Virus record (IMG/VR): IMGVR_UViG_3300005295_000043
Coordinates: 1 to 35,809 of that record
Direction: 5' to 3' (one strand)
DNA length: 35,809 nucleotides
DNA from: a virus
The position numbers were made by a program, and so were the translations under genes. A model generated the notes under the pieces. It saw only the letters and a program-made list of their open reading frames with translations, made no database searches and was not told the origin of the DNA. Positions 1-35,809 of this stretch are shown one piece after another. The stretch's first letter is position 1, and every line of letters starts with the position of its first letter.

Positions 1-1454
1 GGATCGCACGGAGCCGCCCGCCTGCAGCGAGACGATCGCTGCAGGCGGGCATCACTGACCGGCTGACCGCAAGCTGGACCGTCGCCGATCAGACGGTCAA
101 CATGTCGCTGCTGAAGACGCTGCGGGCCGCCCGTGCGCGCAGCCGCGATTTCGTGCTGAACAACGAATATGGGCGGAAATTCATCGCGCTTGTGCGCGCC
201 AACATCGTCGGCAGCGCCGGTGTTGTCCTGAAGGTCGACTGCCGGCGCGAAGATGGCACGCCGGATAAGCCGGACAGCGACAAGGTGCTGCGCGCCTTCG
301 TCCGCTGGGCGAAGCGAGGGCAGTGCGATGTCACCGGCAAGTTGAGCTGGGCGGCGGTTCAAAAGCTGATCATCGCCATGGTGGCGCGTGACGGCGAAGT
401 GCTGGTGCGCAAGGTCGAAGGTCGCGATCGCGGCATTCATCATTTCCAGCTGCAGATCCTTCCGGCGCATCTACTGCCGGAAGAGCTGAACCGGACCCTG
501 CAGAACGGCAACCGCATCCGCATGGGTGTCGAGCTGAACGGCGACAATCGGCCCGTAGCCTATTGGATACGGATCGAAAGCGGCAATGCTGACATGTATG
601 GTGCCAACGGTCAGCGTTACGCCCGCATTCCGGCGAGCGAGATTTACCATCTGTTCGTACCGGAAGATGGCGACCAATGGCGGGGCTACCCCTGGGCGGC
701 AACGTCGCTCCGCGGCGGCCGCCATCTGGATCAGTTCGAGGAAGCGGCGCTGATCGCGGCCAATGTCGGGGCGGCCAAGGCCGTCTTTTATCAGCAAAGC
801 GATCCCGATGCCGGTCCGCTCACTGCGCCGCAGAGCGAGGGTGAAAGCGAGACGGGCGACGACGTTGGCGAATTCGTAGAATCGGTCGAGCCCGGCATGT
901 CGAGCATCATCCCGATGGGATATGAGCTGAAAGAGTATAACCCGGCCTATCCGAACGAAGTGTTCGACCCGTTCGTCAAGGCGGTGCTGCGGAAGCTGGC
1001 CACTGGTTTGCTGACCTCATACCATAGCCTTTCTGGCGATCTGACGCAGGTCAGTTTCAGCTCGATCCGGCAAGGCACGCTCGACGATCGCGAGCAGTGG
1101 AAGATCATGCAAGCCTGGCTGATCGAGGACTTTCTAGAGCCTCTATTTGCGGATTGGCTGGCGCGCGCGCTGATGTTCGATACCGAGCTGCGCCAGCTGC
1201 CGGCATCGAAATTCGACAAGTTCAACGCGCCGGTCTTCCAGGGCCGGCGCTGGGATTGGGTCGATCCGAAATCGGATATCGCGGCCAACGAAGGCGCGGT
1301 CGGACTTGGCATCAAGAGCCGGGCACAGATCATCCGGGAGAATGGCGGCGATCCCGAGCAGGTTTGGGCGGAACTGGACGCCGAAAAGGCGCGCGGCTTC
1401 ACCATCACCAAAGCCCCGGCGCAAGCGCCGGCGGCTAATCCTGAAACCGAGTAA
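1..1454 (+). CDS. Phage portal protein (lambda-type), 5' end missing
   Basis: Forms the dodecameric portal ring through which DNA enters and leaves the capsid. The reading frame is open from base 3 with no stop, and residues before the first ATG (102) already fit the family (LTASW, then RARSRDFVLNN), so the true start lies left of the window and about 484 residues are visible. The N-terminal RARSRD-NN block, the WRGYPWA segment and the later LTSYHSLSGDLTQVSFSSIR segment are typical of lambda gpB-like portals. The C-terminus is Pro/Ala/Glu-rich. It stops at TAA 1452-1454, and the protease-capsid gene follows after 13 bases, as in lambda-type head operons. Terminase should lie just upstream. 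Confidence 0.93.
   Translation, partial: IARSRPPAARRSLQAGITDRLTASWTVADQTVNMSLLKTLRAARARSRDFVLNNEYGRKFIALVRANIVGSAGVVLKVDCRREDGTPDKPDSDKVLRAFVRWAKRGQCDVTGKLSWAAVQKLIIAMVARDGEVLVRKVEGRDRGIHHFQLQILPAHLLPEELNRTLQNGNRIRMGVELNGDNRPVAYWIRIESGNADMYGANGQRYARIPASEIYHLFVPEDGDQWRGYPWAATSLRGGRHLDQFEEAALIAANVGAAKAVFYQQSDPDAGPLTAPQSEGESETGDDVGEFVESVEPGMSSIIPMGYELKEYNPAYPNEVFDPFVKAVLRKLATGLLTSYHSLSGDLTQVSFSSIRQGTLDDREQWKIMQAWLIEDFLEPLFADWLARALMFDTELRQLPASKFDKFNAPVFQGRRWDWVDPKSDIAANEGAVGLGIKSRAQIIRENGGDPEQVWAELDAEKARGFTITKAPAQAPAANPETE
16..50. repeat. Perfect 15-bp inverted repeat within the portal gene
   Basis: Bases 16-30 and 36-50 are exact reverse complements separated by a 5-base loop (GACGA). The repeat includes the PstI-like CTGCAG core on both arms. 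It is inside coding sequence that still matches the portal family, so it is not obviously an assembly artefact. Its function is unknown. It would form a very stable hairpin in the late mRNA just before the conserved portal core. Confidence 0.6.
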
Positions 1455-1467
1455 AGGAACCGAAGCG

Positions 1468-3423
1468 ATGAAGGTGCTGCAGCGGATGGCTGCCACGGGC
1501 CTGATTGGCCGTCGTGACAGCGAGCTTCCCGATGATGGTCGCATGTATCGCGATCTGTCCTTCGAAGTTCGTGCCGTCAATGAAGAGACGCGCACGATCG
1601 AACTCAGCTTTTCCAGCGAAACGCCCGTCGAGCGCTGGTGGGGCAACGAAATTCTGGATCACGGCGCGACTGCCGTTCGGCTTGGACGGCTGAACGACGG
1701 CGCCGCGCTCCTGATGGACCATAATTCCCGCGACCAGGTCGGGGTTGTGGAGCGGGCTTGGCTCGACGGCCGTCGCGGCCGTGCCACCGTGCGATTTGGA
1801 CGATCGGCGAGGGCAGAGGAAGTCTTTCAGGATGTCAAAGACGGCATCCGCAAGCTGGTCAGCGTAGGGTATCGTATCAATTCGATCGTGCTGGAAAGCG
1901 CGACCAACGGCGACGAAACCTACCGCATTACCGATTGGGAGCCGTTCGAGATCAGCCTTGTGGCGATCCCGGCGGATGCCTCGGTCGGCGTCGATCGCGA
2001 TGCCGAAAACCCACCTTTTGATCCCCGCTCACTCATTCTCGAGGAGGAAGATGAAATGCGCAACATGTATCAGCGCCGTAATAACGAGCTTGCCCCGTCG
2101 CCCGTCGCCGCGCCTGCGGCGCCCGCGCCGGTTGTCGACGTAAACGCGGAACGCAATCTGGCCGTCCAGGCCGAGCGTTCGCGCATCGCCAGCATTCGCA
2201 CGCTGGCCGCCCGTCTCGGCTGTGCCGAGCTGGGCGACGAAGCTGTGACCGACGGCCGTTCGGTCGACGCTTTCGTTGAGGCGTACAACGCCCGCAGCAC
2301 GCCGCAGCAGCAGGTCCGCCCCGCTGAATCGCCGATCATCGGCCTGGGCGATCGCGAAATCCAGCGCTTCAGCTTCATGCGCGCCATCAACGCGATGGCC
2401 AACCCGACCGATCGTCGGGCGCAGGAAGCCGCCGCGTTCGAATTCGAATGCTCGGCGGCTGCCGCTGAAGCGCTCGGCCGCGAATCGCGTGGCATCACCA
2501 TCCCGCTCGACGTTGTCCGCACGCCGCTCGAAGGCCAGCGCGATCTTGTCGTCGGCACCGCCACGGCGGGCGGCAACCTGGTGCAAACCGATGTTGCCGG
2601 CGCTGCCTTCATCGATCTGCTGCGCAACTCGCTTGCTATCGAGCAGATGGGCGCCACCATGCTGACCGATCTGAATGGCAACCTCGCCATTCCGCGGATG
2701 ACCGGCGGTGCGACGGCCTATTGGGTCGCGGAAAACGCCGCTCCGACCGAAAGCCAGCAGGCGTTCGACCAGGTCGCGCTCACGCCGAAGACGGTTGGCG
2801 CATTCACCGATATCGGCCGGCGCCTGATGCTGCAGTCTTCGATCGATGTCGAAGCGCTTGTGCGGCGCGATCTGGCACTGGTGCTCGCGCTGGCGATCGA
2901 CCTCGCCGCCGTCAACGGCAGCGGTTCGTCCAACCAGCCCCGCGGCATCCTCAATACGTCGGGCATCGGTTCTGTTGCCGGTGGCACCAACGGCCTGGCG
3001 CCGGCCTATACGCATATCGTCGACCTCGAATCTGCTGTTGCGAACGTCAACGCCGCGGTCGGCAGCCTTGGCTATCTCACCAATACCAAGGTGCGCGGCG
3101 CGCTGAAGAAGACGCAGAAATTTGCCAGCACCAACGGCGATCCCGTTTGGGAAAAGGGCAACGAAATGAACGGCTACAAGTGCGGCGTCTCCAATCAGGT
3201 TCCGTCGAACCTGACCAAGGGCAGCAGCTCGGGCATCTGCTCGGCGATCATCTACGGCAACTGGCTTGATCTGCTGATCGGCATGTGGGGCGGTCTCGAT
3301 CTGCTGGTCGATCCGTACACCGGCGGCACGGCGGGAACGGTTCGCGTGTCCGTCCTTCAGGACGTGGACACCGCGGTCCGTCATCCCGAAAGCTTCGCGG
3401 CGATGCTCGACGCGCTGGCCTAA
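1468..3423 (+). CDS. Prohead protease-major capsid protein fusion (HK97 fold)
   Basis: 651 residues. Residues about 20-190 are a HK97-type prohead protease (S78 family): H85 in LLMDHN and S132 in KLVSVGYRI are the expected catalytic His and Ser. Residues about 197-345 are a charged/Ala-rich scaffold-like (delta) segment. From about 350 to the end is an HK97-fold capsid protein (AIPRMTGG, YWVAENA, LMLQSS, NGSGSSNQPRGILN). ATG 1468 is chosen because AAAGGA sits 9-12 bases upstream; longer in-frame starts run into the portal gene. The protease would cleave the delta region off during capsid maturation. An internal ribosome site at 2041 could yield the capsid part separately. Confidence 0.93.
   Translation: MKVLQRMAATGLIGRRDSELPDDGRMYRDLSFEVRAVNEETRTIELSFSSETPVERWWGNEILDHGATAVRLGRLNDGAALLMDHNSRDQVGVVERAWLDGRRGRATVRFGRSARAEEVFQDVKDGIRKLVSVGYRINSIVLESATNGDETYRITDWEPFEISLVAIPADASVGVDRDAENPPFDPRSLILEEEDEMRNMYQRRNNELAPSPVAAPAAPAPVVDVNAERNLAVQAERSRIASIRTLAARLGCAELGDEAVTDGRSVDAFVEAYNARSTPQQQVRPAESPIIGLGDREIQRFSFMRAINAMANPTDRRAQEAAAFEFECSAAAAEALGRESRGITIPLDVVRTPLEGQRDLVVGTATAGGNLVQTDVAGAAFIDLLRNSLAIEQMGATMLTDLNGNLAIPRMTGGATAYWVAENAAPTESQQAFDQVALTPKTVGAFTDIGRRLMLQSSIDVEALVRRDLALVLALAIDLAAVNGSGSSNQPRGILNTSGIGSVAGGTNGLAPAYTHIVDLESAVANVNAAVGSLGYLTNTKVRGALKKTQKFASTNGDPVWEKGNEMNGYKCGVSNQVPSNLTKGSSSGICSAIIYGNWLDLLIGMWGGLDLLVDPYTGGTAGTVRVSVLQDVDTAVRHPESFAAMLDALA
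2041..2058 (+). promoter_or_regulatory. Internal ribosome-binding site and in-frame ATG for the capsid part of the fusion
   Basis: GAGGAGGAAG (2041-2050) is one of the strongest Shine-Dalgarno matches in the window. It lies 5 bases before an in-frame ATG at 2056 (codon 197, MRNMYQRRNN), exactly at the protease/capsid junction. Starting there would give a 455-residue scaffold-plus-capsid protein. The same bases encode a Glu-rich linker, so the match could partly reflect GAG/GAA codons. Known parallel: lambda C/Nu3 uses an internal in-frame start. Confidence 0.5.
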
Positions 3424-3437
3424 GCCGGCATTGAATT

Positions 3438-3520
3438 GCCGGCGTGACGCCGGCTCGATTCTTAATTGGTTCGCCAGCGGGAACGCTGGCTCACGGGGCC
3501 TTCGGGCGTGCCTTTCAGGC
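3438..3520. other. Cluster of short perfect hairpins after the capsid gene
   Basis: Four perfect hairpins lie in this non-coding stretch. They are 3438-3454 (GCCGGCGT/ACGCCGGC), 3473-3490 (7-bp arms closing a GGAA tetraloop), 3498-3507 (GCC-TTCG-GGC) and 3510-3520 (GCCT-TTC-AGGC). With the terminator at 3537 they make a heavily structured 3' region for capsid mRNA. A role in mRNA stability or attenuation is inference. Confidence 0.55.
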
Positions 3521-3536
3521 ATCCTCTCCTGAACCT

Positions 3537-3570
3537 GGCGGGTTGGGCTTCGGCCCGGCCCGCCATTTTT
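3537..3570 (+). terminator. Intrinsic terminator between capsid and downstream head/tail genes
   Basis: GGCGGG pairs with CCCGCC, two U-G wobbles continue the stem into GGGC/GCCC, and a TTCG tetraloop closes it; ATTTTT follows at once. This is a 12-bp stem plus T-tract, a textbook rho-independent terminator. It lies inside the late operon, 30 bases before the next start codon. It probably lets only part of the transcripts pass, which would raise capsid over tail output, or it needs antitermination. Confidence 0.8.
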
Positions 3571-3599
3571 GAAGGCTTTCCAAATCGAGGGAAAATGAC

Positions 3600-3902
3600 A
3601 TGTCCGACAAGAAATATTTCGCGGCTGTCGATCTGCTGATCGATGGCGAGCATGTCGATGCTGGCGAGCCGGTCAGCACCGATGCCGACACCGAAAAGGC
3701 GCTGTCCCGCAGTGGCCGGCTGATCACCGATGCCAAGACGGCAAAGGCGATCCGCGACGGAAAGGCTGCCGTCAAGGCTGCGCAGGAAGTTTCCGCGCAG
3801 GATGCGAAGGTCACCGCTTTCCTGAAACTCGCCGATGAACTCGGCATCGAGCTTCCGCAAACGGCGCCAGCTTCGGAAGGACCGCCTCCGGCCAATGCCT
3901 GA
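3600..3902 (+). CDS. Small head-region protein of unknown function
   Basis: 100 residues, acidic and Ala/Lys-rich, with no recognised catalytic motif (N-terminus MSDKKYFAAVDLLIDGEHV; C-terminus Pro/Ala-rich). ATG 3600 follows GAGGGAAAATGAC, where GAGGG is a reasonable ribosome site. By gene order (capsid, this, FII-like, tail terminator, tail tube) it occupies the position of lambda FI or a head-decoration/connector gene, but the sequence alone does not prove either role. It overlaps the next gene by 8 bases, suggesting coupled translation. Confidence 0.8.
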   Translation: MSDKKYFAAVDLLIDGEHVDAGEPVSTDADTEKALSRSGRLITDAKTAKAIRDGKAAVKAAQEVSAQDAKVTAFLKLADELGIELPQTAPASEGPPPANA

Positions 3903-4197
3903 TTTCTCGGGCGAGATCGACGATATCCATGCCGCGTTCGCCGATCCGGTCACCTATACGGGGGCCGGATTGGTGGCCGCGGCGATAACGGCGGTCTATT
4001 TCGAAGAGCCCGCGCCGGCCTTCCAGGGCGCCGGCGCCACGGCCCGGCGCGTATGGTTCGAAGTGCGGATCTCCGATCTGCCCGAAGAGCCTGCGCGCGG
4101 CGACGTGATCATGCACAACGGGCTCGAATGGCGCGTTAACGATTTCGTGCGCGTCGAAGATCTCGGCCATTTCCAGATGAACGTCGAGCGCGACTGA
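3895..4197 (+). CDS. Head-tail joining protein (lambda FII-like)
   Basis: 100 residues. The N-terminus MPDFSGEIDDIHAAFADPV and the C-terminal half (ARRVWFEVRISDLP, RGDVIMHNGLEWRVNDF) resemble the FII/stopper family, whose small beta-barrel caps the filled head and docks the tail. ATG 3895 was chosen because it gives a start like MADF in lambda FII; the in-frame ATG at 3835 would bury 60 bases in the preceding gene. Its stop overlaps the next start (TGATG). Confidence 0.75.
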   Translation: MPDFSGEIDDIHAAFADPVTYTGAGLVAAAITAVYFEEPAPAFQGAGATARRVWFEVRISDLPEEPARGDVIMHNGLEWRVNDFVRVEDLGHFQMNVERD

Positions 4198-4625
4198 TGA
4201 CTGCGATACGCGAGCAAATCCTTGCCTGGATTGCGGCGGCGCACGTTGCGCTGCCGAGCAATCCCGAAGTCGAGCGCGACCCGTCCGCGGACCCGACCCG
4301 CTATCCGAGCTATGGCATCATCGACGGCGGCCAGGAACCGATCGAGCGCGAGGCGGGAACGGTCCGCTATGAACTGACGGTCAAGGTCGAGGGCTATATC
4401 GAAGGCGGCTCGGGCGATGCAGCCTGCGCCGCCCGCAACGCGCTCTACGCCGACACGATCGCCATCATGATGGCCGATCCGCCGATCAACGGCCTCGCCG
4501 AATCCGTCGAGGAAGGCCGGTTGGTTTGCGACACCGCCGAGCTGGCGAGCAAGCGCCGTCTCGGTTTCCTGGTCGAATTCACGATCCAATACGCAACCCG
4601 GCGCGGCGATCCCGCGCAACTTTAG
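4197..4625 (+). CDS. Tail terminator / tail completion protein (lambda U-like)
   Basis: 142 residues, within the size range of lambda gpU-like tail terminators. It has an N-terminal helix (REQILAWIAAAH), a central segment with YELTVKVEGYIEG and a C-terminal strand ending in FLVEFTIQYATRRGDP, as in proteins that cap the tail tube and bind the head-tail connector. It sits between the FII-like gene and the major tail protein. The start overlaps the preceding stop. Assignment rests on fold-like pattern and position, not on a diagnostic motif. Confidence 0.7.
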   Translation: MTAIREQILAWIAAAHVALPSNPEVERDPSADPTRYPSYGIIDGGQEPIEREAGTVRYELTVKVEGYIEGGSGDAACAARNALYADTIAIMMADPPINGLAESVEEGRLVCDTAELASKRRLGFLVEFTIQYATRRGDPAQL

Positions 4626-4640
4626 AAAAGGACTGCCGCA

Positions 4641-5873
4641 ATGGCCGATTTGACTATCCGCAGGGCGAACGTCGCGATCCTCATCAAGGGCGAGGCGACT
4701 GAGGGCGTCGATGCCGCGCCGGTTGCCGCTGATGCGATCCCGTTCGAAGAAGACGGCTACTCCTACAACTACCCCTACACGTCGGAAGATTCGAACGAAG
4801 CGACCGGATCGATGGCCGCCGGCGCGCCGATGATCGTCGGCCAGGCTGCTGAACTTTCGATCCGCGTGCGGCTGAAGGGGGCGGCGGCGACCTACACAGG
4901 ATCGGTGAAACCGCCGCATCATGCGCTTTTCACCATGTGCGGCCTTCGCGGCCAGTTCACGGCCGCGGTTTCGGCCGCGGCGCTGGCCGCCGGCTCCGGC
5001 ACCACCGGCACGCTCGGAACCGGATTCGGCACCACGGCTCAGATGTACCGCGGCATGCCGCTGGTGCTCAGCGTCGGCCCTGGCGCCGGTCAGATCCCGT
5101 TCGTTACCGATTATACGGCGGGCAAGATCGCGACGCTGACCGATACGTTCAGCCCGGTCCTGACGACTTCGACGCTCGCGGCGCTGCCGGCGAACTGGAC
5201 CTATGCGCCGACCAGCCCGAAGGATGCTGCGTCGCGCACCACCGACCAGCCATCGGCGACCATCTACATTTATGAGGATGGCACGCTGCACAAGTTCGTC
5301 GGCTGCCGCGGCGTTCCCGACGATCTGTCGGCCGATACCGCCAAACCCGGCTTCTTCACCGCGAAGATCAAGGGCATTTATGCGGGCAAGACGGACGCGG
5401 CGATCCCGAGCGGCATCGTGCTGCCCGGCCAGCTTGCGCCGACGCTGACGCAGGGCCTCAGCAACCCTTCCGGCGCCTTCCTTGTGAACCGCTACGGACT
5501 GCCTATCTCGAACATGTCGCTGAAGTTCAACAGCGACGTGATCAGCTCGGAAGATCCGAACACGAACTATGGCTTCGGGCCTGGCATCATCGGCGAGCGC
5601 AAGGCGCAGCTCAGCTGCGATCCCCTCGCCACGCTGGTGGCGACGCGCGATATCCTGACGCAGCTTACTGCGGGTAACATCTTTCCGGCGGTGGCGCGTT
5701 TCGGAGCCGTCGCCGGCAACCGCTGGGCCGTCACCCTGCCCGCGGTCACCCCGGCTGACGCCCAGCCCGGCCTGCGCGGCGTGCTTCGCAGCGAGACGCA
5801 AACCTATCAGGCCCTCAGCAACAGTCAGGACGCCAACACGCGCGACACCGATTTCGTGCTGTGTTTCTATTGA
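4641..5873 (+). CDS. Major tail protein (tail tube subunit)
   Basis: 410 residues, with AAAAGGA 10-12 bases before ATG 4641. It is rich in Gly, Ala, Thr and beta-strand sequence, beginning MADLTIRRANVAILIKGE as many tube proteins do. It has segments typical of tube proteins from long-tailed phages (TIYIYEDGTLHKFVGCRG, FFTAKIKGIYAG, MSLKFNSDVISSEDPN). It is longer than lambda gpV, so extra surface domains are likely. It precedes the tail chaperone gene, the usual order. Confidence 0.82.
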   Translation: MADLTIRRANVAILIKGEATEGVDAAPVAADAIPFEEDGYSYNYPYTSEDSNEATGSMAAGAPMIVGQAAELSIRVRLKGAAATYTGSVKPPHHALFTMCGLRGQFTAAVSAAALAAGSGTTGTLGTGFGTTAQMYRGMPLVLSVGPGAGQIPFVTDYTAGKIATLTDTFSPVLTTSTLAALPANWTYAPTSPKDAASRTTDQPSATIYIYEDGTLHKFVGCRGVPDDLSADTAKPGFFTAKIKGIYAGKTDAAIPSGIVLPGQLAPTLTQGLSNPSGAFLVNRYGLPISNMSLKFNSDVISSEDPNTNYGFGPGIIGERKAQLSCDPLATLVATRDILTQLTAGNIFPAVARFGAVAGNRWAVTLPAVTPADAQPGLRGVLRSETQTYQALSNSQDANTRDTDFVLCFY

Positions 5874-5883
5874 GGCGCGCACG

Positions 5884-6639
5884 ATGATCAGTCTTTCAAA
5901 AATCGTCGCTTTCACGCCCGCTTATCGACAAAATGAGGACGCGCCGCCGGTTTATCATCTGCGCGTTGGCAGCGTGATCGAGCGGGCCAGCTTCGAAGCG
6001 GAGCTGGCCGGCGAGCACCGGGCTGGCGAGGTGGCACCCTGGGATCTGGCCTTGGCTTTAGCTGAAGGTATCGCAGCGCTGCTGGCTGAAGCGCCAGATC
6101 GCGATCGCGTTTTGGAATTGGCTGCTGCCGACAATCTCGACGAACTCAGCGCAGACGATCGTCAGCTGATCAAGGAAGTTACTGAGGTGATTTCCGAGCA
6201 TTGGCCAGCTTATCGCGCACTGGTCGCACAGCAGGAACGGCGTCGGCAGATCCTTCCTGTGCTCGCCTTCCGGCGGTTCTGTAAGGGCTGGGAGAACGTC
6301 AACCGGTTCGACGGCTCAGCCGTCATTCATTCAGCTAGCGTCGACGGCATGGTGTCGCTTGAGGCCCTGGCCGGGCTGCCGCCGATGGAGTTGAAGCTTG
6401 CAGGCATTCGTGCCTTCAATCTGCTCTATGGCACCGGCGAAGCGGGAAACTCCGCGCGGCCCTCGAAGTCCGACGACGGCCAGGCGACTTCAGATTCGGA
6501 CGACACCTCGACGGCGGCTGGGAAATCCCGCCCGGCTCGAAAATCATCTGGGAAGAAAACCCGCGGCTCGCGGTCCCGCAATGGTGCTTGGGCATCGTCG
6601 ACCTCTGGATCGCCTGCAGAGGTGCCGGCGGCGGGCTGA
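5884..6639 (+). CDS. Tail assembly chaperone, short (G-like) product
   Basis: 251 residues when read without shifting. Residues 1 to about 190 are helical and acidic (DELSADDRQLIKEV, FRRFCKGWENVNRF) and would coat the tape measure during tail assembly. After codon 189 the zero frame becomes a low-complexity Ser/Lys/Arg tail (KSDDGQATSDSDDTSTAAGK). A GGGAAAC heptamer at 6444-6450 sits in the right phase to divert a fraction of ribosomes into the -1 frame. Position after the tail tube gene and before the tape measure supports the role. Confidence 0.82.
   Translation: MISLSKIVAFTPAYRQNEDAPPVYHLRVGSVIERASFEAELAGEHRAGEVAPWDLALALAEGIAALLAEAPDRDRVLELAAADNLDELSADDRQLIKEVTEVISEHWPAYRALVAQQERRRQILPVLAFRRFCKGWENVNRFDGSAVIHSASVDGMVSLEALAGLPPMELKLAGIRAFNLLYGTGEAGNSARPSKSDDGQATSDSDDTSTAAGKSRPARKSSGKKTRGSRSRNGAWASSTSGSPAEVPAAG
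6444..6450 (+). other. Canonical -1 ribosomal slippery site G GGA AAC
   Basis: In the chaperone frame the codons are gcG GGA AAC (codons 187-189), the exact X XXY YYZ form; lambda G/T uses G GGA AAG. After a -1 slip, reading continues from base 6450. A possible stimulatory stem (GAAGTC 6465-6470 with GACTTC 6486-6491) begins 14 bases downstream, a little farther than usual. Confidence 0.8.
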
Positions 6640-6743
6640 TATCGGCCGGAACTGCGCTGCCCTTAGCAGGCGGACCGGGTGATCAGCCCGCCGCCCTGAT
6701 GGATGCTTTTGCCATGTTGGATCATTGGGTAGCCGAGAAGTGA
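6450..6743 (+). CDS. Tail assembly chaperone, -1 frame (T-like) extension
   Basis: This frame has no independent start and is expressed only by the -1 shift at 6444-6450. It adds 97 residues to 189 zero-frame residues, giving a 286-residue GT-like protein. Unlike the zero frame, it looks like a folded domain (GGWEIPPG, IIWEENPRLAVPQW, CLGIVDLWIACRG, DAFAMLDHWVAEK). The stop is TGA 6741-6743, and the next gene starts GTG at 6740, overlapping that stop. This coupling fits ribosomes leaving the shifted frame. Confidence 0.78.
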   Translation, partial: LRAALEVRRRPGDFRFGRHLDGGWEIPPGSKIIWEENPRLAVPQWCLGIVDLWIACRGAGGGLISAGTALPLAGGPGDQPAALMDAFAMLDHWVAEK

Positions 6744-7456
6744 GCTTTCTCGACATATCGTTGATCCTTGACGCGCCAGCGTTGCGGCGCAATCGAGATC
6801 TGCTCGTCCGTCTACATCTGAAGGCGGTCAAGGATGCGCTGGTCGAGATCGTTCGCGAGGCTGAGCGGGCGCTTGAAGAGAAGACGCGCGAGGCCGCGCC
6901 GGGCAATCTGTGGCGCGCCTGGACCTCCGGTTATGGCCCAGGCGCTGGTCGCCTGGCGAACGAACCGGCGGGCTGGATCAGGCTCAACAGCTATCGCGAG
7001 AAAGCGGGCCGCCTCAGCCGCACCTATGGCGCGATCGAGGCGCTAACGCAGACTGGCCGTATCGCCGCGCGAAGCGGTGGCTGGCTGGCGATCCCGCTTC
7101 CAGCAGCGGGGTCGCGGGGAAAGTCGCGCTGGCTGACGCCCGGTGAATGGGAGCGTCAGACGGGGCAACGCCTCCGCTATGTGTATCGGGGCAATAAGCC
7201 TGCGTTGCTGGTGGCCGACGAAGGCACCACGAATGCGCGGAGCGGTGCGTTCCGGGCGATCACGCGCAAGCGCACGGCTGCTGATCAGCGGCGCGGCTTC
7301 GTTCGCGGGGCGCAGACGGTGCCGATCTTCGTGCTGGTGCCGTTCGTGGCGACCAAGGCCAAGTTTTCGATCGAGGCCGTCGTCAATTCTTACCGCGCCG
7401 CGCTACCGCGGCGCGCCATTCAGAAGTTGTCGGCGATCGGGGAAAGCGTAGGTTAG
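6740..7456 (+). CDS. DUF6441 family phage tail protein
   Basis: 238 residues from GTG 6740, whose GTGA overlaps the stop of the frameshifted chaperone. The family signature is clear: NLWRAW, GGWLAIPLPAAG, LTPGEWERQTG, LRYVYRGNKPALLVADE and TVPIFVLVPFV. DUF6441 proteins occur beside tail genes of alphaproteobacterial phages. By position it may correspond to a tail completion protein (lambda Z-like), but no biochemical role is known to me. A TTG at 6725 is in frame but lacks a ribosome site. The stop TAG (7454-7456) interlocks with the stop of the minus-strand gene. Confidence 0.85.
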   Translation: MSFLDISLILDAPALRRNRDLLVRLHLKAVKDALVEIVREAERALEEKTREAAPGNLWRAWTSGYGPGAGRLANEPAGWIRLNSYREKAGRLSRTYGAIEALTQTGRIAARSGGWLAIPLPAAGSRGKSRWLTPGEWERQTGQRLRYVYRGNKPALLVADEGTTNARSGAFRAITRKRTAADQRRGFVRGAQTVPIFVLVPFVATKAKFSIEAVVNSYRAALPRRAIQKLSAIGESVG

Positions 7457-7818
7457 GGCGCTGACTGGATTGGGTAGCCGGCTTCAAGGCAAATCTTGAA
7501 CGAAACTTGATGTTCTATGATTTCTGGGTCCATTATCAATGTGGTAGTGGTCACAGCTATCTGGCCTCGGTCGCGAACATACAGTATTTGATAAGGAGTA
7601 AATCCAACATATCCGCCGAGTTTGTTTTTCGCGTTCACTCGACCGCAGTAGATCATCTCATCGACCGGAATATACCACTGGAATTGAGCAGATTGTGGAT
7701 CGGCGAGTTCGTCTTTAACAAACTTCTCGATCTGTGCTTTTTCCTTACTTGAGAATGGTGTGGGTTTTGGTGACGGATGGAGAGTCAAAATAGACAGCGC
7801 GATAAGGGTAGCAAACAT
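7453..7818 (-). CDS. Small secreted protein of unknown function (moron)
   Basis: 121 residues with a short hydrophobic N-terminus (MFATLIALSILTL) that looks like a signal peptide or anchor. Downstream are conserved-looking segments FVKDELADPQSAQFQW, YCGRVNAKNKLGGYVGFTPY and a late Cys in FKICLEAGYP; the two Cys could form a disulfide in the periplasm. AGGA lies 7 bases before the start. It is markedly more AT-rich than the flanking tail genes and on the opposite strand, as expected of a lysogenic-conversion moron. It probably shares a transcript with the ribbon-helix-helix gene 24 bases upstream. An envelope role such as superinfection exclusion is only a guess. Confidence 0.75.
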   Translation of the reverse strand: MFATLIALSILTLHPSPKPTPFSSKEKAQIEKFVKDELADPQSAQFQWYIPVDEMIYCGRVNAKNKLGGYVGFTPYQILYVRDRGQIAVTTTTLIMDPEIIEHQVSFKICLEAGYPIQSAP

Positions 7819-7842
7819 GATGCATCCTAAAAGCGCGCAGTG

Positions 7843-8004
7843 TTATTTCTGATCGTTTTTGGTGTCTAGCATTTGTTCGCAAAGACGGCGTACGGCTTCC
7901 GCGCGTGAGGGAAGATCCTCTTGCTCCCGACGCCACGCATCAATTTTTTTCAAGAAGTCGGCGTGAACGCGGACTTGCAAAAGCTGATCAAGGTTTCGGG
8001 CCAT
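7843..8004 (-). CDS. Ribbon-helix-helix DNA-binding protein
   Basis: 53 residues from ATG 8004. LLQVRVHADFLKKIDAW is a typical RHH beta-strand plus helix A, and SRAEAVRRLCEQML is helix B, so it should bind DNA as a dimer. Longer starts (codon at 8142) add a Cys-rich stretch with no family resemblance. No strong ribosome site is visible; CGGA lies 13 bases upstream. It is first in a two-gene minus-strand unit with the secreted protein and probably controls that unit through the palindrome at 8030-8046. Confidence 0.75.
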   Translation of the reverse strand: MARNLDQLLQVRVHADFLKKIDAWRREQEDLPSRAEAVRRLCEQMLDTKNDQK

Positions 8005-8029
8005 GGAATGCCAGTATCCGAAACACTCT

Positions 8030-8046
8030 TGCATTTCAAGAATGCA
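8030..8046. promoter_or_regulatory. Palindrome TGCATT-N5-AATGCA, candidate RHH operator
   Basis: A perfect 6-bp inverted repeat with a 5-bp spacer lies 26 bases upstream of the RHH start codon, in the divergent gap between the minus-strand pair and the + gene at 8125. On the minus strand a weak -10-like TAATAC lies just before it. Size and position fit an autoregulatory RHH site; there is no direct proof. Confidence 0.4.
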
Positions 8047-8061
8047 GGTATTACAAAACGA

Positions 8062-8092
8062 GCCGTTGAGATGTTTGCACCATCCCAACGGC
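8062..8092. other. Strong interrupted hairpin in the divergent gap
   Basis: GCCGTTG (8062-8068) pairs with CAACGGC (8086-8092), then after one mismatch GATG pairs with CATC, around a 7-base loop TTTGCAC. On the minus strand it is followed by TCGTTTTGT, a weak T-tract. It could be an insulating terminator between divergent units or a structured leader for the gene at 8125. Confidence 0.45.
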
Positions 8093-8124
8093 CCTAACCC
8101 GAACCGTCTATCAAGGAGACGATC

Positions 8125-8469
8125 ATGGCTGCCACGCAGCATATCAGCATCGGCGGGTTTCCGCCGCCCGGAAAAATCGTCCGCCTGTCGGGCGATGATT
8201 TCGCCGGATTGACACGGGCGGAAGCGCCCAAATTTCAGGCGCGGGAATGGCGTCGTGCATGGTTTCGCAATTGCGGCACGGTGGTCGCCCAGCAGGGTGG
8301 CCGCGCGCTTTTGGCCTTGTTCAGCGATGCCGCCCCACCGGCGCGGCAGGCGATTCGGAATGAATTGATCGACCAGCTGGCGGGCCGTCCCCGCCGGATT
8401 GGGGCGGTGATAGCGGCCTGCTTTGAAAAACAGATGGCCTTCGACACGATGGTTGGGGAACTGGCATGA
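8125..8469 (+). CDS. Conserved-looking small protein of unknown function
   Basis: 114 residues; AAGGAG lies 6 bases before ATG 8125, an excellent ribosome site. The sequence is basic in the middle (AREWRRAWFRNCG) with helical C-terminal half (ARQAIRNELIDQLAGRPRRIGAVIAACFEKQMAFD). No catalytic motif or membrane segment is seen. It overlaps the BRO-family gene by 4 bases (ATGA), so the two are translated together; a role linked to the antirepressor is possible but unproven. Confidence 0.78.
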   Translation: MAATQHISIGGFPPPGKIVRLSGDDFAGLTRAEAPKFQAREWRRAWFRNCGTVVAQQGGRALLALFSDAAPPARQAIRNELIDQLAGRPRRIGAVIAACFEKQMAFDTMVGELA

Positions 8470-9248
8470 ACGCGGTGGTGAGAAATTTCGGCTTCGGCGA
8501 GCAGTTAGTGCGTGCCGTCGATCGTGATGGTGAGGCGTGGTTCGTCGCTAATGATGTCTGCGCGGCCTTGGGAATCGATAACGCCCGTCAAGCGGTCTCC
8601 CGGCTCGACGATGATGAAAGGGATGGTGTCACTATTAGTGACGCCATCGGGCGCGAGCAGGAAACGACTATCGTTTCCGAGCCCGGCGTGTATCAACTCG
8701 TGTTTCGCAGCCGGAAGCCGTCGGCCAAGGCGTTCAAGCGCTGGCTGGCGCATGAAGTGATCCCGGCGATCCGCAACACGGGCCGCTATGAAATCCCGCG
8801 GCCGTCGAACGACGGCGGTGATGAAGCGATGTTCGTCCCGTATCTCGGCACGGCTGACGATCGCGACTCGATCCGGGTGGCGCAGATGATCATCCGCAAC
8901 GCCGAACGGCTCTACGGTCCGGAAGCGGGGCGGCAATATTGGGCTAAGCTTGGCTTCCCGGTGCCATCAGTGGATCTGCCGCCTTCGGCTTATGCGACGG
9001 CAAGCGATCCTCGGCCGCAGTCGATGCCGACGGAAGGCAGCGTCATGGCGTGGGCGATGGCGTGCGGCGTGAACCCGACGCGACGGGATGCCACGCATCT
9101 GCGGGAATGCTTCGCGAGCTACGAGCTTTGGGCGGCGAGGAATGGCTACTGGATCATGCCGGTCGAAAAATTCTCGCGCTCGATTAAGACGATCTTCGGG
9201 ACGGAAGAGCATCCCGAAATGATCAGGGTCATCATCACCCGCAAGTAA
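8466..9248 (+). CDS. BRO-N domain antirepressor-like protein
   Basis: 260 residues. Residues 1 to about 105 are a BRO N-terminal DNA-binding domain (WFVANDVCAALGIDNARQAVSRLDDDE, VSEPGVYQLVFRSRKPSAKAFKRWL, VIPAIRNTGRYE). The C-terminal 70 residues (MAWAMACGV, RECFASYELWAARNGYWIMPVEKFSRSIKTIFG) resemble the winged-helix tail found after D5/P4-type helicases. Such proteins commonly bind or counteract phage repressors. It is unusual that this one lies within the tail gene block, on the + strand after a divergent promoter region, rather than with the early genes. Confidence 0.87.
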   Translation: MNAVVRNFGFGEQLVRAVDRDGEAWFVANDVCAALGIDNARQAVSRLDDDERDGVTISDAIGREQETTIVSEPGVYQLVFRSRKPSAKAFKRWLAHEVIPAIRNTGRYEIPRPSNDGGDEAMFVPYLGTADDRDSIRVAQMIIRNAERLYGPEAGRQYWAKLGFPVPSVDLPPSAYATASDPRPQSMPTEGSVMAWAMACGVNPTRRDATHLRECFASYELWAARNGYWIMPVEKFSRSIKTIFGTEEHPEMIRVIITRK

Positions 9249-9317
9249 TCGTTCGAAGTTCGTTTCAACCAGGCTGCCGCGCACATGCGCGGCGGCCCAA
9301 CCGCGTTTGGGGAAAGC

Positions 9318-12300
9318 ATGTCCGGCACTGATATCATTGCCCGCCTGAAGCTGAACGCGACGGGTTTCTCCAACGAGATCAACAAATCGCTGGGCGATGT
9401 CGAGCGCCGGTTCAGCAGCACGGGCACGACGATCGGGCGAAACCTTTCGAGCGGGATCGGCAGCGGGCTGCAGGACGTGTCGTCGCGCATCCCTGTGTTA
9501 GGTGGCGCGCTGGCTGGCTTGTCCGGCCCTGCGTTGGTGGCGGCGGGCGCGATCGGCGCGGTCGGCCTCGCCATGGGGAAAGGGCTTGGCGACGCGGAGG
9601 AATATACCAAGGCGGTAAAGGGCCTCGGCGCCGTTTTCACCGCCACGGGCAACAATACCGGGCTGGCGCAACAGCAGCTTGTCGATTTCGCCGAAGAGAT
9701 GGAATCGGCGTGGGCGATTGCGGCCGAAGAAATCATCGGCGCCGAAAAGGTGCTGACCAGCTTCAGCGGTGTGGCCGGCACCACGTTCAAACGGGCGATC
9801 GTCGCCGCGGCTGACATGTCCGCTGTATTCGGCGGGGACCTATCGTCCAATACCGAAAAGCTCGGCCTGGTGCTGCAAAACCTTGCGCAGGGCAGCGTTG
9901 CCGGCCTGTCGAAGGGGTTCAAGCTCCTTGGACCGGATACGATCGCGACGATCGAGCATCTGGCCGAAATGGGGCGGACGGCAGAAGCGCAGACTGCCCT
10001 GCTCGATGCGCTTCAGAAGAAGGTCGGGGGCGCGGCGGATAGTCAAGCGCAGGGCCTGTCGGGCGCCTATGACCGCCTGACCGATGCGATCGGCGACGCC
10101 AATCGCGAGCTTGTCGTGCAGAGCGGGTTGTATGACGGTGCCGTCGGCGGCCTGGAAAGCGTCACTGCCGGGGTCGATGCGCTGGTCGACAAGCTCCGCG
10201 AGCTGGGCGGCCTGAAGGGCGTAGCAGTGGAGGTGATGGCCGCCTTCGCCTCGCCCCTTGGCTACGCGACCGATCCTAAGTATCGGGAAAAATTCCGCGA
10301 GGGTTTCGGCGTCAAGCGCCCGTCGGGCGGGAGCGATAACCCGCTCGGGCTGACCAGCTTCTTCGGGAAATTCAACGAGGATCTGACGGCGGCCTATTCG
10401 GCGACTTCCGAATATTACAGCCGCGATCGCACCGATCCCGACAAAGCGAAAAAGAAGTCGGATCAAAATGATAAGGAAGCCGATCAGCGGAAGCGCATCA
10501 CCGATGCGATTGCAAAGGAAACGGCCGAACTTGAACATCAGGTCGAGATTGGCAAGCTGCGCGCGCAAGGGCTGGATTACGAAGCCGATCTCAACGATGC
10601 CTTGTTCCGGCTCTATCAGCAGTTTTCCGGCGTCGAGCGCGAGCGGCTTGCCAATCTCGAAGCACGGGTGCGCGAACAGGTCGATCTCAACGCACTCATT
10701 CGCGAGGAAAAGGCGCTCGAAGACGGGGCCAAGAACGCGCAGCGCGTGTCGCGGCAGGCCAATGACGAATATGCGCGCCAAAAAGAGGAAATGGAGCGCC
10801 AGGCCCAAGAGCAGATCAACGATCTCGCCGACTTCTACGAAAGCGCGATGGGCAAAGGCAATGGCTCGATCTGGAAACAGTTCAAGGCCGAAGGCAAGCG
10901 TGTCATCGCCGAAATCGCGGCCTATTATACCCTGCAGCTGATTTCCGGCCAAAGGCTCAGCTCGATTTCGGATGTGATCAGTGGCCTAAGTCAATTCAAC
11001 GGGGTTTTCTCGGGCCAAGGCGGCGGTTTGCTCAATCTCGCATCTGGGCTCTTCAAAAGAGGCGCCGACGGCATCGGCGCGGGGACATTCGGCGGCAGTG
11101 TGTCGGGTCCCGGCCTGACGCAATTGACCGGGCTAACAAGTTCGGCCGCCGCGAGCGGCGGCATATCGGCTGCTTTGAGTGGCATCGCTGCTGCAGCAGG
11201 TCCTGTTGGAGCCGTGCTTTCGATCAATAGCATGGTGAGTGACCTGCTGGGCAATGATCAGATCAAGGGCGGCAAGATCTGGGGGCTGGTCAGCCCGGTG
11301 TTGACCGCGCTGTTCGGCAAGGCGAAGAAGGGCAGCGCGACGCTCGGCTTCGATGGTGGCGAACTCGGCGTCATTTCGACCCGCGGCAACAGCAACAGCC
11401 GTATAAAAGCGGCGAGTGATGCGGGTGGGAATGTCGCCGACACGCTGCGCGATATTGCCGAGCAACTGGGCGGCGACCTGAACGGTACCGTTTCAACATC
11501 GATCGGCGTCCGCAAGAAAAGCTACCGCGTCGACACCACTGGCCAAGGGCGAACCAAGGGCGCGGGCGTCGAGAGCTTCGGCAAGGATCAGGATGCGGCG
11601 ATTGAAGCGGCGATCCAGGATGCGCTGCAGGACGGTGTCATCACCGGCATATCGGCGGCATCGAAGAAGATCATCGCTTCGGGCAAGGATCTGCAGAAAT
11701 CGATCGAGAAAGCGGCGCTGATCGAATCGATCCCCAAGCAGCTGAAGGCGATCGAGGACCCGGTTGGCGCAGCGATCGACGAATTCAACAAAGGCTGGGA
11801 AAAGACGATCGCCGCGCTGAAGGAAGGCGGCGCTTCGGCCGCGCAATGGGCGGACGCGCAAAAGCTCTACGGCCTTGAACTGGCGCAGGTGAAAAAGCAG
11901 GCGATCGAATCGGCGGACGGGCTCAAGCTATTCCTGCAAAGCCTCAACTTCGGCTCATCCTCGCCCTTGTCTCTCCGCGATCAGGAAGCCGCCGCGCGGT
12001 CCGCGTTGCAGCCGTTCCTGGACAAGATCGCCAGCGGCCAGTCGATCGACCAGCAAGCCTATCAGTCGGCGGCGCAGAGCTTCCTGGATATCGAGCGCGG
12101 CCTTTATGGATCAACCGATAAGTTCTTCGCGGAATTCGATGCGATCAAGGGCGCCACGGCGAAAGCGATATCGGCGGTCGACAATGCGGCGGTCATCAAC
12201 GCCGAAAATCCGTTCGTCAAGGCAACCGCCGAAGCGACCAAGCAGACGGCATCGGCCGCGCAGGCGACCGCCGATATCCTCGCGCAGAATACGCAGATCC

Positions 12301-12389
12301 TCGCCGATGTCCGCACGCTGCTCGGCCGCTATCTCACCAGCCCGGTATCGGCGGCGCCGTTCATCGGCACGGTGCGGGGCTTCAGATGA
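9318..12389 (+). CDS. Tail tape measure protein
   Basis: 1023 residues; this is the longest tail gene and sets tail length. The start is ATG 9318, preceded by TTGGGGAAAG; an in-frame ATG at 9285 has no ribosome site. The N-terminal part (IIARLKLNATGFSNEI, LGDVERRFSSTG) is typical of tape measures. A hydrophobic Gly/Ala segment follows near 50-85, then AADMSAVFGGDLSSNTEKLGLVLQNLAQG, which matches prophage tail-length proteins. Residues about 400-520 are a highly charged coiled coil, followed by a Gly/Ala-rich hydrophobic stretch near 560-640. It ends with an ATGA overlap into the next tail gene. Confidence 0.92.
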   Translation: MSGTDIIARLKLNATGFSNEINKSLGDVERRFSSTGTTIGRNLSSGIGSGLQDVSSRIPVLGGALAGLSGPALVAAGAIGAVGLAMGKGLGDAEEYTKAVKGLGAVFTATGNNTGLAQQQLVDFAEEMESAWAIAAEEIIGAEKVLTSFSGVAGTTFKRAIVAAADMSAVFGGDLSSNTEKLGLVLQNLAQGSVAGLSKGFKLLGPDTIATIEHLAEMGRTAEAQTALLDALQKKVGGAADSQAQGLSGAYDRLTDAIGDANRELVVQSGLYDGAVGGLESVTAGVDALVDKLRELGGLKGVAVEVMAAFASPLGYATDPKYREKFREGFGVKRPSGGSDNPLGLTSFFGKFNEDLTAAYSATSEYYSRDRTDPDKAKKKSDQNDKEADQRKRITDAIAKETAELEHQVEIGKLRAQGLDYEADLNDALFRLYQQFSGVERERLANLEARVREQVDLNALIREEKALEDGAKNAQRVSRQANDEYARQKEEMERQAQEQINDLADFYESAMGKGNGSIWKQFKAEGKRVIAEIAAYYTLQLISGQRLSSISDVISGLSQFNGVFSGQGGGLLNLASGLFKRGADGIGAGTFGGSVSGPGLTQLTGLTSSAAASGGISAALSGIAAAAGPVGAVLSINSMVSDLLGNDQIKGGKIWGLVSPVLTALFGKAKKGSATLGFDGGELGVISTRGNSNSRIKAASDAGGNVADTLRDIAEQLGGDLNGTVSTSIGVRKKSYRVDTTGQGRTKGAGVESFGKDQDAAIEAAIQDALQDGVITGISAASKKIIASGKDLQKSIEKAALIESIPKQLKAIEDPVGAAIDEFNKGWEKTIAALKEGGASAAQWADAQKLYGLELAQVKKQAIESADGLKLFLQSLNFGSSSPLSLRDQEAAARSALQPFLDKIASGQSIDQQAYQSAAQSFLDIERGLYGSTDKFFAEFDAIKGATAKAISAVDNAAVINAENPFVKATAEATKQTASAAQATADILAQNTQILADVRTLLGRYLTSPVSAAPFIGTVRGFR

Positions 12390-12748
12390 CAGCGCTACCA
12401 GACGATTATGCCGCCGGGACACGGCCGGCGACGATTCTCAACTGGACAAGCGACGCGATCCATTTGCGGTATCCCAACGCGCGCGATAATGCGGTCGATC
12501 CGGCTGAAGGCTTTTTCGACAGCCCCGCCGATGCGCAGCGCGCGCTTGAAATGCGGTCGGCGCTGATCGGCGCGGAACGCCGTCGCTTCGCGGTCAAGAT
12601 CGCCGATCTGATCTGGCTCGATCCGACCGGCGGCATCCCGGTTGTGACGCTGATCGACAGCGAGCAGGGCGTTTCGGGCGACTTCATCGTGGCGCGCTAC
12701 CAGGTCGATCTTGAGACCGAAATCACCACCCTCGAACTGTTCGGATAG
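12386..12748 (+). CDS. Tail protein of unknown function
   Basis: 120 residues, starting in a 4-base overlap with the tape measure gene. It is rich in short beta-strand-like segments (FAVKIADLIWLDP, GDFIVARYQVDLETEITTLELFG) and acidic. Position immediately after the tape measure suggests a distal tail or hub accessory component (compare lambda M/L region), but the sequence shows no motif I recognise. Confidence 0.75.
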   Translation: MTALPDDYAAGTRPATILNWTSDAIHLRYPNARDNAVDPAEGFFDSPADAQRALEMRSALIGAERRRFAVKIADLIWLDPTGGIPVVTLIDSEQGVSGDFIVARYQVDLETEITTLELFG

Positions 12749-12751
12749 AAG

Positions 12752-13582
12752 ATGGCCAATGCATGGATCATCAAGCCGCAGGCATTGTCGGCGGTGTCGC
12801 TGGTCAGCGGCACCACGACGGTGCTGGGCGCGCCGACCAATCTCGGCAACGACTTCGCCGGAGTGATCTGGCGTAGCAATACCGCCGCGTCGAGCGTGTC
12901 GCTGATCTTCGACATGGGCGCCGACGTGACGATCGACACGATGGCGCTGTTCGGCATCCTGGGGCCGCCGACAGGCGCGCAGATGCAGATCCGCGCGGCG
13001 ACAGGCGCGCAGGGCTCTGCGTTCAGCGGCGGCGTCGGCACCGGGGCCAATCAATATTGGCAGAGCGTTGCTGAAAATCTCTATGCCGGCACGGTCGTCC
13101 CGACCGCGGCGCGGCGGATGGCGTTGTGGTCAGCGCCGGCCGTCAGCGGCCCGCCCGCTTCGCGCTACTGGATGCTGATCGTCAGCAGCCTTTCGACCAA
13201 CTATGTGCAACTCGCGCGCGCGGTGTTCGGCAAGCGCTTCGTGCCGACCCGCAATTTCGTCTATGGCGGGGCCTTCGGCGTACGCGACTTCGGATCGACC
13301 GCCTTTTCCAACCGCGCGGTGCCGTTGACGCGCAAGGCGCCAAAGCAGCGCACGATCGCGATCGGCTTCGCGAACCTCTACCGCGACGAAGTCGAAGCGA
13401 CGGTGCAACCGCTGCTGGAAGCGATCGGCGGGACCGATTGCATCGCGCTGGTGACCGATCCCGCGGCGAACGCCCAGCGCGAGAACCGCATGTATTTCGG
13501 TACATTGGGGGGTGAGCTGGGGACGATCTGGCGCGTCGCCAACGGCCATGAATGGCGCGTGACCCTGTTGAGCCGCTTCTGA
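12752..13582 (+). CDS. Distal tail structural protein
   Basis: 276 residues, beta-rich, with a first half resembling a galactose-binding-like sandwich (VSLIFDMGADVTIDTMALFGIL, SRYWMLIVSS) and a second half typical of distal tail proteins (AFGVRDFGSTAFSNRAV, RTIAIGFANLYRDEVEATVQPLL, WRVTLLSRF). It lies three bases after the preceding stop. A distal-tail/baseplate role is inferred from fold-like pattern and position. Confidence 0.72.
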   Translation: MANAWIIKPQALSAVSLVSGTTTVLGAPTNLGNDFAGVIWRSNTAASSVSLIFDMGADVTIDTMALFGILGPPTGAQMQIRAATGAQGSAFSGGVGTGANQYWQSVAENLYAGTVVPTAARRMALWSAPAVSGPPASRYWMLIVSSLSTNYVQLARAVFGKRFVPTRNFVYGGAFGVRDFGSTAFSNRAVPLTRKAPKQRTIAIGFANLYRDEVEATVQPLLEAIGGTDCIALVTDPAANAQRENRMYFGTLGGELGTIWRVANGHEWRVTLLSRF

Positions 13583-13597
13583 CATGGGCCAAAGCTG

Positions 13598-14836
13598 ATG
13601 GACGTGCTTGTCCAGATCGACGCATGGGACCCGGTCGCGGCGGCGACGGTCACGATAACTGCGGCGAGCATCGACGATGACCGGGTGTGCCACCTCAATG
13701 GCGTGACCTGGTGGCCCGCGCTCGCGCGTCTGCCCGCGCTTGGCTATGATTTCTTCGGCGGCGATTTCGACAGCCGCCAGATCCAGGCGCCGGCTTCGGG
13801 CATCGCGCTTTCGGTTGCGCCATGGCCCAATTTCGCGCGCTACATCTTCGCCAACGCGCCCTTCCAGCTGTGGACGGGCAAGGCCGGCGATGCATGGGGC
13901 AGCTGGACGCTGCGGTTCAGCGGCCGTGTCAGCGAGCAACCGCAGATAGCGGACGGGATCGCGGACCTTACTTTCGGCGTCGATGCGCGCTGGCTGGATG
14001 CGCCGCTGCTGCCGACATATCTGGGTACCGGCGGCGCCGAAGGGCTCGCCTCGCAAAAGGGGCAGGCGAAGCCGCTGGCGATCGGTGCGCCGCGCTTCAT
14101 TTCGGGCGTGCTGATCGATCCGACCAACACGGTGATCCAACTGAGCTCGGCGGGATCGATCCAAGGCGTTTCGGTGGCCTTCGACGCGCTGACGCGCTTC
14201 CCGGCATCGGTGGGCGACTATGCGAGCTATGCGGCATTGGTTGCGGCGACGATCTCGGCGGGCAATTTCGCCACGTCCCTGGCTGCGGGAATGGTGCGCC
14301 ACGGCGCGCCGCTCGCTGGCCAGCAAAGCTATCATATCGATGGCGACAATAGCGGCACCGATGGCTGGGCGCGCCTGCCAGGCGATGTAATCCGGCGGCT
14401 GGCGATCCTGTCCGGCGGAACCGGCAAGATCAACGACGCGTCGCTCGACACGCTTAATAGCGCGCGCCCCTGGCCGCTTTCGCTCTATGTCGACAGCCAA
14501 ACGACAGCGCGCGACATGGTGCAGCGCATCGCGGTCAGCGTCAACGCGGTCGCGGGTGTGACGTGGCTGGGGCAATTGTTCGCGGCGCCGGTGCCGAAGC
14601 CGCAGCCGGTGAACATCCTTTACGGCACGACGCGGCCGATCTTCGGCGGCACGAACGCGCAGATGAATGGTCCGGCGCTCATAGGCGCGCCGCAGCTGAC
14701 CTTGCAGGCCGACGGCAGCGATCTGCCGCCGGTCGCGTCAGTCGAACAGGTTCCGATCGGGACGCCGTTCTGGCGCCTCGCGCTCACAGCCGAGCGCACA
14801 TGGACGGTGCATAGTCAAAGTGAAGTCGCGCCATAA
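13598..14836 (+). CDS. Tail baseplate/hub-like structural protein
   Basis: 412 residues. It is rich in aromatic beta segments (VCHLNGVTWWPALARLPALGYDFF, WGSWTLRFSGRV), with a middle helical part (DVIRRLAILSGGTGKINDASLD) and a terminal motif PFWRLALTAERTWTVHSQSEV. That ending resembles the end of central tail proteins that carry receptor-binding parts in other alphaproteobacterial phages. It is followed by a 47-base AT-rich gap and the fiber gene, so the receptor-binding function has probably been moved to the separate fiber. Confidence 0.7.
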   Translation: MDVLVQIDAWDPVAAATVTITAASIDDDRVCHLNGVTWWPALARLPALGYDFFGGDFDSRQIQAPASGIALSVAPWPNFARYIFANAPFQLWTGKAGDAWGSWTLRFSGRVSEQPQIADGIADLTFGVDARWLDAPLLPTYLGTGGAEGLASQKGQAKPLAIGAPRFISGVLIDPTNTVIQLSSAGSIQGVSVAFDALTRFPASVGDYASYAALVAATISAGNFATSLAAGMVRHGAPLAGQQSYHIDGDNSGTDGWARLPGDVIRRLAILSGGTGKINDASLDTLNSARPWPLSLYVDSQTTARDMVQRIAVSVNAVAGVTWLGQLFAAPVPKPQPVNILYGTTRPIFGGTNAQMNGPALIGAPQLTLQADGSDLPPVASVEQVPIGTPFWRLALTAERTWTVHSQSEVAP

Positions 14837-14883
14837 CGCTCAAGTAATCGTCAAATATTCATCGCTTCAATCAAGGATAGAAA

Positions 14884-15795
14884 ATGGTTGATCTTGCAGT
14901 CGGTACGGGCGCGATCGCGTCCGCGGGCAATCTGACTGGCGCCGAAGCATGGGCATTGCTTCAGAGCGGCGTGGCAAAAGAGGTTAGCGCGGATCGCTTT
15001 CCCTTCTATAACGGTACGGACTATCTCCTAAGCCAGAGCAGCCCGAGCATTCGCTGGAATAGCGGCGGGCCAGCGATCAAGAGCACATCGGCTAATCGGC
15101 TCGGGGTGTATAATGACGGGACGACGAACGAGCGCATAAGTATTCAGTCCACCGGCCGGATCAGTATGGCGGGACTTCGCGCGATCGGCATCGCGGACAT
15201 CCAGGGCAGCGGTAATGTGCGTGTGATGGCGGGCGCGGCGGGCGGCTATGCGCTCAGCACCTACGATACGCAGGATTATACCGCGGTTCAATTCGTGCGC
15301 GATGTCGCTGGCACGCCGACGCAGAACGGCCTGATCTCGGTAGGGCTGTCGTCCACTGCATACACGACGACATCGGACTATCGGCAAAAGGAAAATATTA
15401 CCCCCCTTACCGATGCGCTGCAGCGCCTCCGCAAGATCCCGGTCCATCGGTTCAACTTCAAGGTGTCGCCGGACCGCAGGGTTGACGGCTTCCTTGCGCA
15501 TGAGTTGGCCGAGATCGTGCCGGAAGCAGTCATCGGGGAAAGGGACGCGGAAGAGGAAATCGGAACCGCGCTGGTCTATGCGCGCGATGATCAGGGCCGC
15601 TTCATCCTCGGCGAGGCCATTGAGATCAATGGCATTCCGGAACATGAGGTTCCCGACGGTGCGAGCTGGACCCGCACCGGGACGCGGCTGGTGCTTCAGA
15701 GTGTCGATCAGTCGAAGATCGTGCCGTTGCTGGTGGCGGCTGTGCAAGAGCTGACAACCAAGGTTGAAGCGCTTGAGGCGCAGCTTGCCCAATGA
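14884..15795 (+). CDS. Tail fiber with C-terminal S74 intramolecular chaperone
   Basis: 303 residues; AAGGA lies 6-10 bases before ATG 14884. The N-terminal 160 residues are Gly/Ser/Thr-rich fiber sequence. From S164 (SDYRQKENI) begins the Peptidase_S74/endosialidase-type chaperone, with VDGFLAHELAEIVPEAV and the final helix DQSKIVPLLVAAVQELTTKVEALEAQL. In this family the chaperone drives trimerisation and then cuts itself off just before the Ser of the SD motif, leaving a mature fiber of about 163 residues. The short mature part is notable. It overlaps the next gene by 4 bases. Confidence 0.87.
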   Translation: MVDLAVGTGAIASAGNLTGAEAWALLQSGVAKEVSADRFPFYNGTDYLLSQSSPSIRWNSGGPAIKSTSANRLGVYNDGTTNERISIQSTGRISMAGLRAIGIADIQGSGNVRVMAGAAGGYALSTYDTQDYTAVQFVRDVAGTPTQNGLISVGLSSTAYTTTSDYRQKENITPLTDALQRLRKIPVHRFNFKVSPDRRVDGFLAHELAEIVPEAVIGERDAEEEIGTALVYARDDQGRFILGEAIEINGIPEHEVPDGASWTRTGTRLVLQSVDQSKIVPLLVAAVQELTTKVEALEAQLAQ

Positions 15796-16241
15796 GCACC
15801 GGCTTTTCGGTGCCGTGGTCGGCGATCGGTTCGTTTGTGCTTGGCGGCGGGGGAACGGCCTTCCTGGTCAAGCTGTGGGATCATCGCCGGCGCAAGCGGG
15901 CGCAGAGCGACAGCGTCGCGCTTGACCTGGTCCAAGCGCAGGCGAAGCGGATCGATGATCTTGAGGCGCAGCATGGCGCATGCCAGCTGGAGATCGCGGC
16001 GCTGCATCAGCGCTATTCGGACATGCACGCCGATCTCGAAGCGCTGCTGCTGGCGATCGAGCTGGCACCGGAGAAGGCGGCCGAAGCGGTCGCGAAGATC
16101 CGGGGCAAGGGCAAGCTCAAGCTGGCGTCGGCGCGCGAGGCCGGTCAGATCGCGCAGTCCAGCGATCATGTCCGCGAACATGTCAACGCACCGCTCGCGA
16201 CCGCGAAAGCCGTGCGCACCGCAACTATTCCCAAAGACTAG
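15792..16241 (+). CDS. Membrane-anchored coiled-coil protein
   Basis: 149 residues. One transmembrane segment near residues 9-28 (Gly-rich) is followed by RRRKR, giving a likely N-out/C-in anchor. A long charged helix with heptad-like pattern (DLVQAQAKRIDDLEAQHGAC, YSDMHADLEALLLAIELAP) runs to about 105. It lies between the fiber and two structural genes. It might be a holin- or spanin-like lysis accessory or a protein affecting the host membrane, but a separate Rz/Rz1 pair exists further on. Confidence 0.72.
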   Translation: MSTGFSVPWSAIGSFVLGGGGTAFLVKLWDHRRRKRAQSDSVALDLVQAQAKRIDDLEAQHGACQLEIAALHQRYSDMHADLEALLLAIELAPEKAAEAVAKIRGKGKLKLASAREAGQIAQSSDHVREHVNAPLATAKAVRTATIPKD

Positions 16242-16256
16242 GAAAAGGAAGAAATC

Positions 16257-16718
16257 ATGGCCAACATCGCCTTTAATATCGCCAAGGGACGGGCGGTAGA
16301 ACTCTACAATCGGGTCAAATCGAACGACCCAGCCAACAGCGCGCTAATCATCGTCCCGATCGAAACCTCGGGGCTGGAAAGCGACGCCACGCTGATCGAC
16401 AAGGAGGATCTGGCGGCGGTACTGTCGGGCACGACAAACGAGCAGACGACGATGGGCCGAAAGACGCTGACGGACAGCGATCTGGCGGCGTTTCCTGCAC
16501 CGGATCACGCCAACAACCGTTACGATATCTCGCTGCCGACCACGACCTGGGCGGGGGCGAGCGGCAACGCGATCAGCAAATTGCTGGTCTGTTACGATCC
16601 GGACACCACCGCCGGAACCGATTCGTCGATCATCCCTGTCAGCCTGTTCGACTTCGCGCAGACGCCGTCCGGCGCTGACATCCAGATGACCGGTGCCGTT
16701 TTCTACCGCGCGTCCTGA
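16257..16718 (+). CDS. Phage structural protein of unknown role
   Basis: 153 residues; AAAAGGAAG precedes ATG 16257 by 5-10 bases. The sequence has features seen in small particle proteins of alphaproteobacterial phages: MANIAFNIAKGRAVELYNRV, NSALIIVPIETSGLE, RYDISLPTTTWAGASGNAISKLLVCYDPD and a final beta-rich part with VSLFDFAQTPSG. Position between fiber and adhesin genes suggests it is part of the tail tip or a side fiber. No catalytic motif is visible. Confidence 0.75.
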   Translation: MANIAFNIAKGRAVELYNRVKSNDPANSALIIVPIETSGLESDATLIDKEDLAAVLSGTTNEQTTMGRKTLTDSDLAAFPAPDHANNRYDISLPTTTWAGASGNAISKLLVCYDPDTTAGTDSSIIPVSLFDFAQTPSGADIQMTGAVFYRAS

Positions 16719-16735
16719 TCCAGGGCGGATAGGCC

Positions 16736-18316
16736 ATGGCGCTCTCGATCTCCAACCTCGGTGCCGGCCACGCCAACAGCACGAACAGCGGGACGAAGAG
16801 CCTTACGGCGACGCCGTCGAGCGCGGGCCGGCTGATCGTCGTCTTCACCGGCCACACGGGCTATTCCGGCTCGACCGCCCCGACCGACGACCAGGGCGGC
16901 ACCTATTCGCTGATCTGTGGCGCCGTGAAGAACGGCAGCGCCGACAAGTTGGAGGCGTGGGTCCGCGACCAACTCTCGCCGGCGGTATCGATGACGATCA
17001 CACATGCGCCGGGGGGCACGAGTGGCGGCTTCATCGCGGCGCAGCAGGTCAATAATATCAGCAAGGCGGGCCTGGACGCGATCGTCCAATATGCGACGGA
17101 GGATAACCAGAGCGCGGGCACGCCGGCGCCGACGTTCGGCGCAGCGGCGCAGAGCGCAAACGGCATCCTCGGGGTGCTGTTCAATGCCACCAATCCTTCG
17201 GGGATGACGGCGCCTTCCGGCTATACCGAGAGCTTCGACAGCGGCTATTCGAGCCCCACCACGGGTTATGAGGTTGCCCGACGCAACTCGGGTGAGACGG
17301 GCACGGCGATCAGCTGGGGAAGTTCCTCAGCCTCGGTGTTCTGCTCGATCGTGCTTGAGATCGACGCAAGCCAGGGCGGCCCGGCTGGACGTGCCGACGA
17401 AACCGATGCCGCGCTTGCGCTGGCGGCGGTACAGAGCACAGCGGCCGGGCTGGCGAGCGGATCGGAAACCGCCCTCGCTCTGGCGGCGGTCCAGATCGCG
17501 GGCGTCGGGCGCGCTGATGAAAGCGACAGCGCGCTGGCGCTCTCGACCGGGCAGGGCGGCGTCGCCGGGCTGGCGGAAGAGAGCGATGCAAGCCTTGCGC
17601 TGGCGGCCGTGCAGGCCCTTGCAGCGGGACTGGCGAGCGCGACGGATAGCGCCGCGGCGCTCGGATCGGCCCGCCCCGTCGGATCAGCTGGCGAGACGGA
17701 CGCCGCGCTCGCGCTGGCGGCTGTCCAGGCCGCTGCCGTCGGGCTCTCGACCGAAGCCGACAGCGGTTTCGCGCTGGCGGGGGTGCAGCGCGCCGCCGTC
17801 GGACTGGCGACCGAAACGGGAAGCACCCTCGCGCTGGGCGGCGTGCAGATTCGCGCGGCCGCGCTCGCTGGAACATCGGATATCGCGTTGGCGCTTGCGG
17901 CGGTCCAGATCGGCGACGCCGGGCTGGCGAGCGAAGCCGACAGCGCGCTGGCGTTGCCGTCCACGCTGGGGGGGGCCGCCGGGCGTGCCGACGAAAGCGA
18001 TGCCGCGCTGGCGCTGGTGGCGGTCCAGATCCGCGCGGCCGGGCTTGTGGTCGAAACCGACAGCGCCCTGGCGCTTGCCGCGGTCCAACTTGTCGCCGTC
18101 GGGCTGGCGGCGGTCAATGACAATGCGCTGGCGCTGGGCAGCGCGTCGCCGGCCGGGCTCAGCAGCGAGACGGACTTCGCGCTCGCATTGACGGGCGGCG
18201 GGACCGTGGAACCGCTGCCCGAGCGCCGCCACCGGCCGAATACCTGGCGCGATCGAAAATGGGTGAAGGATCGGCTTCACCCGTGGCGGCCGCAATCGGG
18301 GGTGCTCGGCTGGTAG
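16736..18316 (+). CDS. Adhesin-like protein with fourteen 20-residue repeats
   Basis: 526 residues. Residues 1 to about 215 form a Gly/Ser/Thr-rich beta domain (PSSAGRLIVVFTGHTGYSG, SIVLEIDASQGG). Residues about 217-489 are fourteen degenerate copies of a 20-residue unit, consensus AGLAxETDSALALAAVQxxA. The tail is basic and Trp-rich (RRHRPNTWRDRKWVKDRLHPW), possibly a docking segment. The regular period suggests an elongated repeat stalk exposed on the tail. ATG 16736 has only a weak ribosome site (GGGCGG) upstream. Confidence 0.78.
   Translation: MALSISNLGAGHANSTNSGTKSLTATPSSAGRLIVVFTGHTGYSGSTAPTDDQGGTYSLICGAVKNGSADKLEAWVRDQLSPAVSMTITHAPGGTSGGFIAAQQVNNISKAGLDAIVQYATEDNQSAGTPAPTFGAAAQSANGILGVLFNATNPSGMTAPSGYTESFDSGYSSPTTGYEVARRNSGETGTAISWGSSSASVFCSIVLEIDASQGGPAGRADETDAALALAAVQSTAAGLASGSETALALAAVQIAGVGRADESDSALALSTGQGGVAGLAEESDASLALAAVQALAAGLASATDSAAALGSARPVGSAGETDAALALAAVQAAAVGLSTEADSGFALAGVQRAAVGLATETGSTLALGGVQIRAAALAGTSDIALALAAVQIGDAGLASEADSALALPSTLGGAAGRADESDAALALVAVQIRAAGLVVETDSALALAAVQLVAVGLAAVNDNALALGSASPAGLSSETDFALALTGGGTVEPLPERRHRPNTWRDRKWVKDRLHPWRPQSGVLGW
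17384..18202 (+). repeat. Tandem 60-bp coding repeats (about 13.6 units)
   Basis: The DNA repeats with a 60-bp period in register with the reading frame, each unit encoding 20 residues around (E/S)(T/S)DxALALAAVQ. Units keep the amino-acid pattern while many third positions differ, so the array is old or under protein-level selection. Two units are short by one or two residues (near 17645-17690 and 18110-18150). Confidence 0.85.
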
Positions 18317-18357
18317 CCGCGCGCGCTGACGCTCAATTTTTTCAACGGGAGACAGAT

Positions 18358-18840
18358 ATGCAAAGCGCCATAGGCTGGCCGCTCGCCCGGAATCGCATCC
18401 GGCGCGGGGCGGTCTCGAACACCTTCGGCATGGTACGGCACCAGGCCAATGGTGCGCCGCGCGCGCATCAGGGCTGGGATTTCGAGGCGCCGATCGGCAC
18501 GGCCTGCTTTGCCATCGCCGATGGGCGGGTCGCGCTGATCTATGACAGCAAGGATTATGGCCGGGTTGCCGTGCTGTCCTTCCTGTTCGAAGGGCGCGAG
18601 CTGTTCGCCGCCTATGCGCATCTGAGCGCAGTCGAAGTGGCGCAGGGCGAGGCGGTTCGAAAAGGCCAGTGCATCGCGCTGACCGGCGACAGCGGCAACG
18701 CGCGTGGGATGACCGGGCCGGATCTCCATCTGCATTTCGAGATCCGTACCGAGCCGCGGCCGGGGCGCGGGCTCGCGGGGCGGCTCAGTCCGTTGCACGT
18801 CTTCGGCGAAGTGCCGCTGAAAAAGGCGATCGAGGCATGA
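18358..18840 (+). CDS. M23 family (LytM/lysostaphin-type) endopeptidase
   Basis: 160 residues from ATG 18358, which follows ACGGGAGACAGAT; the in-frame ATG at 18259 lies inside the adhesin gene. The zinc-site residues are present: H37 and D41 (HQGWDFEAPIGT), H88 (AYAHLS) and H124/H126 (LHLHFEIR). M23 enzymes cut peptidoglycan cross-links. It has no signal peptide, so it could act as the endolysin once holins open the membrane, or be carried on the virion. It overlaps the next gene by 4 bases. Confidence 0.9.
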   Translation: MQSAIGWPLARNRIRRGAVSNTFGMVRHQANGAPRAHQGWDFEAPIGTACFAIADGRVALIYDSKDYGRVAVLSFLFEGRELFAAYAHLSAVEVAQGEAVRKGQCIALTGDSGNARGMTGPDLHLHFEIRTEPRPGRGLAGRLSPLHVFGEVPLKKAIEA

Positions 18841-19067
18841 GTGTCGGTCCGGGGCGCACGCTCAATGCGGCCGAAGCGGAAGCCTATCTCGGCGGCGACT
18901 TCATGGCGCTGTTTCGGCAGCAACTCATGCTTGTGATGCTCGATCGGTTGGGCGGCGAAGTGACGATCCCGGTCGCCGAGGTCGATGCCACGGGCCGTTT
19001 CACCATGAGCATGGATGTCAACCAGCTCGCCGGGACCTTCACCCTGAAGCTTGGGAAGAAGCAATGA
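18837..19067 (+). CDS. Small protein of unknown function in the lysis region
   Basis: 76 residues starting at the ATGA overlap with the M23 gene. The sequence has an N-terminal helix (NAAEAEAYLGGDFMALFRQQLMLVMLDRLGGE) and a beta-rich end (VTIPVAEVDATGRFTMSMDV, AGTFTLKLGKKQ). It overlaps the next gene by 4 bases, so all three are coupled. No family is recognised. Confidence 0.75.
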   Translation: MSVGPGRTLNAAEAEAYLGGDFMALFRQQLMLVMLDRLGGEVTIPVAEVDATGRFTMSMDVNQLAGTFTLKLGKKQ

Positions 19068-19468
19068 TCCCGGTTTTTCAGACCTTCACTGTCGCGAACG
19101 ATGGTGCCGGCAATTGCTTCAACGCTTGTGTCGCCTCGATCCTGGAAATGCCGCTGCGTGATGTGTGCCAAGTGCTTCCGTCCTTCGAAGGGGATTATTG
19201 GCGCGAATGGGAAATCTGGCTGGCGAGCCGCAATCTGGAAATCAATCTGCGTCCATTGAGCGAGGGGCCGCCTAAAGGCTTTGCTATCGCAACCGGATAT
19301 GGCGGTCGCGTCTATCCCGAAGGCCATGCCCGCGCGGGGCGGCCCATTCGACACGCGGCCGTCGTCTTCAACGGGCAGCTGATTCATGACCCTTTCCCCG
19401 GCGCCGAAAGCTTCGACGGGGTTGAGTATTATTGGACGCTCGATCCTATGAACGCGATCGTCGCCTGA
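19064..19468 (+). CDS. Papain-like/C39-like candidate cysteine hydrolase
   Basis: 134 residues. A GNCFNACVASILEMPLRDV segment near the N-terminus places C18 at the start of a helix. H97 lies in IRHAAVVFNG and D109 in HDPF, the Cys...His...Asp order of papain-like and C39-like folds. Related small proteins with this pattern are widespread in phages, and their substrate is not known to me. Its place between the M23 peptidase and the holin-like gene suggests an envelope-directed or host-directed hydrolase. There is no signal peptide or membrane segment. Confidence 0.7.
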   Translation: MIPVFQTFTVANDGAGNCFNACVASILEMPLRDVCQVLPSFEGDYWREWEIWLASRNLEINLRPLSEGPPKGFAIATGYGGRVYPEGHARAGRPIRHAAVVFNGQLIHDPFPGAESFDGVEYYWTLDPMNAIVA

Positions 19469-19550
19469 TCAATCGCCGCGCAACTCGGCTTCGGCCGGTG
19501 CGGGATCGGCCTCAGCATGCCGAATAACTGCCTTCCTCTCTGAAAAGGAC

Positions 19551-19730
19551 ATGATGATGATAGACTGGATAATTGCGCGGCTGCGTGAGCCTTCAACCTA
19601 TGCCGGCCTGGCCGGGCTTGCCGCTGCGGTCGGATTGTCGGACCCGCAATGGCAGGCGATTTCCGTCGCCGTGATGGGCGTTGCGGGCCTGCTCGCGGTG
19701 TTCATCCATGAGCGCACGCCGGAAGCCTGA
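19551..19730 (+). CDS. Small holin-like membrane protein
   Basis: Up to 59 residues; three ATG codons stand in a row (19551, 19554, 19557) after AAGGAC, and spacing favours the second or third. The first helix contains AGLAGLAAAVGL and the second, WQAISVAVMGVAGLLAVFI, is clearly transmembrane. The ending HERTPEA is charged. Two weakly separated hydrophobic segments, small size and location directly before Rz/Rz1 point to a holin or pinholin. It ends in TGATG, overlapping the Rz start. Confidence 0.72.
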   Translation: MMMIDWIIARLREPSTYAGLAGLAAAVGLSDPQWQAISVAVMGVAGLLAVFIHERTPEA

Positions 19731-20146
19731 TGCTGGCGAAGCTTGTCACGGGGGCGGGCGCCATCGCGCTCGCCCTCTTTCTCGCCTGGATGTACGGCAA
19801 CGCGCGCTATGACGCCGGCAAGCTGGCCGAGCGGGATGCGTGGCACGTCGCCTCGATCGATGCCGAACGGCAGCGCGGCGACGAACGGATCGCCGACTAT
19901 GCGAGGGGTGCCGCTGCTGTCGGCCATTATGCCGATCAGGTCGGCGCACTCGCGGCCTCCGCGCTCAAATCTCAGATGACTGTGAGGGATTATGCTCAAA
20001 CCGCTGCTGGGCGCGTGCAGTGCCTTTCTGCTGACCGGGTGCTTGGGATTGACGCGGACGCCGCCGGCCTCGGTTTCTTCACGCCCTCAACCGCCCCAGG
20101 CCGTGACGGAACGCTGCACGCGGACGCCGATCGCGCGCAACCCTGA
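19730..20146 (+). CDS. Rz: Inner-membrane spanin (Rz-like)
   Basis: 138 residues. A single N-terminal transmembrane helix (residues about 4-22, GAGAIALALFLAWMYG) is followed by a periplasmic charged helix (DAGKLAERDAWHVASIDAERQRGDERIADYARG). This is the type II membrane layout of i-spanins. Identity rests mainly on architecture and on the lipoprotein gene nested in its 3' half in the +1 frame, the classic Rz/Rz1 arrangement. It would pair with Rz1 to fuse inner and outer membranes at lysis. Confidence 0.8.
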   Translation: MLAKLVTGAGAIALALFLAWMYGNARYDAGKLAERDAWHVASIDAERQRGDERIADYARGAAAVGHYADQVGALAASALKSQMTVRDYAQTAAGRVQCLSADRVLGIDADAAGLGFFTPSTAPGRDGTLHADADRAQP

Positions 20147-20255
20147 CGGTTCGCTGGCGAGCTGGCAGGCCGAACAGGCGCTTCGCGCCCGCGATCGCGA
20201 CCTGAAGGCTTGCGACGACAAGCGCCAGCTCGCGGTCGATGCCTGGCCGAACTGA
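19992..20255 (+). CDS. Rz1: Outer-membrane spanin lipoprotein (Rz1-like), overlapping Rz
   Basis: 87 residues. The N-terminus MLKPLLGACSAFLLTGCLG is a lipoprotein signal with lipobox LLTGC (Cys17 would be lipidated). The next part is Pro-rich (TRTPPASVSSRPQPP), as in Rz1 proteins, then a short helix (ASWQAEQALRARDRDLKACDDK). It begins inside Rz in the +1 frame and runs 109 bases past the end of Rz. This partly nested form is known for spanin pairs. Confidence 0.82.
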   Translation: MLKPLLGACSAFLLTGCLGLTRTPPASVSSRPQPPQAVTERCTRTPIARNPDGSLASWQAEQALRARDRDLKACDDKRQLAVDAWPN

Positions 20256-20277
20256 TTTTTCACCGAAAGGACTATTG

Positions 20278-21342
20278 ATGCGAAGATATATGATGCTGGC
20301 CGCGATCGTCGCGGCCGCGCTGCTGCCCGCTGCCCCTGCGCTTGCCGACAAGGCCGCTGATGCGCGCTACATCCTGGCGCATCCCGAGAAGAATTACAGC
20401 GCCGATCAGGTAGCCTGGGCGAAGTCCTATCTGGCACCGATCGCGCCCGCGCCTGTCGCCGCCGTGGAAGCTCCCGCGCCCGCGCCGGCGGCCAGGGTGG
20501 TTTCCGGTCAGACGGCACTGCTGAACCTGCTTTCGGGTGCGAAGGGCGGCGAAACCTTCGCGCTCGCGCCTGGCGGCTACAGCGCCAATATCAGCGGCAT
20601 CCGCAAGTCGCCGCCGGTGATCCTGATCGGCCAGCCCGGCGTCAAATTCTCGGCCGGTGTGATCAAGAATGCGGCGGGTCTCACCTTTCGCGGCATTCGG
20701 TTCGCCGGGTCGGCGGGAATGGCGCCGGGCCAGGCGGTGGTGCGGCTGGAAAACAGCGAGGCGATCAGCTTCGAAGATGGCGAATTCGACGGGGTCGATC
20801 ACACCGGCACTGCCGTTTTCGGCCGAACCGCCGACAATCGCAATATCCGCATCGCCGGCAACAGCATCAGCGATCTGAGCCGGGGCGTCGTCTTCTATGG
20901 CGGCGCGGGCATCCGGACCGAAGGCAATGCCTTTTCAGGGATAGGTGATGACTGCATCGATTATTCGAACCTGACGCCCTATGGCGCTATCCGCAACACG
21001 ATCAGCCGCAACACCGCGCGCAACAGCTTCTACAATCCGGGCAGCCACCGCGATTTCGCGCAGCTGATGGCGAATCGCGGGCTGGACGTGGTGGCGAACG
21101 ATCTCTGGTTTGATGGGCAGGCGATCAACGATTTCGGATCGCCGAAGTCAAACCTCGATCTCAATGTGATCGGCAACGTCGTGCGGATGATCAGCTATAA
21201 CAATGCGATCCGGTTCGACCTGCCGGGCACCACCGGCGCGGCGAACGACAATCAGGTCACCTCGGGCAAGGTCAAGGCGACCATGCGCATTCCCGCCACG
21301 ATGACCAAGCGGGGCAACACGATCGACGGCAAGCCTTACTGA
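20278..21342 (+). CDS. Secreted right-handed beta-helix (pectate-lyase-like) protein
   Basis: 354 residues; AAAGGA lies 8-13 bases before ATG 20278. A Sec signal peptide (MRRYMMLAAIVAAALLPAA, cut after ALA) precedes a charged linker and an Ala/Pro hinge (APAPVAAVEAPAPAPAA). The rest has regular beta-helix coils (NAAGLTFRGIRF, NSEAISFEDGEFDGV, NRNIRIAGNSISDLSRGVVFYGGAGIRTEGNAFSGI). Such folds often bind or cleave polysaccharide. A signal peptide is unusual for a virion protein, so export by the host cell is likely. Its substrate and its catalysis are unproven. The stop abuts that of hicB. Confidence 0.82.
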   Translation: MRRYMMLAAIVAAALLPAAPALADKAADARYILAHPEKNYSADQVAWAKSYLAPIAPAPVAAVEAPAPAPAARVVSGQTALLNLLSGAKGGETFALAPGGYSANISGIRKSPPVILIGQPGVKFSAGVIKNAAGLTFRGIRFAGSAGMAPGQAVVRLENSEAISFEDGEFDGVDHTGTAVFGRTADNRNIRIAGNSISDLSRGVVFYGGAGIRTEGNAFSGIGDDCIDYSNLTPYGAIRNTISRNTARNSFYNPGSHRDFAQLMANRGLDVVANDLWFDGQAINDFGSPKSNLDLNVIGNVVRMISYNNAIRFDLPGTTGAANDNQVTSGKVKATMRIPATMTKRGNTIDGKPY

Positions 21343-21729
21343 TCAGGCTGGCGTTCGCAGTGCCGCGCGCGCCGCATCCGAGAGGAAGCGCGAGCGGTTG
21401 CCCGCGACGCGATCGATCGCGGCCAGCAAGCCTTCGTCGAGCATGACGTTGACCCTGACGGCCTTGCCGGGACGCTCTGCCCGAACGAGGATGCGCGCGA
21501 CTTCGTCCACTTCCGGATCGGCCTCGATCGCATCAAGCTCGGATGGATCGGCGAGCTTATCGCCATGTTCGGCCGAAACGAGCAAATGACCGTCAAGGGC
21601 CTGCTCGGCGTTGCGCGCGGCTTCCTGTACGGTGGCGCCAGCTGAGGCGCAGCCGGGAAGATCCGGGAAAAACACGCTGTATCCGTCGGCTGCGCGTTCG
21701 ACGATCGCTGGATAAAAAACGGTGGCCAT
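21343..21729 (-). CDS. hicB: HicB antitoxin
   Basis: 128 residues. Residues 1-60 are the HicB RNase-H-like fold (YPAIVERAADGYSVFFPDLPGC, GATVQEAARNAEQAL). The C-terminus (RVNVMLDEGLLAAIDRVAG, RSRFLSDAARAAL) is a ribbon-helix-helix DNA-binding domain. AGGAGG lies 5 bases before ATG 21729, a strong site that would favour antitoxin over toxin. It follows hicA by 38 bases. HicB neutralises HicA and normally represses the operon. Confidence 0.92.
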   Translation of the reverse strand: MATVFYPAIVERAADGYSVFFPDLPGCASAGATVQEAARNAEQALDGHLLVSAEHGDKLADPSELDAIEADPEVDEVARILVRAERPGKAVRVNVMLDEGLLAAIDRVAGNRSRFLSDAARAALRTPA

Positions 21730-21767
21730 TACTGCCTCCTGTGTGGTGGTTACATTGGGGCGGGCTC

Positions 21768-21956
21768 TTATCTGAGCTTCACCCCGCTTTGCTTCTCGAT
21801 ACTCTTGAGCGTCCCGATCGCCATGTCCGCCTTCGGGTGCGGAACGGTGACTGTGCCGCCCTTGGTATGGTGCCGGAATTGCTTGTGGCTTCCGGACTGG
21901 CGAACCTCGAACCATCCATCTTTTTCGATCTTCTTGATGACTTCGCCGCTACGCAT
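21768..21956 (-). CDS. hicA: HicA mRNA interferase toxin
   Basis: 62 residues, the usual HicA length. The dsRBD-like fold and catalytic His are visible: GEVIKKIEKDGWFEVRQSGSHKQF (H24), then GGTVTVPHPKADMAIGTLKSIEKQSG. HicA cleaves mRNA when free of HicB. ATG 21956 was chosen because an earlier in-frame start adds 19 residues outside the family; AAGGGCGGC gives a moderate ribosome site. Beside attP, the pair could act as an addiction module or as an anti-phage device. Confidence 0.92.
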   Translation of the reverse strand: MRSGEVIKKIEKDGWFEVRQSGSHKQFRHHTKGGTVTVPHPKADMAIGTLKSIEKQSGVKLR

Positions 21957-21972
21957 CTTGCCGCCCTTTCGA

Positions 21973-22033
21973 TACACATCATATACACACTCACGGAAGC
22001 GCGCGCAAGCCAAATCTACACACTAGCTACACA
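21973..22033 (-). promoter_or_regulatory. hicAB promoter region with four phased TACACA repeats
   Basis: TACACA on the + strand (TGTGTA on the transcribed side) occurs at 21973, 21984, 22017 and 22028, spacings 11, 33 and 11 bp, so all copies face the same side of the helix. A candidate -10 (TATATG/TATGAT) lies among them. HicB's RHH domain is the obvious candidate ligand; integrase or Xis binding to the attP arm is the alternative. Confidence 0.5.
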
Positions 22034-22061
22034 TTAACTGCACCGACCAAGCTAAGGATTT

Positions 22062-22271
22062 TTTAACCCATGGTGGTTTCTGGCGCAGATTTCCGTGCAC
22101 CACTACCGGCCACATTTTGGATAAGCGCCATTGATTCTAGGGCAGATTTCCTGTCCACGGCGAAAACACGGGTTCGAGTCCCGTTGGGGTCACCAGCCGC
22201 AGAAATCCGTGGGTATAGGTAAGCGGCACTGCCGCAGTTTAACCCACCTTGGCGATCTGATTTAACCCACC
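22062..22271. other. attP region: tRNA identity segment flanked by two sets of direct repeats
   Basis: Three 13-bp direct repeats near GCAGATTTCCGTG start at 22085, 22142 and 22199, exactly 57 bp apart; copies 1 and 3 match at 11 of 13 positions. A second motif, TTTAACCCA, occurs at 22062, 22238 and 22261 (the last two extend to TTTAACCCACC). The tRNA 3' end lies between repeats two and three. The layout of core plus arm-type sites next to int fits an intact attP. Confidence 0.7.
22168..22195 (+). other. 3' end of a tRNA gene (att core identity segment)
   Basis: ACGGG-TTCGAGT-CCCGT (22168-22184) is a perfect T-arm, followed by a 7-base acceptor strand TGGGGTC, discriminator A and CCA. No D-arm, anticodon arm or matching 5' acceptor strand (GACCCCA) precedes it, so this is not a whole tRNA. 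It would restore the 3' end of the host tRNA gene after integration. The amino-acid identity cannot be read from this part. Confidence 0.82.
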
Positions 22272-23330
22272 CAATTGAATGAGGGTGCCGGAGCGGACGC
22301 TTTCGGCCGCTGTCTTGGCGATCATCAGCGCCCTCGCCCGCTTGCCATAATGGCGCACCATCTTAGGCGACATGCCGAGCATCGAGCCGATCTGATTGTC
22401 GCTCAAGCCCAGCTCCAAAAGGTAGCAGCAGGCATTCTTGCGAAGGCCGTGAAGCACGAAATCGGTGTCCGGTTTGACCGTCTCGCGTGCGACCATGTCG
22501 GCGATCACTTCCTGCACCGCCTCATGCGCCATCAGGGCGCGGATGCGGCTTTGCACGGCGCCAGTGGTGCCGAACGGCTTGCCTTGGCGATCATAGACGA
22601 GTGTGACCGACCGGCGCGGAAGCCGTGCCAGCTCTTCCTTCCAGAGTGGATGCAAGGGGATCGAGACGGGAACGCCTGTCTTCTGCTGCTCGAACGACAT
22701 GATATCGTCCTGGATCCAGCCATATTGCATCCGGATGATATCGCTGTTGCGCTGGCCCGAGCATAGCGCGGTTGCGACCAGCATCCGCGTCATGGGCGTG
22801 GCAACCTCGAAGGCGACGCGCAGCAGATCGGCCGGCCATGGCTCATATTCGCCGATCGCCAGCGCCTTGATCCCGGCCGCCGGGTTGTGCGCGATCCAAT
22901 CGATCTTGCACGCGTGACCCATCAGGAGGCGGAAGACGGTCAGCCAGTTATTGGCCTTTCCCGGCGTCTCGGCCATGGTGTCGCGCATCTTATAGACGTG
23001 CGCAGGCCGGACCTGCTTGACCAGGCGGTGGCCGTGCTTCTCGCCGATCATGTCGAGATAGCGCAGATAGTTGGACACGGTCTCGCTGCTTTCGACATTC
23101 TTGAATTCGGCGCTGCCGCGGAAATCCTCGATCAGCGCGCCGATGCTTTCAGGCACTGGCGGCAGGCGTTCGGGCACGGCCTGGGGCTCATGCAGCGCCT
23201 TATAGGTTGGCCAGAATTCGGGATCGTCGAGCGCCGGCAGGCGATGATAGACGCGCTTCCCGCCGACGCGGTGACGGTAATAATTGAGCCCCTGCGATAT
23301 GTAGAGGTTGGGAATCAAAGGTCGGCCCAT
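22239..23330 (-). CDS. int: Tyrosine-family site-specific integrase
   Basis: 363 residues. An N-terminal arm-binding part (residues 1-55, YRHRVGGKRVYHRL), a core-binding helical part to about 160, and a catalytic part with R194 (GQRNSDI), K217 (QQKTG), H294 and R297 (HGLRKN) and nucleophile Y328 (VRHYGKRA). The second His/Trp normally in LGH is replaced by M320 (SMLGMSP). Its 3' end runs into the attP repeats, and its start overlaps the Xis-like gene by 16 bases. It should integrate the phage at a tRNA 3' end. Confidence 0.93.
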   Translation of the reverse strand: MGRPLIPNLYISQGLNYYRHRVGGKRVYHRLPALDDPEFWPTYKALHEPQAVPERLPPVPESIGALIEDFRGSAEFKNVESSETVSNYLRYLDMIGEKHGHRLVKQVRPAHVYKMRDTMAETPGKANNWLTVFRLLMGHACKIDWIAHNPAAGIKALAIGEYEPWPADLLRVAFEVATPMTRMLVATALCSGQRNSDIIRMQYGWIQDDIMSFEQQKTGVPVSIPLHPLWKEELARLPRRSVTLVYDRQGKPFGTTGAVQSRIRALMAHEAVQEVIADMVARETVKPDTDFVLHGLRKNACCYLLELGLSDNQIGSMLGMSPKMVRHYGKRARALMIAKTAAESVRSGTLIQLGGLNQIAKVG

Positions 23331-23578
23331 GTGTCGATCTCGCGCGCTGCCGGGGCGCGAGACTGTTGCAGGCCGGAACGCAGGTCAAGGGTGGCGTCGA
23401 TCGCACAGCGATCCCAGGCCACGCGGCTGTCATCTTCCTCGCGCAGCGCGGCCGGATAGACCTTGCGCTTGACGCGATCGAGGAAGAGCGACCGGCTGAT
23501 GCCGAGATAGAGCGCGGCCGTGTCCGCATCCATCAGGCGCGGCCAATCGGGCAGCATGGCGAGGCGTTCGTGTTTCAT
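23315..23578 (-). CDS. Excisionase/AlpA-like DNA-binding protein
   Basis: 87 residues from ATG 23578. RLMDADTAALYLGISRSLFLDRVKRKVYPAA is a MerR/AlpA-type helix-turn-helix typical of Xis proteins, and SRVAWDRCAIDATLDL is the usual continuation. It overlaps the integrase start, so the two are co-translated. It would direct integrase towards excision or activate int. A longer start at 23635 has no added family match. Confidence 0.75.
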   Translation of the reverse strand: MKHERLAMLPDWPRLMDADTAALYLGISRSLFLDRVKRKVYPAALREEDDSRVAWDRCAIDATLDLRSGLQQSRAPAAREIDTWADL

Positions 23579-23582
23579 GCGC

Positions 23583-23834
23583 TCACGCCGTCCGCTCTTG
23601 GCTGTCGGACTTTTCAACGAGGGGATACGCGGCATCCCATTGTTCGATCATCCGACGGATCTCCGGGATGATCTCCGCCATGGCGCGGCCTTTCTGCCAT
23701 TCCCCCCAGTGTGGTATGGTGCACACCAATATCAGGTTTAGTCTCCAATATGCGCACCCGGTTATCGGTTCGCATGGAAGAGGGTATCCTAGCCTGTCGA
23801 TATCGCGCCCGCGCTGCGTGGCCATCATGTTCAC
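23583..23834 (-). CDS. Small early protein of unknown function
   Basis: 83 residues from GTG 23834, which follows GAAGGGG by 9 bases and overlaps the preceding stop as GTGA. The C-terminal 32 residues (MAEIIPEIRRMIEQWDAAYPLVEK) look helical and could be the whole protein if ATG 23681 is used. It lies 4 bases before the Xis-like gene. No family is recognised; the choice of start is uncertain. Confidence 0.5.
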   Translation of the reverse strand: MNMMATQRGRDIDRLGYPLPCEPITGCAYWRLNLILVCTIPHWGEWQKGRAMAEIIPEIRRMIEQWDAAYPLVEKSDSQERTA

Positions 23835-23890
23835 GCCATATCCCCTTCGACTTCGTCGGCCCAGCCGCGATTATCGTTTGCCGGCGTCAT
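23831..23890 (-). CDS. Possible 19-residue peptide linking two early genes
   Basis: The peptide begins MTPANDNRGWADEV. AAGGAAG lies 5 bases before ATG 23890, and the start overlaps the previous stop (ATGA), while its own stop overlaps the next GTG. The good ribosome site and double overlap suggest it is translated, perhaps only to couple its neighbours. Confidence 0.35.
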   Translation of the reverse strand: MTPANDNRGWADEVEGDMA

Positions 23891-24351
23891 GCCGCTTCCT
23901 TCAGCGCCGCAGCGGCGCGCTCGGCGGCGATCCTGGCGCGGAGCGCCAGCGTGGTTTCGGCGCAGCGGACGAAGTTGAACGGGCGCAGATATTGGGCGTG
24001 CAGCAGATCGATCGCGATCGCGCGTTGCTCGGCGGTGCGATCGCTCGGCTTGCTGTTCGCGAGCGCGCGTGCACGGCGGCCGGCGACGGTCAGTTCGGTT
24101 AGAATTTCGTCCAAGGTTGCGGCGGGCGCGTCCGCTGGGCGCGGCTCTGTCGTCACGAACATATGCACGTCGGCGGCGATCGCGCCCATGATGCGGATGC
24201 CGCGATCGGCATCGGCCCGGTCCATCTTTCCGGCTTCGACGCGCAAAGGAAAAGCGCGCGCCCGCTCGGCATGCATGTGCGCGGTGTAGCGCTGCAGCGA
24301 TTCCCAATCCTCGCTGCAGAGGCGGTCAGTCTCTGGCGGCGCGTGGGACAC
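23887..24351 (-). CDS. Early-region protein of unknown function
   Basis: 154 residues from GTG 24351 (GGAA 7 bases upstream). It is largely helical and Ala/Arg-rich, with segments WESLQRYTAHMHAERARAF, MGAIAADVHMFVTTEP, TLDEILTELTVAGRRARAL and YLRPFNFVRCAETTLALRARI. The regular reading and conserved-looking aromatic residues make a real gene likely. It overlaps the preceding gene by 26 bases in the leftward early operon. Confidence 0.72.
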   Translation of the reverse strand: MSHAPPETDRLCSEDWESLQRYTAHMHAERARAFPLRVEAGKMDRADADRGIRIMGAIAADVHMFVTTEPRPADAPAATLDEILTELTVAGRRARALANSKPSDRTAEQRAIAIDLLHAQYLRPFNFVRCAETTLALRARIAAERAAAALKEAA

Positions 24352-24532
24352 GGTTTCCGGCGATCATGCTGTCGATGGACGCGTTGAGCTGTTTTTCGGC
24401 GTCGCGGAGGCGCTCATTTGCCGCCGAGCGGGCATCGAGCGCCGCGGTGACAAGAGCTTCCGCCGCCTGAGCGGCATCCCGCGCGCGGGCCACGTCGGCA
24501 ACGATGGCGAGGAAGTCGGCGGGAGCGCTCAT
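24326..24532 (-). CDS. Small coiled-coil early protein
   Basis: 68 residues, almost entirely one Ala-rich helix with heptad-like spacing (IVADVARARDAAQAAEALVTAALD, NERLRDAEKQLNASIDSM). ATG 24532 overlaps the stop of the upstream membrane peptide gene (ATGA), so it depends on coupled translation. Its function is unknown. Confidence 0.65.
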   Translation of the reverse strand: MSAPADFLAIVADVARARDAAQAAEALVTAALDARSAANERLRDAEKQLNASIDSMIAGNRVPRAARD

Positions 24533-24681
24533 GACAGCAGCCAAGCGCTGAGCATCGGCAGGCCGCGGTTGATGGCAATCAGCACGGCGATGACGCTGAC
24601 GCCGCCGACCAGGCCGCGCGCGACCGCGATCATGTCGTCGCGCACCGGCGCGAGCTGCTGCGGCCAGGGCTCGCGGGGCAT
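24529..24681 (-). CDS. Small early membrane protein
   Basis: 50 residues with one clear transmembrane helix near residues 22-40 (ARGLVGGVSVIAVLIAI). The N-terminus (PREPWPQQLAPVRDD) is amphipathic. ATG 24681 overlaps the stop of the preceding gene (TGATG). As an early-expressed single-pass membrane peptide it could influence the host envelope or superinfection; this is inference. Confidence 0.65.
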   Translation of the reverse strand: MPREPWPQQLAPVRDDMIAVARGLVGGVSVIAVLIAINRGLPMLSAWLLS

Positions 24682-24932
24682 CAACGTGCAGCCGCTTCGT
24701 ACGCGCCCGCACCCATGGCGGCAAGCGCGGCGCGATCGGCGCGGGTATGCGCGCCGAGCGGCACCAGATCGGACAGCTCGACGGTGCGATCGATGGTGCT
24801 GCCATCGCGGGCGCGGCCAAACACCTTGAGGGTGCCGTTGGCGTTGCGCTGGATCACGCGGACCGTGACGCCCTCGGGCTTCACATGGGCGCGGCTGCCG
24901 GGATGCGGGAAAAGCGTTTCGGACTGAAGCAT
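24681..24932 (-). CDS. First gene of the leftward early operon, unknown function
   Basis: 83 residues. AGGAGG lies 6 bases before ATG 24932, and the start follows the operator-bearing region, so this should be the first and best translated product of the leftward transcript. The sequence is beta-rich and basic in the first half (RAHVKPEGVTVRVIQRNANGTLKVFGRARDG), ending in an Ala-rich helix. No motif is recognised. First-position early genes often encode host take-over or anti-defence proteins. Confidence 0.72.
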   Translation of the reverse strand: MLQSETLFPHPGSRAHVKPEGVTVRVIQRNANGTLKVFGRARDGSTIDRTVELSDLVPLGAHTRADRAALAAMGAGAYEAAAR

Positions 24933-24950
24933 GGGAACCTCCTGTTCGGG

Positions 24951-25056
24951 TGACATCGAAATATGACACCTAAAGATGTCAGTCAAGTCAATGATGCACA
25001 AAAAGGTGTCGTTGCGTGTGACGCGACACCAGGGCAGGGTCTTCCAAGGGTGACAC
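24951..25056. promoter_or_regulatory. Left control region with repressor operators
   Basis: The 18-bp near-palindrome TGACACCTAAAGATGTCA (24964-24981) sits in the spacer of a leftward promoter candidate (TTGACT at 24986-24981, TATTTC at 24963-24958, 17-bp spacing). More GACAC half-sites occur at 24951, 25005 (GGTGTCG), 25024 (CGACACC) and 25051. The same motif lies beside the repressor gene, so one repressor probably controls both regions and also the + gene at 25058. Confidence 0.68.
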
Positions 25057-25057
25057 G

Positions 25058-25522
25058 ATGAAAAAATGTCCGGCTTGCGCCGAGGAAATCCAGGACGATG
25101 CGCGGCTGTGCCGCTTTTGCGGGACCGACCTGTTACGCTATGGGCGGAAGAAAGGGTCGACGCTTAACGTGATCGCGCTGATCGTCGTCGTCGGCTTTGT
25201 CGCTCTCATGCTGTTCGGCCTGCTCGGGCCGAAGGCGCGCAGCCAGGCTGATGATGCAAAGATCAAGGTATCGAGTCGTGGCGACGGCCTCGAAGTCTCC
25301 AATGGAACCTTTCAACCCTTCACCGAATGCGAATGGACGCTCAACGGCGATTATGAGCTGACGGGATCAGCTGACGTGCTGGCCGGGACGACGACGGCGC
25401 CCTGGGCGATGTTCGTGCGCAGCGATGGAACGCGGTTCGAATCGCCAGCCATGGCGGCGCGATCGATCCATATTCATTGCAGCAGCCCGCGAACGCTGTC
25501 GATCTATCGCACCTGGGGCTGA
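25058..25522 (+). CDS. Zinc-ribbon membrane protein of unknown function
   Basis: 154 residues. C4/C7 and C18/C21 ([19 protein letters not shown]) form a zinc ribbon, followed by a basic stretch and a transmembrane helix near residues 37-57. The remaining 95 residues would lie outside the cytoplasm and are beta-rich ([39 protein letters not shown]). AAGGG stands 7 bases before the start. It is transcribed towards the repressor gene and the two stop codons abut. It may be a lysogeny-expressed surface or exclusion protein. Confidence 0.75.
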
Positions 25523-26272
25523 TCAGACGGCCATCAAATCCGACGGCGTCATGACGCGGTGGACGGCGCCGACCTCGCGGATATCGAGACGAAAAATGCC
25601 GGCAGGCTGAAACTGCTCCAGCTCGATATAATTGGCGGTTCGGCGGATCAGCCGCTTGATGACGGCCGTGACAAACTCGCTGCCTTCTTCGTCATGCCGC
25701 ATCAGCTGAACGATCACATAATCGCCGAGCGACGCCGGCCGGCGGGGATCGACATAGATCGGCTCGCCCTGCTCATACCGCGGGGACATCGAATCGCCGA
25801 CGATGTAGAGCCCGTAAACGTCATCACGGCCGACCAGCACAGGCGGCCGGCGCAGATAATCGACGACATCGCCGGGCTCGTATGTCGTCGTTGCGACCGT
25901 GATTGGGTGATCTCCATTGCGGCTCAGATCGTGGCCCTGGGCGGTGCCATAGACAGGCACGTCCCGCGGCAGCTCGCGCGGGCGAAAGGGCACAGGCGGC
26001 TCGCGCAGCTGGACATCCCTCGCAGGCTCGCGCTGCTCGACAATGCGGCCGCCCTTGGCGGCTTCGAACTGCGCGAGGGTGACGCCGACCGCGTCAAGGA
26101 TGCGTTCGAGATTATCGGAGCGCGGCACCTTGCCGATTTTCAGATTATAGATTGCAGCGCGGCTGACGCCGGCTTTCTTGGCCCAATCCCGATCGGACAA
26201 CCCATCGGGCCGGAAGCTGTCGACGATCCGAAACAGCTCGGAAACGTCAGGATTTTGCGACTTTTCTGACAT
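25523..26272 (-). CDS. Phage repressor (HTH plus S24/LexA-like peptidase domain)
   Basis: 249 residues from ATG 26272. Residues about 12-70 are a helix-turn-helix domain (GLSDRDWAKKAGVSRAAIYNLKIGK). Residues about 105-240 are an S24 domain with S161 (GDSMSPRY) and K206 (AVIKRL). The expected Ala-Gly cleavage dipeptide is not seen; the region reads VPVYGTAQGHDL. No ribosome site precedes ATG 26272, which suggests a leaderless message; an alternative ATG at 26326 would translate the operators. It should bind the GACACCT operators and hold lysogeny. Confidence 0.9.
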   Translation of the reverse strand: MSEKSQNPDVSELFRIVDSFRPDGLSDRDWAKKAGVSRAAIYNLKIGKVPRSDNLERILDAVGVTLAQFEAAKGGRIVEQREPARDVQLREPPVPFRPRELPRDVPVYGTAQGHDLSRNGDHPITVATTTYEPGDVVDYLRRPPVLVGRDDVYGLYIVGDSMSPRYEQGEPIYVDPRRPASLGDYVIVQLMRHDEEGSEFVTAVIKRLIRRTANYIELEQFQPAGIFRLDIREVGAVHRVMTPSDLMAV

Positions 26273-26361
26273 GACACAAATATGGGCCAAATTGGTGTCA
26301 TAGGTAATCGCACTTATAGGTGTCATTTCCTCTTGAAGTGAGATCTAAAGGTGTCTATCAG
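26272..26361. promoter_or_regulatory. Right control region: divergent promoters and operators
   Basis: It separates the repressor from the Cro-like gene. On the minus strand, 26356-26339 matches the left operator at 14 of 18 positions and 26325-26308 at 13 of 18; further half-sites are at 26294-26300 and 26272-26277. A rightward promoter TTGAAG (26333-26338), 17 bp, TATCAG (26356-26361) has an operator filling its spacer, and its predicted start lies almost at the Cro ATG. Confidence 0.7.
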
Positions 26362-26369
26362 TTCTGCGC

Positions 26370-26636
26370 ATGAACGCTCTCACCGACCATGCATTGATCG
26401 AACAGATCGACGGCTTTCTGGATCGCACGGGCATGAAACCGACGCGATTCGGGCGGCTCGCCACGGGTCAATCGCATCTCATTCAGACGCTTCGCGAAGG
26501 ACGGTCGCCGTCGCTTCGCACCGCGAATCGCATCCTGGAATTCATGCGGCTGCATGAAGTGACCGAGCCTGAAGAGAACGCAAAGCAACTGAACCATGGC
26601 GCTGCTTCTAGCAGCATGGGGGCGACGGGATCATGA
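26370..26636 (+). CDS. Cro-like helix-turn-helix regulator
   Basis: 88 residues. MKPTRFGRLATGQSHLIQTLREGRSPSLRTANRILEFM (residues 22-59) is a helix-turn-helix of the type seen in small phage regulators. It is the first rightward gene, divergent from the repressor, with repressor sites in its promoter. The message may be nearly leaderless. It overlaps the next gene by 4 bases. Confidence 0.75.
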   Translation: MNALTDHALIEQIDGFLDRTGMKPTRFGRLATGQSHLIQTLREGRSPSLRTANRILEFMRLHEVTEPEENAKQLNHGAASSSMGATGS

Positions 26637-27061
26637 TCGACGATAATCGTTTCGGGCGCGATCCTGTTGCCGTGCAGGCCGAAGTCTTCCGCATGTTCGT
26701 CGGCATCGGCAAGCGCATATCCAGCTGGGGCGCGCTCGCGGAAGCGAGCGGCGTGCCGGTATCCTCGCTGAAGAGCTACGCGCAGGGCACGACGATGCCG
26801 TATCCGGTCCTGCTCGCGCTGCTGCCGGTGCTGCCGACCGAAGCCGGCAACATGCTGATCGCGCCCTCGGGCTTCAAGCTGGCGCCGATCGCGCCCGACG
26901 ATGCCAACTGGCATGAGCTGGGCGCCGAAGCCTCCATGCTGACCTTCGAAATCCTGGACGCCGAGAAAGACGGGCGAATCGACCATGTCGAAGGCGCCAA
27001 GCTGAAATCGCGCGCGCGGCGCCTGGTCGCCAAGGCCGTGGGAATGCTGAGCGATGACTGA
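26633..27061 (+). CDS. CII/CP76-like phage regulatory protein
   Basis: 142 residues. A predicted HTH (SWGALAEASGVPVSSLKSYAQGTTMPYPVLLALLPVLP) is followed by GNMLIAPSGFKLAPI and a helical C-terminus (DHVEGAKLKSRARRLVAKAVGML). This resembles the CP76/CII-type regulators placed second in the rightward early operon of many temperate phages, where they choose between lysis and lysogeny. The family call is by pattern and position. ATGA overlap with the Cro-like gene. Confidence 0.65.
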   Translation: MIDDNRFGRDPVAVQAEVFRMFVGIGKRISSWGALAEASGVPVSSLKSYAQGTTMPYPVLLALLPVLPTEAGNMLIAPSGFKLAPIAPDDANWHELGAEASMLTFEILDAEKDGRIDHVEGAKLKSRARRLVAKAVGMLSDD

Positions 27062-27752
27062 GTGTCAGCGGGCCGCGCGACCTGTCGGCTGGCGTGTGCC
27101 GAGCGATGCCTTCCAGGCCATCGGCAAGTCCGAGGGGCCGGAGCTGCTGCGTGCCTGCGTGCTGTGCAGCTACAGCGGCAGCTACAGCGACGCCACGCGA
27201 CTACAAAAGCTGAGCCTCGGTGCGCGATCGCTGGCCGAATGGCTGATGCGCGACAGCACCCGGCAGTGCGCGTTCGACGGGATCGAGGGCATCAGCCTTA
27301 CCGATATCGACCGCATCCTGATCGGCGTGCTGCAGCCCGGCGACGCCATGTGCGAGATCATCGCGCGGGCGACCGACGGCTGCATTCTGCCGGACATGTT
27401 CGATCGGTTTCCGCCCACCTGGTACGGCATCGGCTTCGAAAGCGAATGCGAGGACGTGCCGCCGCCCCCAGGGACGGAGCTGGCGGCATCGGAGCTGCCG
27501 CGTCTTCCCCAACAGGAATTCTCGCCCGTCACGGTGCGGATGGACACGCTTGGCTCGATCGGCGCGGGGCCGATCGCCGAAGTGTGGCCGTTCGACGACG
27601 GGTTTTTCGTGAAGCTGCCCGGCCTGATCGCCGCGGTGGATCGCGGGACAGCATACGGGCTGCATGCGGCGCTGGGCAAGGCGCTGCACGTGGCTGACGG
27701 GAGCGCGCCGATCATCGGCGATGGGGGGATGCATGGGACTCTATCAGGCTGA
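27054..27752 (+). CDS. Early protein of unknown function
   Basis: 232 residues beginning in an 8-base overlap with the preceding gene. It contains a short Ser/Tyr-rich run (CSYSGSYSDATRLQKLSLGARSLAEWLMRD), an acidic middle and a Pro-rich linker (EDVPPPPGTELAASELPRLPQ). The C-terminal half has FDDGFFVKLPGLIAAVDRGTAYGLHAALGKAL. There is no recognised motif. It sits between regulatory genes in the early operon, so a regulatory or replication-accessory role is plausible. Confidence 0.72.
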   Translation: MTECQRAARPVGWRVPSDAFQAIGKSEGPELLRACVLCSYSGSYSDATRLQKLSLGARSLAEWLMRDSTRQCAFDGIEGISLTDIDRILIGVLQPGDAMCEIIARATDGCILPDMFDRFPPTWYGIGFESECEDVPPPPGTELAASELPRLPQQEFSPVTVRMDTLGSIGAGPIAEVWPFDDGFFVKLPGLIAAVDRGTAYGLHAALGKALHVADGSAPIIGDGGMHGTLSG

Positions 27753-28236
27753 TTTCCGCGCCGTCCGCGCGTTCGCCCAGGGTGATGGTCCGGGCGAGCT
27801 GGTCTATGCGCGCGGGGCCGCGCTGCACGGGGGGCCGATCGCCGGCGCGGTGCGCGGGCTGATCGACGCCGGGGTGGTGCAGGCCAATTTCCGGCGCGGC
27901 GCCAGCGGCGAGGGCGAATATCTGATCACCCGACGGACCGCCATGGGCCGCGACGGGGCACGATTGCGCGCCGTGCGGCGCGGCGGGCCACGGCTGGATG
28001 AGATCGAACGCGCGGTGCTGCGGCTGCTGAAGCGCTACGCCCGCGCAGGGCAGGAGCTGCCGACCAACCGTTCCATAGCGGCGCGGTGCGGCTGCAAGAG
28101 CCGGCACGACGCGAGCTATCGCATCCGCAAGCTGGCCGGGTTCGGACTGATTGAGATCGAAACGATGGGCGAGACGCGCCTGGCAAAAATGCCGGCGCGA
28201 GTGGGAGAGGGCGAATGCAGTTCATTGCAGGATTGA
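27733..28236 (+). CDS. Winged-helix regulator-like protein
   Basis: 167 residues from ATG 27733, preceded by GGGGGG; it overlaps the previous gene by 20 bases. The C-terminal half (DEIERAVLRLLKRYARAGQELPTNRSIAARCGCKSRHDASYRIRKLAGFGLIEIET) is a winged helix-turn-helix. The N-terminal half (VYARGAALHGGPIAGAVRGLIDAGVVQANFRR) looks like a second HTH. Two tandem wHTH units suggest a DNA-binding protein acting on early phage DNA or origin. Confidence 0.7.
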   Translation: MGLYQADFRAVRAFAQGDGPGELVYARGAALHGGPIAGAVRGLIDAGVVQANFRRGASGEGEYLITRRTAMGRDGARLRAVRRGGPRLDEIERAVLRLLKRYARAGQELPTNRSIAARCGCKSRHDASYRIRKLAGFGLIEIETMGETRLAKMPARVGEGECSSLQD

Positions 28237-28319
28237 TCGTCGGCGCGATGCTGATGGTGTTGGGCGGTGCGGCGCTGATCACGGCGGCGGTTTTCAAGCA
28301 TCAGGGGAAGCTGTGGTGA
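28215..28319 (+). CDS. 34-residue early membrane peptide
   Basis: GGGAGAGGGCGA precedes ATG 28215. Nearly the entire peptide is one transmembrane helix (FIAGLIVGAMLMVLGGAALI) ending in a short basic tail. It overlaps the preceding gene by 22 bases and its stop overlaps the next GTG (GTGA). Small membrane peptides of this sort can modulate host membrane enzymes; the target is unknown. Confidence 0.6.
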   Translation: MQFIAGLIVGAMLMVLGGAALITAAVFKHQGKLW

Positions 28320-28876
28320 GCGCGTTCAAACCGATCGAAGGTGCCATCAGCCTGCACGGGCTCGGCTTCATACAAATCAAGCTGGAAGGTAACCAGCGCA
28401 TGCATGTCTGGCATCCGGGACTGCCCCGCCGGAGATGTTTCGAACATTCGCAAATCCACGATCATCGGTTCGGCTTTCGGAGCCGCGTACTGATCGGCGA
28501 GCAGATCAACGTAACCCATGCCTTCGAAATCGTGGGGGACCGGGCTCTGACCACGCACATAGCCTATCTGCACGAAGGCGCGCGATCGAAGTTCGGCGGT
28601 CGGCCATGGCTGGCGCACCTTTGCTTGCGCCGCATTGGCGAGATCAGTCGGGAGACCGTTGCTGCCGGCGAAACATATTCAATGCTCCCCTATGTTTTCC
28701 ATAGCACGCAACCCGGCGGGGATGGCCGTGTGGCTACCATCATGACGAAGACAAGCGAGGGCGAGTTTGGCGCGCATTCGGTATGTGCGGTCAACGTAGA
28801 GCCTGATGCTGACTTCGATCGCTTCCAGCTCAGCGAGGATGAATTGTGGCGCTTCGTTCGTGAGGTGTTGGCATGA
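28316..28876 (+). CDS. Cupin-like early phage protein
   Basis: 186 residues from GTG 28316, overlapping the preceding TGA. A His-rich strand FEHSQIHDHRFGFRSRVLIGEQINVTHAF places H44, H48 and H50 as likely metal ligands in a cupin-type barrel; a later strand has YVFHSTQPGGDGRVATIM. Such proteins could be metal-dependent oxygenases, isomerases or binding proteins; the substrate cannot be inferred. It overlaps the next gene by 4 bases. Confidence 0.68.
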   Translation: MSAFKPIEGAISLHGLGFIQIKLEGNQRMHVWHPGLPRRRCFEHSQIHDHRFGFRSRVLIGEQINVTHAFEIVGDRALTTHIAYLHEGARSKFGGRPWLAHLCLRRIGEISRETVAAGETYSMLPYVFHSTQPGGDGRVATIMTKTSEGEFGAHSVCAVNVEPDADFDRFQLSEDELWRFVREVLA

Positions 28877-29052
28877 GCATCCGGCTTCAAGACGCGGAGA
28901 TCGAGGCGCTGTGCAAGGTGGTGAAGGCCGCACTTGAACGCGCCGGCGTGCCGGAGATCGGCGAAGTATTCACCGGGCCACGCCACAATGAAGTTGGGTT
29001 CGAGACAAAGGACGGCGGGCATGTCGTCTTGTCGATGCGGGGGGCTATATGA
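28873..29052 (+). CDS. Small protein preceding the sliding clamp gene
   Basis: 59 residues in ATGA overlap with the genes on both sides (28873 and 29049). It has a helix (DAEIEALCKVVKAALERAGV) followed by a beta hairpin (NEVGFETKDGGHVVLSM). Unknown function. The tight coupling suggests it is produced at levels similar to the clamp. Confidence 0.68.
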   Translation: MSIRLQDAEIEALCKVVKAALERAGVPEIGEVFTGPRHNEVGFETKDGGHVVLSMRGAI

Positions 29053-30236
29053 TCAGTATAAGTAACGGCGACTTTCGGCGTGCAGTGGCGATCGCCGCGT
29101 CTGTTGTCGAAAAACGCACCACTATCCCGATCCTCTCGGGCGTTCGCTGCATAGCGAATGGCCATTTCGAGGCTTCGGGAACTGACCTGGACATGTTGCT
29201 GAAAGCGCGCACGGCACGCGGCGGCGAAGGCGAGGCGCGCTTCATGCTGCCGAACCCGCGGGCGCTGGTTGCCGCGATCGGTGCCGTCGGTGGGGCGGAC
29301 ATCGCCATCACGCCCGATGCGAACGCCGGCGTCGCGCTGGATGCGAATGGCTTCGTCGCCAAGTTCAGAAGCGACGCAGTCGGGTTTGTCGACGACTGGC
29401 CCGAGACCGGTTTCGCAATCGCTGAAGAAAGCTTCACGGCTACGCTAGGCGCCGACCATCTTCGCCAGCTCGCGCGACTGCAAAGCGCGATATCGACCGA
29501 AGAAACCCGCTATTATCTCAACGGCGTCCATATCCGCCACCTCGATGGCTGGACCTATCGCGCGGCCGCGACTGACGGGCACCGGCTGTTGGTCGCTGAT
29601 CTGGCATGGCCGGATGCCGTCGGTACGCTGCCCGAAGAGGGCATCATCATCCCGCGGCGCGCGCTCGAAAGGCTCCTGGATCTCGGCAAGGGCGATCAGC
29701 CGGTGGCGCTGGTGGCCGGCCCTACCGTGCTGCTGAACGCGGTCGATAGCACCACGCCCGAAAAGCCGGCGGCGTGGCGATTTCGCTTCGCGGGCGAACA
29801 GCGCAAGATCGGCTGGGAACTAACGCTGAAGCTGATCGAGGGCAAATATCCCGATTATGCGCGCGTGATCCCGCAGAATTGCGGCCACAAAGCATTGATG
29901 GCAGCCGCGGATCTGAAACGCGCGGTGCGTGCCGTCTCGGCCGGCACGGAAAGCAAGCGCACGCCAGCCATGAAGTTCGTATTCGCCGCTGATCGGGTGA
30001 CCGTTTCGGCTGAATGGCATGATTTTGGCGGATCGGCGTCGATCGATTTCCCATGCCAGCATGACCTGCCGCTGAATTTCACCGTCGGCTACAATGGCCG
30101 TTACTTGCTCGACATGCTCGACGCCATTCGCGGCAACGAACTGGCGTTCGGGATTACTGACACCACCGGCCCGGCCTTGATCCGTAACCCTAGCGACAGC
30201 GCCTTTTTCGGCGTGCTGATGCCGATGCGCGTTTGA
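29049..30236 (+). CDS. dnaN: DNA polymerase III beta subunit (sliding clamp), phage-encoded
   Basis: 395 residues, close to the usual 370-390. Clamp hallmarks run in order: RAVAIAASVVEKRTTIPILSGV near the N-terminus, ASGTDLDM, STEETRYYLNGVHI, AAATDGHRL, LKLIEGKYPDYARVIP, FTVGYNGRYLLDML and the final LMPMR. It should form a dimeric ring on DNA and tether host or phage polymerase and repair factors. Full-length bacterial-type clamps are uncommon in phages of this size. It heads the replication block of the rightward operon. Confidence 0.92.
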   Translation: MISISNGDFRRAVAIAASVVEKRTTIPILSGVRCIANGHFEASGTDLDMLLKARTARGGEGEARFMLPNPRALVAAIGAVGGADIAITPDANAGVALDANGFVAKFRSDAVGFVDDWPETGFAIAEESFTATLGADHLRQLARLQSAISTEETRYYLNGVHIRHLDGWTYRAAATDGHRLLVADLAWPDAVGTLPEEGIIIPRRALERLLDLGKGDQPVALVAGPTVLLNAVDSTTPEKPAAWRFRFAGEQRKIGWELTLKLIEGKYPDYARVIPQNCGHKALMAAADLKRAVRAVSAGTESKRTPAMKFVFAADRVTVSAEWHDFGGSASIDFPCQHDLPLNFTVGYNGRYLLDMLDAIRGNELAFGITDTTGPALIRNPSDSAFFGVLMPMRV

Positions 30237-30260
30237 GCAAACAATTAGTTGGAGAGTACC

Positions 30261-30602
30261 ATGGGTACGGTTGTGGTTTGTGGGCCGCCTGCATGCGGCA
30301 AAACGCGAAACAGCGGGCACCTTTTGCGGATGTTTGGCGCTGCGGCTGTCGTGGATGGATGGGACGCCAAGCGGCACCGGTTGGAGCCGGACTGTGTTCA
30401 TTTGACAACGTTATCGCGCGAGGCCGTTCAGCGGGCGGGCGTGAGTTGCAAAATCGTCAACTTCACTGATCTCAAGTTGCCAATAGATGCGCAGCGGGCG
30501 GATTACATGGCCTTCCACCATCCGCAAAGTAAAAGATGGTCATCCAGCGCCCCCGCGAAGCCTTACCTGCTTGAGGGGCGTTTAGGCGCAGGCTGCGCAT
30601 AA
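30261..30602 (+). CDS. Small P-loop protein
   Basis: 113 residues; GGAGAG lies 4 bases before ATG 30261. [15 protein letters not shown] is a Walker A motif (K14, T15), which starts as in small kinases or clamp-loader-like ATPases. There is no clear Walker B, and at 113 residues it is shorter than a complete nucleotide kinase. The C-terminus is Ser/Pro-rich with little conserved character. It may be a degenerate or minimal kinase; a role next to the clamp and SSB is suggestive only. Its stop overlaps the SSB start. Confidence 0.65.
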
Positions 30603-31057
30603 TGGCCGGTTCAGTGAATAAAGTCATCCTGGTCGGCAATCTTGGCCGCGATCCGGAATCGCGCAGCTTTCAGAGCGGCGGCAAGGTGGTGAACCTCCGC
30701 GTCGCCACGTCCGAAAGCTGGAAGGATCGCGCGACCGGCGAGCGGCGCGAAAAGACCGAGTGGCATTCGGTGGCCATCTTCAACGAAGGCATTGCGACTG
30801 CCGCCGAGCGTTACTTGCGCAAGGGCAGCAAGGTCTATCTCGAAGGCCAGCTGCAGACGCGCAAATGGACCGATCAGCAGGGCGTGGAGCGCTACACCAC
30901 CGAAGTGGTGCTGCAGGGCTTCAACGCGAAGATGGTGCTGCTCGATCGTGCCGAGGGCGGCGATCGCAGCGCCGGCGCTGGAGCATCGTCGGGCGGTTCG
31001 AGCCGCCAGGATTTCGACCCCTTTGGCGGCGATCTCGATGATGATGTGCCCTTCTAG
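30602..31057 (+). CDS. ssb: Single-stranded DNA-binding protein
   Basis: 151 residues with a complete SSB OB fold: [82 protein letters not shown] Gly/Ser-rich linker leads to the acidic tip DDDVPF, the conserved hook for replication and repair partners. It coats ssDNA at phage forks. The retained tip suggests it can recruit host proteins. Confidence 0.95.
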
Positions 31058-31070
31058 CTGACGACTTTCA

Positions 31071-31094
31071 GCGCGTGGGGACGCCGCCACGCGC
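31071..31094. other. Perfect 8-bp hairpin after ssb
   Basis: GCGCGTGG (31071-31078) and CCACGCGC (31087-31094) flank an 8-base loop. It lies in the 104-bp gap between ssb and the DnaA-like gene, the largest gap of the replication block, with no T-tract after it. It may be a processing or attenuation structure, or part of an origin; nothing else stands out in this gap. Confidence 0.45.
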
Positions 31095-31161
31095 GCCGAT
31101 GATGGCGTGACACCCGGAGAGACGGACAATCCATTCACCCCGATTCCGGGAGCGATTTCGC

Positions 31162-31518
31162 GTGCCTGCAGCCTTAGACCAAGAGCCCGAGACGCCAGCG
31201 GCCATCCGGCCCTTCGTGCATGAGATCGTCGAAGCGGCCTGCGTCGCGTTCGACATCAGCCTGCGCGACGTAATGAGCGAGCGGCGGGATCGCGTCGCTG
31301 CGCGCGCCCGGCAGGCGGCGATGTTCCTCGCGAAGGAAATGACGCCGCTTTCCCTGCCGCAGATCGGCCGGTTGCTCAACCGCGACCATACCACCGTGAT
31401 CCACGCTGCCAGGGTCATCCCCTTGCTGATCGCGGATGACGGGCTGCTGGCGGCGAAGGTGCGGCGCACGCGCCGCCTGGCAGCCTTGCGGGCCACCGTA
31501 CGGAGGCAACGGCCTTGA
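31162..31518 (+). CDS. DnaA domain IV-like DNA-binding protein
   Basis: 118 residues from GTG 31162. ISLRDVMSERRDRVAARARQAAMFLAKEMTPLSLPQIGRLLNRDHTTVIHA reproduces the DnaA DNA-binding domain, including the LPQIGRxxxxRDHTTV signature that reads DnaA boxes. There is no AAA+ domain. It could bind DnaA-box-like sites at a phage origin or compete with host DnaA. It lies between ssb and the helicase-primase; its stop overlaps the next TTG. Confidence 0.88.
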   Translation: MPAALDQEPETPAAIRPFVHEIVEAACVAFDISLRDVMSERRDRVAARARQAAMFLAKEMTPLSLPQIGRLLNRDHTTVIHAARVIPLLIADDGLLAAKVRRTRRLAALRATVRRQRP

Positions 31519-31805
31519 GCGCGGTCTATGTCCTGCACTTCGAGCCGCCCTTCAAGCATGCGCGGCATTATGTCGGCTGGACCGATCAGGAAGATATCGC
31601 GGCGCGGCTTGACGAACATCTGAAGGGCCGGGGCTCGCGCCTGGTCAAGGCGGCCGTGGGCGCCGGCGTGAAGGTGGAAATCGCGCACGTCATCATTGGC
31701 GCTGACCGCAACTTCGAACGCAAGATCAAGAGAAGCACCGATGTCTGCCGCTGGTGCCGCCTCTGTGGCCGCAATGAACGCAAGGTTCCGAAGGTGGCGA
31801 AGTGA
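31515..31805 (+). CDS. GIY-YIG nuclease-like protein
   Basis: 96 residues starting at TTG 31515 (GGAGG 8 bases upstream; TTGA overlap with the preceding stop). VYVLHFEPPFKHARHYVGWTDQ replaces GIY/YIG with VYV/HYVG, followed by IAARLDEHLKGRGSRLVKAA (Arg and His of the family) and E in RNFERKIK. The C-terminus has a CRWC-LC cluster that may bind zinc. It is either a small active endonuclease or a DNA-binding relative; it is not inserted in another gene, so it is not an obvious homing element. Confidence 0.72.
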   Translation: MSAVYVLHFEPPFKHARHYVGWTDQEDIAARLDEHLKGRGSRLVKAAVGAGVKVEIAHVIIGADRNFERKIKRSTDVCRWCRLCGRNERKVPKVAK

Positions 31806-32677
31806 TCGAGCGCGGTCCTGACGGATATCTCGTCAACCATTGGCCAACCCTCAGTGCGCCGGTGAGTGATGCAACGGGCCGGTTTCTTTCGTTGGGCGCT
31901 GGCGTGCAATCTAGCACGTTGGCCCTCATGGCTGCCCGAGGTGACATCGGCCCAATGCCCGATGCTGCCATATTTGCAGATACGGGCTGGGAGCCACCGG
32001 CCGTTCTCCGGCATTTGGATTGGTTAGAAACTCAGCTTCCATTTCCGGTCTATCGGGTTAGCTCGGGCAACATCCGAACGGCGATCGTCGAAGGTAAGAA
32101 TAGCACCGGGCAGCGGTTCGCATCGGTCCCGTGGTTCATACGCAACCCCGATGGATCGAAAGGCATGGGTAAGCGCCAGTGCACCAAGGATTTTAAATTG
32201 GTGCCGATCAAGCGAAAGGTGCGCGAGCTGATTGGCTACCTGCCTCGGCAGCGTATCTCTGCTGGCATACGCGTCGAACAGTGGATTGGGATTTCGACCG
32301 ATGAAGTAGTGAGAATGAAGCCTTCCTTTGATCGATGGACAATCAATCGCTGGCCTTTGATCGAAGCGAATATGGATAGAAACGCGTGCCTTAAGTATTT
32401 GGAAGAAAGACAATACCCAACTCCGCCTAAATCTGCCTGCATAGGCTGCCCCTTCCATACAAATGCAATGTGGCGCGCGATGCGAGATGAGGCGCCAGCG
32501 GATTTCGCTGATGCGGTGTTGATCGATCGTGCGCTGCGCGAGGGCCAGTTCTATAAGATGCGTGGCCGTGAATACATGCACAGCTCCCTGCTGCCACTTG
32601 ATGAAGCACCCCTAAACGACGTTGATCCCGACCAGCTTGGCTTCGACCTCGACTGTCAAGGGATGTGCGGGAATTGA
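31802..32677 (+). CDS. PAPS-reductase-like (N-type ATP pyrophosphatase) phage protein
   Basis: 291 residues from GTG 31802 (GTGA overlap). The PP-loop-like SLGAGVQSSTLALMAARG is followed by DAAIFADTGWEPPAVLRHLDWLE, YRVSSGNIR, QCTKDFKLVPIKRKVREL, WIGISTDEVVRMK, NRWPLIE and ACIGCPFH, with a final CQGMC. This matches the phage family annotated as phosphoadenosine phosphosulfate reductase, whose members may adenylate a substrate or help modify nucleic acid or a base; the true reaction is unknown. Codon use is visibly more AT-rich than its neighbours, suggesting recent transfer. Confidence 0.85.
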   Translation: MIERGPDGYLVNHWPTLSAPVSDATGRFLSLGAGVQSSTLALMAARGDIGPMPDAAIFADTGWEPPAVLRHLDWLETQLPFPVYRVSSGNIRTAIVEGKNSTGQRFASVPWFIRNPDGSKGMGKRQCTKDFKLVPIKRKVRELIGYLPRQRISAGIRVEQWIGISTDEVVRMKPSFDRWTINRWPLIEANMDRNACLKYLEERQYPTPPKSACIGCPFHTNAMWRAMRDEAPADFADAVLIDRALREGQFYKMRGREYMHSSLLPLDEAPLNDVDPDQLGFDLDCQGMCGN

Positions 32678-35600
32678 ACGCTCCGACCATTCCATCGCCA
32701 ATGGGATCGGCAGCGCTGCAATATGCGCGGGCGGGCTGGCCTGTGTTCCCGTGCCGCGAAAGCGACGGTGCGCCCTACACCAACGCCAAGGGCGAAGAGA
32801 AGATTCCGCGCTGCAAGTCGCCTTATGTCGGCAATGGCGTGAAGGATGCCACCACGGACGAAGCGGTCATCACCGAATGGTGGCGGCGCTGGCCGAACGC
32901 GCAGATCGGCGCCGCCATGGGGCGCAACGGGCTCTTCGCGCTCGATTTCGATCCGCGCGTCGACCAGGAGACCGGCGAAGTCTGGACGCTCGAAAGCCTG
33001 AAGGCCAATCTTGAAGCGATGCTCGGCTGTCCGGTTCCGGTCAGCCTGGTGGCCGTGACGCCCTCGGGCGGGGTGCATGTCTATCTGAAGCAACCGCGCG
33101 ACGATGCCGGCGAGATCCGCAACCGCGGCGTGCTGCCCGATCATGTCGACGTGCGCGGCCGTGGCGGTTACGTCATCGCGCCGCCCAGCAACAGCCTCGG
33201 CGGCGAGAATGCGGCCGCAGGGCGCTATCGCTGGCTGGCTGGTCGCCAGGATATCGAGCCGGCCGAAGCGCCGGCCTCGCTGATCGAGATCCTTCGCCTT
33301 TCAAGCAAGGCGGCCGTGATCGAGCTGCTGCGCGGCCGCGGGCATGGTGACGATCTGTTCGATCGGCTTTGGACGAAATGGCCGAAGAGCGCTGCAGCGC
33401 AGCCCGCGCCAGGCGCGCAGGCGCAGCGGCCGACGATCGTCCCCGATGCCAATGAGGCGGTGCGCGCCTATGCGTTGAAGGCGCTCGATCGCGAGATCGC
33501 GGAGCTGCGCGGTTCGGTCCAGGGCACGCGCAACAATAATCTGAACGCGTCATCCTACGCGCTGGGCCAGCTGGTCGGCGCCGGCGCGCTCGACGAAGCG
33601 ATCGCGCGGACGATGCTTGAAGCTGTCGCGCGCGAATGGCCGGATTTCACCAAAAGCCAGGGCACGATTGAAAACGGCCTTAGCGCGGGCATCGCCGTGC
33701 CCCGCGATCTCAGCGAGGTGCGCGAGAATGCCGAGCGGCGTGCCGAGAACGCCCAGCGCCGCGCCGCATCGGGCGGCAGCTTCGGCAGTGGCTGGCGTGA
33801 TTTCGCCCCGCCTCCCGACGAGGCTCCGGCCGCGTCCGCCCCGCACCCCGCTGCGGCGGTGCCGCAAGCAACGGCAAGCTTCCAATCCGGAAGGGTGGAA
33901 CGTCTCTCCGATCAGCCGGTGGCGGTGCGGGGACGGCTGAAGGCCGTGGCGGCGAAATGGCTGGAAAAGCGCATTGCCGGCACCGTGGACGCGCTCGACA
34001 CGGCCGACAGCAAGGCCGACCTGGTGAAAAAGCTCGCTTTCACCATCGGCCTCCGCGTTGGCGCCGGCCTGGTCGACGAAACGGCCGCCATGCTGGCGCT
34101 GGACGATAAGTTCGGCTTCGTCGACGGGCTCGATCCGAACGACGTGAAAGCATCGCTCCAAGCTGGCGCGCAGAAGCCGCTCGACCTTGGTCCGATGCTC
34201 ATCATGATGCGATGCGCGGGCTATCCTTTGACGGATCTCGGCAATGCCGAACGGTTCCGCGAGCGCTACGGCCGCGATTTCCGCTACACCACGGCCAAGG
34301 GCTGGCTGAAATGGGACGGGCGCCGCTGGAAGGTGCTCGATCAGGAGAAGGACAAAGCGCCGGCCGAAGTGAAGGCGGCCGTCCACGATACCATCCGCGC
34401 CATCCAGCAAGAGGGCTGGTTCGTGCGCGATACCGGCTTCCAGGACGAAGATAATCCGTATGGCATGGATGAGCTGATCCTGGTCGGCAAATCCAACAGC
34501 ACGACGCAAAGCGCACTGCTGCGCAAATGGGGGCGCACGTCGGAATCGTCGGGCAAGCTGGGGTGCATCGCCGGCCTGGCCGAACGCTGGCTGACGGTGC
34601 TGATCACGGATTTCGATCAAAATCCGATGATGCTCAATTGCGAGAACGGCACGCTGCATTTCATTCGGCCGGATGATCGCGGCTCCGGCCGGGTCGAGCT
34701 GCATCCGCACAATCGCGAAGACATGCTGACGAAGATGGCAGCCTGCGCCTATGATCCTGACGCCAAGGCGCCGGAATTCGAAAAGCTGGTGCACTGGGCG
34801 CAGCCGAAGGCCGATCGCCGCCGCTACCTGCAGCAATGGGCCGGTTACAACATGACCGGCGAGATGGGCGCGCAGATCTTCCATATCTGGTGGGGGCCGA
34901 CGGCCGCCAACGGCAAATCGACCGTCGGCAACCAGCTGCGCGAAGCCGTGGGCGACTATGGCGATATTACCAATGTCGAAACCTTCCTGGACGAAGGCCA
35001 GAAGAAACGCGGCGACCAGGCCACGCCCGATATCGTGCGCCTGCCCGGCGTGCGTTTCCTGACCTCGGGCGAGCCGCCAAAGGGCGCGAAGATCAACGAA
35101 GCCTTGATCAACAGCGTGACGGGCGGCGATCCGATGCTGGCACGCGATAACTTCCGCAGCTTCTTCCGCTTCTCGCCATCGTTCAAATGGACATTGTGGT
35201 GCAACGCCAAGCCCGAAATTCCGAAGGGCACCGAGGGCATCTGGCGGCGCGTCAAGGTGTTGCTATGGGAATCGCACCTGGAGCCGCACGAGCGCGACGA
35301 AACGCTGCCGTCGCGCCTGCGCAAGGAATATGCCGGCACGCTCGCCTGGATGGTGCGCGGGCTGATCGACTGGATGGACAACGGCTTCACTGAGCCTGAC
35401 GACGTGAAGGCGCAGAGCGAAGCCTATCGGGCCGACAGCGACCCGCTCGCTAGCTTCCTGCGCATGTGCACTGTCGAAGATCCGCAATCGCGCGTGCAGT
35501 CCAGCCACCTTTACGAAGTCTTCTGCGCCTGGGCCAAGGCCGCCGGCGAGGCCGAGTGGCGGCAGAAGGGCTTCAGCCAGGCGATGAAGGATCGCGGCTT

Positions 35601-35775
35601 CGACAACAAACAGTCGAACGGGATGCAATGGCTCGGGCTGCGCCTGGTCAAGCAGGTGGCCGACTTCATCGACAGCGAGGGCAAGGTGGTGACGATGGCG
35701 GCCGATCAGCCGCCACCTGATCGAAGGCAGGCGCGCGACCCCTTTGACCCCGTCGACGATGACGAGGTGATTTGA
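32674..35775 (+). CDS. Primase-polymerase / D5-type SF3 helicase fusion
   Basis: About 1033 residues from TTG 32674, which overlaps the preceding stop (TTGA) and follows AAGGGA; GTG 32665 is too close to that site, and ATG 32701 is a reasonable alternative. Residues about 10-200 are a prim-pol domain (LQYARAGWPVFPC, FALDFDPR with catalytic Asp pair, SGGVHVYLK, DVRGRGGYVIAPPS). A linker leads to a D5_N region and an SF3 helicase with Walker A GPTAANGKST (K748), VRFLTSGEPP and sensor NAKPEIP. The C-terminal winged helix reads SHLYEVFCAWAKAAGE. One protein would unwind and prime phage DNA. Confidence 0.93.
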   Translation: MNAPTIPSPMGSAALQYARAGWPVFPCRESDGAPYTNAKGEEKIPRCKSPYVGNGVKDATTDEAVITEWWRRWPNAQIGAAMGRNGLFALDFDPRVDQETGEVWTLESLKANLEAMLGCPVPVSLVAVTPSGGVHVYLKQPRDDAGEIRNRGVLPDHVDVRGRGGYVIAPPSNSLGGENAAAGRYRWLAGRQDIEPAEAPASLIEILRLSSKAAVIELLRGRGHGDDLFDRLWTKWPKSAAAQPAPGAQAQRPTIVPDANEAVRAYALKALDREIAELRGSVQGTRNNNLNASSYALGQLVGAGALDEAIARTMLEAVAREWPDFTKSQGTIENGLSAGIAVPRDLSEVRENAERRAENAQRRAASGGSFGSGWRDFAPPPDEAPAASAPHPAAAVPQATASFQSGRVERLSDQPVAVRGRLKAVAAKWLEKRIAGTVDALDTADSKADLVKKLAFTIGLRVGAGLVDETAAMLALDDKFGFVDGLDPNDVKASLQAGAQKPLDLGPMLIMMRCAGYPLTDLGNAERFRERYGRDFRYTTAKGWLKWDGRRWKVLDQEKDKAPAEVKAAVHDTIRAIQQEGWFVRDTGFQDEDNPYGMDELILVGKSNSTTQSALLRKWGRTSESSGKLGCIAGLAERWLTVLITDFDQNPMMLNCENGTLHFIRPDDRGSGRVELHPHNREDMLTKMAACAYDPDAKAPEFEKLVHWAQPKADRRRYLQQWAGYNMTGEMGAQIFHIWWGPTAANGKSTVGNQLREAVGDYGDITNVETFLDEGQKKRGDQATPDIVRLPGVRFLTSGEPPKGAKINEALINSVTGGDPMLARDNFRSFFRFSPSFKWTLWCNAKPEIPKGTEGIWRRVKVLLWESHLEPHERDETLPSRLRKEYAGTLAWMVRGLIDWMDNGFTEPDDVKAQSEAYRADSDPLASFLRMCTVEDPQSRVQSSHLYEVFCAWAKAAGEAEWRQKGFSQAMKDRGFDNKQSNGMQWLGLRLVKQVADFIDSEGKVVTMAADQPPPDRRQARDPFDPVDDDEVI

Positions 35776-35806
35776 TCCTTCCGTTTTGGAAGGGTGGCGG
35801 AAGGAT
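35775..35806. repeat. Overlapping inverted repeats after the primase gene
   Basis: CCTTCC (35777-35782) can pair with GGAAGG (35788-35793) around GTTTT, or as ATCCTTCC (35775-35782) with GGAAGGAT (35799-35806), 8 bp perfect. No T-tract follows within the window. It lies between the replication block and the expected terminase region and may be a terminator, attenuator or ribosome-site switch for the next gene. Confidence 0.4.
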
Positions 35807-35809
35807 GTC

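Follow-up and report, generated by a model that had tools for sequence, protein, structure and literature searches.

A tRNA-Glu(UUC) 3'-end attachment site, probably in unintegrated order, in a temperate tailed phage of alphaproteobacteria

The window analysed in this work covers an entire IMG/VR virus record, which has 35,809 bp and is classified as linear; its genes are ordered as portal, capsid, tail, M23 peptidase and spanin, HicAB, the att region, integrase, repressor, DnaN, SSB and primase. Its left end is occupied by a portal protein gene (3..1454, + strand; PF05136) whose N-terminus is cut by the contig end, and its final gene encodes a prim-pol/D5 primase-helicase identified by profile matches (32665..35775, + strand); the initial annotation had expected a terminase at this right end, which was not found there. 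The lysis genes encode an M23 peptidase (18259-18840) and an Rz-like spanin (19992-20255), and further right lie those of a HicB-like antitoxin (21343..21915, - strand; PF15919, E 3.3e-21) and a HicA toxin (21768..22013, - strand; PF07927, E 2.3e-21). Beyond the att region and the integrase are a CI-like HTH/S24-peptidase repressor (25523..26326, - strand; PF00717, PF01381), consistent with a temperate lifestyle, as well as a phage-encoded DNA polymerase III beta clamp (DnaN-like, 29049-30236), a single-strand binding protein (30602-31057) and a PAPS-reductase-like protein (31802-32677; phrog_424) whose gene adjoins the primase. Two further features were observed in the left part of the window, namely an anti-repressor (Ant/Bro-like) domain protein within the tail gene block (8466-9248), and tandem repeats with a 60-bp period (17374-18135) within an open reading frame (16736-18316) placed right before the M23 peptidase gene. 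Gene annotation agrees with the earlier statement that phage genes stand on both sides of the att region. This region had been placed between lysis and integrase genes; the integrase is indeed its right neighbour, but its left neighbour is the HicA/HicB pair, with the lysis genes lying further left.

Within this region, a 40-nt segment (22156-22195, + strand) reproduces without mismatch the 3' stretch of tRNA-Glu(UUC) that runs from the third anticodon base through the CCA, and complete tRNA-Glu(ttc) genes contain it exactly, as expected of an attP core that copies a host tRNA 3' end. The tRNA was identified by comparison with alphaproteobacterial genomes: 8 of 398 genomes, all from one bacterial order, contain the exact 40-mer, always within a complete tRNA-Glu(ttc) gene beginning with GGCCCCATCGTCTAG. 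The acceptor strand TGGGGTC of the window agrees with this start, and other genomes of the same order have an acceptor stem formed by GGCCCCT with AGGGGTC. No complete tRNA was found in the window with ARAGORN; a T-arm, acceptor strand and CCA lacking the rest of a tRNA had been recognized previously, although the block starts at 22156, in the anticodon, and not at 22168 as then proposed. Anticodon-stem identity was present in 5/5 attR or attP sites that had been retrieved with a pattern starting only at the T stem; since identity extends back through the anticodon stem in all of them, the crossover probably takes place near the anticodon loop, at the left edge of the identity block. An Rfam match to mascRNA-menRNA (E 0.055, below gathering) was taken as a chance tRNA-like match. 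A hairpin following the CCA was also considered as a replacement tRNA terminator; it folds with z < -2 in three of four relatives and z of -1.9 in the fourth, but this role was discarded for the window phage because its own hairpin reaches a z of only -0.6.

The gene next to the core (22239..23330, - strand), whose adjacency to the tRNA segment had been pointed out initially, encodes a tyrosine recombinase of 363 aa. Its profile match places it in the integrase family (phrog_1, E 3.5e-29), with a PF00589 score slightly below the Pfam cut-off (E 1.5e-5), and the catalytic R, HxxR and Y residues are present in the alignment within SGQR, HGLRK and VRHY. Single-sequence integrase patterns gave no match when scanned against IMG/VR and genome contigs, and relatives were found instead by a scan for the tRNA 40-mer and by whole-genome searches. 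Three of the related integrases (L115, L117 and L121) display HGLSKNA where the others have HGLRKNA, that is, a Ser replacing the Arg of HxxR, and all three are associated with the TTTCCCACA arm motif described below.

The IMG/VR scan, in which the 40-mer had to be exact with R and H allowed at two positions, retrieved ten contigs, and in all ten the adjacent gene encodes a protein related to the window integrase (36-63% identity across the aligned part), bearing in mind that these relatives were collected via the core itself and are not independent of each other. Nine of them, like the window, have no complete tRNA, L120 alone carrying a complete tRNA-Glu. Since every contig with the 40-mer carries a related integrase beside it, the comparison provides strong evidence for 22156-22195 as the attachment core.

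Integrated relatives were recovered from bacterial genomes, integrase homologs at E < 1e-40 being present in 7 of 398, all from the same bacterial order. These elements are roughly 45 kb long and are bounded by a complete tRNA-Glu on one side and a 3' remnant on the opposite side, the arrangement expected from recombination at an attP of this kind. In G606, a complete tRNA-Glu(ttc) at 803094 is followed by the integrase gene, and the 3' remnant lies 44.8 kb away at 847895; in G483, the tRNA-Glu(ttc) at 2971266 also precedes the integrase gene, and the remnant, 45.9 kb away at 3017146, stands immediately before a tRNA-Glu(ctc). The ttc and ctc tRNA genes are found in tandem in two uninterrupted sites (L137, L138), and recJ is the neighbour gene preceding the tRNA in L120 and G656. 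No bacterial genome carrying the exact window phage was found, so that no attL and attR of this phage itself were observed; the closest structural relatives (G001-G005) have no PF00589 integrase and are therefore uninformative on the att site. A separate arrangement was observed in G738 (contig C1, 2413451-2502072), where the remnant and the complete tRNA-Glu are 88.6 kb apart with TTTCCCACA arms, and the integrase relative lies 12 kb inside the element, hence perhaps corresponding to nested or tandem elements.

The flanks of the core contain a 9-bp sequence, TTTAACCCA, at three places and nowhere else in the window, in agreement with the initial count of a short sequence occurring three times outside the 13-bp repeats discussed below. 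The putative left arm-type site (22062..22070, + strand) starts at -94 from the core and constitutes the longest left/right repeat of this attP; the two putative right sites start at +43 (22238..22246, + strand) and +66 (22261..22269, + strand) after the CCA, and the integrase stop codon falls inside the first of these, the middle copy. A thrice-repeated 9-mer arose by chance in 0.6% of 3000 first-order Markov simulations, for a pattern chosen post hoc. For comparison, we gathered 13 attPs (the window, seven IMG/VR contigs, contig C158 of G656, and four obtained from the attL/attR flanks of G606, G483, G738 and G420), and searched each for the longest direct repeat common to the left and right flanks, a comparison designed after the flanks had been seen. 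Repeats of arm type were found on both sides of the core in 12 of the 13, as in heterobivalent systems: the left copy starts between -92 and -97, and right copies mostly between +37 and +67, with relatives showing matching repeats at -94, +43 and about +65. One right copy starts at +77 in L114, and in G606 two further repeats at other positions tie in length. The arm sequences themselves vary by member (TTTAACCCA, TTTCCCACA, CGTCCCCC, TTTACCCCC, GTTCCCCCA and TTTGGCAAT), and their similarity tracks integrase relatedness overall, with no extra link to the integrase N-terminal domain after controlling for the catalytic domain (partial Mantel p ~0.12). Because fixed position, changing sequence and left/right agreement all fit arm-type sites, the three TTTAACCCA copies are likely arm-type integrase sites. 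An exact IHF-like site is present in 7 of the 13 attPs, six at -78 and one at -79, with a chance of about 0.3% per shuffled flank; none with one mismatch or fewer was found in the window attP flanks, so that an IHF site between arm and core, as in a lambda-like intasome, is absent from the window.

Three 13-bp repeats (22085..22097, 22142..22154 and 22199..22211, + strand) had originally been regarded as surrounding arm-type sites, in which case the TTTAACCCA copies would be incidental. Their spacing of exactly 57 bp was confirmed, but the copies are imperfect, the other two having 3 and 2 mismatches to copy 1. Three equally spaced 13-mers this alike appeared in only 0.03% of 3000 first-order Markov simulations, again for a pattern chosen post hoc; nevertheless, the triplet is absent from 12/12 related attPs, whose matching repeats sit at the TTTAACCCA positions instead, and for this absence the 13-mers were not accepted as arm sites. 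Moreover, copy 2 lies immediately left of the core and copy 3 immediately right of the CCA, while copy 1 overlaps -78 to -66, where many relatives hold the IHF-like site, which makes this assignment very unlikely. An even less probable explanation, to which we give almost no weight, is that the segment represents a decayed tRNA or remnant within phage DNA, with no integration function: this would account for the missing complete tRNA, but neither for the related integrase adjacent to the 40-mer in all ten contigs nor for the relatives integrated at the tRNA-Glu gene.

The junction of two tandem prophages at one tRNA-Glu would likewise produce a 3' remnant by the integrase gene with phage genes on both sides, and tRNA genes are known to harbour tandem arrays (PMC4383910). 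This alternative, raised by the initial annotation, appears to be realised in one assembly of our set: in G656, contig C158 displays a remnant and an integrase gene, lacks a tRNA and has tail genes to the left, and contig C216 carries tRNA-Glu and another integrase. The left arm of C158, TTTGCCCCC, agrees with the arms of the C216 phage but differs from the right arms on C158 itself (GTTCCC), this site being the single outlier for arm match among the 13 attPs; as such a mismatch is what two different phages would give, this locus (L191, ~11944) is likely the junction of two different prophages at tRNA-Glu. In the window, by contrast, the three arms are all identical to TTTAACCCA, which disfavours a junction of two different prophages; in addition, the window does not reach the length of one genome unit, and each of the main phage genes occurs only once in it. 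Two identical tandem prophages would yield the same sequence as the window. On balance, a tandem junction is unlikely here, and we consider, with a probability of roughly 90%, that 22062-22271 corresponds to an attP in unintegrated order, belonging to a temperate tailed alphaproteobacterial phage.

This unintegrated order holds because the order of genes in the window is that of an integrated relative, circularly permuted. The prophage of G406 (L120) reads recJ, tRNA-Glu, integrase, DnaN, primase, TerL, portal and major capsid protein (MCP), and the window represents a cycle of this type cut between primase and portal, its primase having 41% identity to the gene that precedes TerL and portal in G406. 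The earlier claim of an intact attP in a genome of unintegrated order was thereby upheld, integrated relatives having tRNA-Glu by the integrase gene and the remnant at the far end. Given that the left and right halves of attP are still contiguous, late genes lying to the left and the integrase and early genes to the right, we infer that what was assembled was phage DNA in a free, circular or packaged state. L003, L004 and L084 carry primase and portal in collinear arrangement, with 4.28-4.36 kb of DNA without match to the window between the points matching the window ends. In L002, whose portal is 90% identical to that of the window and begins further upstream than the cut one, the portal is preceded by TerS, TerL and a head-tail joining gene. 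These comparisons suggest that the window lacks some 4.3 kb between primase and portal, including the terminase genes, and that the complete circle would measure about 40 kb. Circular closure, which the initial annotation had proposed to look for, was not seen, as no end repeat was found in the 35,809 bp.

According to the mechanism that these comparisons suggest, the integrase would bind the core copying the 3' part of the host tRNA-Glu(UUC), and would be held by distal arms, namely the TTTAACCCA copy at -94 to the left and the pair at +43 and +66 to the right. The attP would recombine with the host tRNA-Glu gene, which adjoins recJ in relatives; the host would be left with an entire tRNA-Glu, its 3' part now supplied by the phage, and the 3' remnant displaced in the process would mark the far prophage end. 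The system resembles lambda-type heterobivalent tyrosine integrases with tRNA 3'-end sites in its catalytic residues, its core and distal arm repeats, the tRNA 3' end within attP, the adjacent integrase gene and the remnant at the far prophage end. Phage lambda has five arm sites, whereas members of the window family have one on the left and usually two on the right; further differences from lambda-type systems are that arm sequence differs among relatives at fixed positions and that the window attP is without an exact IHF-like site. Islander elements of tRNA genes, whose end points are a regenerated tRNA gene and a displaced 3' fragment, and for which the anticodon loop is one of the main classes of integration sublocation (PMC4383910), share with this family those end points and, probably, that sublocation and the tandem arrays; the window, however, shows the unintegrated form and hence contains no end points. 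The L120 prophage of G406 (IMG/VR, 40,475 bp, from an isolate genome) has a 59% identical integrase, the exact 40-nt core and the same order of integrase, DnaN and primase, but is integrated by recJ and tRNA-Glu; its arm motif is GTACCCCC, and the best matches of its TerL and portal are phrog_9 and phrog_12, whereas the TerL of L002 matches phrog_15 and the window portal phrog_21.

The window attP is thus of the ordinary tRNA 3'-end type, a well-understood kind that is now well documented here with related phages and real insertions. The integration target is fixed as tRNA-Glu(UUC) with a GGCCCCA/TGGGGTC acceptor stem, which narrows the host range, and arm match versus mismatch offers a simple sequence test to discriminate between a genuine attP and the junction of two different prophages. 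More tentatively, and with somewhat more doubt than confidence, we propose that this integrase family targets a single tRNA-Glu 3' end with position-fixed arms that change in concert, arm identity acting as a private address; if so, different phages could share one attB, sit in tandem and excise independently. The 13 attPs, with arm repeats diverging at fixed positions, constitute a comparative set for the evolution of arm specificity. As a separate observation, the HicA/HicB pair (21343-22013, minus strand) lies directly left of attP and would therefore be placed at the far prophage end once integrated, possibly as addiction cargo; in L115, a DNA methyltransferase occupies the place of HicA/HicB.
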